Of a stretch of 64,000 nt of DNA, positions 1 to 64,000 are shown in pieces. Both the position numbers and the translations under genes were made by a program. How positions within the stretch are numbered: position 1 is the stretch's first letter; the number at the start of each line of letters is the position of its first letter. Under the pieces are notes generated by a model that did no database searches, was not told the origin of the DNA, and was given only the letters and a program-made list of their open reading frames with translations. Origin of the DNA: an uncultured bacterium (GTDB lineage Bacteria > Cyanobacteriota > Vampirovibrionia > Gastranaerophilales > Gastranaerophilaceae); contig CACYTP010000007.1 of assembly GCA_902777385.1 (NCBI GenBank), positions 62,001 to 126,000 on the forward strand, read 5' to 3'.

Positions 1-1368
1 ACAAAAGTTCCAAAATCTGAGGTAATGAAATTAAACAAGTTTCCAGGAGGTGTTCCTCAGGCGGGACAACGTATTGTAGTTCCTGATAAATATGTAAAAG
101 CAACGGATTCCGCAAATTATGATGTATCAGCGGAAAGTGAAAAAGCAAAGGGTGATGCCGCTGAAATAAAACAAAAAGAAATTGTTGCAAATTCAGACCA
201 AATATATGAACGAAAAGGAACAAAAGGTAAATATTCGAGTTACGAAGAATATGCCAGAGAATTGATGCAACAAGAGGGTATTTCGACTGATAATCAGATG
301 CTTGTGGATAAATATACAAAGAAAATTTCTGATCTGAACGGCGGAAAACCTATACTTGAACTGGACACTATTAAGACCCCAATGACTGAAAAGTTAAAAA
401 CAAAAACCGATGCAAATGATAAAAAAAATGCCGAAGAAAAAGCTAAACTAGATGAACTTAATCTCGCAAAATCCAATTTTAAAGAAATACAAAAAGCAAA
501 TATAGAGGCAAGAATTAAATTTGAAGAAGAAATGAAAAATGAGAATTTTACCCATTGGACAGCCGATGGAGTATCAAAGCTTTGGAATAATCGTTTTATA
601 AATCTAACCGGTAATACTGCAAAACAGGTTAGAGAAGAATTGGATGCTTACAGCAGGGCTGATGATAAAATGGCAGCTGCACTTGAAGCAGGTGATATGG
701 ATGGATTTAAACAAATATATAAGGACACATATCATAGAGATTATGACGGTAAACTATCAGACGATGTTTATAAAATAAATGATAGAGTTACAGATTATAA
801 CGATTCTCAGCAAACAGGCGGTACGGTAGTTGAAGGCACACTCAAGGGTGCCGGAGCAGTTGTTGGAGGTGCGGGCGGTGCGGCGGTAGCTTCCGTTTTG
901 GTTGATGGTGCGAAAGATTTGACTACCGGCGTGAAAGATGAAAAAGGGAAATATAGCATGGGTAAAGTTGCTGATAATGCAAAAGATATTAAAGAACATG
1001 CGGGAGAAAAAGTTCTTGAATATGGTACAGATGCGGCATTAAATGCCGGGGCTGCATGGGCAGGCGGAAAAGCGGGCGAATATGTTGGAGGAAAAGCTTG
1101 GAATGCAGTTACCGGTAAAGCCAAAATCGGTTTTGGAGATGGTGCCTATACTGGTGCTTTAAAGGTTTACAGACAAGCGGGTGCAGTCAGTAAGGCCGGT
1201 GGTTACACTGCTGATAATGTAGCTTCCGATGTTATATCTGGTGCAAAGGATATTTACACAGGAAATTGGGCTGATGTAGCTAAGTCGTCTGCCGGCGGGT
1301 TAGTTGCTAATGCAGGTGACTCTGCTATAAAAAATGTAGGCAAAGGTGTAGGTAAGCTTATTAAGTAA
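1..1368 (+). CDS. LysM-type protein, 5'-truncated by the window edge
   Basis: The frame is open to the first base, so the true start lies upstream; the first in-frame ATG is at 25. The first ~30 codons (VMKLNKF...VPQAGQRIVVPDKY) look like the end of a LysM peptidoglycan-binding repeat, whose usual ending is a Leu-Asn pair followed by xxGQxLxIP. A long charged, Lys/Glu-rich helical part follows (about 120-270 in this fragment). The last ~180 residues are Gly/Ala-rich with short amphipathic stretches (GAGAVVGGAGGAAVASVLVDG), which could be membrane-associating. No enzymatic motif is seen. A cell-wall-associated role is inferred from the LysM remnant only. A long AT-rich gap separates it from the next small gene. 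Confidence 0.6.
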   Translation, partial: TKVPKSEVMKLNKFPGGVPQAGQRIVVPDKYVKATDSANYDVSAESEKAKGDAAEIKQKEIVANSDQIYERKGTKGKYSSYEEYARELMQQEGISTDNQMLVDKYTKKISDLNGGKPILELDTIKTPMTEKLKTKTDANDKKNAEEKAKLDELNLAKSNFKEIQKANIEARIKFEEEMKNENFTHWTADGVSKLWNNRFINLTGNTAKQVREELDAYSRADDKMAAALEAGDMDGFKQIYKDTYHRDYDGKLSDDVYKINDRVTDYNDSQQTGGTVVEGTLKGAGAVVGGAGGAAVASVLVDGAKDLTTGVKDEKGKYSMGKVADNAKDIKEHAGEKVLEYGTDAALNAGAAWAGGKAGEYVGGKAWNAVTGKAKIGFGDGAYTGALKVYRQAGAVSKAGGYTADNVASDVISGAKDIYTGNWADVAKSSAGGLVANAGDSAIKNVGKGVGKLIK

Positions 1369-1509
1369 GTTGATATATATTATTATCATACTGTTGTGTC
1401 ATTGTATGATTGTAAATATTTGTAAAAGTGACGTAAAAAATTAGTCAATAATTCTTATATTCTATACTTTTTATATATAAAATATATAACATAAAGGAGC
1501 GTTTACCAA

Positions 1510-1749
1510 ATGATGGACGTAAAGTTTGATATGTGCGTAAAAAATCATTACATGACAAAAATTATGTCGCAGATGACTGCAGCCAATGAACGGGGTAATT
1601 ATTTTACAAGCATCATAGGCAGTACAAGACGGCAGAATTTTATGGCAGGATTATCAGTAGAACGTCAGGGTGATGTTCAGTCCCAACAACCGCAAGATTT
1701 ATCCGAAATTCCCGAGGATAGGCGAATGAGTTCGTTCATTCAGGAATAA
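1510..1749 (+). CDS. Small uncharacterised protein (79 aa)
   Basis: I do not recognise this protein. It starts at ATG 1510 (a second ATG follows directly) with AAGGAG at 1494-1499, ten bases upstream, a good ribosome binding site. The product is hydrophilic with no membrane segment or signal peptide. It is Met-rich at the N-terminus and ends in a Gln/Pro/Glu-rich tail (QSQQPQDLSEIPED). A hairpin at 1782-1814 follows the stop, so the gene is probably transcribed separately from the ribosomal cluster. The strong ribosome binding site and downstream hairpin are the main reasons to believe it is real. Confidence 0.5.
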   Translation: MMDVKFDMCVKNHYMTKIMSQMTAANERGNYFTSIIGSTRRQNFMAGLSVERQGDVQSQQPQDLSEIPEDRRMSSFIQE

Positions 1750-1781
1750 AATATTTTAGATATGTTCAATTTTCATAATTA

Positions 1782-1814
1782 TAAAGGCTTTGCATTTAAC
1801 GTGTAAAGCCTTTA
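1782..1814 (+). terminator. Hairpin after the 79-aa gene
   Basis: Ten-base inverted repeat: TAAAGGCTTT (1782-1791) pairs with AAAGCCTTTA (1805-1814) around a 13-base loop that can itself pair partly. Only a weak AT-rich stretch follows, so termination may be imperfect or Rho-assisted. Confidence 0.5.
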
Positions 1815-2055
1815 ATATTGCAGTTTATAAAAATTTTAAAAATTTTATTCGGCGGCATGTTACAATACGTTAACAAATAGCAAAAAACCGAGTTGACAGT
1901 GTTATATGTTTATACTAACATTGGTATGCTTGGTGCATTTTAGTTAAAAGACCGAAATATATTTTTAAATAAATTCAAACCGAGCAAAGCCCTGTGGGGC
2001 GGCTTATTGAAGACCCCGTAATGTGTAAAACATGACAAGAAGAAAAGGAATAAAA
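1815..2055 (+). promoter_or_regulatory. Upstream region and leader of the ribosomal cluster
   Basis: This gene-free stretch precedes S10. It holds a consensus TTGACA (1893-1898) with a poorer -10 candidate TAACAT (1916-1921) 17 bases on; TATACT at 1911-1916 is too close to serve with it. The leader then has a small GC-rich hairpin around GCCCTGTGGGGC (about 1988-1999). Whether it binds a ribosomal protein, as the E. coli S10 leader binds L4, cannot be told from sequence. Confidence 0.4.
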
Positions 2056-2373
2056 ATGGCAAGCACAAAAGGACAAAGAATCAGAGTTTGTTTGAAATCT
2101 TATGATCACAAATTGATTGATGTATCTTCAGACAAAATCGTAGAAACAGCAAAAAGAACTGACGCTAAAGTTGCAGGCCCGATTCCTTTACCTACAAAAA
2201 GACGTATATATTGCGTTTTGAGAAGCCCTCACGTTGATAAAAAATCTCGTGAACATTTCGAAATGAGAACTCATAAACGTATTATTGATATATACGAAGC
2301 AACTCAACAGACAACTGAAGAGTTAAGCAGATTAGATCTTCCTGCAGGTGTTTCTATTCAGGTTAAATTATAG
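2056..2373 (+). CDS. rpsJ: 30S ribosomal protein S10
   Basis: The 105-residue product has the full S10 pattern: [18 protein letters not shown] at the start, then [29 protein letters not shown] and a C-terminal [12 protein letters not shown]10 sits in the 30S head, contacts S3 and S14, and doubles as NusE in antitermination. I chose ATG 2056 over ATG 2032 because it gives normal S10 length and has AAAGGAA six bases upstream. It is the first gene of the cluster and is followed by a 270-base spacer, much longer than usual before L3. Confidence 0.97.
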
Positions 2374-2643
2374 TCTGAACAGTTTGCACAAAGCATTGAA
2401 AATTGAATAAGCATTATGCATATATAATGTGAACTGCGACCAATCAGCAGATTGGACACTTCCAAAAAGAAGTGGGGTGAAAGTCCCCGTAAGGTAAAGT
2501 AATTAAGCAAGACGTAGCGCTCGCAAGTGAAAATGCAATATCGCAAAACAAGGATAATCGTGAGATTTCGTTGTAGAGGGTAAGGGTAAGTCGAACGTGA
2601 TTTATAGAACCCCTGAATGCGGTGGAGCTAGAAAGGTAGAAAT
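2374..2643 (+). promoter_or_regulatory. Long structured spacer S10-L3
   Basis: This 270-base non-coding spacer has several short hairpins: CCAATC/GATTGG near 2440-2456 and GGGG-TGAAAGT-CCCC near 2473-2487. It is purine-rich towards L3 and contains GAGGGTAAGGGTAAGTC (2576-2592), part of which recurs in the S8 leader at 12940-12950. I see no open reading frame with a ribosome binding site. A regulatory leader, processing site or internal promoter region is possible. Confidence 0.4.
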
Positions 2644-3279
2644 ATGACACTAGGTGTAATAGGTAAGAAATTGGGAATGACTCAAATTTTTGATGAACAA
2701 GGTTTGGCAATTCCTGTAACTGTTATCAAAGTAGATGATATCGTTGTTACTCAGGTTAAAACTGTAGAAACTGACGGTTACAATGCTATACAGGTTGGTA
2801 CTGTTGCAGCAAAAGAAAAACACTTGACAAAGGCTCAAATCGGTCATTTCAAGAAAAACAACTTGGAAAATTACAGACACTTACAAGAATTCCGTGTTGA
2901 TAATCCTCAAGACTACAAAGTAGGCGATAAAATTGAATTATCAGTTCTTGATAATGTTGAAAAAGTAGACGTAACAGGAAAATCAATCGGTAAAGGTTTC
3001 CAAGGTACAGTTAAAAGATGGAATTTTGGACGCGGACCTATGGGACATGGTTCAAAAAATCACAGAGAACCTGGTTCAATCGGTGCAGGTACAACTCCTA
3101 GCCGTGTTATCAAAGGTAAAAGAATGGCAGGTAATATGGGTAATGAAAGAGTTACCGTTACTAAGTTAAAACTTGTAAAAGTTGATGCAGAAAAGAACCT
3201 TGTATTAGTAAAAGGTTCAGTTCCTGGTTGTGAAGGAAGATTGGTTACAATCGTTCCGACCAGAACAAAATGGAACTAA
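2644..3279 (+). CDS. rplC: 50S ribosomal protein L3
   Basis: The 211-residue product begins TLGVIGKKLGMTQIFDE, the standard L3 N-terminus. It carries the central loop HGSKNHREPGSIGAGTTPSRV that reaches the peptidyl-transferase region of 23S rRNA. L3 is one of the two earliest assembly proteins of the large subunit. Length is normal. The start is preceded by a purine-rich GCTAGAAAGGTAGAAAT rather than a textbook GGAGG. Spacing to L4 is 206 bases. Confidence 0.97.
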   Translation: MTLGVIGKKLGMTQIFDEQGLAIPVTVIKVDDIVVTQVKTVETDGYNAIQVGTVAAKEKHLTKAQIGHFKKNNLENYRHLQEFRVDNPQDYKVGDKIELSVLDNVEKVDVTGKSIGKGFQGTVKRWNFGRGPMGHGSKNHREPGSIGAGTTPSRVIKGKRMAGNMGNERVTVTKLKLVKVDAEKNLVLVKGSVPGCEGRLVTIVPTRTKWN

Positions 3280-3485
3280 TTCTGCCTCTCCCATCGGGGG
3301 AGGAGGTATTCTTAACGAACGAAAGTGAGTTAAAGATACCGATGAGGGGTAAGCTTTTACTCCGAAAGTAATAGTAAAAAAATAGAAAAGTAGTTAGACT
3401 TCAGTCTACAAAAATACAAGCCCGCTTCTGCCATATAAAACCCGAAAGGGAAAGGGGTAGACGGAAAGCAAAAGGAAAAAAGAAA
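3280..3485 (+). promoter_or_regulatory. Structured spacer L3-L4 with GNRA hairpin
   Basis: Non-coding and purine-rich. Positions 3305-3340 fold into a long hairpin: GGTAT pairs with ATACC, TTAAC with GTTAA, then a GA/GA tandem mismatch, an AC/GT pair and a GAAA tetraloop. A second stem, CCCGAAAGGG, lies near 3440-3450. The GA/GA plus GNRA arrangement recurs in the S19-L22 spacer. Function unknown. Confidence 0.45.
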
Positions 3486-4115
3486 ATGTCAAAAGAAATT
3501 TTAAGTACAACAGGTGAAAAGTTAGGCGAAATTACCTTAGCTAAAGAAGTTTTTGGTGTAGAACCTAATTTACATGTAATGCATTTAGCATTGAGAAGAC
3601 AATTAAATAATGCTCGTCAGGGTTCAGCTTGTGCAAAAACAAGAGCTGAAGTATCAGGTGGTGGTAAAAAGCCTTGGAAACAAAAAGGTACAGGTAGAGC
3701 CAGAGCAGGTTCACTTCGTTCTCCATTGTTTGCAGGCGGCGGAGTTATCTTTGGACCAAAACCAAGAGACTTCTCTTTCTCAATGCCTCAAAAAGCAAGA
3801 AAATTAGCTTTAAAATCAGCATTATCTTCAAGAGAAGATCAATTAGTTATTGTAAAAGACTTTTCAAAGATTGCAGAACCTAAAACAAAATTGATGGCAT
3901 CTGTATTAAAATCTTTGAATTTAAACGGTAAAATTCTTATCGTTGCTGATTTAAAGGCAGCTGAAAATCAAAATCTTGAATTAGCAGCAAGAAATATTCC
4001 TTCAGTTAAATTGTTACTTCCTTCAAACTTAAACGTAAAAGATTTGTTGGAAGCTGACAGCGTAGTTATTACTGAAGCAGCTGTTAACGAAATTACAGAA
4101 AGACTTAGCAAATAA
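3486..4115 (+). CDS. rplD: 50S ribosomal protein L4
   Basis: The 209-residue product has the L4 exit-tunnel loop KPWKQKGTGRARAGSLRSP followed by LFAGGGVIFGPKPRDFSF, and a C-terminal Rossmann-like half (KILIVADLKAAENQNLELAARNI). L4 lines the peptide exit tunnel and in enterobacteria represses its own operon through the S10 leader; whether that happens here is unknown. AAGGAAAAAAGAAA precedes the ATG. L23 follows after 25 bases. Confidence 0.97.
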   Translation: MSKEILSTTGEKLGEITLAKEVFGVEPNLHVMHLALRRQLNNARQGSACAKTRAEVSGGGKKPWKQKGTGRARAGSLRSPLFAGGGVIFGPKPRDFSFSMPQKARKLALKSALSSREDQLVIVKDFSKIAEPKTKLMASVLKSLNLNGKILIVADLKAAENQNLELAARNIPSVKLLLPSNLNVKDLLEADSVVITEAAVNEITERLSK

Positions 4116-4140
4116 GATTTAACTATAAAGGAATAATAAA

Positions 4141-4449
4141 ATGAGTAAAGAAAGAACAAATACAGAAAAGTTATACGATGTAATCAAAAAACCTTTGATT
4201 ACTGAAAAATCTCGTATGGCAATGGCTTTGGGACAATATACTTTTGAAGTAAGAAAAGATGCAACAAAAGTTGAAATTGCTCAAGCTATCGAATTAGCTT
4301 TTCCCGGAAGAAAAGTTAAAAGTGTAAACACTGTTTATATGCCATCTCATACAAAAAGAGTCGGATATAAATTTGGTAGAACAGACAGTTCTAAAAAAGC
4401 AATCGTAACCATTGAAGGTGATCCGATTGAAACATTAACAGCTGTATAA
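4141..4449 (+). CDS. rplW: 50S ribosomal protein L23
   Basis: The 102-residue product carries the L23 signature: LYDVIKKPLITEKSRMAM, then YTFEVRKDATKVEIAQAIE and a C-terminal strand ending VTIEGD. L23 sits at the tunnel exit and docks trigger factor and SRP. A clear AAAGGAATAATAAA precedes the ATG. Tight spacing from L4 and 69 bases to L2 argue for one transcript. Confidence 0.96.
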   Translation: MSKERTNTEKLYDVIKKPLITEKSRMAMALGQYTFEVRKDATKVEIAQAIELAFPGRKVKSVNTVYMPSHTKRVGYKFGRTDSSKKAIVTIEGDPIETLTAV

Positions 4450-4518
4450 GGTTGTTAAAAAGGGGCGAATAGGCATAAGTCCCTATAGTTAGTACAAAGC
4501 CAATTAAGGAGAAAAGAA

Positions 4519-5349
4519 ATGGCAACAAGAAAAATAAACCCTACTTCTCCCGGACAAAGAGGAATGGTAAAGAGTGATTACAGTGAAATCACTACTATGA
4601 CTCCTGAAAAGTCCTTGTTGAAAAAGGTAAAGAAAACAGCAGGCAGAAATAATACCGGTAGAATTACATGTCGTCATAAAGGCGGCGGTGTAAAAAGACA
4701 ATACCGTGTAATAGATTTTAAGCGTGAAAAATTCGGAGTACCTGCAGTAGTAAAAACTGTTGAGTATGATCCGAACAGAAACGTAAGAATTTCATTAGTA
4801 TTCTATGCTGATGGTGAAAAGAGATATATCTTGACACCGGAAGGTTTGAATGTTGGTGATACAATTATCAGCGGACCTGATGCACCTGTTCAGACAGGAA
4901 ACGCAATTCCGTTGGAGTTAATTCCGTTAGGTACTATGGTTCATAATGTTGAACTTAATCCTGGTCGTGGCGGAGTTATGGTAAGAGCAGCAGGTAATGC
5001 AGCTCAAGTAATGGCTAAAGAAGGTAACTATGTTACAATCAAGCTTCCATCATCAGAAATGAGAATGGTAAGAAAAGAATGTATGGCAACAATTGGTGTT
5101 CTTGGTAACTCTGAATTCAAAAACTTATCAATAGGTAAGGCAGGTAGAACTCGTTATATGGGCATCAGACCTACAGTTCGTGGTGTAACTATGAACCCTT
5201 GCGATCACCCACACGGTGGTGGTGAAGGTAAAACCGGTCCTGGCGGACATCCTAAGACACCTTGGGGTAAACCTGCTCTTGGATACAAGACCAGAAAGTC
5301 AGGAAAAGCTTCTGATAAATTAATTGTTAGAAGAAGAAAAGGTAAATAA
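4519..5349 (+). CDS. rplB: 50S ribosomal protein L2
   Basis: The 276-residue product shows an OB fold and SH3-like barrel and the near-invariant C-terminal loop [23 protein letters not shown], whose His lies close to the peptidyl-transferase centre. Internal landmarks are RRYRVIDF-type [11 protein letters not shown] and GNxxPL-type [13 protein letters not shown]. Length is normal. AAGGAGAAAAGAA is the ribosome binding site. The 82-base spacer to S19 can form a small GTGCA/TGCAC hairpin. Confidence 0.98.
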
Positions 5350-5431
5350 AAAGCGATAGCCGGTGTGAGTGCAGTAAGTGCTTGCACTGGACAAAAGCTA
5401 AAGACAAATTAAACCAAAAGGAGAAATATTA

Positions 5432-5704
5432 ATGGCACGTTCATTAAAAAAAGGTCCATATGTAGAAGAAGCTCTACAAAAGAAAATTGAAAAAATGAAT
5501 GCTAATTCTGAAAAGAAAGTAATAAAGACTTGGTCTAGAGCATCTATGATTGTACCTGATATGTTAGGACACACAATTGCTGTTCATAACGGGAAAACTC
5601 ACGTTCCGGTATATGTTACAGAACAGATGATTGGTCATAAATTAGGTGAATTTGCACCTACAAGATTGTACAAAGGTCATGCAGGTTCAGCTAAAGTAAA
5701 ATAG
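5432..5704 (+). CDS. rpsS: 30S ribosomal protein S19
   Basis: The 90-residue product begins [19 protein letters not shown] and has the conserved [47 protein letters not shown] pattern (read here in pieces; all key positions kept). S19 binds 16S rRNA in the head with S13. AAAGGAGAAATATTA is the ribosome binding site. It ends in TAG just before a hairpin-rich 91-base spacer. Confidence 0.97.
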
Positions 5705-5795
5705 TCGTTAGCGAACGCAAGTGAGCCTTACGGGTATTTTATCCCGAATTTGTTTCGGGATCTTGAAAAAAGTAAAAGAATAAAGGAAATTAAAA
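5705..5795 (+). promoter_or_regulatory. Spacer S19-L22 with two hairpins
   Basis: The first hairpin (about 5711-5726) is GC, GA, AC, a GCAA loop, then GT, GA, GC: a helix with a GA/GA tandem mismatch capped by a GNRA tetraloop, matching the one in the L3-L4 spacer. The second is a perfect 8-bp stem, ATCCCGAA (5741-5748) with TTCGGGAT (5754-5761). No T-run follows, so it is probably not a terminator. Confidence 0.45.
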
Positions 5796-6125
5796 ATGGA
5801 AGCTAAAGCAAAACAAACAGATATAAAAATGACAGCAAGAAAATTGCGTCGTGTAATTAATGAAGTACGCGGCAAAAAAGTTCTTGAAGCTCAGGATATG
5901 TTGCGTTTTATGCCTTACTTTGCTGCAAGAGTAGTTGAAAAGAATTTGAAGGCTGCAATTGCAAATGCTCAGGAAAAATTTGGTATTTCACCTGAATCTT
6001 TAAAGATTTCAGAAATCTTTGCAGATGAAAGCCAAACACTGAGACGTGCTAAACCAAGAGCACAAGGTCGAATTTACAGAAGACTAAAACGTACATCACA
6101 CCTTACGATTAAGGTAAGTGACTAA
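5796..6125 (+). CDS. rplV: 50S ribosomal protein L22
   Basis: The 109-residue product has the L22 hallmarks: MTARKLRRVINEVRGKKVLEA at the front and, near the end, the tunnel beta-hairpin and signature AKPRAQGRIYRRLKRTSHLTI. L22 with L4 forms the exit-tunnel constriction. TAAAGGAAATTAAAA precedes the ATG. Spacing to S3 is 34 bases. Confidence 0.97.
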   Translation: MEAKAKQTDIKMTARKLRRVINEVRGKKVLEAQDMLRFMPYFAARVVEKNLKAAIANAQEKFGISPESLKISEIFADESQTLRRAKPRAQGRIYRRLKRTSHLTIKVSD

Positions 6126-6159
6126 GCTGAATGGTAGTAAAAAAATAAAGGTATAAAAA

Positions 6160-6894
6160 ATGGGACAAAAAACACATCCAAACGGATTCAGAATCGGTAT
6201 AATCAAATCTTGGGCAAGCACATGGTATGCTTCATTCAAGGAATACCGTACTTTTATAAAAGAAGATCATGCGATCAGAAAATTTATTAAGAAAAAGTTA
6301 TACGCAGCTGGCGTATCAAAAGTCTTGATTTCAAGAATTGAAGACAAAAATACTACAATTACCGTTGTAACTGCTAAACCTGGTATTGTTGTAGGTAGAG
6401 GCGGTCAGGGTATTGATGAATTAAGACAAGAAGTTTCTAAATTCATCGGCAAACCGGTAATTATTAATGTAGTTGAAGTAGCAAGAATTGATGCAGATGC
6501 TCAATTGGTTGCAGAAAATATTGCACAACAATTGGAAAAACGTGTTGCTTTCAGAAGAGCAATGAAGCAGGCAATGCAACGCACAATGAGATCAGGCGTT
6601 CAAGGTATCAAGGTTATGGTATCCGGACGTTTGGGCGGTGCTGAAATTGCACGTTCAGAATGGGCTAAAGAAGGAAGAATTCCTCTTCAGACATTGAGAG
6701 CAGACGTTGATTACGGTTTTACCGAAGCAGATACAATCATGGGTAAAATCGGTGTTAAGGTTTGGATTTTCAAAGGTGATTTAATGCCTGGAGAAAAAGC
6801 AGACATGAACATTAAAGCAAAAAGTGGTAAAGAAAGTTCTGAAAGAGGCGGACGCCGCAGAAAAAGAGCTATCGAAACTACTGAAGCTAAGTAA
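6160..6894 (+). CDS. rpsC: 30S ribosomal protein S3
   Basis: The 244-residue product starts [17 protein letters not shown], carries a type II KH domain with GxxG motif ([12 protein letters not shown]) and the C-terminal [14 protein letters not shown] block. It ends in a basic tail ([14 protein letters not shown]). S3 forms part of the mRNA entry channel. The upstream AAAGGTATAAAAA is a weak ribosome binding site. Confidence 0.97.
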
Positions 6895-6934
6895 GACATA
6901 ACATAAAGTAAAATAATTAACAGGAGTAAATAAA

Positions 6935-7354
6935 ATGTTACAGCCTAAAAAAACAAAATATCGTAAAATGATGAAAGGCAGAATGAAAGGACATGAAACA
7001 AGAGGTACAAAACTTGAATTCGGTTCTTACGCATTACAAGCCTTAGAGCCTGGTTGGATAACCAGCCGTCAGATCGAGGCTGCACGTCGTGCAATGACTC
7101 GTGAAATCAAACGTGGCGGTAATGTTTGGATTAAAATCTTCCCTGACAAACCAATTACTGCAAAACCTGCTGAAACTCGTATGGGTTCAGGTAAAGGTAA
7201 CTTGGAATACTGGGTAGCGGTTGTTAAACCAAACAGAATTCTATTTGAACTTGAATATTTTGATAGAAACGTTGCAGTAAACGCTCTTGAATTAGCTGCA
7301 CAAAAGTTACCTATCAAGGTAAAAGTTGTAGAAAAATCAAAGTTAGAAGCTTAA
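6935..7354 (+). CDS. rplP: 50S ribosomal protein L16
   Basis: The 139-residue product begins [18 protein letters not shown] and contains [26 protein letters not shown] plus [22 protein letters not shown], the L16/L10e core that contacts the A-site tRNA. Length is normal and a good GGAGTAAATAAA ribosome binding site precedes it. L29 follows after 19 bases. Confidence 0.97.
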
Positions 7355-7373
7355 ATAAAAGGAAAATATTAAA

Positions 7374-7586
7374 ATGAAATTAAGTGAAATGCGCGAAAAA
7401 ACAGTTGATGAACTAAAAAGTGCTATACTTGAATGGAAGAAAGAATTGTTAGACAATAAAATGAAACTTGCTACAGCAGGATTGGAAAACACTTCTCTTA
7501 TTTCAAAGAACAAACGCTTAATAGCTCAAGCAAAAACTGTAATTAGTGAAAAAGCTGCAAAAACAGCGGAGGGTACAAATGCCTAA
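7374..7586 (+). CDS. rpmC: 50S ribosomal protein L29
   Basis: The 70-residue, two-helix product has the L29 start LSEMREKTVDELKSAILEWKKEL. L29 sits near the tunnel exit beside L23. AAAGGAAAATATTAAA precedes the ATG. Its last codons overlap the start of S17 by eight bases, so the two are translationally coupled. Confidence 0.95.
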   Translation: MKLSEMREKTVDELKSAILEWKKELLDNKMKLATAGLENTSLISKNKRLIAQAKTVISEKAAKTAEGTNA

Positions 7587-7824
7587 GAAAGAAAAACAAG
7601 GAATCGTAGTAAGCAACAAGATGGATAAAACTATCGTAGTTAGAGTTGCTGAATATGCTTCACATCCAAAATACAAAAAGATTATTGAAACAAACAAGAA
7701 CTACAAAGCACATGATGAACAGAATGTTTGTAATATCGGTGATACAGTGAGAATTGTTGAATCTCGCCCTATTTCAGGTGACAAACGTTGGACATTAGCT
7801 GAAGTTGTAGAACAGGTTAAGTAG
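7579..7824 (+). CDS. rpsQ: 30S ribosomal protein S17
   Basis: I place the start at ATG 7579, inside the end of L29, with GGAGGG six bases upstream; this gives 81 residues, the normal S17 length. The product shows GIVVSNKMDKTIVVRVAEY and HPKYKKIIETNKNYKAHDE, the OB-fold landmarks of S17, and DTVRIVESRPISGDKRW near the end. S17 binds 16S rRNA helix 11. Confidence 0.96.
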   Translation: MPKKEKQGIVVSNKMDKTIVVRVAEYASHPKYKKIIETNKNYKAHDEQNVCNIGDTVRIVESRPISGDKRWTLAEVVEQVK

Positions 7825-7918
7825 TCTTAATTGAATGTGAAATAGCACAAATATTGTGCAGACAACATTACCACAGAGTAATGAGAGGTCGAAAGTAAAG
7901 TAAAAAAGGAAAAGAAAA

Positions 7919-8287
7919 ATGATACAACAAGAAACTAGACTTGAAGTTGCTGATAATACAGGTGCAAAACAATTGTTATGTATCAGAGTTATGGGCAGTT
8001 CAAATAAGAAATTTGCGGCAGTAGGTGACGAAATTGTTGCAGCTGTAAAAGATGCAACTCCAAATATGACCGTAAAAAAATCAGAAGTTGTTCGTGCTGT
8101 TGTTGTAAGAACTAAAGCAGATATCAAACGTCAGGACGGTTCTGTAATCAGATTTGACGAAAATGCTGCAGTAATTATCAACAAAGACGGCAACCCACGC
8201 GGAACCCGTGTTTTTGGACCGGTAGCCCGTGAACTTCGTGATAAAGGCTATATGAAGATTGTTTCATTAGCACCGGAAGTTATCTAG
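7919..8287 (+). CDS. rplN: 50S ribosomal protein L14
   Basis: The 122-residue product begins [19 protein letters not shown], the invariant L14 start, and has [26 protein letters not shown] and [24 protein letters not shown]-type blocks. L14 bridges the subunits and binds the silencing factor RsfS. It follows S17 by 94 bases and ends TAG directly at the first copy of a 26-base repeat. Confidence 0.97.
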
Positions 8288-8482
8288 CGAATTTCCGAAC
8301 GGACGTAGTTCCGGGGAGCGAAATCTCCGAACCGTCAGACCGGAGGTCGAAGGTAAGGCAGATTGAGCGAGAAGGAAATTCAAGAAGCGAATTTCCGAAC
8401 GGACGTAGTTCAAAGTAAAAATAAAAGAGACAAAATCAAGGTCGAATTTGTTTCAAAGTAAATAAGTAAAAAGGAAATAAAA
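8286..8482 (+). promoter_or_regulatory. L14-L24 spacer with 26-bp direct repeat and competing hairpins
   Basis: The same 26 bases (AGCGAATTTCCGAACGG, then ACGTAGTTC) occur at 8286-8311 and 8386-8411, exactly 100 bases apart. GAATTTCC in each copy (8289-8296 and 8389-8396) can pair with the single GGAAATTC at 8374-8381. Upstream and downstream pairings are therefore mutually exclusive. Between them lie GGAG/CTCC and GACC/GGTC stems. The spacer is richer in G+C than the genes around it. No T-run follows. It resembles a structured mRNA leader; role unknown. Confidence 0.5.
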
Positions 8483-8821
8483 ATGGCAAATGATAAGAAA
8501 AAAAGCTTGCATGTAAAAACCGGTGACAGAGTCATTGTTACTGCAGGTAAAGATAAAGGTAAAATCGGTAACGTAAAAAAAGCTATTCCTGCTGATTCAA
8601 AAGTATTGGTAGAAGGTGTAAATATGGTTACCAAAGCACAAAGACCTCAACCAATGGCTGGTATTCAGGGTGGTTTGATTAAAATGGAAAAACCTCTTGA
8701 TTCATCAAACGTAATGGTTGTATGTCCGGCTTGTGAAAAACCTACCAGAATCAAACACGCCGTTGTAGACGGTAAAAAAGTTCGTGTTTGTAAAAAATGT
8801 GGAGAACAATTAGATGTGTAA
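8483..8821 (+). CDS. rplX: 50S ribosomal protein L24
   Basis: The 112-residue product has the KOW motif HVKTGDRVIVTAGKDKGKIGNV and the L24 tail with two CxxC pairs (CPAC and CKKC) that form a zinc knuckle in many bacteria. L24 initiates large-subunit assembly. AAAGGAAATAAAA is the ribosome binding site. It follows the repeat-containing spacer. Confidence 0.96.
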   Translation: MANDKKKSLHVKTGDRVIVTAGKDKGKIGNVKKAIPADSKVLVEGVNMVTKAQRPQPMAGIQGGLIKMEKPLDSSNVMVVCPACEKPTRIKHAVVDGKKVRVCKKCGEQLDV

Positions 8822-8868
8822 GGTTTGTGTAAACAGACATATACATCGATAGAATTGAGGAAAACAAA

Positions 8869-9426
8869 ATGACAAAAACAGAAAACTTAAAAACAAAATA
8901 TGAAAACGAAGTTAAACAGGCTATGAAAGAAAAGTTTGGCTACAAAAACGATATGCAAATCCCAAAATTGGTAAAAATCGTTTTGAATATGGGTGTTGGT
9001 GAGGCTTCTCACAACTCAAAGATAGCTGAAACTATAGAAGGTCAGTTGACAAAAATAGCAGGTCAAAAATGTGTTGTAACAAAAGCTAAAAAATCAATCG
9101 CATCTTACAAATTAAGAGAAGGTATGCCGGTTGGTGCAATGGCAACACTTAGAGGTGAAAGAATGTATGATTTCTTACAGAAGTTAATCTGCGTTGTATT
9201 CCCTCGTATTCGTGACTTCAGAGGTATAAGTGCTAAGGCATTTGATGGTCGTGGTAACTATACTTTAGGATTGAAGGAACAAGCTTTGTTCCCTGAAATT
9301 ACTTATGAAGAAGTTGATCTTGTAAAGGGTATGAATGTTTCAATTATTACTACTGCTGAAACAGATGATGAAGCAAGAGAGTTGTTGAAATTATTGGGTA
9401 TGCCTTTCAAAGGAATGAACAAGTAA
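8869..9426 (+). CDS. rplE: 50S ribosomal protein L5
   Basis: The 185-residue product shows [40 protein letters not shown] and the C-terminal [27 protein letters not shown] of L5. L5 binds 5S rRNA and the P-site tRNA. AATTGAGGAAAACAAA precedes the ATG. Gene length is normal. Confidence 0.97.
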
Positions 9427-9486
9427 TCGTAGAATGTAGAATGTAGGTCGGCTTTGATAAGCTGACATAAAATAAAGGAGAATTTC

Positions 9487-9693
9487 ATGGCTAAGAAAGC
9501 GATGATAGACAAAGAATTAAAAAGAGAAGCTCTGGTAGCTGCAGGAAAATATCCTAAAGTTAGACTTCATAACAGATGTTCTATCTGCGGAAGACCTCAC
9601 GGTTATCACAGAGATTTCGGTCTTTGCAGAATTTGTCTTAGAAAAATGGCTCACGAAGGTTTACTTCCGGGCGTTACTAAAGCAAGCTGGTAG
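9487..9693 (+). CDS. rpsN: 30S ribosomal protein S14, zinc-binding (C+) type
   Basis: The 68-residue product is the short zinc form: two CxxC pairs (CSIC and CRIC) flank [12 protein letters not shown], followed by [19 protein letters not shown]14 is in the 30S head beside S3 and S10. AAAGGAGAATTTC is a strong ribosome binding site. A GTCGGCA/TGCCGAC hairpin (9700-9719) follows the stop and a full terminator lies further on, so the cluster ends here without S8. Confidence 0.97.
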
Positions 9694-9802
9694 TTCTTTG
9701 TCGGCATATTATTGCCGACCAGACTGCTTTGTAAGTTAGAGATATTACATAAATGTCTTTAATGGTATAGTTTTAATATTAAAATTAACAATAAAATAAT
9801 TT

Positions 9803-9835
9803 AAAAGAGTTCGGTCAGCTGCCGAACTCTTTTTT
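9803..9835 (+). terminator. Intrinsic terminator ending the S10-S14 transcript
   Basis: AGAGTTCGG (9806-9814) pairs with CCGAACTCT (9822-9830). Three A-T pairs extend the stem outward and six T's (9830-9835) follow. Confidence 0.85.
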
Positions 9836-9841
9836 GTAATG

Positions 9842-9870
9842 TTGCCATATTGATTTTAATGTGGTATACT
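9842..9870 (+). promoter_or_regulatory. Promoter of the 270-aa gene
   Basis: TTGCCA (9842-9847), a 17-base spacer and TATACT (9865-9870), with an extended -10 TG at 9862-9863. It begins seven bases after the ribosomal terminator. Confidence 0.65.
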
Positions 9871-9897
9871 AACTTTTGTTTTAATCTGGAGTATTGT

Positions 9898-10710
9898 ATG
9901 AGTATTGATAAGAATAAAGAGTATAACTATATTATTAACGTAATTGATAAGAAATTGAACGATGATATAGAACAAAATGCAAAGAATTTAAGAAAATTAA
10001 TTTTGATATTGATACTTGCATTGCTAATCGTCTTCAGAGCTCATATAATGTATTGGGTAAAATTTGGTTTTGCGTTCTATTCAAAAATAGAGAGTGTTCC
10101 AATATCGGTTATGGAGCAGCCTGTTCAAAATATTTTTACTAATGAGGAAAAGGTAAAAAAGATATTTTGGTATAAGACATTACTTAGTGGTGATAATATT
10201 GTAATAAAACCAGTTGCATATTATAAAATTGCAGGGTTGGTTGTTTCAACAAACAGAGTACATTTATCGGGGTCTGTATTGCCTGATAGTGCAGCTTTGT
10301 ATGATATTGGTTTAGCTTGGGGTAAATTAGGTGATAAACACTTTTACAAAAGATATTTTGAATGCACCAAGCTTAAAGATGAATTAACCGGAGCAAATGT
10401 CTTGTTGACTACTTCAAAAGTTAAAACTTTGCCGGTAACGTCGGAATACGCAATGTCGCACTGGTCGGATACTCGTGTTGTGCCGGCTAATAATAATATA
10501 ATGGGAGCTTTGCTAAAAATCAAAACTTGGGACAAAGTTGTATTAGAAGGTATGCTTGTAGATATGGAATATGTTGATGCATTTGGACATATATATTCGT
10601 ATAGTACAAATACAGTGTTGGATGAAAAGCCTGCTGATGACCGTAAAAGAGGTAATTACCAATTTATGTTTGTAACAGGAGTAAGACTTGGTAATAAACT
10701 TTACAAATAA
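9898..10710 (+). CDS. Single-pass membrane protein of an uncharacterised family (270 aa)
   Basis: ATG 9898 is chosen over the upstream TTG at 9850 because CTGGAG lies six bases before it and the -10 box overlaps the longer version. One membrane helix (LILILILALLIVF, about 33-45) follows a charged cytoplasmic N-terminus. The rest is extracytoplasmic. The pattern VAYYKIAGLVV...ALYDIGLAWGKL and a later HWSD..VVPAN block followed by VVLEGMLVDM resembles a widespread family of uncharacterised bacterial membrane proteins with YDLALGWG-like and HLIPAN-like motifs. That family link is from memory and unverified. The gene interrupts the ribosomal order between S14 and S8 with its own promoter. Confidence 0.6.
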   Translation: MSIDKNKEYNYIINVIDKKLNDDIEQNAKNLRKLILILILALLIVFRAHIMYWVKFGFAFYSKIESVPISVMEQPVQNIFTNEEKVKKIFWYKTLLSGDNIVIKPVAYYKIAGLVVSTNRVHLSGSVLPDSAALYDIGLAWGKLGDKHFYKRYFECTKLKDELTGANVLLTTSKVKTLPVTSEYAMSHWSDTRVVPANNNIMGALLKIKTWDKVVLEGMLVDMEYVDAFGHIYSYSTNTVLDEKPADDRKRGNYQFMFVTGVRLGNKLYK

Positions 10711-10782
10711 ATATTTTTGTAGAAGTTGTGCGTATAGTTTTTTATAAATATATACTTTGTAAATAATTGTTAAATAATTCTT

Positions 10783-10810
10783 TTGAAAATATCAAAAAAA
10801 TAAGTATAAT
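10783..10810 (+). promoter_or_regulatory. Promoter of the 613-aa gene
   Basis: TTGAAA (10783-10788), 16-base spacer, TATAAT (10805-10810), about 65 bases before the start codon, which has GAAAGGAG seven bases upstream. Confidence 0.6.
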
Positions 10811-10874
10811 TTTCTTTATTATTATATGTAAAATTATATAGGACTTAGAGTATTAATAGAGAAAGGAGTATTAT

Positions 10875-12716
10875 ATGTACAACGGAGATGTCGGTAGTGT
10901 TGGCGGAAGTGATAACACTCAGTGGAACAGAAAGCTGGCAGAAGAATTAGATGCTGCTGATGGCAAAAAAGATGGTAAAATTTCTGCTGACAAATGGAAT
11001 GGATTTTTAAACAGTATTCATAGTAACGGGAATAAAATCAAAAATTTCATTAATATCGATAATGCAGCAAAGAGTTTTGCATATTATGATAAGAAAAAAG
11101 ATGTTGGTAAAGTTGATTATTCAGATTGGAAAAACTTGTTGAATGTGTATCTTGGAAAGTCAGAGGATAAGGATGCTGTTCATGAAGAGCATCAACCTAA
11201 TCCTGAAATCAATCCTGATACAAAAGAAGAATTAACCGAGCAGCAGAAAGCTGAATTTAAACAAAATAGTCCGTTAAAGGATATAAAGAATGCTGGAGAT
11301 GTGAAAAAATTGGATTTATCCAAATTTGAACAGGTCGCAATTAACGGACAAGGTACAGAAATTCTTGAAAATAAGCAAACCGGAGAAAGAATACATATAA
11401 CAAGAGCTTTTGATGGCGGGCCTGACGGAGGATATACTACTCTTGGTATTTCTTATGAAAAAGATGGCATAATTCAAGATATCACATTTGATGCAAGTGG
11501 TAATGTGACTTCTGATGAAGTGAAAAAAGCTCCGGTTACTCCGCCTGCACCTGATCCTGATTCTGATGCCGGAAAAGTTCAGCAAGAGCAAAAGGAAATG
11601 AATGAGGCTTTGCAAAAATCCCCATTGTCTGATTTAAAAACTCTTGAAGATTTTTCAAAAATGGATAAGTCAAAATTCCCGTTAGTGGAAGACAGAGGTG
11701 CTAATTCTTCGAGATTTGTAAATACTGAAACAGGTGAAGATATTCTGTTAGAAACTGATGAAAGCGGTAAGAATGCGACAATTACATATACTTCTGATGG
11801 AATAAAGCATACTGTAAAATTTGTTGACGGTAAGTTCAGCGAGGGTAAAATTGAGGCAAAACAGGCTGACGGTTCTGTAAAAGCTTATGATTATACAATG
11901 GCTGAAGACGGTACAAAAATTTTAGGTGTTAAAAATAAGGATAATCCTCCTGTAACTGAGCCAACAAATATAGAACAACAAGAACTGGCTGCACAGGTTG
12001 ATAATTTACCTTATGGAAAAGATAAAATGCCGACAGAGGATGATTTGCTAAAAGCCGGATTTAAAAAGAATGAAACAATGATGACTTCAAATGGAGGTAT
12101 ATTGTATGAAAATCCAGAAACTGGTGAATCTATAATATTAACACCGTCTCATAAAACCTTAGATTACAGTAAAGGTAATGTAAGAATTACACAATTCTAT
12201 GGAGATGATGGAAAACCTACGGGTGGAGCCATATCCATAAAAGGTGAGCAGGGTGCATTTGCTGTTGGCAAGTTTGAATTAAATCCTGAAACTGGGAAAA
12301 TGGAAACTGCATTAACAGAATCTCATAGAGCTATTAATCACCCGATTGAAAAGGCAAAAGAAGGGATGAATGCCCATTATGATAAAATAGCTGACTTTGC
12401 AAAACAATTAGGTATTCCGGAGGGGATTATTCCAAGATTAAACGAAATGTCTATAAACAATACAACGGGTGCCGGATTTGCTGAACGAACATCTGTGGAT
12501 GGAAATTACAAAGCAAAACTGGAAATGGATAAAAACGGTAACGTTGTTATAACTTATCTGCAAAAACAGGCGGACGGTAGTTTTAATGAGATTGGCGAAG
12601 TAAAACTTGATATTACAACTGCAACAAGCTCTTTAAGAGGTTACGATTATATGTGTTCGATGAACAACCATATAACAGGTTCTCACGAAGCATATTCAGG
12701 TGCAGCATGGACATAA
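10875..12716 (+). CDS. Three-repeat protein with EF-hand-like N-terminus (613 aa)
   Basis: I do not recognise this protein. Residues about 25-90 hold two Asp-rich loops (DGKKDGKISADK and DKKKDVGKVDYSD) that resemble EF-hand or dockerin calcium loops, the first keeping positions 1, 5, 6 and 8. Three divergent repeats of about 100-120 residues follow. Each opens with an SPLxDLK or LPYGKDK-like helix and a 'KF/GF' strand, then a TGExIxxT hairpin (TGERIHIT, TGEDILLE, TGESIILT) and a strand-rich end. Acidic linkers separate them (EEHQPNPEINPD, APDPDSDAG). There is no signal peptide or membrane helix. The C-terminus is distinct (MCSMNNHITGSHEAYSGAAW). A surface or secreted structural role is a guess. 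Confidence 0.55.
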   Translation: MYNGDVGSVGGSDNTQWNRKLAEELDAADGKKDGKISADKWNGFLNSIHSNGNKIKNFINIDNAAKSFAYYDKKKDVGKVDYSDWKNLLNVYLGKSEDKDAVHEEHQPNPEINPDTKEELTEQQKAEFKQNSPLKDIKNAGDVKKLDLSKFEQVAINGQGTEILENKQTGERIHITRAFDGGPDGGYTTLGISYEKDGIIQDITFDASGNVTSDEVKKAPVTPPAPDPDSDAGKVQQEQKEMNEALQKSPLSDLKTLEDFSKMDKSKFPLVEDRGANSSRFVNTETGEDILLETDESGKNATITYTSDGIKHTVKFVDGKFSEGKIEAKQADGSVKAYDYTMAEDGTKILGVKNKDNPPVTEPTNIEQQELAAQVDNLPYGKDKMPTEDDLLKAGFKKNETMMTSNGGILYENPETGESIILTPSHKTLDYSKGNVRITQFYGDDGKPTGGAISIKGEQGAFAVGKFELNPETGKMETALTESHRAINHPIEKAKEGMNAHYDKIADFAKQLGIPEGIIPRLNEMSINNTTGAGFAERTSVDGNYKAKLEMDKNGNVVITYLQKQADGSFNEIGEVKLDITTATSSLRGYDYMCSMNNHITGSHEAYSGAAWT

Positions 12717-12741
12717 TTTAATTTGTGCGTTAAAAGTATGG

Positions 12742-12774
12742 GCGTGGTACATGTAAAATGTACCACGCTTTTTT
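12742..12774 (+). terminator. Strong intrinsic terminator
   Basis: Perfect 11-bp stem GCGTGGTACAT (12742-12752) and ATGTACCACGC (12758-12768), loop GTAAA, then six T's (12769-12774). Confidence 0.92.
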
Positions 12775-12965
12775 AATATTAATATTGCATAATAAATTTG
12801 TTTATGTTATTTTGTTTGTGTACAGTTCCGAACTGCTGGGAGATGCCCGAAAATACATATCGGTTATGATTGTAAACTCAAGGCAAAGATTAGCTCGGTA
12901 AGCGGTGTAATAGATAAATGGATACTGCTCTGTAACTGTGAGGGTAAGTCCGGAGGTATTTAACT
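12775..12965 (+). promoter_or_regulatory. Promoter and structured leader of rpsH
   Basis: A weak promoter, TTGCAT (12785-12790)-N17-TATTTT (12808-12813), is followed by about 145 bases of G+C-richer leader. It holds a CAGTT-CCG-AACTG hairpin and a shared GAGGGTAAGTC (12940-12950) also present before L3. GGAGG (12952-12956) is the ribosome binding site. S8 autoregulates the spc operon in E. coli; an S8-binding fold here is plausible but not demonstrated. Confidence 0.4.
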
Positions 12966-13364
12966 ATGTCAATGACAGATCCTATAGCAGATATGCTAAC
13001 CAGAATTAGAAACGCTAATATGGTTTCTCACGAAACAGTTGAAATTCCTGCTTCAAAATTGAAAATCGAATTAGCAAAATTGTTAAAATCAGAAGGTTTT
13101 ATAACTGATTATGAAGTAAAAGAATCAGGTAAATTTAAGGTAATTGTTATTACTTTAAAATATGATCAAAACAGAAAACCTGTTATTTCAAAATTGGAAA
13201 GAGTTTCTAAACCTGGTTTGAGAACTTATCATAAGGCAAAAAATCTTCCTAAAGTTTTAGGTGGTTTAGGTGTAGCTATCATTTCTACAAGCAAAGGTCT
13301 TTTAACAGACAGAAAAGCTCGTAAAGAAAATGTTGGCGGTGAAGTTCTTTGCTATATTTACTAA
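12966..13364 (+). CDS. rpsH: 30S ribosomal protein S8, isolated from the spc operon
   Basis: The 132-residue product begins [17 protein letters not shown] and ends [27 protein letters not shown], both diagnostic of S8. S8 binds the central domain of 16S rRNA early in assembly. The gene normally sits between S14 and L6. Here it is separated from S14 by 3.3 kb, has its own leader, and is followed by a terminator and no other ribosomal gene. GGAGG is nine bases before the ATG; a second ATG two codons in is also possible. Confidence 0.97.
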
Positions 13365-13390
13365 TTTTAAACAGTAATTATAATTAGAAT

Positions 13391-13421
13391 AAAGAGAGTC
13401 GATTATTTCGACTCTTTTTTT
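13391..13421 (+). terminator. Terminator after rpsH
   Basis: Eight-base stem AGAGTCGA (13395-13402) and TCGACTCT (13408-13415), loop TTATT, followed by a run of T's to 13421. Confidence 0.88.
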
Positions 13422-13537
13422 ATAAAAAAATATTTGTAAACTTTTGTAACAACATGAAAACATGCTGAAATTTGGCGTTCTCAAAATTTTTTATATATAT
13501 AAGAGAGCTATAAATAAATGAAGAGAGGAGCCTGATT

Positions 13538-15163
13538 ATGGGCATAAGTTTTAACGGTGCAGATTTTGCAGCAAAAATAAAACAAATGCAACTTCAACAG
13601 CAGCAGAAAGCCGGTGGACCTCAACAAGGTACTCAGCAGGCACAAGGTGCTGATAAAAACTCCTCGATTTTTGGTAATAATAATGTTGATACAAATTCTC
13701 AAAAGAAGGTAAATAATTCTGTAGATAATAATCAACAGCAACCTCAGAGTGCCAAACAAAAAGCAAATAATATGTGGGATAATATGGAAGCTGCTCAAAG
13801 TAAAGTCGAGAATAAAGCTACTCCAAAACCTGCAACAGCTGCTCAAAGAGCAGAAACTGCAAAGAATGCCCAAAACACTGAAAAAGCTGAAGATACTCAA
13901 AAATCTGATAAGAAAGAAGAAACCCAATCCGCAGACAGTAGCAAAGCGGCTTCAAAATCCGTTAGTGCAAACGGTTCAGGTGAAGCAGAAAAAACTAAAG
14001 AAGAAACAGAAGCGGCAGATGCGAAAAAAACCGAAAAATCAGAAGATGAAAAAGGTGCTGATGCAATGGAAGAGGGTGCTGACTCTCAGTCCAGTGCAAA
14101 GACTTCAAGTTCAAAGGGTGAATCTCAATCTACCGTCGGAGAAAAAGCAGACAAAGATTCTACAAATATTCAAAAGAACATAAAAAAAGCAACTTCATCT
14201 TTTGAAAAGAATACAAGTAAAACAGAAAAAAATATCCAGAAAAATGATGCACAAATCAAGAAAATGGATAAAGAAAACGCTGCAGAGCAAAAGAAAATAG
14301 ATTCTGCAATGAGTCAAATAGAAGAATTAACTTCAGGTGACAATACGGGTGTTGGCGAGAAAAGTGCAAATTCACTGAAATTAGGCGGTGAAGATATGCA
14401 AACTCAAAGCTCATCTGATCCTAATAAAGCTGATGGTACGCAACAATCACAAGCAGCTGATCAGGCATCTCAGACACAGGGTGATGATGGCAAAGATGCT
14501 CAAATCAGCCAGTTAGAAAGCCAAATCAGTAAATCTTCAAATAAGATGAAGACAAATGCTGCTAAGTCTAACAAAATTGTATTACAGAATTCAAAGCAGG
14601 CAAAAGTTGCCGCAAAAAATGCTAAAAATTTAAAGACACAATTAAATATTCAAACAAAACAGATAGATAATAATAAATCAACTGCCGATAAAACAGTACA
14701 AGTCGGACAAACTGTTACTACAGTCGGTGTAGCTGCAACAGCCGTTGGCGTTGCCGGACAAGGTGTTGGTAAAGGCATGCAGGCTGTTGGACGTGGAATG
14801 ATGAGTAATCCTTATACAGCTAGTGCCGGTGCAGCTTTGCAGACTTCCGGTACAAGCGTAAAGGTATATGGAAAACAAGGTGAAACTATCGGTTATAGAA
14901 CAACTGCAGTCGGAACAGCTACAACAAAGGTAGGTGAACTTGCCGGAGGTAAAGCTGATGCTGCAAAAGCTGAAGCTCAATCATCAACAAAAACCGTTCA
15001 GCGATACAGTCAATCTCTTGTAAAAGCTAATAAGAATATAAAGGCAACAGGTAAATCTGTTAAGCAGATGAGTGCAAATGCAACAAAAGCCAACAAAAAT
15101 GTAACTCAGGCTAATGCATTGGCACAGATGTATCAGGCTAAAAAGCAGGAAGCTTTAGCGTAA
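13538..15163 (+). CDS. Low-complexity coiled-coil protein with a Gly/Ala-rich hydrophobic segment (541 aa)
   Basis: I do not recognise this protein. It starts at ATG 13538 with GAGAGGAG upstream. A TTGGCG...TATATA promoter candidate lies at about 13472-13501. The first ~210 residues are Gln/Asn/Lys/Glu/Ser-rich and disordered-looking. Residues about 210-280 and 325-390 are heptad-like, Lys/Gln-rich coiled coils. Residues about 390-470 are Gly/Ala/Val/Thr-rich (VGQTVTTVGVAATAVGVAGQGVG, read as alternating small residues), hydrophobic enough to touch a membrane. A last coiled coil ends the protein. There is no signal peptide. Coiled coils flanking a small-residue hydrophobic core recall translocator or pore-forming proteins in outline only. 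It ends three bases from the convergent next gene with no terminator between. Confidence 0.5.
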   Translation: MGISFNGADFAAKIKQMQLQQQQKAGGPQQGTQQAQGADKNSSIFGNNNVDTNSQKKVNNSVDNNQQQPQSAKQKANNMWDNMEAAQSKVENKATPKPATAAQRAETAKNAQNTEKAEDTQKSDKKEETQSADSSKAASKSVSANGSGEAEKTKEETEAADAKKTEKSEDEKGADAMEEGADSQSSAKTSSSKGESQSTVGEKADKDSTNIQKNIKKATSSFEKNTSKTEKNIQKNDAQIKKMDKENAAEQKKIDSAMSQIEELTSGDNTGVGEKSANSLKLGGEDMQTQSSSDPNKADGTQQSQAADQASQTQGDDGKDAQISQLESQISKSSNKMKTNAAKSNKIVLQNSKQAKVAAKNAKNLKTQLNIQTKQIDNNKSTADKTVQVGQTVTTVGVAATAVGVAGQGVGKGMQAVGRGMMSNPYTASAGAALQTSGTSVKVYGKQGETIGYRTTAVGTATTKVGELAGGKADAAKAEAQSSTKTVQRYSQSLVKANKNIKATGKSVKQMSANATKANKNVTQANALAQMYQAKKQEALA

Positions 15164-15165
15164 GA

Positions 15166-15786
15166 TTAAAGCGGAGTATAATCTGAATATATAAGACTTT
15201 TCCAGCTTTTAAAATAGCTTATTTGTGTTGCAGAACCCGTCTTTATGTAAATTCTGTGGAATGATTTATGCGGAATATCGATTGCATCACAAACTGCAGC
15301 TTTTATTACATCAGGATGGGTGACAATGATAATTCTGTTATCCGTATTGTCTTCTACAATTTGGTTTATCTTTTTCGAAACTCTTTTAATAAAATCGGAT
15401 ACGCTTTCTGCATCATCAGGAGTCGGTATTTCAGGGTTCAAAATAAACTGTTCCAGTTTATCAGGAAATTTAGTTTCTATTTGAGAAAATGTCAAGCCAC
15501 TGAAGCTTCCGCAATTTCTTGGTTTTAAATCTATGATTTCAAAATCTTTCTTATAAATTTTGGATATATATTTCGCTGACTGTATGCATCTTGAAGCGGA
15601 AGATGTATATATTCTGTCGTTTTTTACATGTCGAAGTTTCAGGTAATCACATATTTTACTTATTTCCTCTACTCCGTTTTCATCAAGTTGCGGGTGAGTT
15701 TCTTTGTCTGAAAATCTGCCTTCCTCTGAAAATATGGTAGCTCCGTGAGAAATAAATGTAATCTTACATTTTCTGTCAAAATACAT
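15166..15786 (-). CDS. Histidine phosphatase superfamily protein with altered RHG motif
   Basis: The start at 15786 (MYFDRKCKITFISHG) has AGAGG eight bases upstream; the longer reading adds 14 residues that look untranslated. The product is 206 residues. It has the phosphoglycerate-mutase-like fold landmarks: the motif I position reads SHG instead of RHG (FISHGAT), SSASRCIQSA matches the SSxxxRAxQTA block, and the second catalytic His lies in VTHPDVIKA (usual VTHG). The phosphoryl-accepting His is therefore kept but the first Arg is lost. Activity may be altered. The substrate cannot be predicted. Confidence 0.75.
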   Translation of the reverse strand: MYFDRKCKITFISHGATIFSEEGRFSDKETHPQLDENGVEEISKICDYLKLRHVKNDRIYTSSASRCIQSAKYISKIYKKDFEIIDLKPRNCGSFSGLTFSQIETKFPDKLEQFILNPEIPTPDDAESVSDFIKRVSKKINQIVEDNTDNRIIIVTHPDVIKAAVCDAIDIPHKSFHRIYIKTGSATQISYFKSWKSLIYSDYTPL

Positions 15787-15808
15787 ATTTGATACCTCTG
15801 TTATAAAT

Positions 15809-15814
15809 ATTATA
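15809..15814 (-). promoter_or_regulatory. Extended -10 promoter of the histidine phosphatase gene
   Basis: On the minus strand the sequence reads TGCTATAAT, an extended -10; predicted transcription start is about 16 bases before the start codon. No good -35 is seen. Confidence 0.45.
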
Positions 15815-15896
15815 GCATACTTTATCAAATAATTGCAGTTAAGGCAAGTAATTTTTCATTAAATTTTCCTGTAAGCTTTTATATGTATGAAAGCAT

Positions 15897-16349
15897 TTAA
15901 TATTTATATACTTTTAGGTATTGTTTGTATTTATTCAGGTCTCCGTCGGATTTAGCTTTTTGATATAAATAGTAATCAATTTTACCGGACAAAATTTCGC
16001 CTTCATCAACTTTGTTGTTCCCGTTAAAATCTATTGCATATTCTTTTTCCCCTTGAATGTAATCAAATACATTCAGTCCTTCTTTTTTGTTTGATGTGGT
16101 TCCATACTGATATTGATTTTTAAAAATTACGGCATTTACATATTGAGGTTCTCCATATTCTGAAAATCGGATATTTTCTCTGTAGCCGTTTGCGGCAATT
16201 CTTCCGCTGTCCTTTTCCCTGAACAGGTATTCACTTTCTAAATCTTTGTTTTTCTGAGTCTTACTTTCTTTGTCGCATGTTTGTCCCAATTCTTTAATCA
16301 TGCCATCATAGCTGCCGAATGCCATTCCTATTCTAATTCCGTCTGTCAT
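15897..16349 (-). CDS. Small EF-hand protein (150 aa)
   Basis: The product has one near-canonical EF-hand loop, DFNGNNKVDEGE (about 108-119), with acidic or Asn ligands at positions 1, 3, 5, 9 and 12 and Val at 8. The rest is hydrophilic, with no signal peptide or membrane segment. AAAGGGGA precedes the ATG. The gene stands alone between the phosphatase and the cstA-like gene. A calcium-responsive role is inferred from the single loop. Confidence 0.55.
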   Translation of the reverse strand: MTDGIRIGMAFGSYDGMIKELGQTCDKESKTQKNKDLESEYLFREKDSGRIAANGYRENIRFSEYGEPQYVNAVIFKNQYQYGTTSNKKEGLNVFDYIQGEKEYAIDFNGNNKVDEGEILSGKIDYYLYQKAKSDGDLNKYKQYLKVYKY

Positions 16350-16438
16350 AAATAATTTCCCCTTTTATAATCCCCGTATATTATTAAAGTATTTTAGATT
16401 AAAAAATTTGCCTTTTTGTTATGAATGATTAACGAAAT

Positions 16439-17863
16439 TTACTTTATTTTTTTTATAACGTATATTAGTGAAATTATTGTGATGACTGCTGCAATAATTT
16501 CAGCATAAGTCAAAGGTAGTCTGAAACCTATTTGCTCGCTAAATATAAAGGACATTGTGATAAATATATAGAATAACGCCGGGATTAGTGTAGGTATATA
16601 ATTTTTCTTTTCTTTTGCAAGATATATGGTTGCACATACAAGTGTAGGAATTGCAATCAACTGGTTAAAGAAAGTAAAATATCTCCATATTAATCCAAAA
16701 CTTCCTGCATTAAGTTTTGCCCATATCAAAATCCCGAGTACACACAGCAAAATTGGGATAACAATAATTAATCTGTTACGAATACTTTTCTGTTCAAGGT
16801 TTAGAGCATCGGCAATAGTTATTCGAAGCCCCCTTAACGCAGTATCTCCCGATGTAATAGGCAGAACAATGACTGCAAGGGTAACAATAAATGCTAAATC
16901 AAACGGTACAAATTTGTTTGCAATAATATTTACAACGTTTGCAGTGCCTACAAAATTTTGCGGTACAAGGTTAAGGCTGTATACATCCATAGCTGCAGCT
17001 GCCCAAATCATTGCGATAAGACATTCTATACACATCATTCCGTAAAATATTCTTTTACCGTCAAATTCACTTCCTATAGTTCTGGATATTATTGTTGCTT
17101 GAGTAGAATGAAATCCTGACAGTAATCCGCAGCTCACTGTCATAAAGAACATAGGAATAATCGGCAGATTATTTGGGTGTTGGTTGTATTGAGAAAAACT
17201 AAAATTCTGCAAATTTATTCCATTTATAAAAAATCCTGCAAGGATAAGTCCTGTACCAAGTATCAGCATTAAGCCAAGAAACGGGTAAAATTTGCCGATA
17301 ATTTTATCTATAGGAAACAGTGTTGCTATGATGAAATATAATAAAATTACTAAATAAGTACATAAAACTATCGGGTTAGTTATAGCAAAATCTTTTATTC
17401 CCAAAAACCTATCGACAAACAAATCTCCTGATGTGTAAACAAAAACGGTTGCCAATAAAAGTAACATAATTGAAACTATAACCATAAAAATTCTAAATTC
17501 GGTGTGACCAAGATATTTGTGTATCAAGCCTGTAATTTGAGCTCCTTTATTTCGCATAGAGAGCATTCCTGCGAAGTAATCATGCACTCCGCCTGCAAAT
17601 ACACAGCCAAGCGGGATTAAAATAAATGCAATCGGACCGAACAAAATGCCCTGAACTGCACCAATTATAGGTCCCATTCCAGCAATATTCAGTAAATGAA
17701 TAAGAGCATTTCTGCCTTTGGATATGGGGATAAAATCTATACCGTCACGATTTTTATTTGCCGGAGTTTCCCTGTCATCCGGTGAAAATAAATTGTTAAT
17801 ATATTTTGAATAGAATATATAACCAATAACTAATAATAAAATACCAATGATAAATGTCTTCAT
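16439..17863 (-). CDS. cstA: CstA-family (carbon starvation) transporter
   Basis: The 474-residue, polytopic product shows CstA features: an N-terminal helix, IAGMGPIIGAVQGILFGPIAF (seen as GxGP..G followed by a helix), FAGGVHDYFAGMLSMRNKG and about a dozen membrane helices. Family members import pyruvate or peptides, often when carbon is short. It is shorter than E. coli CstA (~700) but matches the short family branch. There is no Shine-Dalgarno; a TGATATAAT element ends six bases before the ATG, so the mRNA is probably leaderless. Confidence 0.85.
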   Translation of the reverse strand: MKTFIIGILLLVIGYIFYSKYINNLFSPDDRETPANKNRDGIDFIPISKGRNALIHLLNIAGMGPIIGAVQGILFGPIAFILIPLGCVFAGGVHDYFAGMLSMRNKGAQITGLIHKYLGHTEFRIFMVIVSIMLLLLATVFVYTSGDLFVDRFLGIKDFAITNPIVLCTYLVILLYFIIATLFPIDKIIGKFYPFLGLMLILGTGLILAGFFINGINLQNFSFSQYNQHPNNLPIIPMFFMTVSCGLLSGFHSTQATIISRTIGSEFDGKRIFYGMMCIECLIAMIWAAAAMDVYSLNLVPQNFVGTANVVNIIANKFVPFDLAFIVTLAVIVLPITSGDTALRGLRITIADALNLEQKSIRNRLIIVIPILLCVLGILIWAKLNAGSFGLIWRYFTFFNQLIAIPTLVCATIYLAKEKKNYIPTLIPALFYIFITMSFIFSEQIGFRLPLTYAEIIAAVITIISLIYVIKKIK

Positions 17864-17869
17864 AAGAGT

Positions 17870-17875
17870 ATTATA
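17870..17875 (-). promoter_or_regulatory. Extended -10 of a likely leaderless cstA mRNA
   Basis: Minus strand reads TGATATAAT, then six bases (ACTCTT), then ATG at 17863. The usual -10-to-start distance puts +1 on the A of the ATG. A -35 match TATACA lies 17 bases upstream (17893-17898). Confidence 0.6.
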
Positions 17876-17914
17876 TCATGTTTTTATCATTATGTATATT
17901 TTAATTTTTCATTA

Positions 17915-18964
17915 TTAATCTACACCTAAATTACTTTTATAAAAACTTTCAATTTTATCAAACGGAATTGCATTATTATCACCGCCGTCATACAAATCTA
18001 CATGGTTTGCACCTTTGATAATCAAAAGTTCTTTGTTATCTCCTTTAAGTTTTTTATAAGCATCTTCACCAAAATATCTTGAGTGTGCATTTTCTCCATG
18101 TATAACCAGTACCGCACTTTTGATTTCAGGCGAATATTGCAAAATCGGCTGATTAATTAAAGACAAAGATGATGTCATATTCCATTTGCCGTTTGAATTG
18201 ATTGAACGGGCATGAAAGCCTCTTTTTGTCTTGTAATATCCCCAATAATCTTTTACGAACTGAGGTTCGTTTCCGGTTAATTTTTCCGGTAAACCATCTG
18301 CACCAAGATATTTCCCGCTTTTAAAATCTTCTGTTCTTTGTTTGTTTAATGTTTGCTTCATCTCATATCGTGCGTTTTCATCTACGGAATCGTTATAACC
18401 TTTTGCTGAAACTCTGGTCATATCATACATTGTAACGGCAGTTGTTGCCTTAATTCGTGTATCAATAGCCGCAGCATTTATTGCAAAACCGCCAAAACCA
18501 CATATTCCCAGAATCCCAATTTTATCGGAATCAACATTTTTATAATTATTCAAAAAATCAACTGCTGCAGAAAAATCTTCCGTATTTATATCAGGACTGG
18601 CAACGTGTCTTGGAGTTCCAGAACTTTCACCCGTATATGACGGATCAAAAGCAAGAGTGATAAATCCACGTTCCGCCAAATTTTGTGCATAAAGCCCGGA
18701 TGATTGTTCTTTCACTGCTCCAAAAGGTCCTGAAATTGCAATTGCAGGTAATTTAGCATTTTTATTCATTGCTTTTGGTGTATATAAATCTCCGACAAGG
18801 GTAATTCCAAATCTGTTGTTAAATTCAACTTTTTGGACATTTACTTTATTGGATTTAGAAAAAACCTTATCCCATTTGTTATTTAAACTTTTGGCTTCTG
18901 TCATTAAATTATTCCCAAGCAAAAATAATGCAGTTATACCAAGTAATGCAATTTTTTTTAACAT
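17915..18964 (-). CDS. Exported alpha/beta hydrolase with Cys nucleophile
   Basis: The 349-residue product has an N-terminal signal peptide (LLGITALFLLGNNLMTEAKS). The alpha/beta hydrolase fold follows, with FDPSYTGESSG and a nucleophile elbow GICGFG in which Cys155 replaces the usual Ser. The acid is in VIHGENAHS and the His in GANHVDLYD. This resembles the YcjY/dienelactone-hydrolase-like group, where Cys at the elbow is known. AAAGAGG precedes the ATG. The cell location is periplasm or beyond; the substrate is unknown. Confidence 0.75.
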   Translation of the reverse strand: MLKKIALLGITALFLLGNNLMTEAKSLNNKWDKVFSKSNKVNVQKVEFNNRFGITLVGDLYTPKAMNKNAKLPAIAISGPFGAVKEQSSGLYAQNLAERGFITLAFDPSYTGESSGTPRHVASPDINTEDFSAAVDFLNNYKNVDSDKIGILGICGFGGFAINAAAIDTRIKATTAVTMYDMTRVSAKGYNDSVDENARYEMKQTLNKQRTEDFKSGKYLGADGLPEKLTGNEPQFVKDYWGYYKTKRGFHARSINSNGKWNMTSSLSLINQPILQYSPEIKSAVLVIHGENAHSRYFGEDAYKKLKGDNKELLIIKGANHVDLYDGGDNNAIPFDKIESFYKSNLGVD

Positions 18965-19491
18965 ATATACCTCTTTCTTAAATCTTTATTGGTTAAATTT
19001 TTTCAAATTATACAAAGTTTTTACAGCTTTATATCTTTACATTTTTATCATTTGTAATAATAGCAGGATCAGTATCAGTCACTTGAACACCAAAAGATGT
19101 CATACCAAGGACAGCAGAAAGTACAAAAATCCTCTATAAAAAATTTTTTACTTTTTTTTGATGTTCTTTTTTTATAAACATTTTTTGTAAAAATGCTCCC
19201 TACTTCCATATTTGATAAATACTATATTTAAAACAGTATCATAGCCATATAAATTGTAGTACTTAAAAATTAAAATTTCAAATTTTTAAGTAATTTATTC
19301 TTTTTAATTCCAATTTTAATAAAATATCGTCCAAAGTACACTAATAAGTTGCATTTCTGATTTGCAAAGAACTTTACAAATTGTTACAAAAATCTCGTTT
19401 TGTATTTATATTGCAAAAAACAATGTTGCAACCTGTTAGAATATTTATTCGATATTTTGTTAATAATAAATAGAACGATACTAATTAACAG
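18965..19491. other. 527-base intergenic region
   Basis: No intact gene is seen. It holds a decayed coding remnant (19029-19133, minus strand, listed separately) and an AT-rich inverted repeat ACTTAAAAATT (19261-19271) with AATTTTTAAGT (19281-19291). The remaining AT-rich sequence gives no convincing promoter. Confidence 0.5.
19029..19133 (-). pseudogene. Remnant of a small exported protein
   Basis: The minus frame reads RIFVLSAVLGMTSFGVQV, then TDTDPAIITNDKNVKI and a stop. This looks like the end of a signal peptide followed by a short mature part. A stop codon precedes it and there is no usable start codon. The source protein is unrecognised. Confidence 0.3.
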
Positions 19492-20271
19492 TTATTTATT
19501 AAATTTTAAAATTTCATCATCGTCAGGAACTATGATATTATCCAAATTTAGATTTTTTATATCTTCTCTTGTAACTGTCAGATGACTAACTGTATCCATG
19601 TGGCTTGCGATGATTTTGGCTGACTTTGCGTAATCAGATATTGCTTTGACATCTGCAACATCCATAATCAGCCTTTCGCCCTCGCCAACTAATACGGTAG
19701 CACCGCATGCGTTTATAATAATAATTTCAGGATTGAATTTATCAATGGCAGTACTTACTTCTTTGCACCAAATAGTGTCCCCTGCAATATATAACGTTTT
19801 TTCCGTGTTAGCTTTAAATACTATACCCATAGCATCATAAGGCATTCCAATTTGTTCGCACATCGGTTTTACAACTTCACGTCTGCCGTGTTGACATTGA
19901 GTTTTGTATAATTTAATTCCTTCAAAATCGGTTCCATTTTCAGAAATAATACGAATATCTTTAAACCCAAAATTTTTAATAATATTCAAATCAGTTTCGT
20001 TCTGCACAAAAAACGGAATATTTTTATCCAATGCTTTTACTGCAAATTCATCAAAATGGTCGGGGTGAAAATGGGTTAAAATAACCGCATCAACATCAAC
20101 GATTTTATCGGCAGAAATAGGTAATTCAACTCTTGGTTGCTTGACATTACTGTTCATTGCCCCCTCAAATCCCGGCATAAAACCTGCAGGCATAAGCCAT
20201 GGGTCAATTAAAAATCTTTTATCATTATATGTAATTATAATCGTTGCATTTCTGATTTGATGTATTTTCAT
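19492..20271 (-). CDS. MBL-fold metal-dependent hydrolase
   Basis: The 259-residue product has the metallo-beta-lactamase-fold motif THFHPDHFD (HxHxDH), a later His in QCQHGRREV, AGDT and a final His in SHMDTVSH, which together can hold two metal ions. It resembles the UlaG/YcjY-like L-ascorbate-6-P lactonase branch of the superfamily, but the substrate cannot be named. There is no clear Shine-Dalgarno. It starts 28 bases after the flavodoxin-ferredoxin gene and may be co-transcribed. Confidence 0.8.
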   Translation of the reverse strand: MKIHQIRNATIIITYNDKRFLIDPWLMPAGFMPGFEGAMNSNVKQPRVELPISADKIVDVDAVILTHFHPDHFDEFAVKALDKNIPFFVQNETDLNIIKNFGFKDIRIISENGTDFEGIKLYKTQCQHGRREVVKPMCEQIGMPYDAMGIVFKANTEKTLYIAGDTIWCKEVSTAIDKFNPEIIIINACGATVLVGEGERLIMDVADVKAISDYAKSAKIIASHMDTVSHLTVTREDIKNLNLDNIIVPDDDEILKFNK

Positions 20272-20299
20272 TCTATATCATTGTGAGCATTTTAGTTTA

Positions 20300-21064
20300 T
20301 TAGTCAATCTTATTTGATTCAATAATTTCATTCAAACTTACATTTTCGTTACGAAAACGTTTAGCACTCCTTTGGGTTTTAATCTGAATTGCATTTTGAG
20401 GACAATTATGAATACAAGCAAGGCAGCTCTCACAATTTTTGCCAAAAGTTGGTTTGTCTTTATATTCCTGCGTAATGTTTGATTTTGGGCAAATCTTTTT
20501 ACAAATTCCGCAAGAAATACATTTATCATTAACATAAAACATTTTTGGGGTGTGTTTTTCAATTTGTTTAACCACTCTGTATCCTATACTTGATGCTAAA
20601 TTATTAAACCAGCCGCAATTTTCGTCTTTTTTAATTTTTGCATTTACTTCTTCCACAATTTTATTCAAATTATTTTCAATATTTTTTTCTTTTAATTTTG
20701 CCAATTGAGTTTCTATATCAAAAAACGGAAGATAATTGTCAACCATTAACAGAGAATTATAATAATCTGCTTTGTTGCCGTTTGCTTCAAGAAGTTTTTT
20801 CATCTCATGTAAAGAGCCGCAATCAGTAAATCCATAAGTTGCAATTACAAAAACATAATTTGCTTTGATTTTACATTTTGATAAATATTCTCTGATAATA
20901 TCGGGGATAGAAATTGCATAAACCGGATAAATTATACCAACAACATCATCCTCTATTTGATAAATATTATTTTTTATCATTTGAGGAACAGAAAGACGCT
21001 CTGCGTCAAAACGCTTTGCAACCGATAAACAATTTCCTGTACCCGTAAAATAAAGTATTTTCAT
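20300..21064 (-). CDS. EFR1-type flavodoxin-ferredoxin fusion
   Basis: The 254-residue product combines an N-terminal flavodoxin-like domain (ILYFTGTGNCLSVAKRF phosphate-binding loop; IYPVYAISIPDI) with a C-terminal bacterial ferredoxin domain. The latter has two CxxCxxCxxxCP clusters (CISCGICKKICPK and CESCLACIHNCPQ), each for one [4Fe-4S]. It should transfer electrons between FMN and Fe-S centres; its partner is unknown. A TATTAT box seven bases before the ATG and no Shine-Dalgarno suggest a leaderless or near-leaderless transcript. Confidence 0.85.
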   Translation of the reverse strand: MKILYFTGTGNCLSVAKRFDAERLSVPQMIKNNIYQIEDDVVGIIYPVYAISIPDIIREYLSKCKIKANYVFVIATYGFTDCGSLHEMKKLLEANGNKADYYNSLLMVDNYLPFFDIETQLAKLKEKNIENNLNKIVEEVNAKIKKDENCGWFNNLASSIGYRVVKQIEKHTPKMFYVNDKCISCGICKKICPKSNITQEYKDKPTFGKNCESCLACIHNCPQNAIQIKTQRSAKRFRNENVSLNEIIESNKID

Positions 21065-21158
21065 ATAATTTATAATACATGATAATTTTATAATGTCATC
21101 ATTTTAATACCTGCCCGATTAAACTTTGTCAGAATGTTATCAACAATTTTCCCTATAA

Positions 21159-22382
21159 TTAATTAATATAAAATAATCCTGCAACAGTCCCCGTAATTAG
21201 TGTTGTAATTGTTGCTGCAAGCAAGCTTTTATAACAAATTGATGTTATCAATTCGGTTCTTTCAGGTACCAAAGAAACCGCACCTCCAACTGCTATACTT
21301 AAAGATTCAATACTTGTAAAGCCGCATAATGCATAAGAAGCCACCATTGCACTATGGGCAGAAATAGTACCTGCATTCATAGCTTGACTTAACGCTACAT
21401 AAGACGGAACCTCGGTCATAATTAACCTTGTACCCAAAAGTTCTCCCACAAATGCCGCATCTTGTGTATTTATCCCCATCAAAAGGGCAACAGGCTTAAA
21501 CAAATATCCCAAAACTTGACCTATTGTAATATCAGTAAAATAACTTAAACATAAATTTATTATACCTAATATTCCAATAACTGCAACAAGCAATACAGTA
21601 ATTCCCATTATCATTTTACCTCCGTCTGTTGCACCATTGACAATGCTTCCGGTAAAAGTTTTTGCACTATCGGGAATTTCCATTTTTATTTCATTTATTT
21701 CAGGTGCTTCTGTTTCAGGTTCCATAATTTTTGCAATCATAATTGCCGCCGGAACGGATAAAACTGTTGCCCCCACTAAATGACCTGCGATTGTCGGAAT
21801 TTTATCACTTAGAAGCGATACATATAATGCCAACATTGAAGAAGCTATTGTTGACATAAAAACGGTAAAAATTAAAAATAATTGTGACCTTGTCATTGAA
21901 CGAAAATATGGTCTTATACTGGTAAAAGATTCTATACCTACAAATATGTTGCTTGCAGAGCATATTGCCTCAACGGCACTTATACCAAAGAATTTCTTTA
22001 CGAATTTTGCTATTGTTACAATGATAAAAGGCAAAACTCTCAGATAATATAATAAACTGCATAGTGCAGAAAAAATTATTATAAATGTTAAACTTTGAAA
22101 TATTAAAATAAATCCCTGCTCGGAATTTGCAGCTCCCAAAGAACCAAAAACGAATACAATGCCTTCTCTTGCAGCTTCAATAATTTTAGTAAAGAAATTG
22201 CTAAATGCTAATAGCACTTCTCTGCTTTTAGGTAACAAAAAAATTGCCATTGCTGTAATAAATTCAAAGAAAATAGCAATTACAATTGTTTTAATGTTAA
22301 TAGCCTTTTTGTTGCTGCTGAAAAGGTATGCAATCAAAAGAAAAATAAATATTCCAACTAAACCTATAATTTTTTGTAACAT
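21159..22382 (-). CDS. Concentrative nucleoside transporter (NupC/CNT family)
   Basis: ATG 22382 (MLQKIIGLVGIF) with AGGAT ten bases upstream is preferred to a TTG ten codons earlier. The 407-residue product has the three N-terminal helices, the gate and transport domains (EAICSASNIFVGIESFTSIRPY, and FVGELLGTRLIMTEVPSYVAL near the end) typical of CNT proteins. These import nucleosides with Na+ or H+. A TGATATAAT promoter element lies at 22420-22425 on the minus strand. Confidence 0.9.
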   Translation of the reverse strand: MLQKIIGLVGIFIFLLIAYLFSSNKKAINIKTIVIAIFFEFITAMAIFLLPKSREVLLAFSNFFTKIIEAAREGIVFVFGSLGAANSEQGFILIFQSLTFIIIFSALCSLLYYLRVLPFIIVTIAKFVKKFFGISAVEAICSASNIFVGIESFTSIRPYFRSMTRSQLFLIFTVFMSTIASSMLALYVSLLSDKIPTIAGHLVGATVLSVPAAIMIAKIMEPETEAPEINEIKMEIPDSAKTFTGSIVNGATDGGKMIMGITVLLVAVIGILGIINLCLSYFTDITIGQVLGYLFKPVALLMGINTQDAAFVGELLGTRLIMTEVPSYVALSQAMNAGTISAHSAMVASYALCGFTSIESLSIAVGGAVSLVPERTELITSICYKSLLAATITTLITGTVAGLFYIN

Positions 22383-22419
22383 ATTAATAAATCCTATCTG
22401 TGATATTAACAATTATTCG

Positions 22420-22425
22420 ATTATA
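22420..22425 (-). promoter_or_regulatory. Extended -10 of the nucleoside transporter gene
   Basis: Minus strand TGATATAAT, about 38 bases before the start codon; no clear -35. The rest of the 22383-22648 gap holds nothing else I can support. Confidence 0.5.
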
Positions 22426-22648
22426 TCATTCAATATCAAAATTTGAGTTATGTAAAGTTTTTATCCTGACCTTTGTCTTTGATACATTCAAAATTTTTGT
22501 CAAAAGCTTAAATCTGTGGTCTTGAATTTTGTAAATTTGTCTGAAATATCCATAACACATCTCTTAATTGTTAAATTTGTTGCGAATATGAACAATATTT
22601 ATAATACAAAGACTTTATATGTTAACAATAACAGAAAACGGAATTCAA

Positions 22649-24718
22649 CTATTTTTTAGATTTTCCGGTGAAAAAGTTTTTAATTTTTTCAAAAAACGAC
22701 CACGATTTGGATTTTTTCTCTTTGCCGTATAATTTTTCCATTAATTTCTTTTGCTTTTTAGCTTCTTTTTTTGCTTCTCTGGCTTTTATTTTAGCTTCTT
22801 TTGCGTTTTGCTTTTCTATTCTTTTTTCTTCTTTTATTTCTTGTTTTGTTTTCGTTTCATAAATTTCGGCATTAACAGATTTTTGTACAAGAGGTTCTAA
22901 TTTTGTTTGAGGCTCTTGCTTTGTTTGTTTAGGTCTTCTCAAGCTTACAAGAGTATCTGAATCAAGTGTCATACTTAAATCAATATGAAATCTGCCTGAT
23001 TTACTCTGTTCTTCGTGATTGTTTTTCATTAGCGGGAATCCCCACGCCATTCTCAAATTTAATCCGCCCGGCAGACTTATTTTCGTACCAAAACCGATAC
23101 TTAACAAGAAGTCGTTTGAATTATAATTTTCACTTCCTGAGCCTGAGCCTTTATACGGGAAAATGCCGGCATGATCTGCAAACACAAACCCTTTAACGTA
23201 ATTTCCTATAAATGGTATTGCTTTTTCAGGATGTTTTTTTGTATGAATTTCTCTTGGTCCAAGTGGAAACATAAGTTCTGTGCTTACTATATATCCGTTA
23301 CGACCTATTAAAAGACCCTCTGAATAACCTCTGACTGTTGCGGCACCACCGGCAAGCATTTGGTCAATGTATGGAACATCCTTTTTAGGAATTACTTGAT
23401 AATTACCCCTGATTGTTCCGACAAATCCGTGTCCTAAATCGTGAAGTCTTAAAACTCCGCCATCCAATTTTAAATAGTTAGAACTTTTATCAAATATTGG
23501 AAATGAATATCCGATATTTTGATTTAAATACCAAATACCTCTTTTGGTATCATATCTGTATGTCAACCCTGTTGTTGCAGTCGTAACTCTATTTCTAAAT
23601 ATGTCCTGTCCGTCAAAACTGGTTGCAGAATGTTTATATGCGATTGAAGTTGTGCTTGATAATTCTGTCCAAGGTTTGCGTATAATAGGCTGAGTATAGT
23701 ACAATGAATAATTTTGCGAACGGCTCTTGATATTAAAGAGTCTGTACGGACCATTTCCTATTTTAGAGTTGCTTGCAGAAAAACTAAATCCTATCCTTCC
23801 GTCTTTCTTGTTAACAGGATAGTTATAATCCGCAAAAGGAGTTATTGAATACCTGCTGAAATAAGTTCCGATTGTCAGAGGATCACGATGTTTTGTAAGA
23901 CTATCATCTCTTAACATTAATCCGCCGCGTAATTCTCCGACTGATTTCCTTCCGGAATTATCCATTAATGCAGTCAAATGAAACGGGAATTTTTCATGAG
24001 CTTGAATCTCGATATCAGTTGTTCCCATTTGGGATTTACCTGCATTTAACGAGCCGGTTAACTGTATCCCGTTATTGTATCTGTTAAACAGAACCATTGA
24101 ACGTTCCAAATCTTGAACGTTAAAAATTTCACCTTTGTTTAGATTCAGTCTTTCCTCAATAAATTTTGGTTTTGTCCATTTACTGTCTAAAACAATAACA
24201 TCCCCGACTTTACCTTCAACGAGTTTTATTTTTACTACTCCGTCATCAATAGTTTGCTCGGGAACAAATGCCCTTGCAGTAACAAATCCGTAACTTAAAT
24301 AAAGTTTGTTTATACGTTGAACAATTTCCTTTAATTGTTCCATTGTTAAATTTTTATTGGTATAATCCCTTAATATGTTTTCAATTTCTTCTTTTGTTAA
24401 AATTTGGGATGGAGAAACTTCAAATTTTTCAATATAAACTCCTTGGGTAGCATAATCTTCCAGTTTTGCTCTGATTACTTCTGGAGATTTTTTTTCGATT
24501 TCATCTTTTGCTGCTTCACCGCTTTCTTTGCGTTGTTCAAATTTTTTATAATCTTCCTGTACCTGTTTTTCAATCTGATATTGTCTTATTGTATCTAAGT
24601 TATGGGTATTAACAGTACCAGCTTGAGGTACGATATTCGGAGCAAAATCAGGTGCGGCAAATGTGGAAATTTGCATTGCAGAACAACATATTAAGCATAT
24701 TAAAAACTTATTTTTCAT
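22649..24718 (-). CDS. TpsB outer-membrane translocator (ShlB/FhaC/HecB family) with C-terminal extension
   Basis: The 689-residue product has a signal peptide (FLICLICCSAMQISTFAA), a charged linker, two POTRA domains (about 98-170 and 172-245) and a 16-strand barrel. VRGY (462-465), the loop-6 signature of Omp85/TpsB proteins, is present. It exports its partner across the outer membrane; the partner is the divergent giant gene. The barrel appears to end near residue 583 (FHIDLSMT). The remaining ~106 residues (22649-22969) are Lys/Glu-rich, helix-forming and basic (ending WSFFEKIKNFFTGKSKK). TpsB proteins normally end with the last strand, so this tail is unusual and should lie in the periplasm. 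GAGGAAG precedes the ATG. Confidence 0.93.
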   Translation of the reverse strand: MKNKFLICLICCSAMQISTFAAPDFAPNIVPQAGTVNTHNLDTIRQYQIEKQVQEDYKKFEQRKESGEAAKDEIEKKSPEVIRAKLEDYATQGVYIEKFEVSPSQILTKEEIENILRDYTNKNLTMEQLKEIVQRINKLYLSYGFVTARAFVPEQTIDDGVVKIKLVEGKVGDVIVLDSKWTKPKFIEERLNLNKGEIFNVQDLERSMVLFNRYNNGIQLTGSLNAGKSQMGTTDIEIQAHEKFPFHLTALMDNSGRKSVGELRGGLMLRDDSLTKHRDPLTIGTYFSRYSITPFADYNYPVNKKDGRIGFSFSASNSKIGNGPYRLFNIKSRSQNYSLYYTQPIIRKPWTELSSTTSIAYKHSATSFDGQDIFRNRVTTATTGLTYRYDTKRGIWYLNQNIGYSFPIFDKSSNYLKLDGGVLRLHDLGHGFVGTIRGNYQVIPKKDVPYIDQMLAGGAATVRGYSEGLLIGRNGYIVSTELMFPLGPREIHTKKHPEKAIPFIGNYVKGFVFADHAGIFPYKGSGSGSENYNSNDFLLSIGFGTKISLPGGLNLRMAWGFPLMKNNHEEQSKSGRFHIDLSMTLDSDTLVSLRRPKQTKQEPQTKLEPLVQKSVNAEIYETKTKQEIKEEKRIEKQNAKEAKIKAREAKKEAKKQKKLMEKLYGKEKKSKSWSFFEKIKNFFTGKSKK

Positions 24719-24930
24719 CTTCCTCTAATAAACACAAATATATCATAAAATATTATAAAAAAAACAATATTTGTATTGTAAAGAAATATTAAAAATGGGG
24801 TACGGCTGTAATACTTTATATAAAAGGACTCTAGAAATTTTACAAATCTTAAATTTTAAAAACGGGTTGCGAAAATTTTGCCTTGTTTTATCATATATAT
24901 ATGGTCTGTAACTCTGGAAGTAGTGTGTAT
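24719..24930. promoter_or_regulatory. Divergent intergenic region tpsB/tpsA
   Basis: 212 AT-rich bases hold both upstream regions. For tpsA, TTGCGA (24867-24872) and a TATATAT tract (24893-24900) are seen but their spacing is too long to be sure. For tpsB only scattered TATAAT-like boxes are present. GGAAG lies ten bases before the tpsA ATG. Confidence 0.35.
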
Positions 24931-27900
24931 ATGAGATATAAAAAAAAGAAAAAATTTGGAAGGACAAGAAGTATTGCATCCTTATTGTGTGCAAATGCAA
25001 TGTTATTCGGTATTCCGGCATTATCATCTGCGTCAGAAATTACAGGTATTACCCCGAACGGAAATACATATAATATAGAAGCTTCAAAAGTTTCAGGCAG
25101 TACAGGTTTTAGAGAGTATCAGAAATTCAACCTCTCGGAAGGCGATATAGCAAACCTTGTTTATAAGGATAATTATTCAAAATTTGTTAACCTTGTTGAT
25201 AAACAGGTAGTTATTGACGGTATCGTTAATACAATGAAAGATAACAATTTTTATAACGGACACGCTATTTTTGTTTCTCCAAACGGTATAGTTGTCGGTG
25301 CTTCCGGTATCCTCAATGTCGGGTCATTAACTTTAATGGCTCCTTCTCAAAATGCGTATGATTTATTTAAAAAGAATTATGCAAATAATTTAAAAAATTA
25401 TGAATTTGATTTATCAAAAAACAATTATAAAAGTCTCATAACAAATTCTTCCGGCGATATTATATTGAACGGTAAAATATTGGCTCGAGAAGGAGTTAAT
25501 GCATACGGCAGAAGAATTTTAACAAATGTTGATCCTAAAGATGTTACAAAATCGGCAAATGCTTCACCAAAAATTGTTGCAGGTATTCAAAATAAAAACG
25601 AGATAATTACCAAAGCAGATCAGGCAGAAACTTTATTTAATTCTATTGTGTCAAATGATACAACCAATGCTGAGTCTTACGACTTAAAAGACGGTAAGAT
25701 TGTACTTATTACGCATAAAGCAAATGAAGAAATTTTAACATCCGATATAGATAATAAAGTTACGGTTCATCACGTTGATTCGGGATTGAAAGTTGTAAAA
25801 GAAACGAAAGCAAAAGACGGTTCTTCCAATACAGGTTCTGCTGATGGCAAAACTAAAACGGAAACCACAACAACAAAGACAATTGACACGGATACATATA
25901 AAGAATCATCATTATCATCAAACGATTCAGTAATTAAAATTAATGATGCAACTATTGTTGCTAATGATGTAGAAATTACAGCAGAAAGCGAATCTTCGAA
26001 GGAAATAACAGAAGATACAATAAAAGATTACAATGAAGCATTGAAAGCTTCTAAAAAAGATAATTCAACCAATACTAATAATAAAGAACAAAATGCTGAC
26101 AATAAAAATCCTGATACGGGCAAGAGTAGCCTTTTAGCGGCTACAAATGCGAATGCAGATACAGGCAGTGGCCAAAATGCCGAAGCTAATAAAGATGGCG
26201 GTAATAAAACAACAGGAGAGCAAACCACAGGTGGTAAAACCTCTGCGGACAAAACTACTGAGGATAAAACTACAGGCAACGTAATACATAAGAGTTTTAA
26301 AGATGTTGCACCGAGTGCAAGTGCAAAGATTACAATAAATAATTCAAAAATATACGGGGATAAAATCTCTATCAAATCTGAAGCAAGCAGCAGCACCGAA
26401 ACTTATATTCAACTGTTGGATACTATTTATGAAAAATGGATTACAATGGTAGGTACTGACGTTTTGTCAGAAATCTTGTTAAAGATAAATGAAAAGAATT
26501 TGCCAAAAGATCATGAGGGTTATGACTGGCAGTCTTGGTCAGCGGTAAAAAGTTTCTTCAGTGATGATCCTTACCAATTCTTTGACGGTGCAAAAGCTTC
26601 TTCAAATATAAATATTACTGATTCTGTTCTTTCTGCGGCTGATTCAATTGATATAACATCTGATGCAAGTTCTAAATTAAAAATAAAAACCGGAACATTG
26701 GATTCAAGCCCTGCGTTCATGTATGGTTTAGGTTCGTCAACAGAGTCAAAAGTAAATATTAAAAATTCCACACTGAAAACATCGGCGGAAGATGGTGAAA
26801 TAAACATAAATGCCCTGTCTACACTTTCTGAAAATTTAAAGTACGACGGAACAAAATTTTTATCTTTGTTTGAACAAAAAAATAGTGATACAAACAATTC
26901 GAACCCTGACAACAATTCGAACCCTGACGGCAATTCAAATCCTGACAACAATTCAAATCCTGACAACAATTCGAACCCTGACAACAATTCAAACCCTGAC
27001 AACAATTCAAATCCTGACAACAATTCAAACCCTGATAACAATTCAAACCCTGATAATGCAGATACTAACAAAACAAATGCAGATAATAAAGATTCAGGCG
27101 GCGGAAAAACCAAACTATTAGCGGCAGCTAATGCAAATGCTGATGCTGATACGAATAAAGATTCAAAATCTGACGATGGTAAAGATTCAAAAGATGGAAG
27201 CGGTGATGGTTCAGCTACCAATAAAGATAATACCGGTGATAGTACCACAAATCCGGATACAACTTCTCAAGGCAGCAATAAACAGGATTCAGCTAATAAA
27301 GACAATAAAGACGGCGAAGGTTCACAAAAGAATAAAGTATCAGCATACAATCTTGTACTTTTGAACAACACTATTACATCCGATACTGATGTTACTATTG
27401 ATAATTCTACTGTTGAGACAACCAATTTGAATGTAAGAGCGATTAGCTACAATGAAACGGATGTATCACTAAAGAATGTTTCAAATGTCGGTAAAAATTC
27501 CGATCATACAGGGGTATCCGCAGGTATGCTCATTAACCACTTCAGAGCGAATACAAATATTGATGTAAAAAATAATTCTAAAATAACTCTAAAAGAAAAA
27601 GATGCCGTAACAGAAACAAAAACCAAAGATGACGGTACGGAAGAAAAAATTACAACAACATACGGAAACGCAAGATTTATAGCTCAAAATGTCAACAGTA
27701 TAAATAATTCCATAGAGAGCGAAGTAAAAGCAAAAGAGCAGACAAATACGAAAACAAAAGTTGATTTTACCGACAAAGAAAAGGGTATAATATCAAAATC
27801 ATACAACTTCTTGAATGACAAATTATTCTCAAAAGTCGGAGATAAAGTAAGTAATGTAGCAGATAAATTGAATACTCAATTTTCAGGTTCAGGAATTTGG

Positions 27901-30900
27901 AATGATGAAGTTAACACATCTGTTACAACAATAGATAATTCTACAATTAATGCAACTACAGTTAATGCGTCATCAAATCTTGTAGAATTAACCATAAATC
28001 AAGCAAAAGCAAATGCCGGTGCAAATAACAAATTTGGAGCAGGTGCTGCCGTAATTGTGGATGATCAACATAATACAAGTAACGCAAAAATTACAAACAA
28101 CGCACAGATTACGGCAAAAGACGATATAACGGTCAATGCGACAACTCAACTTCCTATGAATCCTATGGAATTAAAAATAGGGCAGGAAGTCGGCGAAGGT
28201 GATAAAAAGAATGACCTGTACTTAGGGGTTGGTTTTGATCAGGGCGACGGTATTGATAAATGGGATGCAGAATTTCTCCACACCAATCTTCTGAAGTTAT
28301 TAGATCCTGACACCTTAAAATCTATAGGTTCAGCTCTCAAGAAGCCAAAAGAATTCGCAGGCAATAACGAATTAAGTATGGATGGCTTGTTTAACAACTT
28401 TGCAAAAGCCGAAGGCTCTGCAGAAACCGCTGCAATTGCAGGTTCTGTCGTAGTTAATACGCTAAAGAACGATACAACGGCAGAAGTTCTTAACGGTGCG
28501 ACACTTAAAGTAACCGGAGATGAAGGCAGTGTAAATATTAATGCGGCAAACTCTGTTATAAATTATAACGCTGTAGGTAAAGCAGATTTCTTAATTGAAG
28601 AAATTAATAAATATATTGCCAAGTTAAAACCGGACGATGAAGATGCTGAAGAAGCTTCTAAATTCGGTTTGGGCGGTTCTGTATTAGTAAGTAGTTTAAA
28701 TAGCAACGCAACCGCTAGGATTGATAATGCAAAGGTAAATGTTGAGTCAGGTGAAATAAATGTAAACTCCGCACAAGAAGAGGGCTACATAAATGCTCTT
28801 GTAACAGGCGGTTCTGCGGGTACTTTTGTTATTGAAGGAAGTGTTAATGTCCAAAATATTGGCGGTAAAACTTCTGCATATATAGTAAACAGTAATGATA
28901 CTAAAGCAGATTCCGTCAATGTAAATGCTGGGAAAGCATCAATAGAGATGAAAGAATCCGGCGAAGATGATCCGTTTGAGTTTGATGATGATACACATGA
29001 ATTAAACGTAAAAGACTCAAGAGACGTTGATGGTAAAACTTTGGTAATAAATATCTTGGGTGTAAATGCAACTCAAAAAGGTTCTTCAACAAACAGCAAT
29101 CAAAATGCTTCTTCAGGTGCTTCCGTTGGGGCATCTGTTAATGTTGCATCCATGAAAAAAGAAACCGAAGCGTATATTGATAATTCTACAATAACAGCAG
29201 ACGAAGTTAAAGTAGATGCAGACACAACATCAAGAAAAATTGATGTATTGTTGGCAGCTGCCAGTGCCGGCGGTGTTGATATGAAAGAAGCTAAGGATGA
29301 GGGTAAAAAGAGCAACGAAGAAAAAGCTAAATCAGGTGAAGGTGATTCTTCTGCTAACAAACCTGCTGACGGTAGCGGCGATTCTTCTGCTAACAAACCT
29401 GCTGACGGTAGCGGCGATTCTTCTGCCAACAAACCTGCTGACGGTAGTGCGAATGCTTCTGCAAATAACAAAAAGTCAAAAAATATCGGTAATTGGATGG
29501 ATATGCTTGATGAAGCAGGCGATGATGAAGAAGATGTCATGAATTTGAACGAATTGTTCAAAGAAAATGATGCGTCTGAACAAGCTCAAACATCTGTTAA
29601 AAAAGAATCAACTACGAATGCAATAAAAACTGCGGATAAAACTGCCGATAAAGACGGAAAACTGCAAGATGCAAAAAATCAAAATGCAAAAAAAGACGAT
29701 AAGGCTAATACTGAAACACTTACAGATAATAAGAACAAAAAACTCGAAGGTGATTCAAGCCAAAAAGCAGATACTACAACTGCATCAAACAACTTCTCAT
29801 TGGCTGCCGCAGGTTCTATTGATATAACAAAAGACGAAACAAAAATAACTTCCAAAATTACTAATTCTACAATAAATGCAGGCAAAAAAGCGGAAGTAAG
29901 TTCAAATAATGATACTTTAGTTGTTGATGTTAACGGAGGATTTGCAAAAGCCGGTAATGTTGCAGTCGGTGCAGGTGTAAATGTTTATCGTAATTTATCT
30001 AAAACAAAATCTCTTGTTGAAAATTCAACAATTAATTTTACGGATAAAGATGCTGAGGGGCTTGATGTAAAATCAAACTTCGATGCGGATTTAATTGATG
30101 TAACAGTAGGTATCGGGGCTGCAAAGGATAGTAATAACAGTGCAAAAATTGCTGTGGGCGGTTCATTTGCGTGGAATACTTTAAAAAATGAAGTATCGTC
30201 AAAAATCAATAATTCAACTATTCAAAAAGAAGAAAATGCAGGTAATCCTGACGTTAATGTTAGTGCAACCGATGATTCACTTATCTGGAATATAACCGGT
30301 GGTGTTGCTTATGCAGGAAGCAGTAAAGATAAAAACGCAACGGAAAATGAACAGAAGAATGCAACGGGTGTTGGTGCAGGGATAGCAGCAACAGTTGATT
30401 ACAGCTCAAAGAATATTAATGCTGAAATTACAGATAGTACTTTAACCGATGTGAAAGATGTTAAAGTTAATGCTGATTTAAAACAAAATTTACATACGGT
30501 AGCAGTAGCGGCTGCCGTTGCAACTACCAAGTCAGCTTACACCTTTGATGGTGCCGTTAATACGGAAATAAATACAAATACTGTCAATGCAAGAGTTGGT
30601 CAAGGTTATACTTATGATGATAAAGGCAACGTCGTAAAAGATAAAGATGGTAATATTGTTAAAACAGGAGTTGGAACAACAATAAAATCAACAGGAGATG
30701 TTGAAGTAAGTGCGGTTGAAACAATCCAAAATCTGAGTATAGCAGGCGGTGTAAACTTCTCCAGTGCAGATTCCGGTGTGGGTGTTGGTATCGGAGCAAT
30801 TGTAAACGTTAATAACTCTGACGTGACAGCTGAAGCTGATAAATTAACTGTTGAAAAATCAGGCTCTATTAAAATTAATGCTAAAGAAGACGAAGATTTA

Positions 30901-33900
30901 TCATTCTTGGCAGTTAATTTCGGGTTGCAAACAGGCGGCGGAACTGCAATAAACGTAAACGGAATTGCAAACGTATTTTTATCCGATGTCGTATCTCAGG
31001 CAGTTAATAATTCCGTACTAAATTCGTCAGGTAATGTTGCAATTCAATCTTTATACTTTAATAACCTTTGGGGTATTACGGCGGCAGTAGCTGTATCCAA
31101 AGATAAAGCAGCCGCATCTGCAAATCTGATAGCTGATGTTTATAATAATCACATAAATTCATTACTTGAAAAAGGATCAAAAATTAATACAGATGGTGGT
31201 GTTACAATAAAATCAATTGCGGTTGAAGAACTGACTATATTCCCTGTCGGTGTTTCAATTTCAGGAAATAGTGCGGCTGTAGCGGCAAATATTAATGCAA
31301 ATGTTATTGTAGACACGATTAAAGCTCAAGTATTTGGTGAAATAAATAAGAGCGGCAGTGTTCTTGTTAAAGCACAAGACACTACAAACATTTTGACAAG
31401 AGGCGGTACGCTTGCTTTAACATTCGGAGATGCTGCTATCGGCGGTGATGTTAATGTTGATGTAATTAATAAAAATGTAACTGCTGAAATTAAAGATACA
31501 ACTGTTAATTCAACAGGTTCGGTTGAAGTTCTTGCAAAAAGTATAAACGCTATGGGCGGAACGGTAAATATTGATAAAAATATAAAAGATAAAGATTTGC
31601 AAAGAGAAAATTATACCTTTAGCGTTGGAACTCTTGACGATGCAAAACACTTTGCGGACAAAACCGGCGAAGAAGATGCAAAAGATGATAAAGGAAATAT
31701 AATTTACGAAAACGGAAAGCCTAAAAAGCTTGCTAAATACGAAAATGAAGATAAATTTGGCAATTGGAACATGTTTTACGATTTGGGCGTAAGCTCAAAA
31801 GCAGCCGTTTCAGGTGTAATAGTTGTTAAAGTCATAGATGATACGGTTAAGGCTTATGTAACAGATTCTAATATCAACGCAAATTCGTTAAATGTGAATG
31901 CCATTTCAGGCACGGTTGCAAATGCTATTATGGGCAGAATTAATGTTGGAGGTTCGGCTGCTGTAGGTGCTAATATATTTGTAATGTCAGGAACATCTGC
32001 TGTAGAAGCACAAATTACCGACGATTATAACTTGAACGGCAAAAATAGCATAAATATTGCTAAAGATACGACTGTCCAAGCAAATGCAGAAAAGAAATCA
32101 ACTCTGATTACTGTCGGTGGCGGTGCTGCAGGTACAGCTTCCGTAAATGGTGCTGCTGTTGCTAATGTTATAAAAGATACAGTAACTTCTAAGATTGGTG
32201 ATGGTGTAAATGTAAATACAGGTACATTAAATGTTATTGCTGATAGTGACAACGATTTAAAAGGCGTGGTTGTTAATGTTGGAGCTGCAGGAACTGCAGC
32301 AGTGGGTGCGGTAGTTTATGTAAATAAGCAGAATACAACCAACACTGCTCAAATAGGTGAATTGGGTAAAGAATCTGCAATAATAAAAGCTATTGATAAT
32401 ATTAACGTAAAAGCTAATGCTGATGATGAATTTTCAGCACTGCTTATAAATGTTTCCGCTTCAGGTACGGCTGCAGTTGCAGGTACGGCATTAGTTAATG
32501 TTATAGATTCGCATGTCAATTCAGGTATATATAATTCAAATATTGTAAGTGAACAAGGTAAAGTTAATGTTATAGCTGACAGAGGCTATAACAGAGCTGA
32601 AATACTAAATGAAAACAAAGTGAGAAGCTGGTTCAAAGGTACTAATGCTTATAATCAAAAACAACAAAAGGATGGCGATAATACAGCAAAAGATATAAGT
32701 CAAAAAGATATAGATAATCTTAAGCCTAGAGTTGGTATGGTTAGTGCATCCGCATCAGGTACGGCTGCGGTAACAGCATCAGTAATCGTTAATGATATAG
32801 AAGGTAACATAACTTCAGAAGTTAAGGAATCTGAAATATCAACTAAAGACGGCTTAAATGTAGATGCAAATCAAACCTTTGTAAATTATGACGCAATAGC
32901 TGCGATGTCAGTTGCAGGTAATGCGGCGGTAAATGCAGTCGGTGTAATAAATGTTCTGGAAGACAATGTAACTGCTCAACTTGATAAAGCAACTGTTAAA
33001 CAAGGTAAAGCTAAAGTTGATGCCACTTCACAAATGAAAATTAATCAGCTTGTAGTATCAGGTCAAGTGGCACTAACAGGTGCATCTGTAGGGGTAGCGG
33101 TTGATGTAAACAAACTTAATGACACCGTACATTCTTATGTTACAAACGGTTCGGAAATCCATGGCGAAACAACAGTTAATGCAGAGCATGCCGTTGAAAT
33201 AAATAATGTATTATTGGGTGCAACTATTGCTGGAACAGGTGCTGCCGTTAATATTGTTCCTGTTATAAACAGTTATACCGGCGAAACAATTGCTGAAATT
33301 AACGGAAATTCTATAGTAAATGACGGTGAAATTAAAATAAGTGCTTTTGATAATATAGATAACTTCTCAGCTATTGCAGGTCTAGGCGGAGCAGGAGTCG
33401 GAGCTACTGTTTCAGGATATTTAATTAAAAACAGCTACGAAAATACCGTCAATGCAGGTATTAGCGGATTAAATATAAATACAAATAATAATATAAATAT
33501 ATCATCAGCTTCTGTTTTAGACAGTGAAAATGCACTTTTAGCCGCAGGTATTGCTGGTGTTGGTGCAAGCGTAACCGCAAATATTATTGTTAATGACATA
33601 GAATCTCATATAAATTCATATATTGATAACAGTGTTGTAAATAATGCGGGAAATATTACCTTAACCGCAAATAAAAAGGAAGACGGCACGCTTTATCAGG
33701 ATAAGATATATAATTTGACGGGTAGTGTCGGTGTAACTGGTATCGGTGGAAATGCTTCAACAAATATGATATTCAATTTATATAACAATACTACTCAAAG
33801 TTATGTACAAAATACTAATCTTGAACATGCACTAAAATTAGCTGTTGAAGCTCATGGCGATAAAATGTTCACCGCAAAGAACTATGGCATAGGTGCCGCC

Positions 33901-36900
33901 GGAATGGGCGGTACGGTTATTGCCGATGCTGTTGTTGATCAAATTGAATCTACCACACATGCATTTGTAAAAGCAAATAACAACAAAAACATTAACGTAG
34001 ATGGTGCAATTAATGTTATTGCTGATGATAAACTCGTATCAACTTCGGATATGGGCTTTGCAGCTGCGGCAGGTGCAGGTGGAGCTGTCGGTGCTAATAT
34101 AAATATCAGTAATTATAACGAAGCTGTTATTGCGGAACTTTTATCCGAAGGTGACAGTAAGATTACCGCCGGAAGTGTAAAATTAACTTCAAATGCCACT
34201 TATGCCCTTAAAAATACTATTTCAGGTGCTGCGGTCGGTTTCGGTGCTATGGCAGGTGATGTTTCGATTGTTCGATTAGGTAAAAGAGAAGCCTTAGACG
34301 GAAATGACGGGAAAAATACCGGTATAAATGAATCATTAGATACTGTAAAAAAAGGTTACGATAAAGCTGCTAACCATGAAGTGCAGAATAAAGATAACGA
34401 TGCCAAGAATCTTAATGATGATTCTTTAAAAGCAACAGATGAAGAAAGAGCAAAAGCAGAAAAAGAAAAAGCTAAATTTAATCCGACAAGTTCATCATCT
34501 GACGGCACAGGTTCTATTGCAAGGATAAACGGTAATGTAGAAACTAAAGGCGATATAATCTTAAATGCAGAAACAGACGTAAAAGGTATAAAAGAAATAG
34601 ATAAAGACGGCAAAGTTACATTATCGGATACTTTAACCTTTGAAAATCTTAAAATCCTTGGAGGCGGAGTTGCAGCAGGTGTAGGTGTTAAATTAATTGA
34701 CTTTTCAAATCAGACAAATGCTGAAATCGCAGGGGGAACAGTTACAACACAAGGCAATATAAATATCAATTCAGAGTCAAAAAATGACGTAAAAATAACA
34801 AATAAAAGCTATAAGGTATCATTAGCATCAATTGAAGGTGCAGTTGCGATTTATGATAATAAATCTTATACAAATTCCAAAATTGAAAACGCTGATATTG
34901 AGGCAAAAAATATTAATCTTAAAGCCAAATCATCTAATAAAGCAGACTTAGATAGTGAATCAGTAACAGTATCAGGGCTTAGTATTGCTGCTTCAGTGTC
35001 CAAAGCAAAAGATGACAGCACGACAAATGCGATTGTTACGGGAAATACGAATATTACAACAAAAGCTGTTGAAGGTGATGATGATTCAGGCAAATTGAAT
35101 CTCCATGCAACCGGTAATTCTGATATGAAAACGAACCTTCAATCAAATACTCTTGCACCTATTGATATTGCTTATATGAACGGTGAAGCAAGAGCAAACT
35201 CTAAAACTAATGCCGTTATAAAAGATGCAAATGGTAATATTAATGTTGCAGGATTAAATTTCGTATCTGATTCAAACGGATTAAGTTCAACTGCAACATC
35301 AAATGCTACATCAATATCCGGTATAAAAGTTAATGTAACCGGAACAGGCTCCAATATGACAGCAACTATGCAAGCAGGTATTGATAGTGTAGGAAAAGGA
35401 CTTGTAATAAATAACAGCGGAAAGACCTCAATTGTATCAGGTGTAGATGCCGGTGATAACTCTAAAGGAGCAGATGTATCAGCTAATGCGTATATTGAAA
35501 GCAGAGGTTTCAGTCTTGTAGGTGGCGGCGGAGTAGAGGCTAAAGCCGTAAATGATGTTACGGTAAATTCTGTAATGAAGTCAAATGAACATAATGCAGA
35601 TTCCCTTGAAATGATTGCTAAAGTAAATGAAACTGCAAAAGCGGATGTTTCAAATACATCATTAGGATTAGTTAATATCAGTGTTACAAAACTTACTACT
35701 GATGCAGAAGGTAATGTAGGAGTAACTGTTGATGGTAAAAATACAATTAAAAATAATGCAAAAATCGACGTTAACAGCAAGGTAACAAGTGATACAAGTG
35801 TTGCTTCTGCCGCATACGGTTTTGCAACGGGTTCCGGTACACATTTAACATCTAATCTGGAATCAAATACAATTCTGAATGTTAGTGGGAAATTAAACGC
35901 TAAAGAGCTTGAAATTGATTCAAATACAGAAAGAATATCAAAAGTTGACTATTCTTCTTCAAGCGGCGGTGCTGTTTCTATAAACGGAGCAACGGTTAAG
36001 AATGATGTGTCCGGCAAATCAGAAGTTAATTTAGTAAATTATACACCGTCAGCTGATTATGGCAATAAAATAACAATAAAGAATGCATCTACTAATACGC
36101 AAGATACTGTTTCAAGCAGTGTTTCCGGCGGTGCGGTATCAGTTGATTTTGCTAATGTTTCAGGCACGTTGAATTCCACAACGGTAACGAATATTAAAGA
36201 TTCTGATATTAAGACTAAGAATGATATAAATGTTCAAGTTGATAACACAAATATTGTACAAGACTCTGCTTCCATGTCAAACGGAGGAATTGTTGCAATA
36301 GCATCAAATAATGTATCACATACCTATAATTCCGGAGCCAAAATATCAGTTGATAATTCAAAAATTTCAGCAAAAGATATAACGGCAAAAGCTTTCTCAA
36401 ATATTAAAAATGCTTTAGGCGACAAATGGGTTGAATATAGAGGTGCTTCGAAAGGATTTATAGCAAAAAACAGCACTGATTTAAAAAATACTTTGAAACA
36501 AACAAGTGAAATCGAACTCAAAAATAACACTGAAATTAACTCAGATAATGACGTTCAATTAGTCGTTAATACAGATTCTAACTTTAAGCAAAAAATAGAT
36601 TCGTCAGGTTCCGGATTCGTTGCGATTCCAAAAGCAACAACCACTTTGAATACGGAAAATACAAATAAGATATCTATAGATAAAAATTCATCTGTATCAG
36701 CGAAAAAATCTGCCATATTTGATTTTGATTCAAACAATACATTACATACAAGAACTTATGCAAATGCATCTCATTTTGCAGGTGAACCTGTAGCAAAATC
36801 ATATTTAGCATTAACAATCAATAATACCCTTAACAACGAGGGTACTGTTAACGCCGGCAGCCTTGTAGATATAAATTTCATGAACAGTTCAAATAACGAT

Positions 36901-39900
36901 TTGAGTCAATATGCTCGTACGGAAGTTGATGCGGCAATTGCGACTTCTACTCAAGACGGAGCATTATCCAGAGCTTACAATAATCTGTTATCTGTAGCAG
37001 CTAATGCTCAAATAGCTTCAAAGAAAGATATTGATATTGCATATAATGTCGGCGAGGAAAAAATCAGTTCGGAAATTTCGTATAGATCTACAAGCTATGG
37101 CTTGTTAGGTATTCCTATTACCGTTAGAGGCAATCGCCAATCAATTGCCAAGAATTTCAGCAACAAATTAGTTCTTGATGGAGAAATGTCCGCAGGTGAC
37201 GGAAATAATAAATATATGAAAATAACTTCTGACGGTATGATTGATTTATCAACGTTGAAAGGATTTGATTCTGACGGATATAAAATTTCGGAAGATGTTG
37301 ACGACCAAGGTGAAGACTTAAAGAGCCATACCATAAGAATTCTGGAAGCCAGAATTGAGGAAATTAATAATCAGATAAAAACACTCAATAAGGATATTGG
37401 TAAACAAACCAAAATTATTGAGACAATTGAAGAAGCAATTACTAATATTAAAGATATGAACGCTGAGTTATCTCAGTATACCCATAAATCTTTGGATGAA
37501 TTTGAAAAAATAGGTAATGATGAATATAAAGCTTTGGTAAAACAGGCATTAATTGATAATAACGCAGGCTCTGTCGATTATGAAACAATTACTAAGGAAT
37601 ATATTGATTATGTAAAAGATATAAGAGCAAAAATTGAACAAGAAAATGAAAAATTCTATACTGATGGCATTGAGCCTACAATTACTGAAGCCAATATTAA
37701 GCCAATGGATCAATTTATCAAAAGCAAGGATACTGATACATATAAAAACTTAACTGAAACACAAATAAAAATATTAACGGATAATCTTGAAATAATAGGA
37801 AATAAATTATCTGAAACACCAAAGGGTAAATATAATGTGTATGACGGAAAGTACATTCTTGTACCTACAATAACACTCCCTGATGAGACAGTACCATCAG
37901 GTTCAAAAACTATGACCGAAGTGGACGTTCTGGCTTGGGCAGATTCGTTATTAAAGGATGAATTGAATAAATTAAAGAAAGAAAGACAAGTTAATGAACA
38001 TGAAAAGGATCTATTAAAAAAGAATTCCGATACTCAAACAAATAATTTGGAATTGATAAAAATAGCAAAAGCAACAGATATTGATGTACCTTATTATATT
38101 GAATTAGCAGATATGTCTGCGGAAGCTTCAGGAATTTATATAAGCGGAGATATTGATGATACGAAGGATATCACAGGAAGCGGTGAATTTAACGTAGACA
38201 GTCCGGCTCTCACTATAGACAACTATTCTACAAGAAGTATTATCCTAAACTCAGTAATGTTTGGTGATGGTAAACATAATGGTTTAATAATTAACGGAAA
38301 AGGTTATTCTGATTACTTGAATGTTAAAGATAAGGTAATCGGTACAAATAAAGGAGTTCACTACGTTAGCGATGGAATTGGCGGAAATGGTGATATAAAA
38401 ATAACGAATTATTATGATGTACTAAATCCGTTTGCAAAGACACTTAACATTCCAAATAATGTTCAGAAATCTGATATCACAATGCAAAGACCGATATTAA
38501 CCAGCGGAAAGCTTGACATATACAACGAAAGCGGTGATATAACAGCATTATCCAGTGTAAGTTCAGGAAGTAAACATCTGGTAGCTACTAATGGTGATAT
38601 TTATATCATGGCTGACGGGGAATTCTTTATGGATGATAAAGATGTTTTGTTTGCCGGAAATCTGATTCGTTTGACGGCAAATGATGCTGATATCAAGGGT
38701 AATATTACTGCCGGCTACAAAGAAAGAAAGCTTGAAATAACAAAAGATATGTTAGAAAATCTTGTCCTTGATCCGACTACAGGTGAAACTAACATGATTA
38801 ATCTTGGTGCTACGCCATATTTGGGTGACAGCAAAGGAAATAATATTAAAGCAATATATAAAGACGGTCAAATATACTTATTTGGAATAAAAGACTCTAT
38901 AGGTGCGGTAACATTGGATTTACAAAAAGGTAAGGTCGCTGCGAATGTTTCAACAAAAGAAGGTGCCAGTGCTATTGATATAGTTAACCATACCGATAAA
39001 GTAATAAATGTTTCAAGTATCGTAAATGTTTCGAGTTTTGGTCAATTATATAAAGAAGGTGGTGCAGATTATACAAAAGTCAACCATAAGAATTGGGATG
39101 CAGGAATTAATGGTAATACTGTGAATATTGACTCAGACGGAGGTATTAATTTTAATTCTACAGTTACTAATTTTGGAGATATAAATATTACAAATAAAAA
39201 CGGTAATATAACATTATATAAAGATATATTGGCATATACCGGTGATATAAATGTTTCTCAAACAAATGGTAATATTATAAATGGTATTTTTGATAATACA
39301 ATATCAAACCATTCCAGTGTAAATTTCGCTGATCGTGCCGAATTATTTGTTAAAGGTATATATATCCCTAATTTCACAACTTCTCAAGATTTGACTATAA
39401 ACGTTGTAGATGGGGATATTGGCGTAAATTCAAATCCAAATGCTAAAGTTGGAATTGATGCTTCAACAAGAGACTTTACCGATTCTATTAATGTAAATAT
39501 AGGCGGTAATGTTACTGCAACAGCTAAAAATAATACAAGTTCCGACAAACGAGTAATCAATTTGAGAGCAAAAGATTCAGATTTGAATATTAAGGATATA
39601 GATTCTGACGGAGATGTAATGTTGACCGCAGCTGACTGGGATATTGAAGACATGCGTCCAACTCCTGACGATGATACATATTTCCAAGGACATTCTATAT
39701 TGAATGCTTCCGGAAATAATTCTCCAATAAAAGGTCAAAATATATCCATGATTGCCAGTGATACAATTGGTACTCCGGATGAGAGAATTGTTATCAATCA
39801 GGACACTATAACCAATAACGGTGGAAAAATTGCAATAGAATCAGAAAATGATGTATATGTTGATATTAAATCAAATTCAAATAATCCGACATATATTGAT

Positions 39901-41319
39901 GCCTTAATATCAAAACGTGGAGATATTTATTTTACAAACTCTACAAATTCTTCAATTAATCAAATTACTTCCGGCGGAGATTTACATATACTTGAAACCG
40001 GAAAAGATTTAACAATATACAATATTGGTGGTAATGCATTAGGCTTTGAGGATATTTTATATCCTCACGACGATATAGGTACTGCAGGTGAAAATGCAGC
40101 TGTACCTCAATCTATTGAAATAGAAGTTCTTGATGCTAACGGTGGTGATAATGCCGAGTCTACATTAAAGATATATTCTGCTTATGTGAAAGGCAGAAAT
40201 AAAGGTGAAGGCGAATTTGATGAAAACGGCAGACAAATTGCAGATGTTAGTTTAATGGCAGATAATATTTATGTAAATTCGGCAAACGCTAAATCGTCTT
40301 CGGTAGAAACGTTAAAAAATACAAACGGATATCGTTCAACTGATAATACATACACAGATGCACAACTTGGACTTAATGGTGATACTGTTTATGAAGCCCA
40401 GGGGCTTAACTCATACGGGACAGGCAAACCTATTGTGTTGGATATAAAAGGTGTAAGTAAGGAGTTTGTAGAAGAAAATACAACAACAGCTACAAGAACT
40501 AATTATAATGTTCAAACACCTGTTGAACAAGAACAAAAATTTGCTAATCCTGATAATCTGATAACAGATCATGATTATAGAGTAAAAAATGCTGTTGTAT
40601 CAGTAAACAACAACAATCCACAGGACAGAGGAGTTGTTTTGAATACGATATATGCTGATGATGCGTACATTGATACAAAAAATTCTGACCTGTCGGTAAA
40701 AGACGGTTATATTAAGGATTATGCAGAATTCTCCAATGCAAATAAAAAAATGACAGTAGATAATGATTTCAGACGCAGACTAAGAGATGCTGATACACAA
40801 TTGTATACGGAAAAAACAGGCTCTTTTGCTCTGAGTATGGGTGATTCTATTGATATGAAAACAACTGCACCTGCAGTCGGAAATGATTTTGATATGTTGG
40901 CTAACGGCTACCAGAGTGAAGGAAACTTCGTAAACCGCAGCAGAAAAGATAGCAAAGAATTAATTGATAATATTAACAAATATAATCAGTTGGTTAAACA
41001 AAATTATAAAGAAGAAACAAAACGTACATCTGTAAGATTTGATGCTTCACAAGATACTGAATTGAGATCAAATTTCAAAATATACGATTTATCAGCTACC
41101 GGTGCGTTAATTAAAAATGATGCTAATTTGCAGGTAGGTGATATGACGAATATACGAATAGTATTTGAAGATATAGATGTTACTTTAAACTCGAAAGTTA
41201 TAAATACAAGCGGAGATAGAGCAGGAATTGAATTTATAAATGTTCCGCCTGATATTGCAAATAGAATTTTATATAGATATTTGCAGAAAAAATCAACTAT
41301 GATGTTGAGTAAACAATAA
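24931..41319 (+). CDS. TpsA giant filamentous adhesin (5462 aa) with C-terminal PilZ-like domain
   Basis: ATG 24931 gives a basic N-terminus and signal peptide (IASLLCANAMLFGIPALSSAS). A TPS/haemagglutination-activity domain follows (about 35-140; FVSPNGIVVGASGILNVGSL, with SPNG at 116-119). The body is beta-solenoid with Asn/Asp/Lys/Thr-rich linkers at about 370-455, 650-815 and 1450-1620. Two linkers contain tandem repeats. A run of ~65-75-residue repeats (GTAAVxAxxxVNxIxxxxxS, about 2390-3000) resembles Fusobacterium LktA-type adhesins. Residues 4131-4383 are a predicted helical, coiled-coil insert; more solenoid follows. The last ~105 residues look like PilZ: R5365-xxx-R5369 and D5386-x-S-xx-G5391. 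It should be secreted by the divergent TpsB, at least up to the C-terminal part. Family assignment is firm; the PilZ role is inference. Confidence 0.92.
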   Translation: MRYKKKKKFGRTRSIASLLCANAMLFGIPALSSASEITGITPNGNTYNIEASKVSGSTGFREYQKFNLSEGDIANLVYKDNYSKFVNLVDKQVVIDGIVNTMKDNNFYNGHAIFVSPNGIVVGASGILNVGSLTLMAPSQNAYDLFKKNYANNLKNYEFDLSKNNYKSLITNSSGDIILNGKILAREGVNAYGRRILTNVDPKDVTKSANASPKIVAGIQNKNEIITKADQAETLFNSIVSNDTTNAESYDLKDGKIVLITHKANEEILTSDIDNKVTVHHVDSGLKVVKETKAKDGSSNTGSADGKTKTETTTTKTIDTDTYKESSLSSNDSVIKINDATIVANDVEITAESESSKEITEDTIKDYNEALKASKKDNSTNTNNKEQNADNKNPDTGKSSLLAATNANADTGSGQNAEANKDGGNKTTGEQTTGGKTSADKTTEDKTTGNVIHKSFKDVAPSASAKITINNSKIYGDKISIKSEASSSTETYIQLLDTIYEKWITMVGTDVLSEILLKINEKNLPKDHEGYDWQSWSAVKSFFSDDPYQFFDGAKASSNINITDSVLSAADSIDITSDASSKLKIKTGTLDSSPAFMYGLGSSTESKVNIKNSTLKTSAEDGEININALSTLSENLKYDGTKFLSLFEQKNSDTNNSNPDNNSNPDGNSNPDNNSNPDNNSNPDNNSNPDNNSNPDNNSNPDNNSNPDNADTNKTNADNKDSGGGKTKLLAAANANADADTNKDSKSDDGKDSKDGSGDGSATNKDNTGDSTTNPDTTSQGSNKQDSANKDNKDGEGSQKNKVSAYNLVLLNNTITSDTDVTIDNSTVETTNLNVRAISYNETDVSLKNVSNVGKNSDHTGVSAGMLINHFRANTNIDVKNNSKITLKEKDAVTETKTKDDGTEEKITTTYGNARFIAQNVNSINNSIESEVKAKEQTNTKTKVDFTDKEKGIISKSYNFLNDKLFSKVGDKVSNVADKLNTQFSGSGIWNDEVNTSVTTIDNSTINATTVNASSNLVELTINQAKANAGANNKFGAGAAVIVDDQHNTSNAKITNNAQITAKDDITVNATTQLPMNPMELKIGQEVGEGDKKNDLYLGVGFDQGDGIDKWDAEFLHTNLLKLLDPDTLKSIGSALKKPKEFAGNNELSMDGLFNNFAKAEGSAETAAIAGSVVVNTLKNDTTAEVLNGATLKVTGDEGSVNINAANSVINYNAVGKADFLIEEINKYIAKLKPDDEDAEEASKFGLGGSVLVSSLNSNATARIDNAKVNVESGEINVNSAQEEGYINALVTGGSAGTFVIEGSVNVQNIGGKTSAYIVNSNDTKADSVNVNAGKASIEMKESGEDDPFEFDDDTHELNVKDSRDVDGKTLVINILGVNATQKGSSTNSNQNASSGASVGASVNVASMKKETEAYIDNSTITADEVKVDADTTSRKIDVLLAAASAGGVDMKEAKDEGKKSNEEKAKSGEGDSSANKPADGSGDSSANKPADGSGDSSANKPADGSANASANNKKSKNIGNWMDMLDEAGDDEEDVMNLNELFKENDASEQAQTSVKKESTTNAIKTADKTADKDGKLQDAKNQNAKKDDKANTETLTDNKNKKLEGDSSQKADTTTASNNFSLAAAGSIDITKDETKITSKITNSTINAGKKAEVSSNNDTLVVDVNGGFAKAGNVAVGAGVNVYRNLSKTKSLVENSTINFTDKDAEGLDVKSNFDADLIDVTVGIGAAKDSNNSAKIAVGGSFAWNTLKNEVSSKINNSTIQKEENAGNPDVNVSATDDSLIWNITGGVAYAGSSKDKNATENEQKNATGVGAGIAATVDYSSKNINAEITDSTLTDVKDVKVNADLKQNLHTVAVAAAVATTKSAYTFDGAVNTEINTNTVNARVGQGYTYDDKGNVVKDKDGNIVKTGVGTTIKSTGDVEVSAVETIQNLSIAGGVNFSSADSGVGVGIGAIVNVNNSDVTAEADKLTVEKSGSIKINAKEDEDLSFLAVNFGLQTGGGTAINVNGIANVFLSDVVSQAVNNSVLNSSGNVAIQSLYFNNLWGITAAVAVSKDKAAASANLIADVYNNHINSLLEKGSKINTDGGVTIKSIAVEELTIFPVGVSISGNSAAVAANINANVIVDTIKAQVFGEINKSGSVLVKAQDTTNILTRGGTLALTFGDAAIGGDVNVDVINKNVTAEIKDTTVNSTGSVEVLAKSINAMGGTVNIDKNIKDKDLQRENYTFSVGTLDDAKHFADKTGEEDAKDDKGNIIYENGKPKKLAKYENEDKFGNWNMFYDLGVSSKAAVSGVIVVKVIDDTVKAYVTDSNINANSLNVNAISGTVANAIMGRINVGGSAAVGANIFVMSGTSAVEAQITDDYNLNGKNSINIAKDTTVQANAEKKSTLITVGGGAAGTASVNGAAVANVIKDTVTSKIGDGVNVNTGTLNVIADSDNDLKGVVVNVGAAGTAAVGAVVYVNKQNTTNTAQIGELGKESAIIKAIDNINVKANADDEFSALLINVSASGTAAVAGTALVNVIDSHVNSGIYNSNIVSEQGKVNVIADRGYNRAEILNENKVRSWFKGTNAYNQKQQKDGDNTAKDISQKDIDNLKPRVGMVSASASGTAAVTASVIVNDIEGNITSEVKESEISTKDGLNVDANQTFVNYDAIAAMSVAGNAAVNAVGVINVLEDNVTAQLDKATVKQGKAKVDATSQMKINQLVVSGQVALTGASVGVAVDVNKLNDTVHSYVTNGSEIHGETTVNAEHAVEINNVLLGATIAGTGAAVNIVPVINSYTGETIAEINGNSIVNDGEIKISAFDNIDNFSAIAGLGGAGVGATVSGYLIKNSYENTVNAGISGLNINTNNNINISSASVLDSENALLAAGIAGVGASVTANIIVNDIESHINSYIDNSVVNNAGNITLTANKKEDGTLYQDKIYNLTGSVGVTGIGGNASTNMIFNLYNNTTQSYVQNTNLEHALKLAVEAHGDKMFTAKNYGIGAAGMGGTVIADAVVDQIESTTHAFVKANNNKNINVDGAINVIADDKLVSTSDMGFAAAAGAGGAVGANINISNYNEAVIAELLSEGDSKITAGSVKLTSNATYALKNTISGAAVGFGAMAGDVSIVRLGKREALDGNDGKNTGINESLDTVKKGYDKAANHEVQNKDNDAKNLNDDSLKATDEERAKAEKEKAKFNPTSSSSDGTGSIARINGNVETKGDIILNAETDVKGIKEIDKDGKVTLSDTLTFENLKILGGGVAAGVGVKLIDFSNQTNAEIAGGTVTTQGNININSESKNDVKITNKSYKVSLASIEGAVAIYDNKSYTNSKIENADIEAKNINLKAKSSNKADLDSESVTVSGLSIAASVSKAKDDSTTNAIVTGNTNITTKAVEGDDDSGKLNLHATGNSDMKTNLQSNTLAPIDIAYMNGEARANSKTNAVIKDANGNINVAGLNFVSDSNGLSSTATSNATSISGIKVNVTGTGSNMTATMQAGIDSVGKGLVINNSGKTSIVSGVDAGDNSKGADVSANAYIESRGFSLVGGGGVEAKAVNDVTVNSVMKSNEHNADSLEMIAKVNETAKADVSNTSLGLVNISVTKLTTDAEGNVGVTVDGKNTIKNNAKIDVNSKVTSDTSVASAAYGFATGSGTHLTSNLESNTILNVSGKLNAKELEIDSNTERISKVDYSSSSGGAVSINGATVKNDVSGKSEVNLVNYTPSADYGNKITIKNASTNTQDTVSSSVSGGAVSVDFANVSGTLNSTTVTNIKDSDIKTKNDINVQVDNTNIVQDSASMSNGGIVAIASNNVSHTYNSGAKISVDNSKISAKDITAKAFSNIKNALGDKWVEYRGASKGFIAKNSTDLKNTLKQTSEIELKNNTEINSDNDVQLVVNTDSNFKQKIDSSGSGFVAIPKATTTLNTENTNKISIDKNSSVSAKKSAIFDFDSNNTLHTRTYANASHFAGEPVAKSYLALTINNTLNNEGTVNAGSLVDINFMNSSNNDLSQYARTEVDAAIATSTQDGALSRAYNNLLSVAANAQIASKKDIDIAYNVGEEKISSEISYRSTSYGLLGIPITVRGNRQSIAKNFSNKLVLDGEMSAGDGNNKYMKITSDGMIDLSTLKGFDSDGYKISEDVDDQGEDLKSHTIRILEARIEEINNQIKTLNKDIGKQTKIIETIEEAITNIKDMNAELSQYTHKSLDEFEKIGNDEYKALVKQALIDNNAGSVDYETITKEYIDYVKDIRAKIEQENEKFYTDGIEPTITEANIKPMDQFIKSKDTDTYKNLTETQIKILTDNLEIIGNKLSETPKGKYNVYDGKYILVPTITLPDETVPSGSKTMTEVDVLAWADSLLKDELNKLKKERQVNEHEKDLLKKNSDTQTNNLELIKIAKATDIDVPYYIELADMSAEASGIYISGDIDDTKDITGSGEFNVDSPALTIDNYSTRSIILNSVMFGDGKHNGLIINGKGYSDYLNVKDKVIGTNKGVHYVSDGIGGNGDIKITNYYDVLNPFAKTLNIPNNVQKSDITMQRPILTSGKLDIYNESGDITALSSVSSGSKHLVATNGDIYIMADGEFFMDDKDVLFAGNLIRLTANDADIKGNITAGYKERKLEITKDMLENLVLDPTTGETNMINLGATPYLGDSKGNNIKAIYKDGQIYLFGIKDSIGAVTLDLQKGKVAANVSTKEGASAIDIVNHTDKVINVSSIVNVSSFGQLYKEGGADYTKVNHKNWDAGINGNTVNIDSDGGINFNSTVTNFGDINITNKNGNITLYKDILAYTGDINVSQTNGNIINGIFDNTISNHSSVNFADRAELFVKGIYIPNFTTSQDLTINVVDGDIGVNSNPNAKVGIDASTRDFTDSINVNIGGNVTATAKNNTSSDKRVINLRAKDSDLNIKDIDSDGDVMLTAADWDIEDMRPTPDDDTYFQGHSILNASGNNSPIKGQNISMIASDTIGTPDERIVINQDTITNNGGKIAIESENDVYVDIKSNSNNPTYIDALISKRGDIYFTNSTNSSINQITSGGDLHILETGKDLTIYNIGGNALGFEDILYPHDDIGTAGENAAVPQSIEIEVLDANGGDNAESTLKIYSAYVKGRNKGEGEFDENGRQIADVSLMADNIYVNSANAKSSSVETLKNTNGYRSTDNTYTDAQLGLNGDTVYEAQGLNSYGTGKPIVLDIKGVSKEFVEENTTTATRTNYNVQTPVEQEQKFANPDNLITDHDYRVKNAVVSVNNNNPQDRGVVLNTIYADDAYIDTKNSDLSVKDGYIKDYAEFSNANKKMTVDNDFRRRLRDADTQLYTEKTGSFALSMGDSIDMKTTAPAVGNDFDMLANGYQSEGNFVNRSRKDSKELIDNINKYNQLVKQNYKEETKRTSVRFDASQDTELRSNFKIYDLSATGALIKNDANLQVGDMTNIRIVFEDIDVTLNSKVINTSGDRAGIEFINVPPDIANRILYRYLQKKSTMMLSKQ
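26893..27054 (+). repeat. Nine 18-bp tandem repeats in tpsA (NNSNPD)
   Basis: Nine in-frame units of AACAATTCAAACCCTGAC and close variants, encoding NNSNPD (one unit GNSNPD), residues 655-708. The synonymous differences between units are few, so expansion is recent. Copy-number change would lengthen the linker without shifting the frame. Confidence 0.95.
29341..29448 (+). repeat. Three 36-bp tandem repeats in tpsA (GDSSANKPADGS)
   Basis: Three nearly identical 36-base units encode GDSSANKPADGS at residues 1471-1506; a decayed fourth (NASANN) follows. The linker separates solenoid blocks. Confidence 0.95.
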
Positions 41320-41410
41320 TATATCTGTTATAGTTTCAAAAATAAAAATTACGAATTACTAAGGACAAAACTTAGGCAGTTTTTTGTGCTAAATTAAAAA
41401 CTAATTTTTT

Positions 41411-41438
41411 TTAACATTCTAAAATTTTATTGTATAAT
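41411..41438 (+). promoter_or_regulatory. Promoter of a likely leaderless HAD gene
   Basis: TTAACA (41411-41416), 16-base spacer, TATAAT (41433-41438), then six bases and ATG 41445. The start codon coincides with the expected +1 and no Shine-Dalgarno exists. Confidence 0.7.
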
Positions 41439-41444
41439 TTAGTT

Positions 41445-42077
41445 ATGAAAAATTTTGAAACAATATATTGTGATTTTGACGGAACTATAACAAAAGAAGA
41501 TTCCGTAAACAAATTTTTTGAAATGTATGCTTCTAAAAATTGGGTGGATTCAGAAAAGCTTTGGGTTGAAGGTAAAATTTCATCCAGAGAAAATGCGGTC
41601 ATACAGGTTGGTTTGCTGAACAAAGTTTCACAAAAACAGTTGGATGATTATATTAATGCAATTGAAATTGATGATTATTTTTTAGATTTTGTTAACTATG
41701 TAAAGTCAAAAAATATTAAATTAACTATTCTTAGTGACGGATTTGATTTATTTATTCAAAGAATTTTGGAGCGATATAATTTGGATATCCCATATTATGC
41801 AAACAAACTAATTTATAATGAAGGTAAATTTAGTATTGAATTTCCATATTATAATAAGAATTGTGACAAAAAAGCAGGAATGTGTAAATGTCAAAAAGTT
41901 AAAGAAAGCAGTTTTTGCTATATAGGTGATGGGACAAGTGATTTGTGTATTGCATCAAAGGCGGATTTGCTGTTTGCGTCTAAGAATTTACATAAGTATT
42001 GTAAAGAAAATAAAATAAAACATTCGCATTTTAATTCTTTTCATGATATTATATGTACGTTAAATAGATATATTTAA
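41445..42077 (+). CDS. HAD-superfamily phosphatase, MtnX/SerB-like
   Basis: The 210-residue product has HAD motif I DFDGT (nucleophile D10, acid D12), motif II Ser in ILSDGFD and motif IV IGDGTSDLCIA. A small helical cap follows motif I (EDSVNKFFEMYASKNW). This layout fits the MtnX/phosphoserine-phosphatase-like group of small-molecule phosphatases; the substrate is not evident. A Cys pair (MCKC) and other Cys residues lie before motif IV. The aminotransferase operon starts 37 bases downstream and may share the transcript. Confidence 0.8.
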   Translation: MKNFETIYCDFDGTITKEDSVNKFFEMYASKNWVDSEKLWVEGKISSRENAVIQVGLLNKVSQKQLDDYINAIEIDDYFLDFVNYVKSKNIKLTILSDGFDLFIQRILERYNLDIPYYANKLIYNEGKFSIEFPYYNKNCDKKAGMCKCQKVKESSFCYIGDGTSDLCIASKADLLFASKNLHKYCKENKIKHSHFNSFHDIICTLNRYI

Positions 42078-42114
42078 TCAGTGTGACTTAAAGTAAGTAT
42101 AAGTGGATGAGAAT

Positions 42115-43557
42115 ATGGTATTACTAGAAAAAGAACTTGTAACAAATTTAAAGAACATTAACAGTCAAGCAGATATCAATGAAACAAGACTGGATATCTC
42201 AGATGAAGAGTTGTCGCGTATTGATAAAGAATATTGTACTTATGGCGATAAAATCCATGCAGAACCCGTACCTAAAGTATTTAGGGATTGTAACGGCGTT
42301 TTCATGTATGATACAGAAAACACACCGTTTCTTGATTTAGAAATGTGGTTTGCATCTTGTAATTTAGGTTATAAAAATAAAAGAATTAGGGATGCAGTTG
42401 TAAACCAAATAGATACTTTACCGCAAATTTCTTCACATTTCCAGTATGATTATAAAGTTTTATTGTCAGAAAAAATTGCAAAAGCAAATATAAAAAGATT
42501 TGGCACAAAAGGACGTGTACATTTCAATGTTGGCGGTTCTCAGGTTATAGAAGATGCTCTGAAACTTGTTAGAAATTATACACATAAGAGCAGAATGTTC
42601 TCTTTCTACGGAGGTTTTCATGGCAGAACATTGGGTGCCAGCTGTTTGACTGCCGGTTACAGATACAGAAAACCTTTTGGTCATTTCTCTGAAGAAGCTC
42701 ATTTCGTTCCTTATCCATATTGCTTCAGATGTCCTTACGGAAAGAAATGTGATTCTTGTAATTATTATTGTGTTCAACAGTTGAGACGTGATTTTGAAGA
42801 TAATTGTGCAGGGTTGTATGATCATTCTTCAAAAGAAGCTTCTTTAGGTGCATTCTTTGTAGAACCTGTACAGGGTTCAGGCGGATATATTGTACCTCCA
42901 AAAGGATACTTTAAAGAATTAAAGAAAGTTTTAGACGATTTTGGTGTCTTGTTTGTTGATGATGAAATCCAAATGGGATTTTACAGAACAGGTAAGTTGT
43001 GGGCTATTGAACATTTTGATGTTAAGCCTGATGTTATTACTTTTGGTAAATCATTAACAAACGGATTAAATCCGCTTGGCGGTATGTGGGCTAAAGAAGA
43101 ATTAATCAGTCCGGAAGTATGGCCGAATGGCAGAACTCATTCAACATTCTGTAATAACCCTATCGGTATGAGAGCAGGTTATGAAGTTATGAGTACATTT
43201 GAAGATGGTAATTTCGAAAGCGATGTTGCCGCTAAAGGTAAATACTTCTTAGATGGATTAAAAGAATTGGAAAAACGCCATAAACGTATAGGTCATGTTG
43301 ACGGTTTAGGTTTGGCTTTGAGAATAGAATGTGTAACAGAGGATGGTTATACTCCTGATCCAAAATTACTCCATGATATTTTAGCTGAAGGTTTGAAAGG
43401 TGACTTAACTTACAACGGCAAAAAATGCGGATTAATATTGAACAAAGGAAGCCATTATAATAACTCAATAACATTGGTTCCTGCTGTTACAATAACCTAT
43501 GCGGAAATAGATATGGCTTTAAGCTTGCTTGATCAGTTGTTTACGAGGTTGTCGTAG
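42115..43557 (+). CDS. Class III PLP-dependent aminotransferase with Cys-rich insert
   Basis: ATG 42115 has GGATGAG just upstream; GTG 42103 would add four residues. The 480-residue product has the fold-type I class III pattern: FNVGGSQVIEDALKL, YGGFHGRTLGAS, FVDDEIQMGFYRTGKLW with the PLP-ring Asp, and Schiff-base Lys312 in TFGKSLTNG. A Cys cluster near 203-219 (CFRCPYGKKCDSCNYYC) matches an insert seen in some 4-aminobutyrate-type aminotransferases. The substrate is probably an omega-amino acid or amino-ketone; not proven. The next gene overlaps its stop by one base. Confidence 0.85.
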   Translation: MVLLEKELVTNLKNINSQADINETRLDISDEELSRIDKEYCTYGDKIHAEPVPKVFRDCNGVFMYDTENTPFLDLEMWFASCNLGYKNKRIRDAVVNQIDTLPQISSHFQYDYKVLLSEKIAKANIKRFGTKGRVHFNVGGSQVIEDALKLVRNYTHKSRMFSFYGGFHGRTLGASCLTAGYRYRKPFGHFSEEAHFVPYPYCFRCPYGKKCDSCNYYCVQQLRRDFEDNCAGLYDHSSKEASLGAFFVEPVQGSGGYIVPPKGYFKELKKVLDDFGVLFVDDEIQMGFYRTGKLWAIEHFDVKPDVITFGKSLTNGLNPLGGMWAKEELISPEVWPNGRTHSTFCNNPIGMRAGYEVMSTFEDGNFESDVAAKGKYFLDGLKELEKRHKRIGHVDGLGLALRIECVTEDGYTPDPKLLHDILAEGLKGDLTYNGKKCGLILNKGSHYNNSITLVPAVTITYAEIDMALSLLDQLFTRLS

Positions 43558-44399
43558 TGACGCACAGTATAGACTTTGAGTTACTCCATGCCGAGTTGCC
43601 GGATAAACAAAATAAAAAAGCTGTTTTGTTATTTCATGGGCTAACCGGTAGTCCGTTTGAGATGCGAAAATACGGTGATTTTTTGTTTAAAAACGGTTAC
43701 GATGTGTTCTGCTATTCTTTTCCGGGACATGGTGAAAAAATTAGCGGAATAGAAACTGTTACATGGTTGGATTGGTGTAATTTTGCACAGGAAAAATACG
43801 ATGAATTAAGGAATAATTACAACCAGTTTTTCGTCTCGGGTCTGTGTCTTGGGGCATCGATGGCCGTCTATTTGGCAGAACATAATAGTGATATTACCGG
43901 AGTCGTGGCACTTTCTACGACTTTATTTTTGGATGGTTTTTGTATTCCTTGGACTATATCATTGTTACCCTTCGCACTAAGCACCATTACAAGATTTTAT
44001 TATACTTTTCCGGAAGACGATTGCTTTGGCGTAAAAAATGAAAGAACAAGAAAAAGTTTAGCAAAAATTACAGCAAAAGCTGATATTGGCATGGATAATT
44101 ATCCTCTGAATTGTGTGGATGGACTTCTCAAACTATCAAAAAATGTAAGACAAAATCTTAAAAAGGTTAGTTGTCCTGTGCTTTGTATCCATTCAAAATA
44201 TGATAATTTATCAAGCCCAAAGGGAGCAAAAGTTGTTCTGGACGGGATTTCTTCAGAGATTAAAAAGTACGTTGAACTTAATGACAGTTATCATATGATT
44301 TTGTACGATAACGAAAAAGATTTCGTTATGAATACCGTAAATGAATTTTTGAGTAGTCTTGTTCCTGCGGATGAGAGGAAAGAGAATATATGTATATAG
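43557..44399 (+). CDS. Alpha/beta hydrolase (carboxylesterase-like) with Cys at the elbow
   Basis: It starts at GTG 43557, overlapping the aminotransferase stop, with GAGG eight bases upstream. The 280-residue product has FHGLTGSPFEMR (oxyanion loop), a nucleophile elbow GLCLGA with Cys97 in place of Ser, Asp216 in HSKYDNLSSP and His246 in NDSYHMILYD. The triad geometry is that of Est30/monoglyceride-lipase-like enzymes. No signal peptide, so cytoplasmic. Coupling to the aminotransferase suggests a shared substrate, perhaps hydrolysis of an acyl or thioester intermediate (inference). Confidence 0.8.
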   Translation: MTHSIDFELLHAELPDKQNKKAVLLFHGLTGSPFEMRKYGDFLFKNGYDVFCYSFPGHGEKISGIETVTWLDWCNFAQEKYDELRNNYNQFFVSGLCLGASMAVYLAEHNSDITGVVALSTTLFLDGFCIPWTISLLPFALSTITRFYYTFPEDDCFGVKNERTRKSLAKITAKADIGMDNYPLNCVDGLLKLSKNVRQNLKKVSCPVLCIHSKYDNLSSPKGAKVVLDGISSEIKKYVELNDSYHMILYDNEKDFVMNTVNEFLSSLVPADERKENICI

Positions 44400-44725
44400 T
44401 AAAGTTATCGGCAATAATTGTAAATATAATAGCAATAGTTGTACTGTTAATCGGGCTTTTACATGATTTTGTACTACCAAAGAACAAGGCAGTTTTTGGA
44501 TATACTGTGGCCGGAAGCATGATTATGTATTTAGGTTTTATAAGCCTTGTTCTAATATATGGATTGATTGTAAATCCGAATTTGTATTGCATAGTTTTAT
44601 TTTTATGCGTAATTGCACCTTTCATAATAGGAAAACTTGTTAAATATGAAACAAGAAAATATTATACTGCTGTTCAGATCATGACATACGTTGTGAGTTT
44701 AATTGTACTGTTTTTATATTCTTAA
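44390..44725 (+). CDS. Small polytopic membrane protein (111 aa)
   Basis: It starts at ATG 44390, overlapping the hydrolase stop by ten bases, with GAAAGAG upstream. The product is almost entirely hydrophobic with four predicted helices (about 5-27, 37-62, 65-80 and 93-110). I do not recognise a family. The overlap with the hydrolase gene suggests membrane anchoring or transport in the same pathway. Confidence 0.65.
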   Translation: MYIVKLSAIIVNIIAIVVLLIGLLHDFVLPKNKAVFGYTVAGSMIMYLGFISLVLIYGLIVNPNLYCIVLFLCVIAPFIIGKLVKYETRKYYTAVQIMTYVVSLIVLFLYS

Positions 44726-44883
44726 CAATGATATAAAATAGCGGGAGTAGTGGTTACAAGCCAAATTATATAGACATAATTTATTCAGGTTATATGTTGA
44801 GTATTATGTAGGTAAATATTATGCCAAATAGTTTTTTCATGGTAAAATTATAGTGTGTTGTTATAAAAGAATAGGAAAAGGGT

Positions 44884-46086
44884 ATGAAAATAGATTGGAA
44901 ATCTAAGCAGACAAGAATTACTGCTGGTATTTTGGCTGTAATTCTTGTACCAATAATGTGGAATCAGGGTAAGACACTTGTTACAGGGTTATTAACTTCT
45001 TATATTATGTCTCAGCCAAAAACGGTTGAAGTTGCGTGTCCTGTGTCAAAAGAAATTTATCCTACATATAGTACTACAGGACGTATTGAAGCTCAAAAGT
45101 CCGTAGATGTAATTGCCCGTGTCAGTGGTTGGTTGCAGGAAAGATATTTTCAGGAAGGGGACAGAGTTAAGAAAGGTCAAAGATTATTTTTGATTGAGCC
45201 TGAAGAATATGCTTTGGCTGCCAGAACAGCAAGGGCGAGAGTAAATGAAAATTCCGCAGTTTATAGTAATTCAGAAACAGATTTAAGACGTGCTGAACAG
45301 TTATTGAAAGATGATTTGGTAAGCCGTGAATATTATGATAATGCCCTTACGCAAAGAAATAAAAACAGAGCAGCTTTGGACGGGGCTGTATCTGACATGA
45401 ATAAAGCCAGCCTGAACTTGAGTTATACAAATATAACATCACCAATGGATGGCAGAATAGGTAAAGCAAATGTTTCTGTCGGCAACTATGTTACTCCTTC
45501 ATCCGGTGTAATAGCTCAAATATATACCACAAATCCGATGAAAGTAACTTTCCCGTTAAAAAGTAGTGACTTCATAGAGCTAAAAAAGTTTTTTAAGGAT
45601 AAAAAGAATGATTCTCCAAGTGACGATAATTTAGTATCTGTTCTATTAGGTCTTTCTGATGGTTCTACTTATGAAATAGAAGGAAAAATTGAGTTTGTAG
45701 ATAATAAAGTTGATGAAAATACAGGTACGGTTACAATGAGAGCTGTATTTGAAAATCCGGATGAACTTTTGATTCCCGGTGACTATGTTAACGTAACAAT
45801 AAGAGTTAACAAGCCATTCAAGGTTATGCTTATACCGCAATCCGCAACAAAGACTGATGTTGGTACAGGTTATTATGTTTGGACAGTTAAAGATGGAAAA
45901 GCTGTTAAGAAAGATATTGTAGTAAACGAAAACTATGAAAATAACTGGATAGTTGAGGACGGTCTTTCGTATGACGATGTTGTGGTAATGAAAGGTATTC
46001 AGGATATTTATAAATCAGGTCAGGCTATAAAAACGATACCTTATAAAGAAGAAAAAATTGAAAAGAAAAATAACAGTGTCAAATAA
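44884..46086 (+). CDS. RND efflux periplasmic adaptor (MFP/AcrA family)
   Basis: The 400-residue product has an N-terminal membrane anchor (ITAGILAVILVPIMW) and the barrel-sandwich, hairpin and beta-barrel order of RND adaptors: RIEAQKSVDVIARVSGWLQERYFQEGDRVKKGQRLF (in pieces), a coiled-coil hairpin at about 115-180, NITSPMDGRIGKANVSVGNYV, and a membrane-proximal domain ending VVVMKGIQDIYKSGQAI. It links the inner-membrane pump encoded next to the outer-membrane channel. AGGAAAAGGG precedes the ATG. First gene of the efflux operon. Confidence 0.93.
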   Translation: MKIDWKSKQTRITAGILAVILVPIMWNQGKTLVTGLLTSYIMSQPKTVEVACPVSKEIYPTYSTTGRIEAQKSVDVIARVSGWLQERYFQEGDRVKKGQRLFLIEPEEYALAARTARARVNENSAVYSNSETDLRRAEQLLKDDLVSREYYDNALTQRNKNRAALDGAVSDMNKASLNLSYTNITSPMDGRIGKANVSVGNYVTPSSGVIAQIYTTNPMKVTFPLKSSDFIELKKFFKDKKNDSPSDDNLVSVLLGLSDGSTYEIEGKIEFVDNKVDENTGTVTMRAVFENPDELLIPGDYVNVTIRVNKPFKVMLIPQSATKTDVGTGYYVWTVKDGKAVKKDIVVNENYENNWIVEDGLSYDDVVVMKGIQDIYKSGQAIKTIPYKEEKIEKKNNSVK

Positions 46087-46155
46087 GTCTAAACCTATTA
46101 AGTTGACATGTAAACATGATTTCAAACAAAAATAGTAAAATATAAAGGAAAGAGA

Positions 46156-49100
46156 ATGGCAATAAATAAGAAAGATTTATATTTTTTCATAAAGAAACCG
46201 AGATTTGCTGTTGTAATATCGGCATTGATTGTAATTTTAGGTTTACTTTCGTTGTTTGGTCTGCAACAGGAAAAGTATCCTAATATTACACCGCCCCAGG
46301 TTACAATATCAGCAAGTTATCCGGGTGCGAGTGCTGCGGTTATAGAATCTTCAATAGCTTCACTTTTGGAATCACAACTTAACGGGGTTCAGGATATGAT
46401 ATACATGTCCTCAACGAGTTATGATGGGGCTTATTCATTAACAATATTTTTTAAAACAGGAACTGATAATGATGTAAACCTGATGAATGTTCAGAATAAA
46501 CTTCAACAAGTGCAGGCACTTTTACCGCAAGAAGTTATGCAGCAAGGGTTAACCGCAGAGAATAAAGTTGGCGGTGCCGGTGCTATTATTTTAAACCTTG
46601 CTTCTGACAATGAGTCGTGGAATCAGCTGGATTTAACAAACTATGCTAATATCTACGTCAAAGATGCAATAAAGAGAATTAACGGAGTTGGATCTGTAAA
46701 CGTATTTGGTGCAGATGATTACAGTATGCGTATTTGGCTTGATCCGGCAAAACTTGCGAGTTATAAAGTTACTATTTCCGAAATCAGAAATGCTATTCAA
46801 AACCAGAACATACAGCTTTCAGCAGGTGCATTAGGTGATCTTCCTACAGATGCCAATCCAAGTTTGAAACTATCACTGCTTACAAAAGGCAGACTTCAAA
46901 CCCCTGAAGAATTTGGAAATATTATCATTCGTTCAAATTCAGACGGATCAAAAATAAGACTTAAAGAGCTTTCAAGAGTTGAATTGGGTGCTAAATCATA
47001 TTCAATGTTTGGTATAGTTTCCGGAAAACCTGCTGCTTTAATGCAAGTAATGCCTTTACCTGGTGCAAATACGGTTGAAATCTGTAATAATATTTATAAA
47101 ACAATAGATGAACTTTCCCAGACACTGCCTGATTCTTTAAAAATTGATATAATGATGGATAGTTCAACATTTATTAATGAATCAATGGACGAAGTTGAAT
47201 TCACTATCCTTTTAACTTCATTAATCGTAATTTTGATTATATTTGTATTCTTAGGTGACTTTAAAGCGACATTAATTCCTTGTGTAACGATACCTGTATC
47301 ATTAATTGGTACATTCATTGCTTTAAAGGCATTGGGAATGTCATTGAATTTGTTAACATTGTTTGCACTTGTGCTTGCGGTAGCGGTTGTTGTAGATGAT
47401 GCTATTGTCGTGATAGAAAATGTAAAACGTCATATAGAAGAAGGTAAATCGGCACTTGAAGCAACTCAAATCACAATGGGTGAAGTTGGTGGTTCTCTTG
47501 TTGCGATGGCAGCTGTTCTTATGGCAGTATTTGTTCCGATGTGTTTTATGAGCGGACTATCCGGCACAATGTATAAACAATTTGCTGTTTGTATTGCAGT
47601 TTCAATCGCAGTTTCTGCAATTTGTGCATTGTCACTTTCTCCGGCGATGTGTTCTATTTTGCTGAAACCTGCAAAAAAGAAAGAAAATCACAAACCTTCT
47701 TTATTAAAAATGGCAGAAAAATATCTGAATATAGCTAATGAATATATGAATAAGGGTCTTGCTATTTTTAATAAGTATTTTGATAAATTAACCAATTATT
47801 ACATAGAACTTGTCAAAAAGTTTGTGTATAACAAAAAACTAACAATTATAGTGTATGTGGCAGCTGTACTTTTGATGTTAGGTTTGTTTAAAGTTATTCC
47901 TACAGGATTTATTCCGGATGAGGATCAGGGAATGCTGATATCAGTAGTAACGCTTCCTGATGGAGCCTCATTAAACAGAACCGAAGAAGTGTGCCAAAAA
48001 TTTATTAAAGCAATAGACGGCATTGAGGGTATTGATAAAGAAAGAATTGTTGCATTCGGCGGCATGGGTCCTTCTAATCAGGCAACTATAATTACAATAT
48101 TAAAAGAGTGGGGCGAAAGGAAAGTTGGTCCTGTAGACCGTGTAATCCGTATGGTTCAGGGCAAGCAGACAGACCTTTCACACACAGGAATTATGACAGA
48201 AATATATAAGCGTACGGCGGATATTACGGAAGCTTCAATATTTACGCTTTCGCCACCTGCAATAGATGGTTTGGGTATGGCAGGAGGTTTTGAATATCAG
48301 CTTATGTCTACAGGTAATGCAAGTGTACAAGATCTTGCTGCATTTGCAAATGAATTTATAGCAAAGGCTAATCAGGATCCTGCGATACAAAACGTATATA
48401 CACAGTTTCAGGCTAATGTTCCTCAGTATCAGTTAGATATTGATTATGAAAAGGCTCTGGCTCAAAGTGTTGATATTTCAGAACTTCATAATACATTAGC
48501 GTCAACATTATCATACGCATATATTAATGACTTTAATAAACTAGGCAGAGTATTTAAAGTATTTATGCAGGCAGAGGGTGATTATAGAAATAAAATTGAA
48601 GATTTGCATAAAATATTTGTTATAAATACAAAAGGACAACCTGTTCCTATCATGACAATGATTACACCGAAACATACCGTTGGTGCGGTTTCTATTACAA
48701 GATTTAATCAGTTCAGATCTGCTCAAATACAAGGTTCTCCTGCAAGCGGTAAGTCTTCCGGAGACGCAATGAAGGCTATGATAAATTTATCAAAGAAAAA
48801 CTTGCCGCATGATTACACCTACGCATGGTCAGGAACTTCTTTGCAGGAAAAAGAATCGTCAGGTCAGACCGGAATTGTTGTGGGATTTGCATTGCTGTTC
48901 GTATATTTGTTCCTGGTAGCTTTATACGAAAGTTGGATGATTCCGGTTGCGGTACTTTTAATTTCTCCGGTTGCCATTGTAGGAGCATTAATATTCCAGT
49001 TAATGATGGGACAGTCTTTGGATTTGTATTCTCAGGTCGGACTGATTACGTTGATTGGTCTTGCAGCTAAACAATCCATCTTGATTGTAGAATTTGCAAA

Positions 49101-49398
49101 GGAAGAACATGAATCGAATGGTTTAACAATTCCTGAAGCTGCTATAAAAGCTTCCCTTTTAAGGTTTAGAGCAATTATGATGACTGAAGCTGCATTTATA
49201 TTGGGTATATTACCTTTACTGTTTGCTACCGGTGCCGGTGCAAACAGCCGTATTTCAGTAGGTTCAACGGTTATCGGGGGTATGCTTGTAGCGGCAACTA
49301 TAGGTACTGTTTTGACTCCGGCATTTTATGTAATAATTCAGGATATCGTTGACAAGTATTTCAACAATAAGGAAGATGAAAAATATGAGATTAACTAA
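46156..49398 (+). CDS. RND multidrug efflux pump, inner-membrane subunit (HAE1/AcrB family)
   Basis: The 1080-residue product has the HAE1 start ([20 protein letters not shown]) and [23 protein letters not shown], twelve membrane helices in two halves, and the proton-relay Asp pair in TM4 ([17 protein letters not shown]). The PGF/F-loop-type [13 protein letters not shown] opens the second half; the TM10 Lys may be K in [15 protein letters not shown]. It should expel lipophilic drugs or bile salts with the adaptor and channel of this operon. AAAGGAAAGAGA precedes the ATG. Length fits the family. Confidence 0.95.
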
Positions 49399-50842
49399 AA
49401 AACAGTTTGTAAGTATAATGATAATATCTTGTTTTGTGTTTGCTTCTGCTAACACTGTTCAGGCATTTTCATTTAAAAAGAATAAAAATAACACGCAAGT
49501 AACAAACGTTACTCAAACAAAGCCGGCAAAACAAAAAAATAATACGGCAGAACAACCTCCATATACAAATGATGTTCATTCTGTCTTTACTCTTGAAGAC
49601 TGCATAAGAAATGCCATTAAGTATAATCCGTCAATTAGGGCATCGTTGTATAATGAAGAAGTTTATAAGTCTAAAATAGGGCAGGCATGGGCAAATTATT
49701 TTCCTGTAATTAGTGCAGGCGTGGATGTTTCAAGAAGTGGAGACAGCTACATTGGTGGTAGCCCTTATGGCGGTGGTTCAACGAGTCAGTATAGAACAAT
49801 GGGCTATGTTCCATCACTTTCTGCCGATATGCTTATATTTGATTTTGGAAAAACAAAAGCTACAGCTGATATGGCAAAGAGATTATACGAAGCAAATAAG
49901 GAAGATACAAAAGAAAATATCAATATTGTAATTTATAATATCAAAGCGACATATTATAATGTTCTTTTTGCACAGGCACAAGTTAAAGTGTACGAGGATA
50001 CTGTTGCTGATTTTCAGTTACAATTAGATCAGGCATGGGGATTTTATCGCTACGGAACCAAGCCTAAAATTGATGTAGTTACGGCTGAATACAACTTAGG
50101 AAAAGCAAAACTTAATCTTATAAAAGCTAAAAATGTTTTAGATGTAGCACAGGTTCAGTTATCTAAAATAATGGGTATGCCTGAATATACAAATTATGAA
50201 CTTTCTGATCAACTTACACTTAATTTATTTGATGTAACAGAAGATAGTGCAATAAAAATAGCATTTGATGTAAGACCTGAGCTTATTGCAGCGAAGAAAA
50301 ATGCTGATGCCGCAAATATGAATTTGAGGGCATCAAGAAGAGAATTTACTCCAAATCTGGGCGTGTATGGAAGTTTTAGATATGGTTTGGGTAATGATTA
50401 TGATATTCGTTCAGGACAGGTTGGAGTCGGGCTAAACTATAGTTCATTCAATATATGGCGTGCAAAAAAACAGATTGATGAAGCAAAAGCACAATATAAC
50501 AAAGCAAAAGCCCAGTATGAGGATATTAAACATGAAGTTTACTTTAATGTCAAAAAGAATTATCTGGAATTAGAAACTGACAGGGAAGCTATTGTAATTG
50601 CAAAACTTGCTTTAGATCAGGCAAAAGAACAATACAGACAAGTTACCGGCAGATATAAGGCAGGTGTTGGTACTGCAATTGAGCTTAAAGATGGTGAAAA
50701 TACATACTTGAATGCTCGTCTTGATTTTTATAATGCAGTACTAAATTACAACATAACAGCTGCAAGTCTTGAACGTGAAATTGGTTTACCTCTAAAGTTG
50801 AAGGATGAAAAAGTTTTAAATATTCGAAATGAGGATTTGTAG
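49385..50842 (+). CDS. TolC-family outer-membrane efflux channel
   Basis: ATG 49385 gives a proper signal peptide ([25 protein letters not shown], read as n, h and c regions) and overlaps the end of the pump gene by 14 bases. The 485-residue product has two OEP repeats: [20 protein letters not shown] opens the first and the strand pair [14 protein letters not shown] closes its barrel part; the second starts near [19 protein letters not shown] with [18 protein letters not shown]. Long helices form the periplasmic tunnel. It completes the tripartite pump. Confidence 0.93.
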
Positions 50843-50885
50843 AATAAATGTATTGTTGTTAAAGTAGCTTGTAAATGGATGGATT

Positions 50886-52529
50886 ATGAAAAATTTTGTA
50901 AATAAATATATTGACGTACTATCTATTTTTATTTTGCTTGTAGTATGTATAGCGGTTTACTTTTTTGGGATAGGTTCTTACTCCCTAATGGATGTAGATG
51001 AAACCCGTTATGCTTCAATCGCAAGAGATATGTTCTTATCAAAAGATTATCTAACTATATATCTTAATGGAGATTATTTCTTTGAAAAGCCTCCTTTATA
51101 TTTTTGGAGTGAGTGTTTGTCCTTTGGATTATTTGGTAAAATAAATGAATTTACTTTACGTTTTCCTTGTGCATTGTATGCCTTAATATTAACCCTTGGG
51201 GTTTATTTTACAGGGAAGAAAATAGTTTCTCGTAAATTCGGGTTAATTTCAGCTTTAATTTTGGCAACTTCACTTGAATTTACAATATTATCAAGATTTG
51301 CAATACTTGATATTATAGTTACTTCTCTAATAGGTTTATCTGTTTTGTGTGGATTCTTAACACAGTTTGTACAAGACAGAAACAAGAAATATTTCTGGTG
51401 GCTTTTTTATATTTTTTCAGGAATGGCGGTTATGGCAAAAGGAATTCCCGGATTTGTTATCCCTTTTGGAATAATGTTTTGCGTAACTTTATTTAATAAA
51501 ACATTCAAGCAATGTTTTAGACCTTTATATATGATTCCCGGTATTATTTTATTTTTGCTGATAACATTACCGTGGCATATTGTTATGCTAAATCAATATG
51601 ATCCGTTATTTTTTAATGAATATATAATGAAACATCATATAAGCCGATTTTTTTCTGCAAATGAGATTAATCGGGCGAGACCATTTTATTACTATATAGT
51701 AGCAATATTGTGGGGAGCATTCCCATATATTTTCCCTTTGATTGGTGTTATTTCAGAAAAAATATTTCACAGGGGAAAAATTAGCTTGTCCGATTTGACG
51801 AACGAACAAAAATTCTTGTGGTTTAATATAATTGCATTTGGGTTCACATTTTTGTTTTTGTCTTCTTCAACGACAAAACTCATCACATACATATTACCAA
51901 TTTATACGTTTTTAGCATATATAATTGCACACATTGCTATTGAACATATTTATAAAAATAAATATACAAAATCAATAAATATTACGTCATACATTTTAGG
52001 AGGAGTATTTTTATTAATTGCGATTGCGGCATATTGTACTAAATATTTTCTTCCTGCTCAATTATATTCTAGTGTGCAAGGAGTAAAATGGTTTATCGTA
52101 TTTCTCTCATTAATAACATCGATTTCACTATTGTTGTTTACAATAAAGAAAAAATATATTGGTGTTTGGATGACTTATATATGTTTTATAACTATTTTTG
52201 CTGCATTTGGCACAAAATCGTTTTATAATATTGACTACTCTTTCGGTCAAAATGATTTAATAGAATTTGCACAGCAAGAAAAAGATTTACATCACGATAT
52301 CTATGTTGTAAATAGTCCAAGGAAGTATTCCGTTCTTTATTACGGTGAAAAAGCAAATTATGTTTCAACAGATGATGACTCAATGGATATTTCAAATAAA
52401 ATATTTAATTCAAATTCAAGAGCAATAGTCAGAAATAAGGAATATGAAAAAATTTCCAATAAGTATAATCTTGAATTAGAGAAAAGGGGTTTTAAATATT
52501 CATTGGTAAAATTTATCTCTGAAAAATAA
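50886..52529 (+). CDS. GT39-family membrane glycosyltransferase (ArnT/PMT-like)
   Basis: The 547-residue, ~12-helix product has the GT-C motif near its N-terminus (LMDVDETRYASIARDM, Asp36-Glu39 region), then FEKPPLYFW and LRFPCALYAL, which are typical of ArnT and related lipid-linked-sugar transferases. The C-terminal soluble domain begins around residue 440. It would move a sugar from an undecaprenyl-phosphate carrier to lipid A or another envelope acceptor. It follows tolC by 43 bases with GGATGG before the ATG and is probably in the efflux operon. Confidence 0.85.
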   Translation: MKNFVNKYIDVLSIFILLVVCIAVYFFGIGSYSLMDVDETRYASIARDMFLSKDYLTIYLNGDYFFEKPPLYFWSECLSFGLFGKINEFTLRFPCALYALILTLGVYFTGKKIVSRKFGLISALILATSLEFTILSRFAILDIIVTSLIGLSVLCGFLTQFVQDRNKKYFWWLFYIFSGMAVMAKGIPGFVIPFGIMFCVTLFNKTFKQCFRPLYMIPGIILFLLITLPWHIVMLNQYDPLFFNEYIMKHHISRFFSANEINRARPFYYYIVAILWGAFPYIFPLIGVISEKIFHRGKISLSDLTNEQKFLWFNIIAFGFTFLFLSSSTTKLITYILPIYTFLAYIIAHIAIEHIYKNKYTKSINITSYILGGVFLLIAIAAYCTKYFLPAQLYSSVQGVKWFIVFLSLITSISLLLFTIKKKYIGVWMTYICFITIFAAFGTKSFYNIDYSFGQNDLIEFAQQEKDLHHDIYVVNSPRKYSVLYYGEKANYVSTDDDSMDISNKIFNSNSRAIVRNKEYEKISNKYNLELEKRGFKYSLVKFISEK

Positions 52530-52532
52530 AAA

Positions 52533-52589
52533 TTCCCCTATGCAAAACTCATTATTAAGTTCTTTAGGGGAACTGTTATTCTTTTTTGT
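52533..52589 (+). terminator. Hairpin after the GT39 gene
   Basis: TTCCCCTA (52533-52540) pairs with TAGGGGAA (52565-52572) around a 24-base loop; a T-run follows at about 52582-52587. It may serve the convergent gene too. Confidence 0.5.
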
Positions 52590-52610
52590 TTTATCTGATT
52601 GACATTTTGT

Positions 52611-53501
52611 CTAATCTGCAAAATATTTTTTATGATATTCATAAAGCCACTGATCAAAATCTCTGTCCCAAGTAAAATCGTTTTCTCGGGATTTATTGTA
52701 CAATTCTTCAACCATCGGGTAGTATTTAGAATCCTTGTTTTCCGACAAAAACTTTTCATAAGAGGTTTTGAATTCAGGTTTCATTTTTCGGGTATTCCAT
52801 TTATCAAAAATCGGAGAATTATCTATACCCTCTAAATATGTCATAAGGTAACTTTCTAGTATATCTTTAACATCATTTATTAAAACAAATTCAGGATACT
52901 GTTCCGTAAATTTTTCAAGGAATATAATGTATTCTCTTAACTTATCAGTCGGTATGGATAGTCCTCCATCTTGCATAACAGTTTCTCTTTTGACAGTAAA
53001 TTTTAGCCATTCATTGTAAGCCGGAGATAAATATTTACCGAATTTTTCCTGCAAATATTCTGAATTAACAGAATAAAAATATATTCCCTCAATACAAGAT
53101 ATTTTTACCCAATTATTTTGATAATAAGTGTCCTTAGTATCTATATTTCCACTATATTTTTCGTTCAGAGTATCTGTTGCTTTTATAAATTTCATTTGCA
53201 ATTTATTGAACTCTAAATCATTATTTTCAGAAGATTTTGCTTTGTTTAAAAAACTAAGCTCATCCTGTTCAAGATAATCTTTATAATATTTTTGAACCGG
53301 TGTTAAAATTTTATCTTTGACTTGTTCGTTTTTATCTGAAGGCTCTTGAACTAAATTGTCATCATAAGCCTGTTCCTTTGGTATTTCGGAAAGACCGGTA
53401 TCGTTGCTTTTATTATTATAAAAAGTGTATAAAATAATACCGCATAATACAAGTAATCCAATTATTAAAGCAATAATTTTTCCAAATTTTGAACGAAGCA
53501 T
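52611..53501 (-). CDS. Single-pass membrane protein, unknown (296 aa)
   Basis: I do not recognise this protein. It has one N-terminal membrane helix (IIALIIGLLVLCGIILYTFY) after a short basic stretch, an acidic disordered linker to about residue 70, and an extracytoplasmic helical domain rich in Tyr, Lys and Glu. Repeated patterns such as EKFTEQYPEF and YEKFLSENKDSKYYPMVEEL recall tetratricopeptide-like helical hairpins, but no clear repeat register is visible. The ATG is preceded by AAAGGTAGGAAGA. Convergent with the GT39 gene. Confidence 0.6.
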   Translation of the reverse strand: MLRSKFGKIIALIIGLLVLCGIILYTFYNNKSNDTGLSEIPKEQAYDDNLVQEPSDKNEQVKDKILTPVQKYYKDYLEQDELSFLNKAKSSENNDLEFNKLQMKFIKATDTLNEKYSGNIDTKDTYYQNNWVKISCIEGIYFYSVNSEYLQEKFGKYLSPAYNEWLKFTVKRETVMQDGGLSIPTDKLREYIIFLEKFTEQYPEFVLINDVKDILESYLMTYLEGIDNSPIFDKWNTRKMKPEFKTSYEKFLSENKDSKYYPMVEELYNKSRENDFTWDRDFDQWLYEYHKKYFAD

Positions 53502-53583
53502 TCTTCCTACCTTTCACAAGCTGATTATATATGCTATTTACATCTAAATTTTATTATAAAGTTAATTTATCAATAAATTTATA

Positions 53584-54468
53584 TTAACTTCTGCAATTTG
53601 TATTCTGAGTAATATACTCTTTTATTTTTTTGAGATTTTCACTACAATCTTTAATCCCAACATCATATATTGCCTGTAATTTCTTTAAATTCTTTTCAAC
53701 TCTCCTCATTCTTATTTTTTTGCTTGGTCTAAGTGCTAATATTTTGGCTTCTTTTTCATATTGTTTAATTAAGTTGAGTGTTTCGTTATATTTTAAATAT
53801 GCCTCATTAGCAGTTTTAACGAATTTTGGATACTTTTTATATACAAATCCGAATGGCAGCCGGGATTTTGTTTTAGTATAATCAGCAGGTCGTGTCTGAA
53901 TAACAATTATCTTTCCAAAACCCATATCAATAGCTTTTTTTAGAGGAATAGGATCGCTAACAGCTCCATCTAAATACTTGTTCCCGTTGATTTCAACTAA
54001 ATTTGATACAAATGGCATTGAACCGGATGCTCTCAGATATTCCATATCTTTCTCAGCGTCTTTAATCTCAATATATTCAGCTTGTCCTGTTTCAACATTG
54101 GTAACTACCGCATAAAAATTGGTATCTGAATTATTGTAAGTCTCAAAATCCAATGGATCTAACTCATAAACAAGTTTGTTAAAACAGAAATCTTTGTTCA
54201 TAATGTCACCCGTGGTAATTAGAGAATACATACCCATATATCTTTTATCGTGTGCGTATTTTAGGTTATATCTTAAAGCTCTTCCTATTTGTTTTGATTT
54301 GTAATTTATCCCGAACAAAGCACCTGCAGAAACCCCAATTATAGTGTCAATTTTTATGCCGTTTTCCATAAACACATCCAGCACTCCTGCTGTGTATAGA
54401 CCTCTTAATGCCCCTCCTTCAAGAACTAATGCAACTTTATTAATATTATTTTTATCAAATTTATTCAT
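53584..54468 (-). CDS. Patatin-like phospholipase (YjjU-type)
   Basis: The 294-residue product has all patatin motifs: the oxyanion Gly loop EGGALRG, the nucleophile GVSAG (Ser47) and the dyad Asp in DGAVSDP (Asp167). YKSKQIGRALRYN and DKRYMGMYSL resemble the YjjU branch. The last ~60 residues are Lys-rich helices. There is no signal peptide, so it should act on inner-membrane or host-derived lipids from the cytoplasm. The Shine-Dalgarno is weak (AAGAAAG). Confidence 0.88.
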   Translation of the reverse strand: MNKFDKNNINKVALVLEGGALRGLYTAGVLDVFMENGIKIDTIIGVSAGALFGINYKSKQIGRALRYNLKYAHDKRYMGMYSLITTGDIMNKDFCFNKLVYELDPLDFETYNNSDTNFYAVVTNVETGQAEYIEIKDAEKDMEYLRASGSMPFVSNLVEINGNKYLDGAVSDPIPLKKAIDMGFGKIIVIQTRPADYTKTKSRLPFGFVYKKYPKFVKTANEAYLKYNETLNLIKQYEKEAKILALRPSKKIRMRRVEKNLKKLQAIYDVGIKDCSENLKKIKEYITQNTNCRS

Positions 54469-54845
54469 TGCTTAATACTTTCTTATATAAGTATATTTAC
54501 CAAATTTATTGTAAAGACCAATATCTATATTATAAACAATTATAAATAAATAAATATTAACTTTTTATTCTCATTACAAAATATTTACAATATAATCTGC
54601 CAGATGAAGATTTCGGTATATTAAAGTTCATGCAGAAAATATAGCAAAGGGTTCAGGTAGCAGTTCTGTATCAGAAATATTAAAAGCCGGAGATAAATAT
54701 GTAGTAGGAATAATTAAATAATAAATTTAAATTAATAACAAAAATATAATTCTGACGGGTATGCTGTAATATGAAAAATCCCAAAAGAAATACGATTGTT
54801 TTGCCTTTTTCTTTAAAATGTTTAGTTAAAAGAAAGGGGTAAAAT
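54469..54845. other. 377-base region between patatin and recombinase genes
   Basis: AT-rich. It holds a truncated coding remnant on the plus strand (54608-54721, listed separately) and, at the end, AAAGGGGT as the recombinase ribosome binding site. I see no confident promoter. Confidence 0.5.
54608..54721 (+). pseudogene. 3' remnant of an unrecognised gene
   Basis: The frame reads RFRYIKVHAENIAKG, then SGSSSVSEILKAGDKYVVG and a stop after IIK. The upstream end is closed by TGA and there is no start codon. It is a coding-like C-terminal scrap beside a recombinase gene, perhaps left by an insertion or deletion. Confidence 0.35.
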
Positions 54846-55387
54846 ATGACAACCGTAGAACCAATTAAGAACAAAAAAGATATTGAAAAGGTTGAAAAAA
54901 TATTATTAAAACAGGGCAAACGAGAATTATTGCTATTTGTCTTAGGTACAAATTGCGGACTTAGGATTTCAGATATTTTAAGGTTGAATGTAGCAGATAT
55001 AAGAAACAAAAAATATATTCAACTAACGGAAAAGAAAACAGGAAAATTTAAAAAATTCCGATAAATTCAAAACTAAAACCAATGTTTGAAGATTTTATAA
55101 AAGACAGAAAAAATGAAGAGCCTTTATTTTTATCGCATTGGGGTAACAGATTAGATAGAGTAACTGCATATAATTTGGTACGAAATGCGTGTAAAATCGC
55201 AGGCTTAGAAGAAAAAATAGGCACACACTCTATGAGAAAGTCTTTTGGTTATCACCATTACCAACAGTTTAAAGATGTTATCATTTTGCAGAAAATTTTT
55301 AACCATTCAAGTCCGCAAATAACATTAAGATATATTGGTATAGACCAAGACGCAATAGATTATTCTTATAATAACTTTATTTTATAG
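54846..55387 (+). pseudogene. Short tyrosine recombinase (FimB-like size) split by a one-base frameshift
   Basis: The first frame (54846-55064) reads MTTVEPIKNKKDIEKVEK and holds catalytic Arg I in CGLRISDILRL and the beta-hairpin Lys in TEKKTGK. It stops after KFKKFR. The second frame (55082-55387 from its first ATG; open from about 55055) holds THSMRKSFG (HxxR), FNHSSPQ (His) and the nucleophile Tyr in LRYIGI. Adding one A to the six-A run near 55050-55055 restores KFKKIPINSKLKPMFEDF. All catalytic residues are therefore present. The total of ~181 residues lacks an N-terminal core-binding domain, the size of FimB/FimE-type invertases. It may be a dead gene, a sequencing error or -1 slippage on A6. 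It sits directly upstream of a perfect inverted-repeat pair. Confidence 0.8.
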
Positions 55388-55447
55388 AAACAACCCCAAA
55401 AACCTTAATAAATAAAGCTTACAAGATATTTTAATCGTGAAACAAAA

Positions 55448-55464
55448 TAAACAAAATGTTTTGC
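55448..55464 (+). repeat. Left inverted repeat of the putative invertible element
   Basis: TAAACAAAATGTTTTGC. Its exact reverse complement lies at 55597-55613. The repeat itself is a near-dyad (CAAAA-TG-TTTTG), as expected for a recombinase core site. Confidence 0.9.
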
Positions 55465-55596
55465 ATATTTGGTTAAGTCTGTAAAAGCATGCTATCACAG
55501 ATATCCTTGAATGTATAGTAGGTAAAAAAATATTGCGAACAAGTTTTTTATTATTCTTTATCCTAGAAAAGCAATAATATCAACGGTTTACTAATC
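55465..55596. mobile_element. Putative 132-bp invertible segment upstream of the glycerophosphotransferase
   Basis: The segment lies between perfect 17-bp inverted repeats and has no gene. In the present orientation a leftward promoter candidate is TTGTTC (55542-55537)-N16-TACTAT (55520-55515). A rightward one is TTGGTT (55469-55474)-N18-TATCAC (55493-55498) with an extended -10 TG. Inversion would point the first at the gene starting at 55678. Which orientation is ON cannot be decided from one sequence. Confidence 0.6.
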
Positions 55597-55613
55597 GCAA
55601 AACATTTTGTTTA
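55597..55613 (-). repeat. Right inverted repeat of the putative invertible element
   Basis: GCAAAACATTTTGTTTA, perfect reverse complement of 55448-55464. It ends 64 bases before the next start codon. Confidence 0.9.
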
Positions 55614-55677
55614 AATTGTTAAGCGTTTTGGAATTTGAGTGTCTAAATTAATTAAGTATTATTGGAAAGGACATGTT

Positions 55678-56940
55678 ATGCTAAGGAATATACTTACATT
55701 TGTATTAAATTTTCCTATATTCATATTATCAAAATTTATAATAAGAAATCCAAATGTTTGGGTTTTTGGAGCTTGGTACGGAAAAAATTATTCAGATAAT
55801 CCAAAATATTTATTTGAATATGTAAATAAATATTGTAAGGATATAACTGCTGTTTGGATTACAAATAACAAAGAAACATATAATATTGTAAAAAATAAAG
55901 GATATAATGTCGCATTAACATATAGTTTAAAGGCTTATTGGTATACGTTAATTGCGAAATATGCGTTCATTTCAGTTGGTCATATTGACATAAATTACTA
56001 TGCCGGTTTGGGAATAAGAATGATTAACTTATGGCATGGGATGCCTTTGAAAAAGATTTTAAATGATGACCAGATAACAGCTTTAAATCAAAAGAAAAAT
56101 CATCCTATATATGCAAAACTAAGACAATTAGTTTTATATAAATACTATTCAACAATTGCAACCTCGGAAACTATCGCAAAAATATATGAATCCGCTTTTA
56201 ACGGATTAACCGAAAGAGTCGATATAATCGGTCAACCAAGATGCGATGTTTTTTATTTATCGCCTGCAGAAACCTCATTTACTGAAAAATTGAGAAAAAT
56301 AAAAGAAAAAAACAAGCTTGCTATTTATATGCCAACTCATAGACAAGAAGGTAAAATAGATTTTTCTAAATTTTTAATAGATGAACTTGATACTCTGAAT
56401 AATAAAATGAAAGAATATAATGTTGTATTATTAGTTAAATTACATTTTTATCATCAAAAAGACTTAGATAATTTAAATAATGAGTTTTCAAACATAATTT
56501 TTGTCAAAGGTAGCGATATTGAACAAGATATTTATTCAATTCTTTCCATGACAGATTTTTTAATCACGGATTATTCCTCAATATATTTTGATTATTTGCA
56601 TTCAAATAAACCTATTATTTTCTTTGCTTTTGATAAAGAAGATTACCTGAAAAATGATAGAGCATTCTATTTTGATTACGAAGAAATAACTCCGGGAGAA
56701 AAAGCATATAGCTGGAATGAATTATATGAAAAAGTTGCTGTAATTGCTAATGGTATTGACAACTATGCTAATGAGCGTAAAAAAACTCATAATATATTTA
56801 ACAAGTACCAAGACGGTAAAAACTGTGAAAGAGTTGTTAAATGGATTAAGAGTTTGGATAATAAGCAGACATTTGATAATTGTCTTACAAGTGAAGGTGT
56901 TGTGGATGCTATCAATAGTTTAACCGAAGAAAGCAAATAA
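55678..56940 (+). CDS. CDP-glycerol glycerophosphotransferase (TagB/TagF family)
   Basis: ATG 55678 with AAAGGAC upstream is preferred to GTG 55639. The 420-residue product has the family landmarks: INLWHGMPLKKI (catalytic His region), IYMPTHRQEG, LLVKLHFYHQKD and LITDYSSIYFDYLHSNKPIIFF. The enzyme transfers glycerol-phosphate from CDP-glycerol to a lipid-linked or polysaccharide acceptor at the inner face of the membrane. The TagD gene two genes on would supply the donor. In a diderm it more likely makes a glycerol-phosphate-bearing capsule or O-antigen than teichoic acid. A putative promoter switch lies immediately upstream. Confidence 0.9.
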   Translation: MLRNILTFVLNFPIFILSKFIIRNPNVWVFGAWYGKNYSDNPKYLFEYVNKYCKDITAVWITNNKETYNIVKNKGYNVALTYSLKAYWYTLIAKYAFISVGHIDINYYAGLGIRMINLWHGMPLKKILNDDQITALNQKKNHPIYAKLRQLVLYKYYSTIATSETIAKIYESAFNGLTERVDIIGQPRCDVFYLSPAETSFTEKLRKIKEKNKLAIYMPTHRQEGKIDFSKFLIDELDTLNNKMKEYNVVLLVKLHFYHQKDLDNLNNEFSNIIFVKGSDIEQDIYSILSMTDFLITDYSSIYFDYLHSNKPIIFFAFDKEDYLKNDRAFYFDYEEITPGEKAYSWNELYEKVAVIANGIDNYANERKKTHNIFNKYQDGKNCERVVKWIKSLDNKQTFDNCLTSEGVVDAINSLTEESK

Positions 56941-56967
56941 ACTCTGAAACAAGTTCTAAATGACATC

Positions 56968-58206
56968 ATGAAAAAAGAAAAGAAAACATTATTAGAAAAT
57001 TTCATATCATTGGGAGCGTTGCAAATTGTCAGTTATGTAATTCCGCTGATTAACTTGCCCTACCTTTCCCGAGTTTTGGGTGTAGATAAATTTGGTTTAG
57101 TGTTTTTTGCGTTTGCTTTCATGCAATATTTTATAATACTAACCGATTACGGCTTTGGATTGTCTGCTACGAGAGAAATAGCTGTAAACAGGCATAACAA
57201 AAATAATCTTTCAAATATTTTCAGTGCTGTAACTTTTATAAAGTTTTGTCTGTTAGTTATAAGTTTTATTATTTTGGTTCTATGTATGATTTTTGTACCG
57301 AAACTTCACGAAAATTGGCTTGTATTTATGCTTTCTTTCCTTATGGTAGTCGGTAATGCAATATATCCCGTCTGGTTTTTTCAGGGTATGGAGAGAATGA
57401 AATATATTACATTTTTGAATATTCTTTCTAAAATTATTTTTTTAATATTAATATTCATTTTTGTTAAAAAGTCAGATGACTACATAATTGTTCCGTTACT
57501 AAATTCTATGGGGTTTTTAGTTTCCGGTGCAATCGGTATGTATTTTGCAATCAAGCATTTAGGTGCAAAATTATATATTCCGAGGTGGCGAACCGTAAAA
57601 AAACAGTTTAAATACAGCAGTGAGTTTTTCTTATCAAGGGCTTCCGTTTCAGCCTATACAAATACTAACAGCTTTTGCTTAGGTTTAATCGGCTCCAGTG
57701 TGATGGTAGGTTATTATGTAGCTGCTGAAAAAATTTATCAGGCAATTAACGGTTTATGTTATCCGCTAACTAATGCCTTATACCCTTTTGTTGCTAAAAA
57801 TAAGGACATAAAAACATTTAAAAAAATATTTAATATAGCCGTAATTATAAATTTTTTCATTTGTGCTTGTATGTTTATTTTGGCAAAACCGATTATAACC
57901 ATTTTTTATGGGCAAGAAATGGAAAACGCATATAAAATATTCAGAATATTCTGTATAATAGCGAGTTTTGATATTCCGGCAATTCTCGTAGGCTACCCGT
58001 TATTAGGTGCAATGGGTTATTCGAATATTGCAAACTATAGCGTTATATTAGCTTCAATTGTTCATATTCTCGGATTAGCTGCACTATATTTTACAGGTCA
58101 TCTGAATATTTATTCAATAGCTTTAATGGTATTAGTTACGGAAGCAGTAGTCTTTATAGTCCGTTTTGGAGCTATATGTAAATACAAATTACTTAGAACA
58201 ACATAA
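56968..58206 (+). CDS. Wzx-type polysaccharide flippase (MOP superfamily)
   Basis: The 412-residue product has about twelve membrane helices and the RfbX/Wzx opening FISLGALQIVSYVIPLINLPYLSRVLGVDKFG. The YPVWFFQGMERMKYI and FLSRASVSAYTNTNSF blocks are characteristic. It flips undecaprenyl-linked repeat units across the inner membrane. It lies 27 bases after the glycerophosphotransferase, in the same direction, so it probably exports that product. No strong Shine-Dalgarno is visible at the ATG. Confidence 0.9.
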   Translation: MKKEKKTLLENFISLGALQIVSYVIPLINLPYLSRVLGVDKFGLVFFAFAFMQYFIILTDYGFGLSATREIAVNRHNKNNLSNIFSAVTFIKFCLLVISFIILVLCMIFVPKLHENWLVFMLSFLMVVGNAIYPVWFFQGMERMKYITFLNILSKIIFLILIFIFVKKSDDYIIVPLLNSMGFLVSGAIGMYFAIKHLGAKLYIPRWRTVKKQFKYSSEFFLSRASVSAYTNTNSFCLGLIGSSVMVGYYVAAEKIYQAINGLCYPLTNALYPFVAKNKDIKTFKKIFNIAVIINFFICACMFILAKPIITIFYGQEMENAYKIFRIFCIIASFDIPAILVGYPLLGAMGYSNIANYSVILASIVHILGLAALYFTGHLNIYSIALMVLVTEAVVFIVRFGAICKYKLLRTT

Positions 58207-58289
58207 ATATGGGGAAAATTATGAAATCAGACTTATTTGGATTAAAAATGTATTAATGTTTTTGAAAAATATAGAAAAGGAGAATAATT

Positions 58290-58721
58290 ATGAGTAGCAA
58301 AATGGTTTTAGGTTATACTTCAGGTGTATATGATTTGTTTCATATAGGACACTTGAATTTATTGAAAAACGCAAAAGGTTTATGCGATAAATTAATTGTC
58401 GGAGTTTCAGTAGATAAGTTAGTTGAATATAAGCATAAACATCCGGTTATTCCTTTTGAAGAGAGAATAGAAATCGTAAGAAATTGTAAGTACGTCGATG
58501 CCGCAATACCTCAAGAAGAGTTAGACAAATATAAAATGTGGGGAAAATTACATTTTGACGTACTCTTTGTTGGTGATGATTGGTATAATTCTCCAAGTTG
58601 GAAAGAGATGGAAGAAAAGTTTAATAAAGTAGGAGTACAAGTGGTATATTTCCCTTATACAAAAGGTACAAGTTCTACTATATTAAATGAAACATTAAAG
58701 AAGATAAGGGAAGAAAAGTAA
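58290..58721 (+). CDS. tagD: Glycerol-3-phosphate cytidylyltransferase (TagD family)
   Basis: The 143-residue product has the nucleotidyltransferase HxGH motif in GVYDLFHIGHLNLLKNA, VGVSVDKLVEYKHK, the PFEERIEIVRNCKYVD block, VGDDWYNS and the KGTSSTIL loop equivalent to RTKGISTT. It makes CDP-glycerol from CTP and glycerol-3-phosphate in the cytoplasm, the donor for the transferase at 55678. AAAGGAGAAT precedes the ATG. The 83-base gap from the flippase shows no terminator, so all three genes may share a transcript. Confidence 0.93.
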   Translation: MSSKMVLGYTSGVYDLFHIGHLNLLKNAKGLCDKLIVGVSVDKLVEYKHKHPVIPFEERIEIVRNCKYVDAAIPQEELDKYKMWGKLHFDVLFVGDDWYNSPSWKEMEEKFNKVGVQVVYFPYTKGTSSTILNETLKKIREEK

Positions 58722-58777
58722 TTCTTTTACTGTTTATAATAAACAAGGCAAATATCTAATATTATGAAATAAAAAGC

Positions 58778-58811
58778 AACAGGCATGTTTTTCTTTTTAA
58801 ACATGCCTGTT
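58778..58811 (+). terminator. Hairpin after tagD
   Basis: Perfect 13-bp stem AACAGGCATGTTT (58778-58790) and AAACATGCCTGTT (58799-58811), T-rich loop. There is no long T-run on the plus side; it may work for both strands. Confidence 0.65.
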
Positions 58812-58823
58812 AAATTGTCTTAG

Positions 58824-58904
58824 TTATTCTGTTTCAATTTTAAATATCACAGGGCGAAGTCCGTCGTTGCATAAACAAATCGCAACCCCGGGTTCCTCAA
58901 ACAT
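58824..58904 (-). pseudogene. Coding-like remnant (26 codons)
   Basis: The minus frame reads MFEEPGVAICLCND, then GLRPVIFKIETE and TAA, in base composition richer in G+C than its surroundings. There is no ribosome binding site and it overlaps the marR promoter region. It looks like the tail of a lost gene; unrecognised. Confidence 0.3.
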
Positions 58905-58907
58905 TAC

Positions 58908-58936
58908 TTGACAATAATTAGATATCTAACTATAAT
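58908..58936 (+). promoter_or_regulatory. Consensus promoter of a likely leaderless marR
   Basis: TTGACA (58908-58913), exactly 17 bases, TATAAT (58931-58936), then six bases to ATG 58943. No Shine-Dalgarno is present. Confidence 0.85.
58918..58929. promoter_or_regulatory. Putative MarR operator 1
   Basis: Perfect 12-bp palindrome TTAGATATCTAA in the -35/-10 spacer of the marR promoter. Binding there would block RNA polymerase, giving autoregulation. Confidence 0.65.
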
Positions 58937-58942
58937 ACTTTT

Positions 58943-59347
58943 ATGAGAAATTTGTTATCTTTAATATCTAAAATTCACGAAAATGGTAATCGTTTTATTA
59001 CTGATGAACTAAATAAAAACGGTGCTGTTGGGCTTGTGCCTAGCCATGGTGATATTTTAGTTTGTCTTTATCAAAATGATAAAATGACAATGAAAGATAT
59101 TGCAGATAGAATCCACAGAACAAGACCTACTGTTACGGTTTTAGTTGATAAACTTGAAAAATTAGGTTATTTGAAAAGAGAAATATCTCAAGAGGATAGC
59201 AGATATACATACATTGTTTTGACTGAAAAAGGGCAAGATTTTAAGCCGATATTTGAAAAGATTTCAGAAGATTTAAACAATATGCTATATAAAAATCTGT
59301 CAGTAGAAGAATCAAATATTTTAGAAAATCTTTTAAAAAAGATATAA
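58943..59347 (+). CDS. MarR-family transcriptional regulator
   Basis: The 134-residue product has the winged helix-turn-helix of MarR proteins: MTMKDIADRIHRTRPTVTVLVDKLEKLGYLKRE, with the wing SQEDSRYTYIVLTEKG (DxR kept), read here as separate conserved blocks. Terminal helices form the dimer interface. No cysteine sensor is evident, so a small-molecule ligand is more likely than oxidant sensing. Operators in its own promoter and before the cupin gene suggest it represses both. Confidence 0.9.
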   Translation: MRNLLSLISKIHENGNRFITDELNKNGAVGLVPSHGDILVCLYQNDKMTMKDIADRIHRTRPTVTVLVDKLEKLGYLKREISQEDSRYTYIVLTEKGQDFKPIFEKISEDLNNMLYKNLSVEESNILENLLKKI

Positions 59348-59365
59348 AAATTTTTAGGTGAATAG

Positions 59366-59376
59366 TTAGATATCAA
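59366..59376. promoter_or_regulatory. Putative MarR operator 2
   Basis: TTAGATATCAA, matching ten of eleven bases of operator 1, 20 bases before the cupin start codon. Confidence 0.5.
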
Positions 59377-59396
59377 GCAAAAGAAAGAGGTAAAAT

Positions 59397-59771
59397 ATGA
59401 CAAACTTTAAGAATGTTGAAATTGGAACAATGGCTGAATTAGGTAAAAATTATGAAAACGGAAAAGCCTTTTTACACGATTTATTAGAATTAACAAGCTG
59501 CGAAATTTCTGTCAGTTCAATGCCTGCGGGAATTAAATTACCGTTTAATCATAAACATATACAAAATGAAGAAATTTATATTTTCATAAAAGGCGAAGGT
59601 ACAATGACACTTGATAATGAAGTTATTGAAGTTAAAGAAGGTTCTTGTGTTAAGGTCCTTCCGGAAGCTGTCAGAACAATGGAATCAAAAACCGATTTGC
59701 AATATATTTGCATTCAAGCAAAATCTGAAAGTTTGGAGCAATTTGGTTTTGGCGATGCACAATTATGCTAA
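59397..59771 (+). CDS. Cupin-fold protein
   Basis: The 124-residue product has cupin motif 1, PFNHKHIQNEEIYIFIKGEG, giving two His and a Glu as metal ligands. Motif 2 is incomplete: PEAVRTMES has Arg where the usual His would be. It may bind a metal weakly or have a non-enzymatic role. GAAAGAGG precedes the ATG. It is 49 bases after marR and under a second operator copy, so it is probably the regulator's target. The product ends DAQLC. Confidence 0.85.
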   Translation: MTNFKNVEIGTMAELGKNYENGKAFLHDLLELTSCEISVSSMPAGIKLPFNHKHIQNEEIYIFIKGEGTMTLDNEVIEVKEGSCVKVLPEAVRTMESKTDLQYICIQAKSESLEQFGFGDAQLC

Positions 59772-59792
59772 AAATATTTTGACAATCACAAT

Positions 59793-59823
59793 AAGCCGAG
59801 AGTTTTATACTCTCGGCTTTTAT
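59793..59823 (+). terminator. Terminator after the cupin gene
   Basis: AAGCCGAGAGT (59793-59803) pairs with ACTCTCGGCTT (59809-59819), followed by a short T-rich tract. Confidence 0.8.
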
Positions 59824-59866
59824 TATTTATACAAAACTTTTTCATAAGCAAATATTTTTTCGGGTT

Positions 59867-60445
59867 TTGAAAATACAAGTGTTAATAATTTTAGGATTAC
59901 TTATCGTTAGTGCCGGTGTTGTTTTTGCACTTAATAACAATACAAAAGTAAATGACACCACTCCTGCAAATAAAAATATATTGGTTGCATATTTTTCAGC
60001 AACAGGCACAACCAAGAGAGTTGCCGAGAATTTAGCCAAAGCAACGGGCGGTGATTTATACAAAATTAAACCTGTAAAAGCATACACAAATGCTGATTTG
60101 AATTGACATGACAGTAATTCAAGAACATCAGTTGAAATGAACAACCCAAAATCAAGACCTGAAATAATTACAGGAGATTTATCCATTGAAAATTATGACA
60201 CGATATATTTAGGCTTCCCGATTTGGTGGGGAACTGCACCGAAGGTTGTGCATACATTCCTTGAAAAATATGACTTTTCAGGGAAGAAAATTGTTATCTT
60301 TGCAACGTCAGGTTCAAGCGGACTTGGAAACACTGTAAATACTTTAAAACAAAGCGTCTCAAAAACCACTACAATTGTTGAAGGAGATGTATTAAATTCC
60401 AATCCATCAGTAGAAGAGTTAAAACAATGGGTTAAGAAGTTTTAA
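59867..60445 (+). pseudogene. Exported flavodoxin-like protein interrupted by in-frame TGA
   Basis: The frame has a membrane or signal segment ([18 protein letters not shown]) and a flavodoxin domain with the FMN phosphate loop [13 protein letters not shown]. Next come YTNADLN, a TGA at 60104-60106 and then HDSNSRTSVEMNNPKSRPEI in the same frame. FPIWWGTAPKVVHTFLE, FATSGSSGLGNT and the C-terminal half follow. The TGA stands where homologues have Trp (DLNW). It is one G-to-A change from TGG. The start is uncertain (TTG 59867, no Shine-Dalgarno). Both halves otherwise look intact, so this is a recent nonsense mutation or read-through; a second start at 60137 is possible but would lack the FMN loop. 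Confidence 0.75.
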
Positions 60446-60465
60446 TTAATAATTTATTTCTATCA

Positions 60466-60498
60466 AAAAGCCGATAGCTCATAATGCTATCGGCTTTT
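60466..60498 (+). terminator. Terminator before the tetR-like gene
   Basis: Perfect 13-bp stem AAAAGCCGATAGC (60466-60478) and GCTATCGGCTTTT (60486-60498) with a seven-base loop. Confidence 0.85.
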
Positions 60499-60523
60499 AA
60501 AATTACATAAGAGTCCTAAATTA

Positions 60524-60553
60524 TTGACAAAAATCAAACGATTGTTTTATAAT
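60524..60553 (+). promoter_or_regulatory. Promoter and operator candidate of the efflux operon
   Basis: TTGACA (60524-60529), 18-base spacer, TATAAT (60548-60553). The spacer contains AAACGATTGTTT (60536-60547), a near-palindrome matching ten of twelve bases to its own reverse complement; it is a plausible site for the TetR-type product. Confidence 0.7.
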
Positions 60554-60599
60554 TTCACTAGGCAATATTAACTTATTGTTTTATAAGGTGGAATTAAGC

Positions 60600-61328
60600 A
60601 TGCCAACAGAAGTTAGAAGTGATGAAAATCGGATTGTCGGCAGAGGACAAAAATCGAGCAATAGCGAAAAAGAGTTGCAACGCAACTCAGAAAGCACATG
60701 CGTGCGTGCCCGTTTAATGCCGGCAACCAAGAAAAGAATACTAAAATCTGCAACAAAACTTTTTGCTAAAAAGGGGTATGACGGTGTAGGTATTAGAGAA
60801 ATTTGCAAAGATGCCGATGCAAATATCTGTATGATTTCCTATTTTTGGGGTGGCAAAGAGGGCTTGTATCAAGGTATTTTGGATGATTTAATACAAAAGC
60901 AGACAGAATATGCCAAAAACTTTTTAAATCTTGAAGTTGAGCCTGAAAAATTATCTAAAAAAGAACAAATCGATTTGTTATACACAATATTGGATAAATC
61001 TGTTGATATGATGTACGGTGGTTTTATTTCAAATGATTTGATGTGCTTCTTGCTTCAAGAGCATCATCATCAAAGGATTGAATTAACTTCACCTTTGCTT
61101 GTTTATATCAGAAAGCTTATTGCTGCTATATTTAATAAAAAAACAGATGATAAGGATGTTATATTTAAAACTATTTTCATTATTTCGCAAATTAATTCTC
61201 CAAAGATTATGCCTGCGTTTTCCCTAAAGTTATTAAAGCAGGAAAAATTTAGCGAAGAAGACAAAAACATAATTAAAAACAATGTCAGAACGTACATTCA
61301 AGCGTTATTAAACGAAGTTAAGGGGTAA
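60600..61328 (+). CDS. TetR-family regulator, CecR-like
   Basis: ATG 60600 with AAGGTGG upstream gives 242 residues. The TetR helix-turn-helix is at about 43-90 (ATKKRILKSATKLFAKKGYDGVGIREICKDADANICMISYFWGGKEGLY, in pieces) and a C-terminal ligand domain follows. The first ~39 residues are hydrophilic, Arg/Ser/Glu-rich and not usual for TetR proteins; a start at 60718 would remove them but lacks a ribosome binding site. The downstream gene order matches E. coli cecR-ybhG-ybhF-ybhS, where CecR controls the exporter. Autorepression through the near-palindrome in the promoter is likely. Confidence 0.88.
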   Translation: MPTEVRSDENRIVGRGQKSSNSEKELQRNSESTCVRARLMPATKKRILKSATKLFAKKGYDGVGIREICKDADANICMISYFWGGKEGLYQGILDDLIQKQTEYAKNFLNLEVEPEKLSKKEQIDLLYTILDKSVDMMYGGFISNDLMCFLLQEHHHQRIELTSPLLVYIRKLIAAIFNKKTDDKDVIFKTIFIISQINSPKIMPAFSLKLLKQEKFSEEDKNIIKNNVRTYIQALLNEVKG

Positions 61329-61336
61329 AATATAAT

Positions 61337-62188
61337 ATGAAGAAAAAGATTATAGCGTTAATTTTAATACTTATAATAGCCGGTTTAGGTATATTTTTCT
61401 ATAAAATAAGCAAAAAAGATACCTCAAATGACCTCACCTTATATGGCAATATCGAAATTCGCCAAGTGGATTTGAGTTTCCTTGCAGGCGGTCAAATTTC
61501 AAAACTTTTAAAAGAAGAGGGAGATACCGTTAAAAAAGGAGAACTTATTGCAACATTGGATTCAAGAGATTATGAAGCCAACTACAATAAGGCAATAGCA
61601 GATGTTGAAAGAAAGCTTGCTCTAAAAAATGACGCATTGGAAAAATATAATAGAAATGAGCCGTTAGGCAAAGCAGGTGCGGTATCCGAACAAGATGTCG
61701 AAACTTTATTCAACAATAAAAACAGAACTCAAGCTGAATATAAACTTGCCCAGGCAAATAAAACTTACGCCAAAAACCAACTTGATTATACAAAACTCTA
61801 CGCACCTGAAGACGGTATAATTATGGTTCGTGTAATTGAACCAGGAAGTAATGTTCAAAAAGGGCAACCTGTTTATACAATGGCAAAAACTAATCCTGTT
61901 TGGGTTAGAGCTTATGTTAATGAAAAAGATTTGGGCAACATTAAATACGGACAAGAGGTAAATGTGTACACAGATACAGTAAATCCTCAAACAGGAAAGA
62001 ATCGAGAATACAAAGGTCAAATCGGTTATATTTCACCTGTTGCGGAGTTTACTCCAAAGACCGTTCAATCAACCGATACGAGAACTGACTTAGTTTATCG
62101 TATTAGAGTGTATATCAATGATATTGATGAATATTTAAGGCAGGGTATGCCTGTTACTATAAAGGTTAGTTTAACAGAGGAGAAATAG
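61337..62188 (+). CDS. ybhG: HlyD/YbhG-type membrane fusion protein
   Basis: The 283-residue product has an N-terminal anchor (IIALILILIIAGLGIFFY), a biotinyl-lipoyl-like part (GGQISKLLKEEGDTVKKGELIATLD), a coiled-coil hairpin at about 85-150 and the return strand LYAPEDGIIMVRVIEPGSNVQKGQPVYTM. A beta-barrel ends the protein. It joins the ABC exporter to the outer envelope. It is nine bases from the regulator gene, whose AAGGGG end serves as ribosome binding site. A GTTGAA/TTCAAC-rich hairpin fills the gap to the next gene. Confidence 0.9.
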   Translation: MKKKIIALILILIIAGLGIFFYKISKKDTSNDLTLYGNIEIRQVDLSFLAGGQISKLLKEEGDTVKKGELIATLDSRDYEANYNKAIADVERKLALKNDALEKYNRNEPLGKAGAVSEQDVETLFNNKNRTQAEYKLAQANKTYAKNQLDYTKLYAPEDGIIMVRVIEPGSNVQKGQPVYTMAKTNPVWVRAYVNEKDLGNIKYGQEVNVYTDTVNPQTGKNREYKGQIGYISPVAEFTPKTVQSTDTRTDLVYRIRVYINDIDEYLRQGMPVTIKVSLTEEK

Positions 62189-62285
62189 TGGTATATAGTT
62201 GAAAGGTTGAAAGGTTTAAAAGTTGAATTGCTTTTAAATTTTAAATAACTATTCAACCATTCAACTGTTCAACCATTCAACAGAC
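62189..62285 (+). repeat. Inverted and direct TTCAAC repeats between ybhG and ybhF
   Basis: GTTGAAAGGTTGAAAGG near 62202-62218 faces CCATTCAAC repeated near 62258-62266 and 62274-62282, so the 97-base gap can fold into one long imperfect hairpin. The following ATG has no Shine-Dalgarno. Confidence 0.5.
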
Positions 62286-63773
62286 ATGAATACCGTTGAA
62301 ATGAAAAATTTAATAAAGAAATTTGGTTCTTCCGTTGCTATTGATAATCTGTCCTTAAATATAGCAAAAGGTAAAATTACCGGTTTAATCGGAGCAGACG
62401 GAGCAGGGAAAACCACACTATTGAGAACTATTATAGGCTTATTACTTGCAGATAACGGTGAAGTAAATGTGCTTGGGTTCAATCCCGCTACCCAAAAAGA
62501 TGAATTGAACTTGCACATAGGCTATATGCCTCAAAAGTTTGGTTTATATGAAGATTTAACCGTTATTGAGAATTTAAAATTATATGCAGACCTTAAAAAT
62601 GTTTCTCACGATTTTGATAAGATGTTAGAATTTACAACTCTTGCACCATTTCAAGATAGACTTGCAGGAGCATTATCAGGCGGTATGAAACAAAAATTGG
62701 GACTTGCTTGTACGCTTCTTGGAAATCCCGAATTTTTACTTTTAGATGAACCCTCTGTCGGTGTTGACCCGATTTCACGCAGAGATTTAATAAAAATGGT
62801 CAGAGAAATGATAACTCCTGAAACAACAGTTTTATGGTCAACAGCTTATTTAGATGAGGCCCATAATTTTGATACCGCAGTTGTTTTGGATAAAGGAAAA
62901 GTTATTTATGAAGGAAAACCTCACGATTTAGCATCTACGCCACAAGAGTTTGAAAATAAAGTAATCGACTTAATGGGGGGGTATAATAAGGAAGAATCTT
63001 TAATTGCACAAAATTATGACTACAAAGCCCCTGATGTAGAATTAACGGTAGAAGCAGATAATTTAGAAAAAAGATACGGAAACTTTTATGCAGTTAAAAA
63101 TAATACTTTCAAAATAAAAAAGGGAGAAATTTTTGGTTTACTTGGCCCGAACGGAGCCGGAAAATCAACTTCATTTAAAATGATGTGCGGACTTGCTCGC
63201 CCGACATCAGGGACTGCAAGAATTATGGGAATTGATATAAAGAAAAATCCTGAGCGTGCAAGAGCAAATTTAGGGTATATGGCACAAAAATTCTCATTGT
63301 ACGGAAGTTTAACAGTAAAAGAAAATTTGGACTTTTTCGCTCTTGCCTATGGAATCAGCATTCTAAGAAAAAATAAAAAGGTAAACGAAGTAATTGAAGT
63401 TTTTGGACTAAAAGAATATGAAAATACAAAAGCAGAAGAACTACCGTTAGGCATAAAGCAAAGGCTTTCAATGGCAGCGGCACTCATTCACAATCCACCG
63501 GTTTTGTTTTTGGATGAACCTACATCAGGTGTTGATGTTCTGACACGCAGAGATTTTTGGAATCATATAACGTCTTTGGCTAAAAAAGGTGTAACTATTC
63601 TTGTTACAACTCATTTTATGGATGAGGCGGAATATTGCGATAGAATAAGCCTTTTTTACAAAGGCGAAACTATTGCGGTAGGTACACCTGCTCAATTAAA
63701 AAAACAAGCAGGTGCAAATGACATGGAAACCGCTTTTATAAATCTTATAAAAGAAAGTGAGGTTAATAAATGA
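62286..63773 (+). CDS. ybhF: Double ABC ATPase, YbhF-type exporter subunit
   Basis: The 495-residue product has two nucleotide-binding domains. The first has Walker A GADGAGKTT, signature LSGGMKQKLG and Walker B LLLDEPSVGVD. The second has Walker A GPNGAGKST, an atypical signature LPLGIKQRLS and Walker B LFLDEPTSGVD. The altered second signature also occurs in E. coli YbhF. It powers the YbhS/YbhR-type permease. There is no Shine-Dalgarno at ATG 62286. It ends in the only TGA stop of the window, overlapping the next ATG (ATGA). Confidence 0.93.
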   Translation: MNTVEMKNLIKKFGSSVAIDNLSLNIAKGKITGLIGADGAGKTTLLRTIIGLLLADNGEVNVLGFNPATQKDELNLHIGYMPQKFGLYEDLTVIENLKLYADLKNVSHDFDKMLEFTTLAPFQDRLAGALSGGMKQKLGLACTLLGNPEFLLLDEPSVGVDPISRRDLIKMVREMITPETTVLWSTAYLDEAHNFDTAVVLDKGKVIYEGKPHDLASTPQEFENKVIDLMGGYNKEESLIAQNYDYKAPDVELTVEADNLEKRYGNFYAVKNNTFKIKKGEIFGLLGPNGAGKSTSFKMMCGLARPTSGTARIMGIDIKKNPERARANLGYMAQKFSLYGSLTVKENLDFFALAYGISILRKNKKVNEVIEVFGLKEYENTKAEELPLGIKQRLSMAAALIHNPPVLFLDEPTSGVDVLTRRDFWNHITSLAKKGVTILVTTHFMDEAEYCDRISLFYKGETIAVGTPAQLKKQAGANDMETAFINLIKESEVNK

Positions 63774-64000
63774 AAATCTTATTAGCCTTAATTAAAAAAG
63801 AAATAAAACAAATACTTCGTGATCCAAGTAGTATTGTAATTGCATTTATTTTGCCGATAATATCTTTTCTGATTTATATGTACGGTGTAAACCTTGATTC
63901 GGTAAAGATTACAATGGGAATTAAAAATGACGATAATTCCCCGGAAGTTGCAACTCTTGTAAAATCATTTGGACATTCAAAATATGTTAATTCAATAAAT
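63770..64000 (+). CDS. ybhS: ABC-2 permease, YbhS-type, 3'-truncated by the window end
   Basis: It starts at ATG 63770, overlapping the ATPase stop by four bases, and runs off the window after 77 codons. The visible part reads LIKKEIKQILRDPSSIVIAF, then membrane helix ILPIISFLIYMYG and VNLDSVKITMGI, matching the KExxQxxRDPSS...YGxNLDS pattern of YbhS/YhhJ-type ABC-2 permeases. It is the membrane subunit of the exporter begun upstream. Confidence 0.9.
   Translation, partial: MKILLALIKKEIKQILRDPSSIVIAFILPIISFLIYMYGVNLDSVKITMGIKNDDNSPEVATLVKSFGHSKYVNSIN

Follow-up and report, generated by a model that had tools for sequence, protein, structure and literature searches.

A PilZ domain at the C-terminus of a family of two-partner-secretion adhesins in Gastranaerophilales, and its probable place outside the inner membrane

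PilZ is the textbook intracellular receptor for c-di-GMP, a nucleotide that is normally cytoplasmic and is not normally expected outside the inner membrane. A gut Gastranaerophilales bacterium encodes a TpsA adhesin of 5462 aa that ends, over its final ~90 residues, in a PilZ domain. What does such a domain do at the end of a secreted protein, and on which side of the inner membrane does it act?

The window analysed here, a stretch of 64,000 nucleotides, holds an adhesin ORF that is unbroken from ATG 24931 to the stop at 41319, in agreement with the 5462 residues given in a preliminary description of this DNA; translation might instead begin at an in-frame ATG at 24901. The features of the locus are collected in Table 1. 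That the protein is a secreted TpsA, as had been claimed, is borne out by its signal peptide, by the TPS domain found with NF012204 and by the adjoining divergent TpsB; PF05860 also matched the TPS domain, at 9.6e-5, below its cut-off. The divergent tpsB-tpsA pair is repeated in 12 further PilZ-tailed giants. An adhesin of the LapA type was considered and rejected, since the N-terminus consists of a signal peptide and a TPS domain, not a LapG-cleaved retention module, and the partner is TpsB, not type I secretion.

Table 1. Features of the tpsB-tpsA locus (positions in the window)
Feature	Position	Strand	Evidence
TpsB outer-membrane transporter, 689 aa, with signal peptide, POTRA_2 and ShlB/Omp85 barrel, divergent from tpsA	22649..24718	-	Pfam POTRA_2 3e-19, ShlB 3.4e-19, Omp85 1.2e-9
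Divergent tpsB-tpsA intergenic region	24719..24930	.	Sequence
Adhesin signal peptide (MRYKKKKKFGRTRSIASLLCANAMLFGIPALSSA, cleaved before SE)	24931..25032	+	Sequence, hydropathy; cleavage site by eye
TPS secretion domain (adhes_FxxPxG, leukotoxin LktA family filamentous adhesin)	25069..25518	+	NF012204 E=2.7e-44, 150.7 bits, cut-off 60
Long repetitive region, presumed beta-helix passenger	25519..40938	+	Unbroken ORF; beta-helix inferred from TpsA family
Predicted alpha-helix directly before PilZ domain	40939..41016	+	AF2, helix 2-27 of 127-residue model
C-terminal PilZ domain	41017..41283	+	PF07238 E=8.7e-9; AF2 and Foldseek; family profile 4.9e-49 (window tail itself one of 3 profile rows)
RxxxR ligand motif, R5365-T-S-V-R5369	41023..41037	+	Each R kept in 80/81 non-redundant tails
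[DN]xSxxG ligand motif, D5386-L-S-A-T-G5391 (D5386, S5388, G5391)	41086..41103	+	S and G invariant; D or N in 81/81 tails

A direct Pfam scan matched the adhesin tail to PF07238 at 36.1 bits (E=8.7e-9), where the curated cut-off is 22.5; the tail had been absent from the first genome-wide PF07238 screen. The family profile found no match at E<=0.01 among the sequences of solved structures, and a fold search was therefore needed. The AF2 model of the window tail (pLDDT 81) is a PilZ beta-barrel with a C-terminal helix, which resembles c-di-GMP-bound PilZ structures in a Foldseek search: the best match was Lpg0364 (4q63) at 1e-4, with Alg44, 4xrn, MapZ and BcsA at ~1e-3, all at probability 1.00. 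A second family member (AF2 pLDDT 78) is likewise PilZ, with 4 structure matches at <=1e-3. The earlier assignment of the tail to PilZ is thus upheld by the Pfam score and by the very AlphaFold check that had been named for it. The domain is ~100 aa and soluble, and its binding and location are directly testable.

Both canonical c-di-GMP motifs had been described as intact, and RxxxR and DxSxxG are indeed present in the tail. Among homologous tails of less than 90% identity to one another, both motifs are kept in 80 of the 81, although these tails are kin, so that neither their conservation nor the cysteine counts given below are independent observations. In the tail alignment the motif positions rank with the most strongly conserved, and this conservation is far beyond chance.

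The same fusion, which had been suggested as a check in other genomes, occurs there on a large scale. More than 100 relatives, nearly all from one Gastranaerophilales family, carry the PilZ tail on proteins of ~1000 to 6400 aa, and the domain is C-terminal in every tailed protein. With the first profile the tail was found in 126 of the 191 genomes of the family; at E<=1e-8 it was present in 126 of 289 genomes of the class, within the one family except for two in a sister family. A low-complexity linker is found in 34 of 44 short PilZ-tailed proteins versus 0 of 11 PilZ-less TpsA proteins; the giant PilZ-tailed adhesins are without it, and most of the short members are not adjacent to a TpsB. 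Judged from sequence, the adhesin is a member of a lineage-specific Gastranaerophilales two-partner-secretion family with PilZ at the extreme C-terminus, in a host lineage that is a common but poorly studied gut group.

Giant repetitive genes assemble badly, and some homologues stop at contig edges within repeats, so that one might suspect a PilZ domain which is not truly part of the adhesin and owes its place to mis-assembly, a frameshift or chance resemblance. The reading frame, however, is uninterrupted, PilZ holds the same C-terminal position in ~60 long ORFs spanning many genera, and two more TpsA-PilZ proteins, both short paralogues, are encoded in the same genome. We regard an artefact of this kind as exceedingly improbable; a chance motif, frameshift or chimera is ruled out by the recurrence. 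A separate cytoplasmic PilZ protein made from an internal start likewise lacks support, as there is no conserved methionine just upstream of the domain.

The location of the tail can be judged from its unfused kin. All 9 members of the subfamily that stand alone as PilZ proteins start with a signal peptide, and none of the 27 ordinary YcgR-like PilZ proteins taken from these bacteria as controls has one (signal peptides were called by hydropathy and by eye). Cysteine makes up 0.07% of the exported tails and 2.2% of the PilZ part of the controls, a depletion of ~30-fold, and a hydropathy scan of the C-terminal 500 aa of 59 proteins showed no stop-transfer helix. In the sister family the exported PilZ is encoded by a separate gene, divergent beside TpsB, without an adhesin. 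These sequence features strongly indicate that PilZ domains of this subfamily cross the inner membrane. An extracytoplasmic location of the tail is well supported, and the domain therefore very probably does its work beyond that membrane.

The preliminary description had placed it on the other side, as a tail that stays cytoplasmic and gates Sec export: the last-made PilZ domain would bind c-di-GMP, fold, and halt or release export, and the adhesin would be tethered across both membranes or shed. Intact motifs favour this reading, as does the supply of a normally cytoplasmic ligand, since with 6-7 GGDEF domains per genome c-di-GMP is made. Co-occurrence of GGDEF with the tail is uninformative because GGDEF is present in 191 of 191 genomes; in the genome of the window, 3 of 7 GGDEF proteins were delimited by a crude motif search, and 0 of these 3 have a membrane segment. 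Signal peptides on the separate subfamily members, cysteine avoidance in the tails, the lack of a stop-transfer segment and the link of an exported PilZ with TpsB where no adhesin is present all argue against a cytoplasmic tail, and a folded domain caught in SecYEG would presumably block the export route. A cytoplasmic brake is very unlikely on this evidence, and the signal peptides and cysteine content in particular displace it as the preferred reading; the earlier description stands as to the PilZ domain, its motifs, the secreted TpsA and the recurrence.

We give an even chance to the explanation that the extracytoplasmic PilZ domain is a periplasmic C-terminal anchor behind TpsB, with hold and release set by a nucleotide. 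Known TpsA proteins offer precedents, since the C-termini of FhaB (PMC8263021) and of HMW1, HxuA and CdrA (PMC5422565) are kept in the periplasm and govern release. The low-complexity linker of the short PilZ-tailed proteins also favours an anchor; the giants without this linker, the short members away from any TpsB and the 4 divergent giants that lack the ligand motifs count against it. The adhesin would cross TpsB N-terminus first, and the PilZ barrel would fold in the periplasm, too bulky for the TpsB pore; lodged behind the pore, it would anchor the adhesin on the surface in place of an FhaB prodomain or HMW1 anchor. A nucleotide would be bound by RxxxR and [DN]xSxxG, either c-di-GMP, if a periplasmic pool exists, or else a related phosphate ligand. 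Such a ligand may alter the stability of the PilZ domain, its exposure to protease, or its affinity for TpsB or for one of the separate exported PilZ proteins, and this change would decide whether the adhesin is held or released. Retention versus release is the likeliest purpose of the tail; that it has a ligand and works as a switch is what we infer. The more specific proposal, in which periplasmic c-di-GMP or a close relative on the PilZ tail directly sets anchoring versus release, with the separate exported PilZ proteins either pairing with it or competing with it, is tentative and on balance doubtful. A single study has reported a pool of c-di-GMP in the periplasm, in Stenotrophomonas maltophilia (PMC11404848).

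An exported PilZ barrel could also anchor without any ligand, by binding TpsB, peptidoglycan or another PilZ domain, the motifs being kept for some other reason. An extracytoplasmic location makes c-di-GMP an unexpected ligand, c-di-GMP is bound trivially by some PilZ proteins (XC1028, 3dsg), and 4 divergent giants are without the ligand motifs. Yet the tails of these same giants still match the PilZ profile, and the fold therefore does not require the motifs; the RxxxR arginines, which in known PilZ structures lie in a flexible N-terminal segment outside the barrel core, are nevertheless kept in nearly all tails. We consider a ligand-free anchor rather unlikely.

The whole protein, PilZ tail included, might instead reach the cell surface, with PilZ as a receptor there for c-di-GMP or some other anionic ligand outside the cell, coming perhaps from gut neighbours. 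No stop-transfer segment would hinder this, and effects of extracellular c-di-GMP are reportedly seen in Campylobacter. The C-terminal domains of comparable known TpsA proteins remain periplasmic, however, and both the linkage to TpsB and the separate PilZ proteins with signal peptide but no surface passenger suit the periplasm better, which makes a surface receptor unlikely.

The claim that no two-partner system of this kind has been described agrees with our literature search, in which no description was found of an exported, periplasmic or secreted PilZ domain or of a TpsA-PilZ fusion, most subscription journals and bioRxiv lying outside its coverage. An exported PilZ with kept motifs implies either signalling by c-di-GMP or a look-alike outside the inner membrane, or a second, undescribed PilZ ligand. 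If the periplasmic anchor is real, a receptor on the adhesin itself would replace the LapD-LapG relay.

Several known systems share parts of this arrangement. In FhaB of Bordetella the C-terminus is held in the periplasm, and its final 98 aa govern both proteolysis and release (PMC8263021); this TpsA tail equals the PilZ tail in place and size, but is not described as PilZ, and the adhesin is not described as exerting nucleotide control of its own. In HMW1 and HxuA a small periplasmic C-terminal element locks the TpsA protein in the TpsB pore (PMC5422565), although that anchor is a disulfide loop and not a ligand-binding barrel as here. Leukotoxin LktA family filamentous adhesins share the N-terminal FxxPxG secretion domain, which is all that NF012204 models, and its description is without PilZ. 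The PilZ domains of Alg44, MapZ, YcgR and BcsA have the same fold, RxxxR and [DN]xSxxG, but are cytoplasmic, and the exported subfamily forms a separate sequence group. BtsD of S. maltophilia reportedly binds c-di-GMP outside the cytoplasm, from a periplasmic pool (PMC11404848), though through the N-terminal region of a diguanylate cyclase and not a PilZ tail, and with no adhesin. Retention and release of a large adhesin are set by c-di-GMP in CdrA-LapG-LapD of Pseudomonas aeruginosa (PMC5422565) and LapA-LapG-LapD of P. fluorescens (PMC3032545); there, LapD reads the nucleotide in the cytoplasm and relays the signal to a periplasmic protease, whereas the adhesin described here itself carries the receptor-like domain, probably outside the inner membrane.

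The adhesin of 5462 residues is encoded by an uninterrupted frame from its ATG to its stop codon, and its N-terminus, a signal peptide followed by an NCBIfam adhes_FxxPxG domain (150.7 bits, cut-off 60), makes it a TpsA; the Pfam TPS match is weak. A gene for TpsB, the outer-membrane transporter partner, with POTRA_2 and ShlB domains, is divergent from the adhesin gene. In 13 giants (the longest PilZ-tailed adhesins, here of about 4700 to 6400 residues and including that of the window) the 5' flank was amenable to checking and carries a divergent TpsB gene; an exception is the giant of a related genome (G141, L185) in which both TpsB genes lie on other contigs.

According to the preliminary description, this protein ends in a PilZ-like domain that carries both c-di-GMP motifs. 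This was borne out, as the tail matches Pfam PilZ (E=8.7e-9, 36.1 bits, cut-off 22.5) and both motifs were located. An AF2 model of the tail, for which the input was the window and related-locus sequences, had a mean pLDDT of 81 and, compared with the PDB, matched the PilZ structures Lpg0364 (1e-4) and, at about 1e-3, Alg44 with c-di-GMP, 4xrn, MapZ and BcsA. A second family member treated in the same way again matched PilZ structures. Fold and motif place the tail among PilZ domains.

Coordinates of features in the window and at related loci
Feature	Locus	Coordinates	Strand or orientation
TpsA-PilZ adhesin	window	24931-41319	
RTSVR motif	window	41023-41037	
DLSATG motif	window	41086-41103	
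TpsB gene	window	22649-24718	divergent from adhesin gene
Shorter TpsA-PilZ paralogue, own genome	L005	2877-6662	-
Shorter TpsA-PilZ paralogue, own genome	L006	7971-11432	+
TpsA without PilZ, own genome, contig C7	L186	3081-6968	
Four tandem TpsA-PilZ genes	L100	20-16822	
Signal-peptide PilZ gene directly downstream of TpsA-PilZ	L062	6207-6659	
Signal-peptide PilZ gene directly downstream of TpsA-PilZ	L066	10334-10804	
Signal-peptide PilZ gene directly downstream of TpsA-PilZ	L067	4816-5319	
Signal-peptide PilZ gene directly downstream of TpsA-PilZ	L106	970-1611	

The same fusion, which that description had proposed seeking in other genomes, is widespread. Within the family, a profile built from the three tails of the own genome had matches, at a loose threshold (E<=0.01), in 126 of the 191 genomes, spread over 30 of 41 genera. 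A wider profile (E<=1e-8) matched 126 of 289 genomes in the class, of which two belong to a sister family within the order and the rest to this family; a profile search of a phylum sample at E<=1e-11 gave no match outside the order. Relatives with names are Candidatus Gastranaerophilales, and locus L059, for example, is identical with a contig of genome G156 in the family. Two MAG records named as other phyla, under the titles Fusobacterium sp. and Muribaculaceae (L056, L066), bear family genes and are probably misnamed or misbinned; for L056 there is a match to a genome of a Gastranaerophilales family (3233 aa, G121). Tandem TpsA-PilZ genes, two to four per stretch, were seen at L100, L053, L101 and L102. 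Two matched frames, L137 (G019) and L138 (G016), each hold one in-frame stop (TAG, TAA), which may reflect a broken copy or an error of assembly.

Family proteins range from about 1000 to 6400 residues, with PilZ at the extreme C-terminus in all. The two shorter paralogues of the own genome follow the same plan, in which a signal peptide and TPS domain come first, then the passenger, and an Asp-Ala-rich linker leads to PilZ; their dipeptide linkers score against staphylococcal Sdr/Clf repeat models, and linker make-up differs widely across relatives (DA, DT, DS, PT, PTE). A low-complexity linker directly precedes PilZ in 34 of 44 shorter PilZ-tailed proteins, and all 11 complete PilZ-less TpsA proteins examined in the same genomes end in passenger with no such linker. 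Linker and PilZ behave as a single C-terminal module, notwithstanding the absence of the linker from the giants. A fourth FxxPxG TpsA of the own genome (1296 aa) lacks PilZ and ends in passenger. Otherwise cysteine-poor passengers (L005, L006, L057, L072, L080, L090 and others) carry a conserved CxxxxC pair (GPC..GVCTG), absent from the giants, which is probably a disulfide loop.

Among 81 tails that share less than 90% identity, 80 keep R...R followed by [DN].S..G, and R5365, R5369, S5388 and G5391 rank among the most conserved columns of that alignment; the putative ligand motif is, judged from these sequences, under selection. Four divergent giants (L141-L144) have lost RxxxR and, mostly, the second motif, but the family profile matches their tails all the same. 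The motif is therefore not needed for the domain to persist, which suggests that motif retention in the other tails serves a putative role in binding.

It had been proposed that the tail gates export from the cytoplasmic side, a reading against which four lines of evidence point to the domain lying outside the inner membrane. Signal peptides, called by hydropathy and by eye, begin all nine separate small proteins of the tail's PilZ subfamily (peak 12-residue hydropathy 2.6-3.4) and none of 27 YcgR-like PilZ proteins of the same bacteria (1.67 at most). Four of the nine genes lie next after a TpsA-PilZ gene, and their products are perhaps partners of the adhesin tail. Cysteine makes up 6 of 8778 residues in exported tails versus 71 of 3240 in the last 120 residues of cytoplasmic PilZ proteins (Fisher p ~1e-33, with counts from related sequences and so not independent). 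No membrane-spanning segment was found within the last 500 residues of any of 59 long members, and a stop-transfer helix therefore does not hold the tail. The sister family has its exported PilZ as a free-standing gene, in divergent orientation to TpsB (PF03865, 5.6e-18), as if the PilZ-TpsB pairing had outlived the fusion or preceded it. Together these point to a predicted location outside the inner membrane.

The C-terminus of TpsA proteins already described remains in the periplasm and controls release (PMC8263021, PMC5422565), and for this reason we think that the PilZ barrel would anchor the adhesin in the periplasm behind TpsB, with stability or contacts that may depend on nucleotide. 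c-di-GMP is a plausible ligand, since diguanylate cyclases occur in all 191 genomes of the family and a periplasmic c-di-GMP pool is reported in Stenotrophomonas maltophilia (PMC11404848); another ligand is possible. Extracytoplasmic sensing of c-di-GMP, if shown, would be categorically new. Within an open-access library, neither an exported PilZ domain nor a TpsA-PilZ fusion was found described. The last 98 residues of the FhaB prodomain govern proteolysis (PMC8263021), the HMW1/HxuA anchor locks in the TpsB pore, the CdrA tail is cleaved by LapG under c-di-GMP control (PMC5422565), and adhesin retention is under c-di-GMP control via LapD and LapG (PMC3032545). Like FhaB, HMW1/HxuA and CdrA, the adhesin would be an anchored TpsA, differing from them in that its anchor would be an exported PilZ domain.
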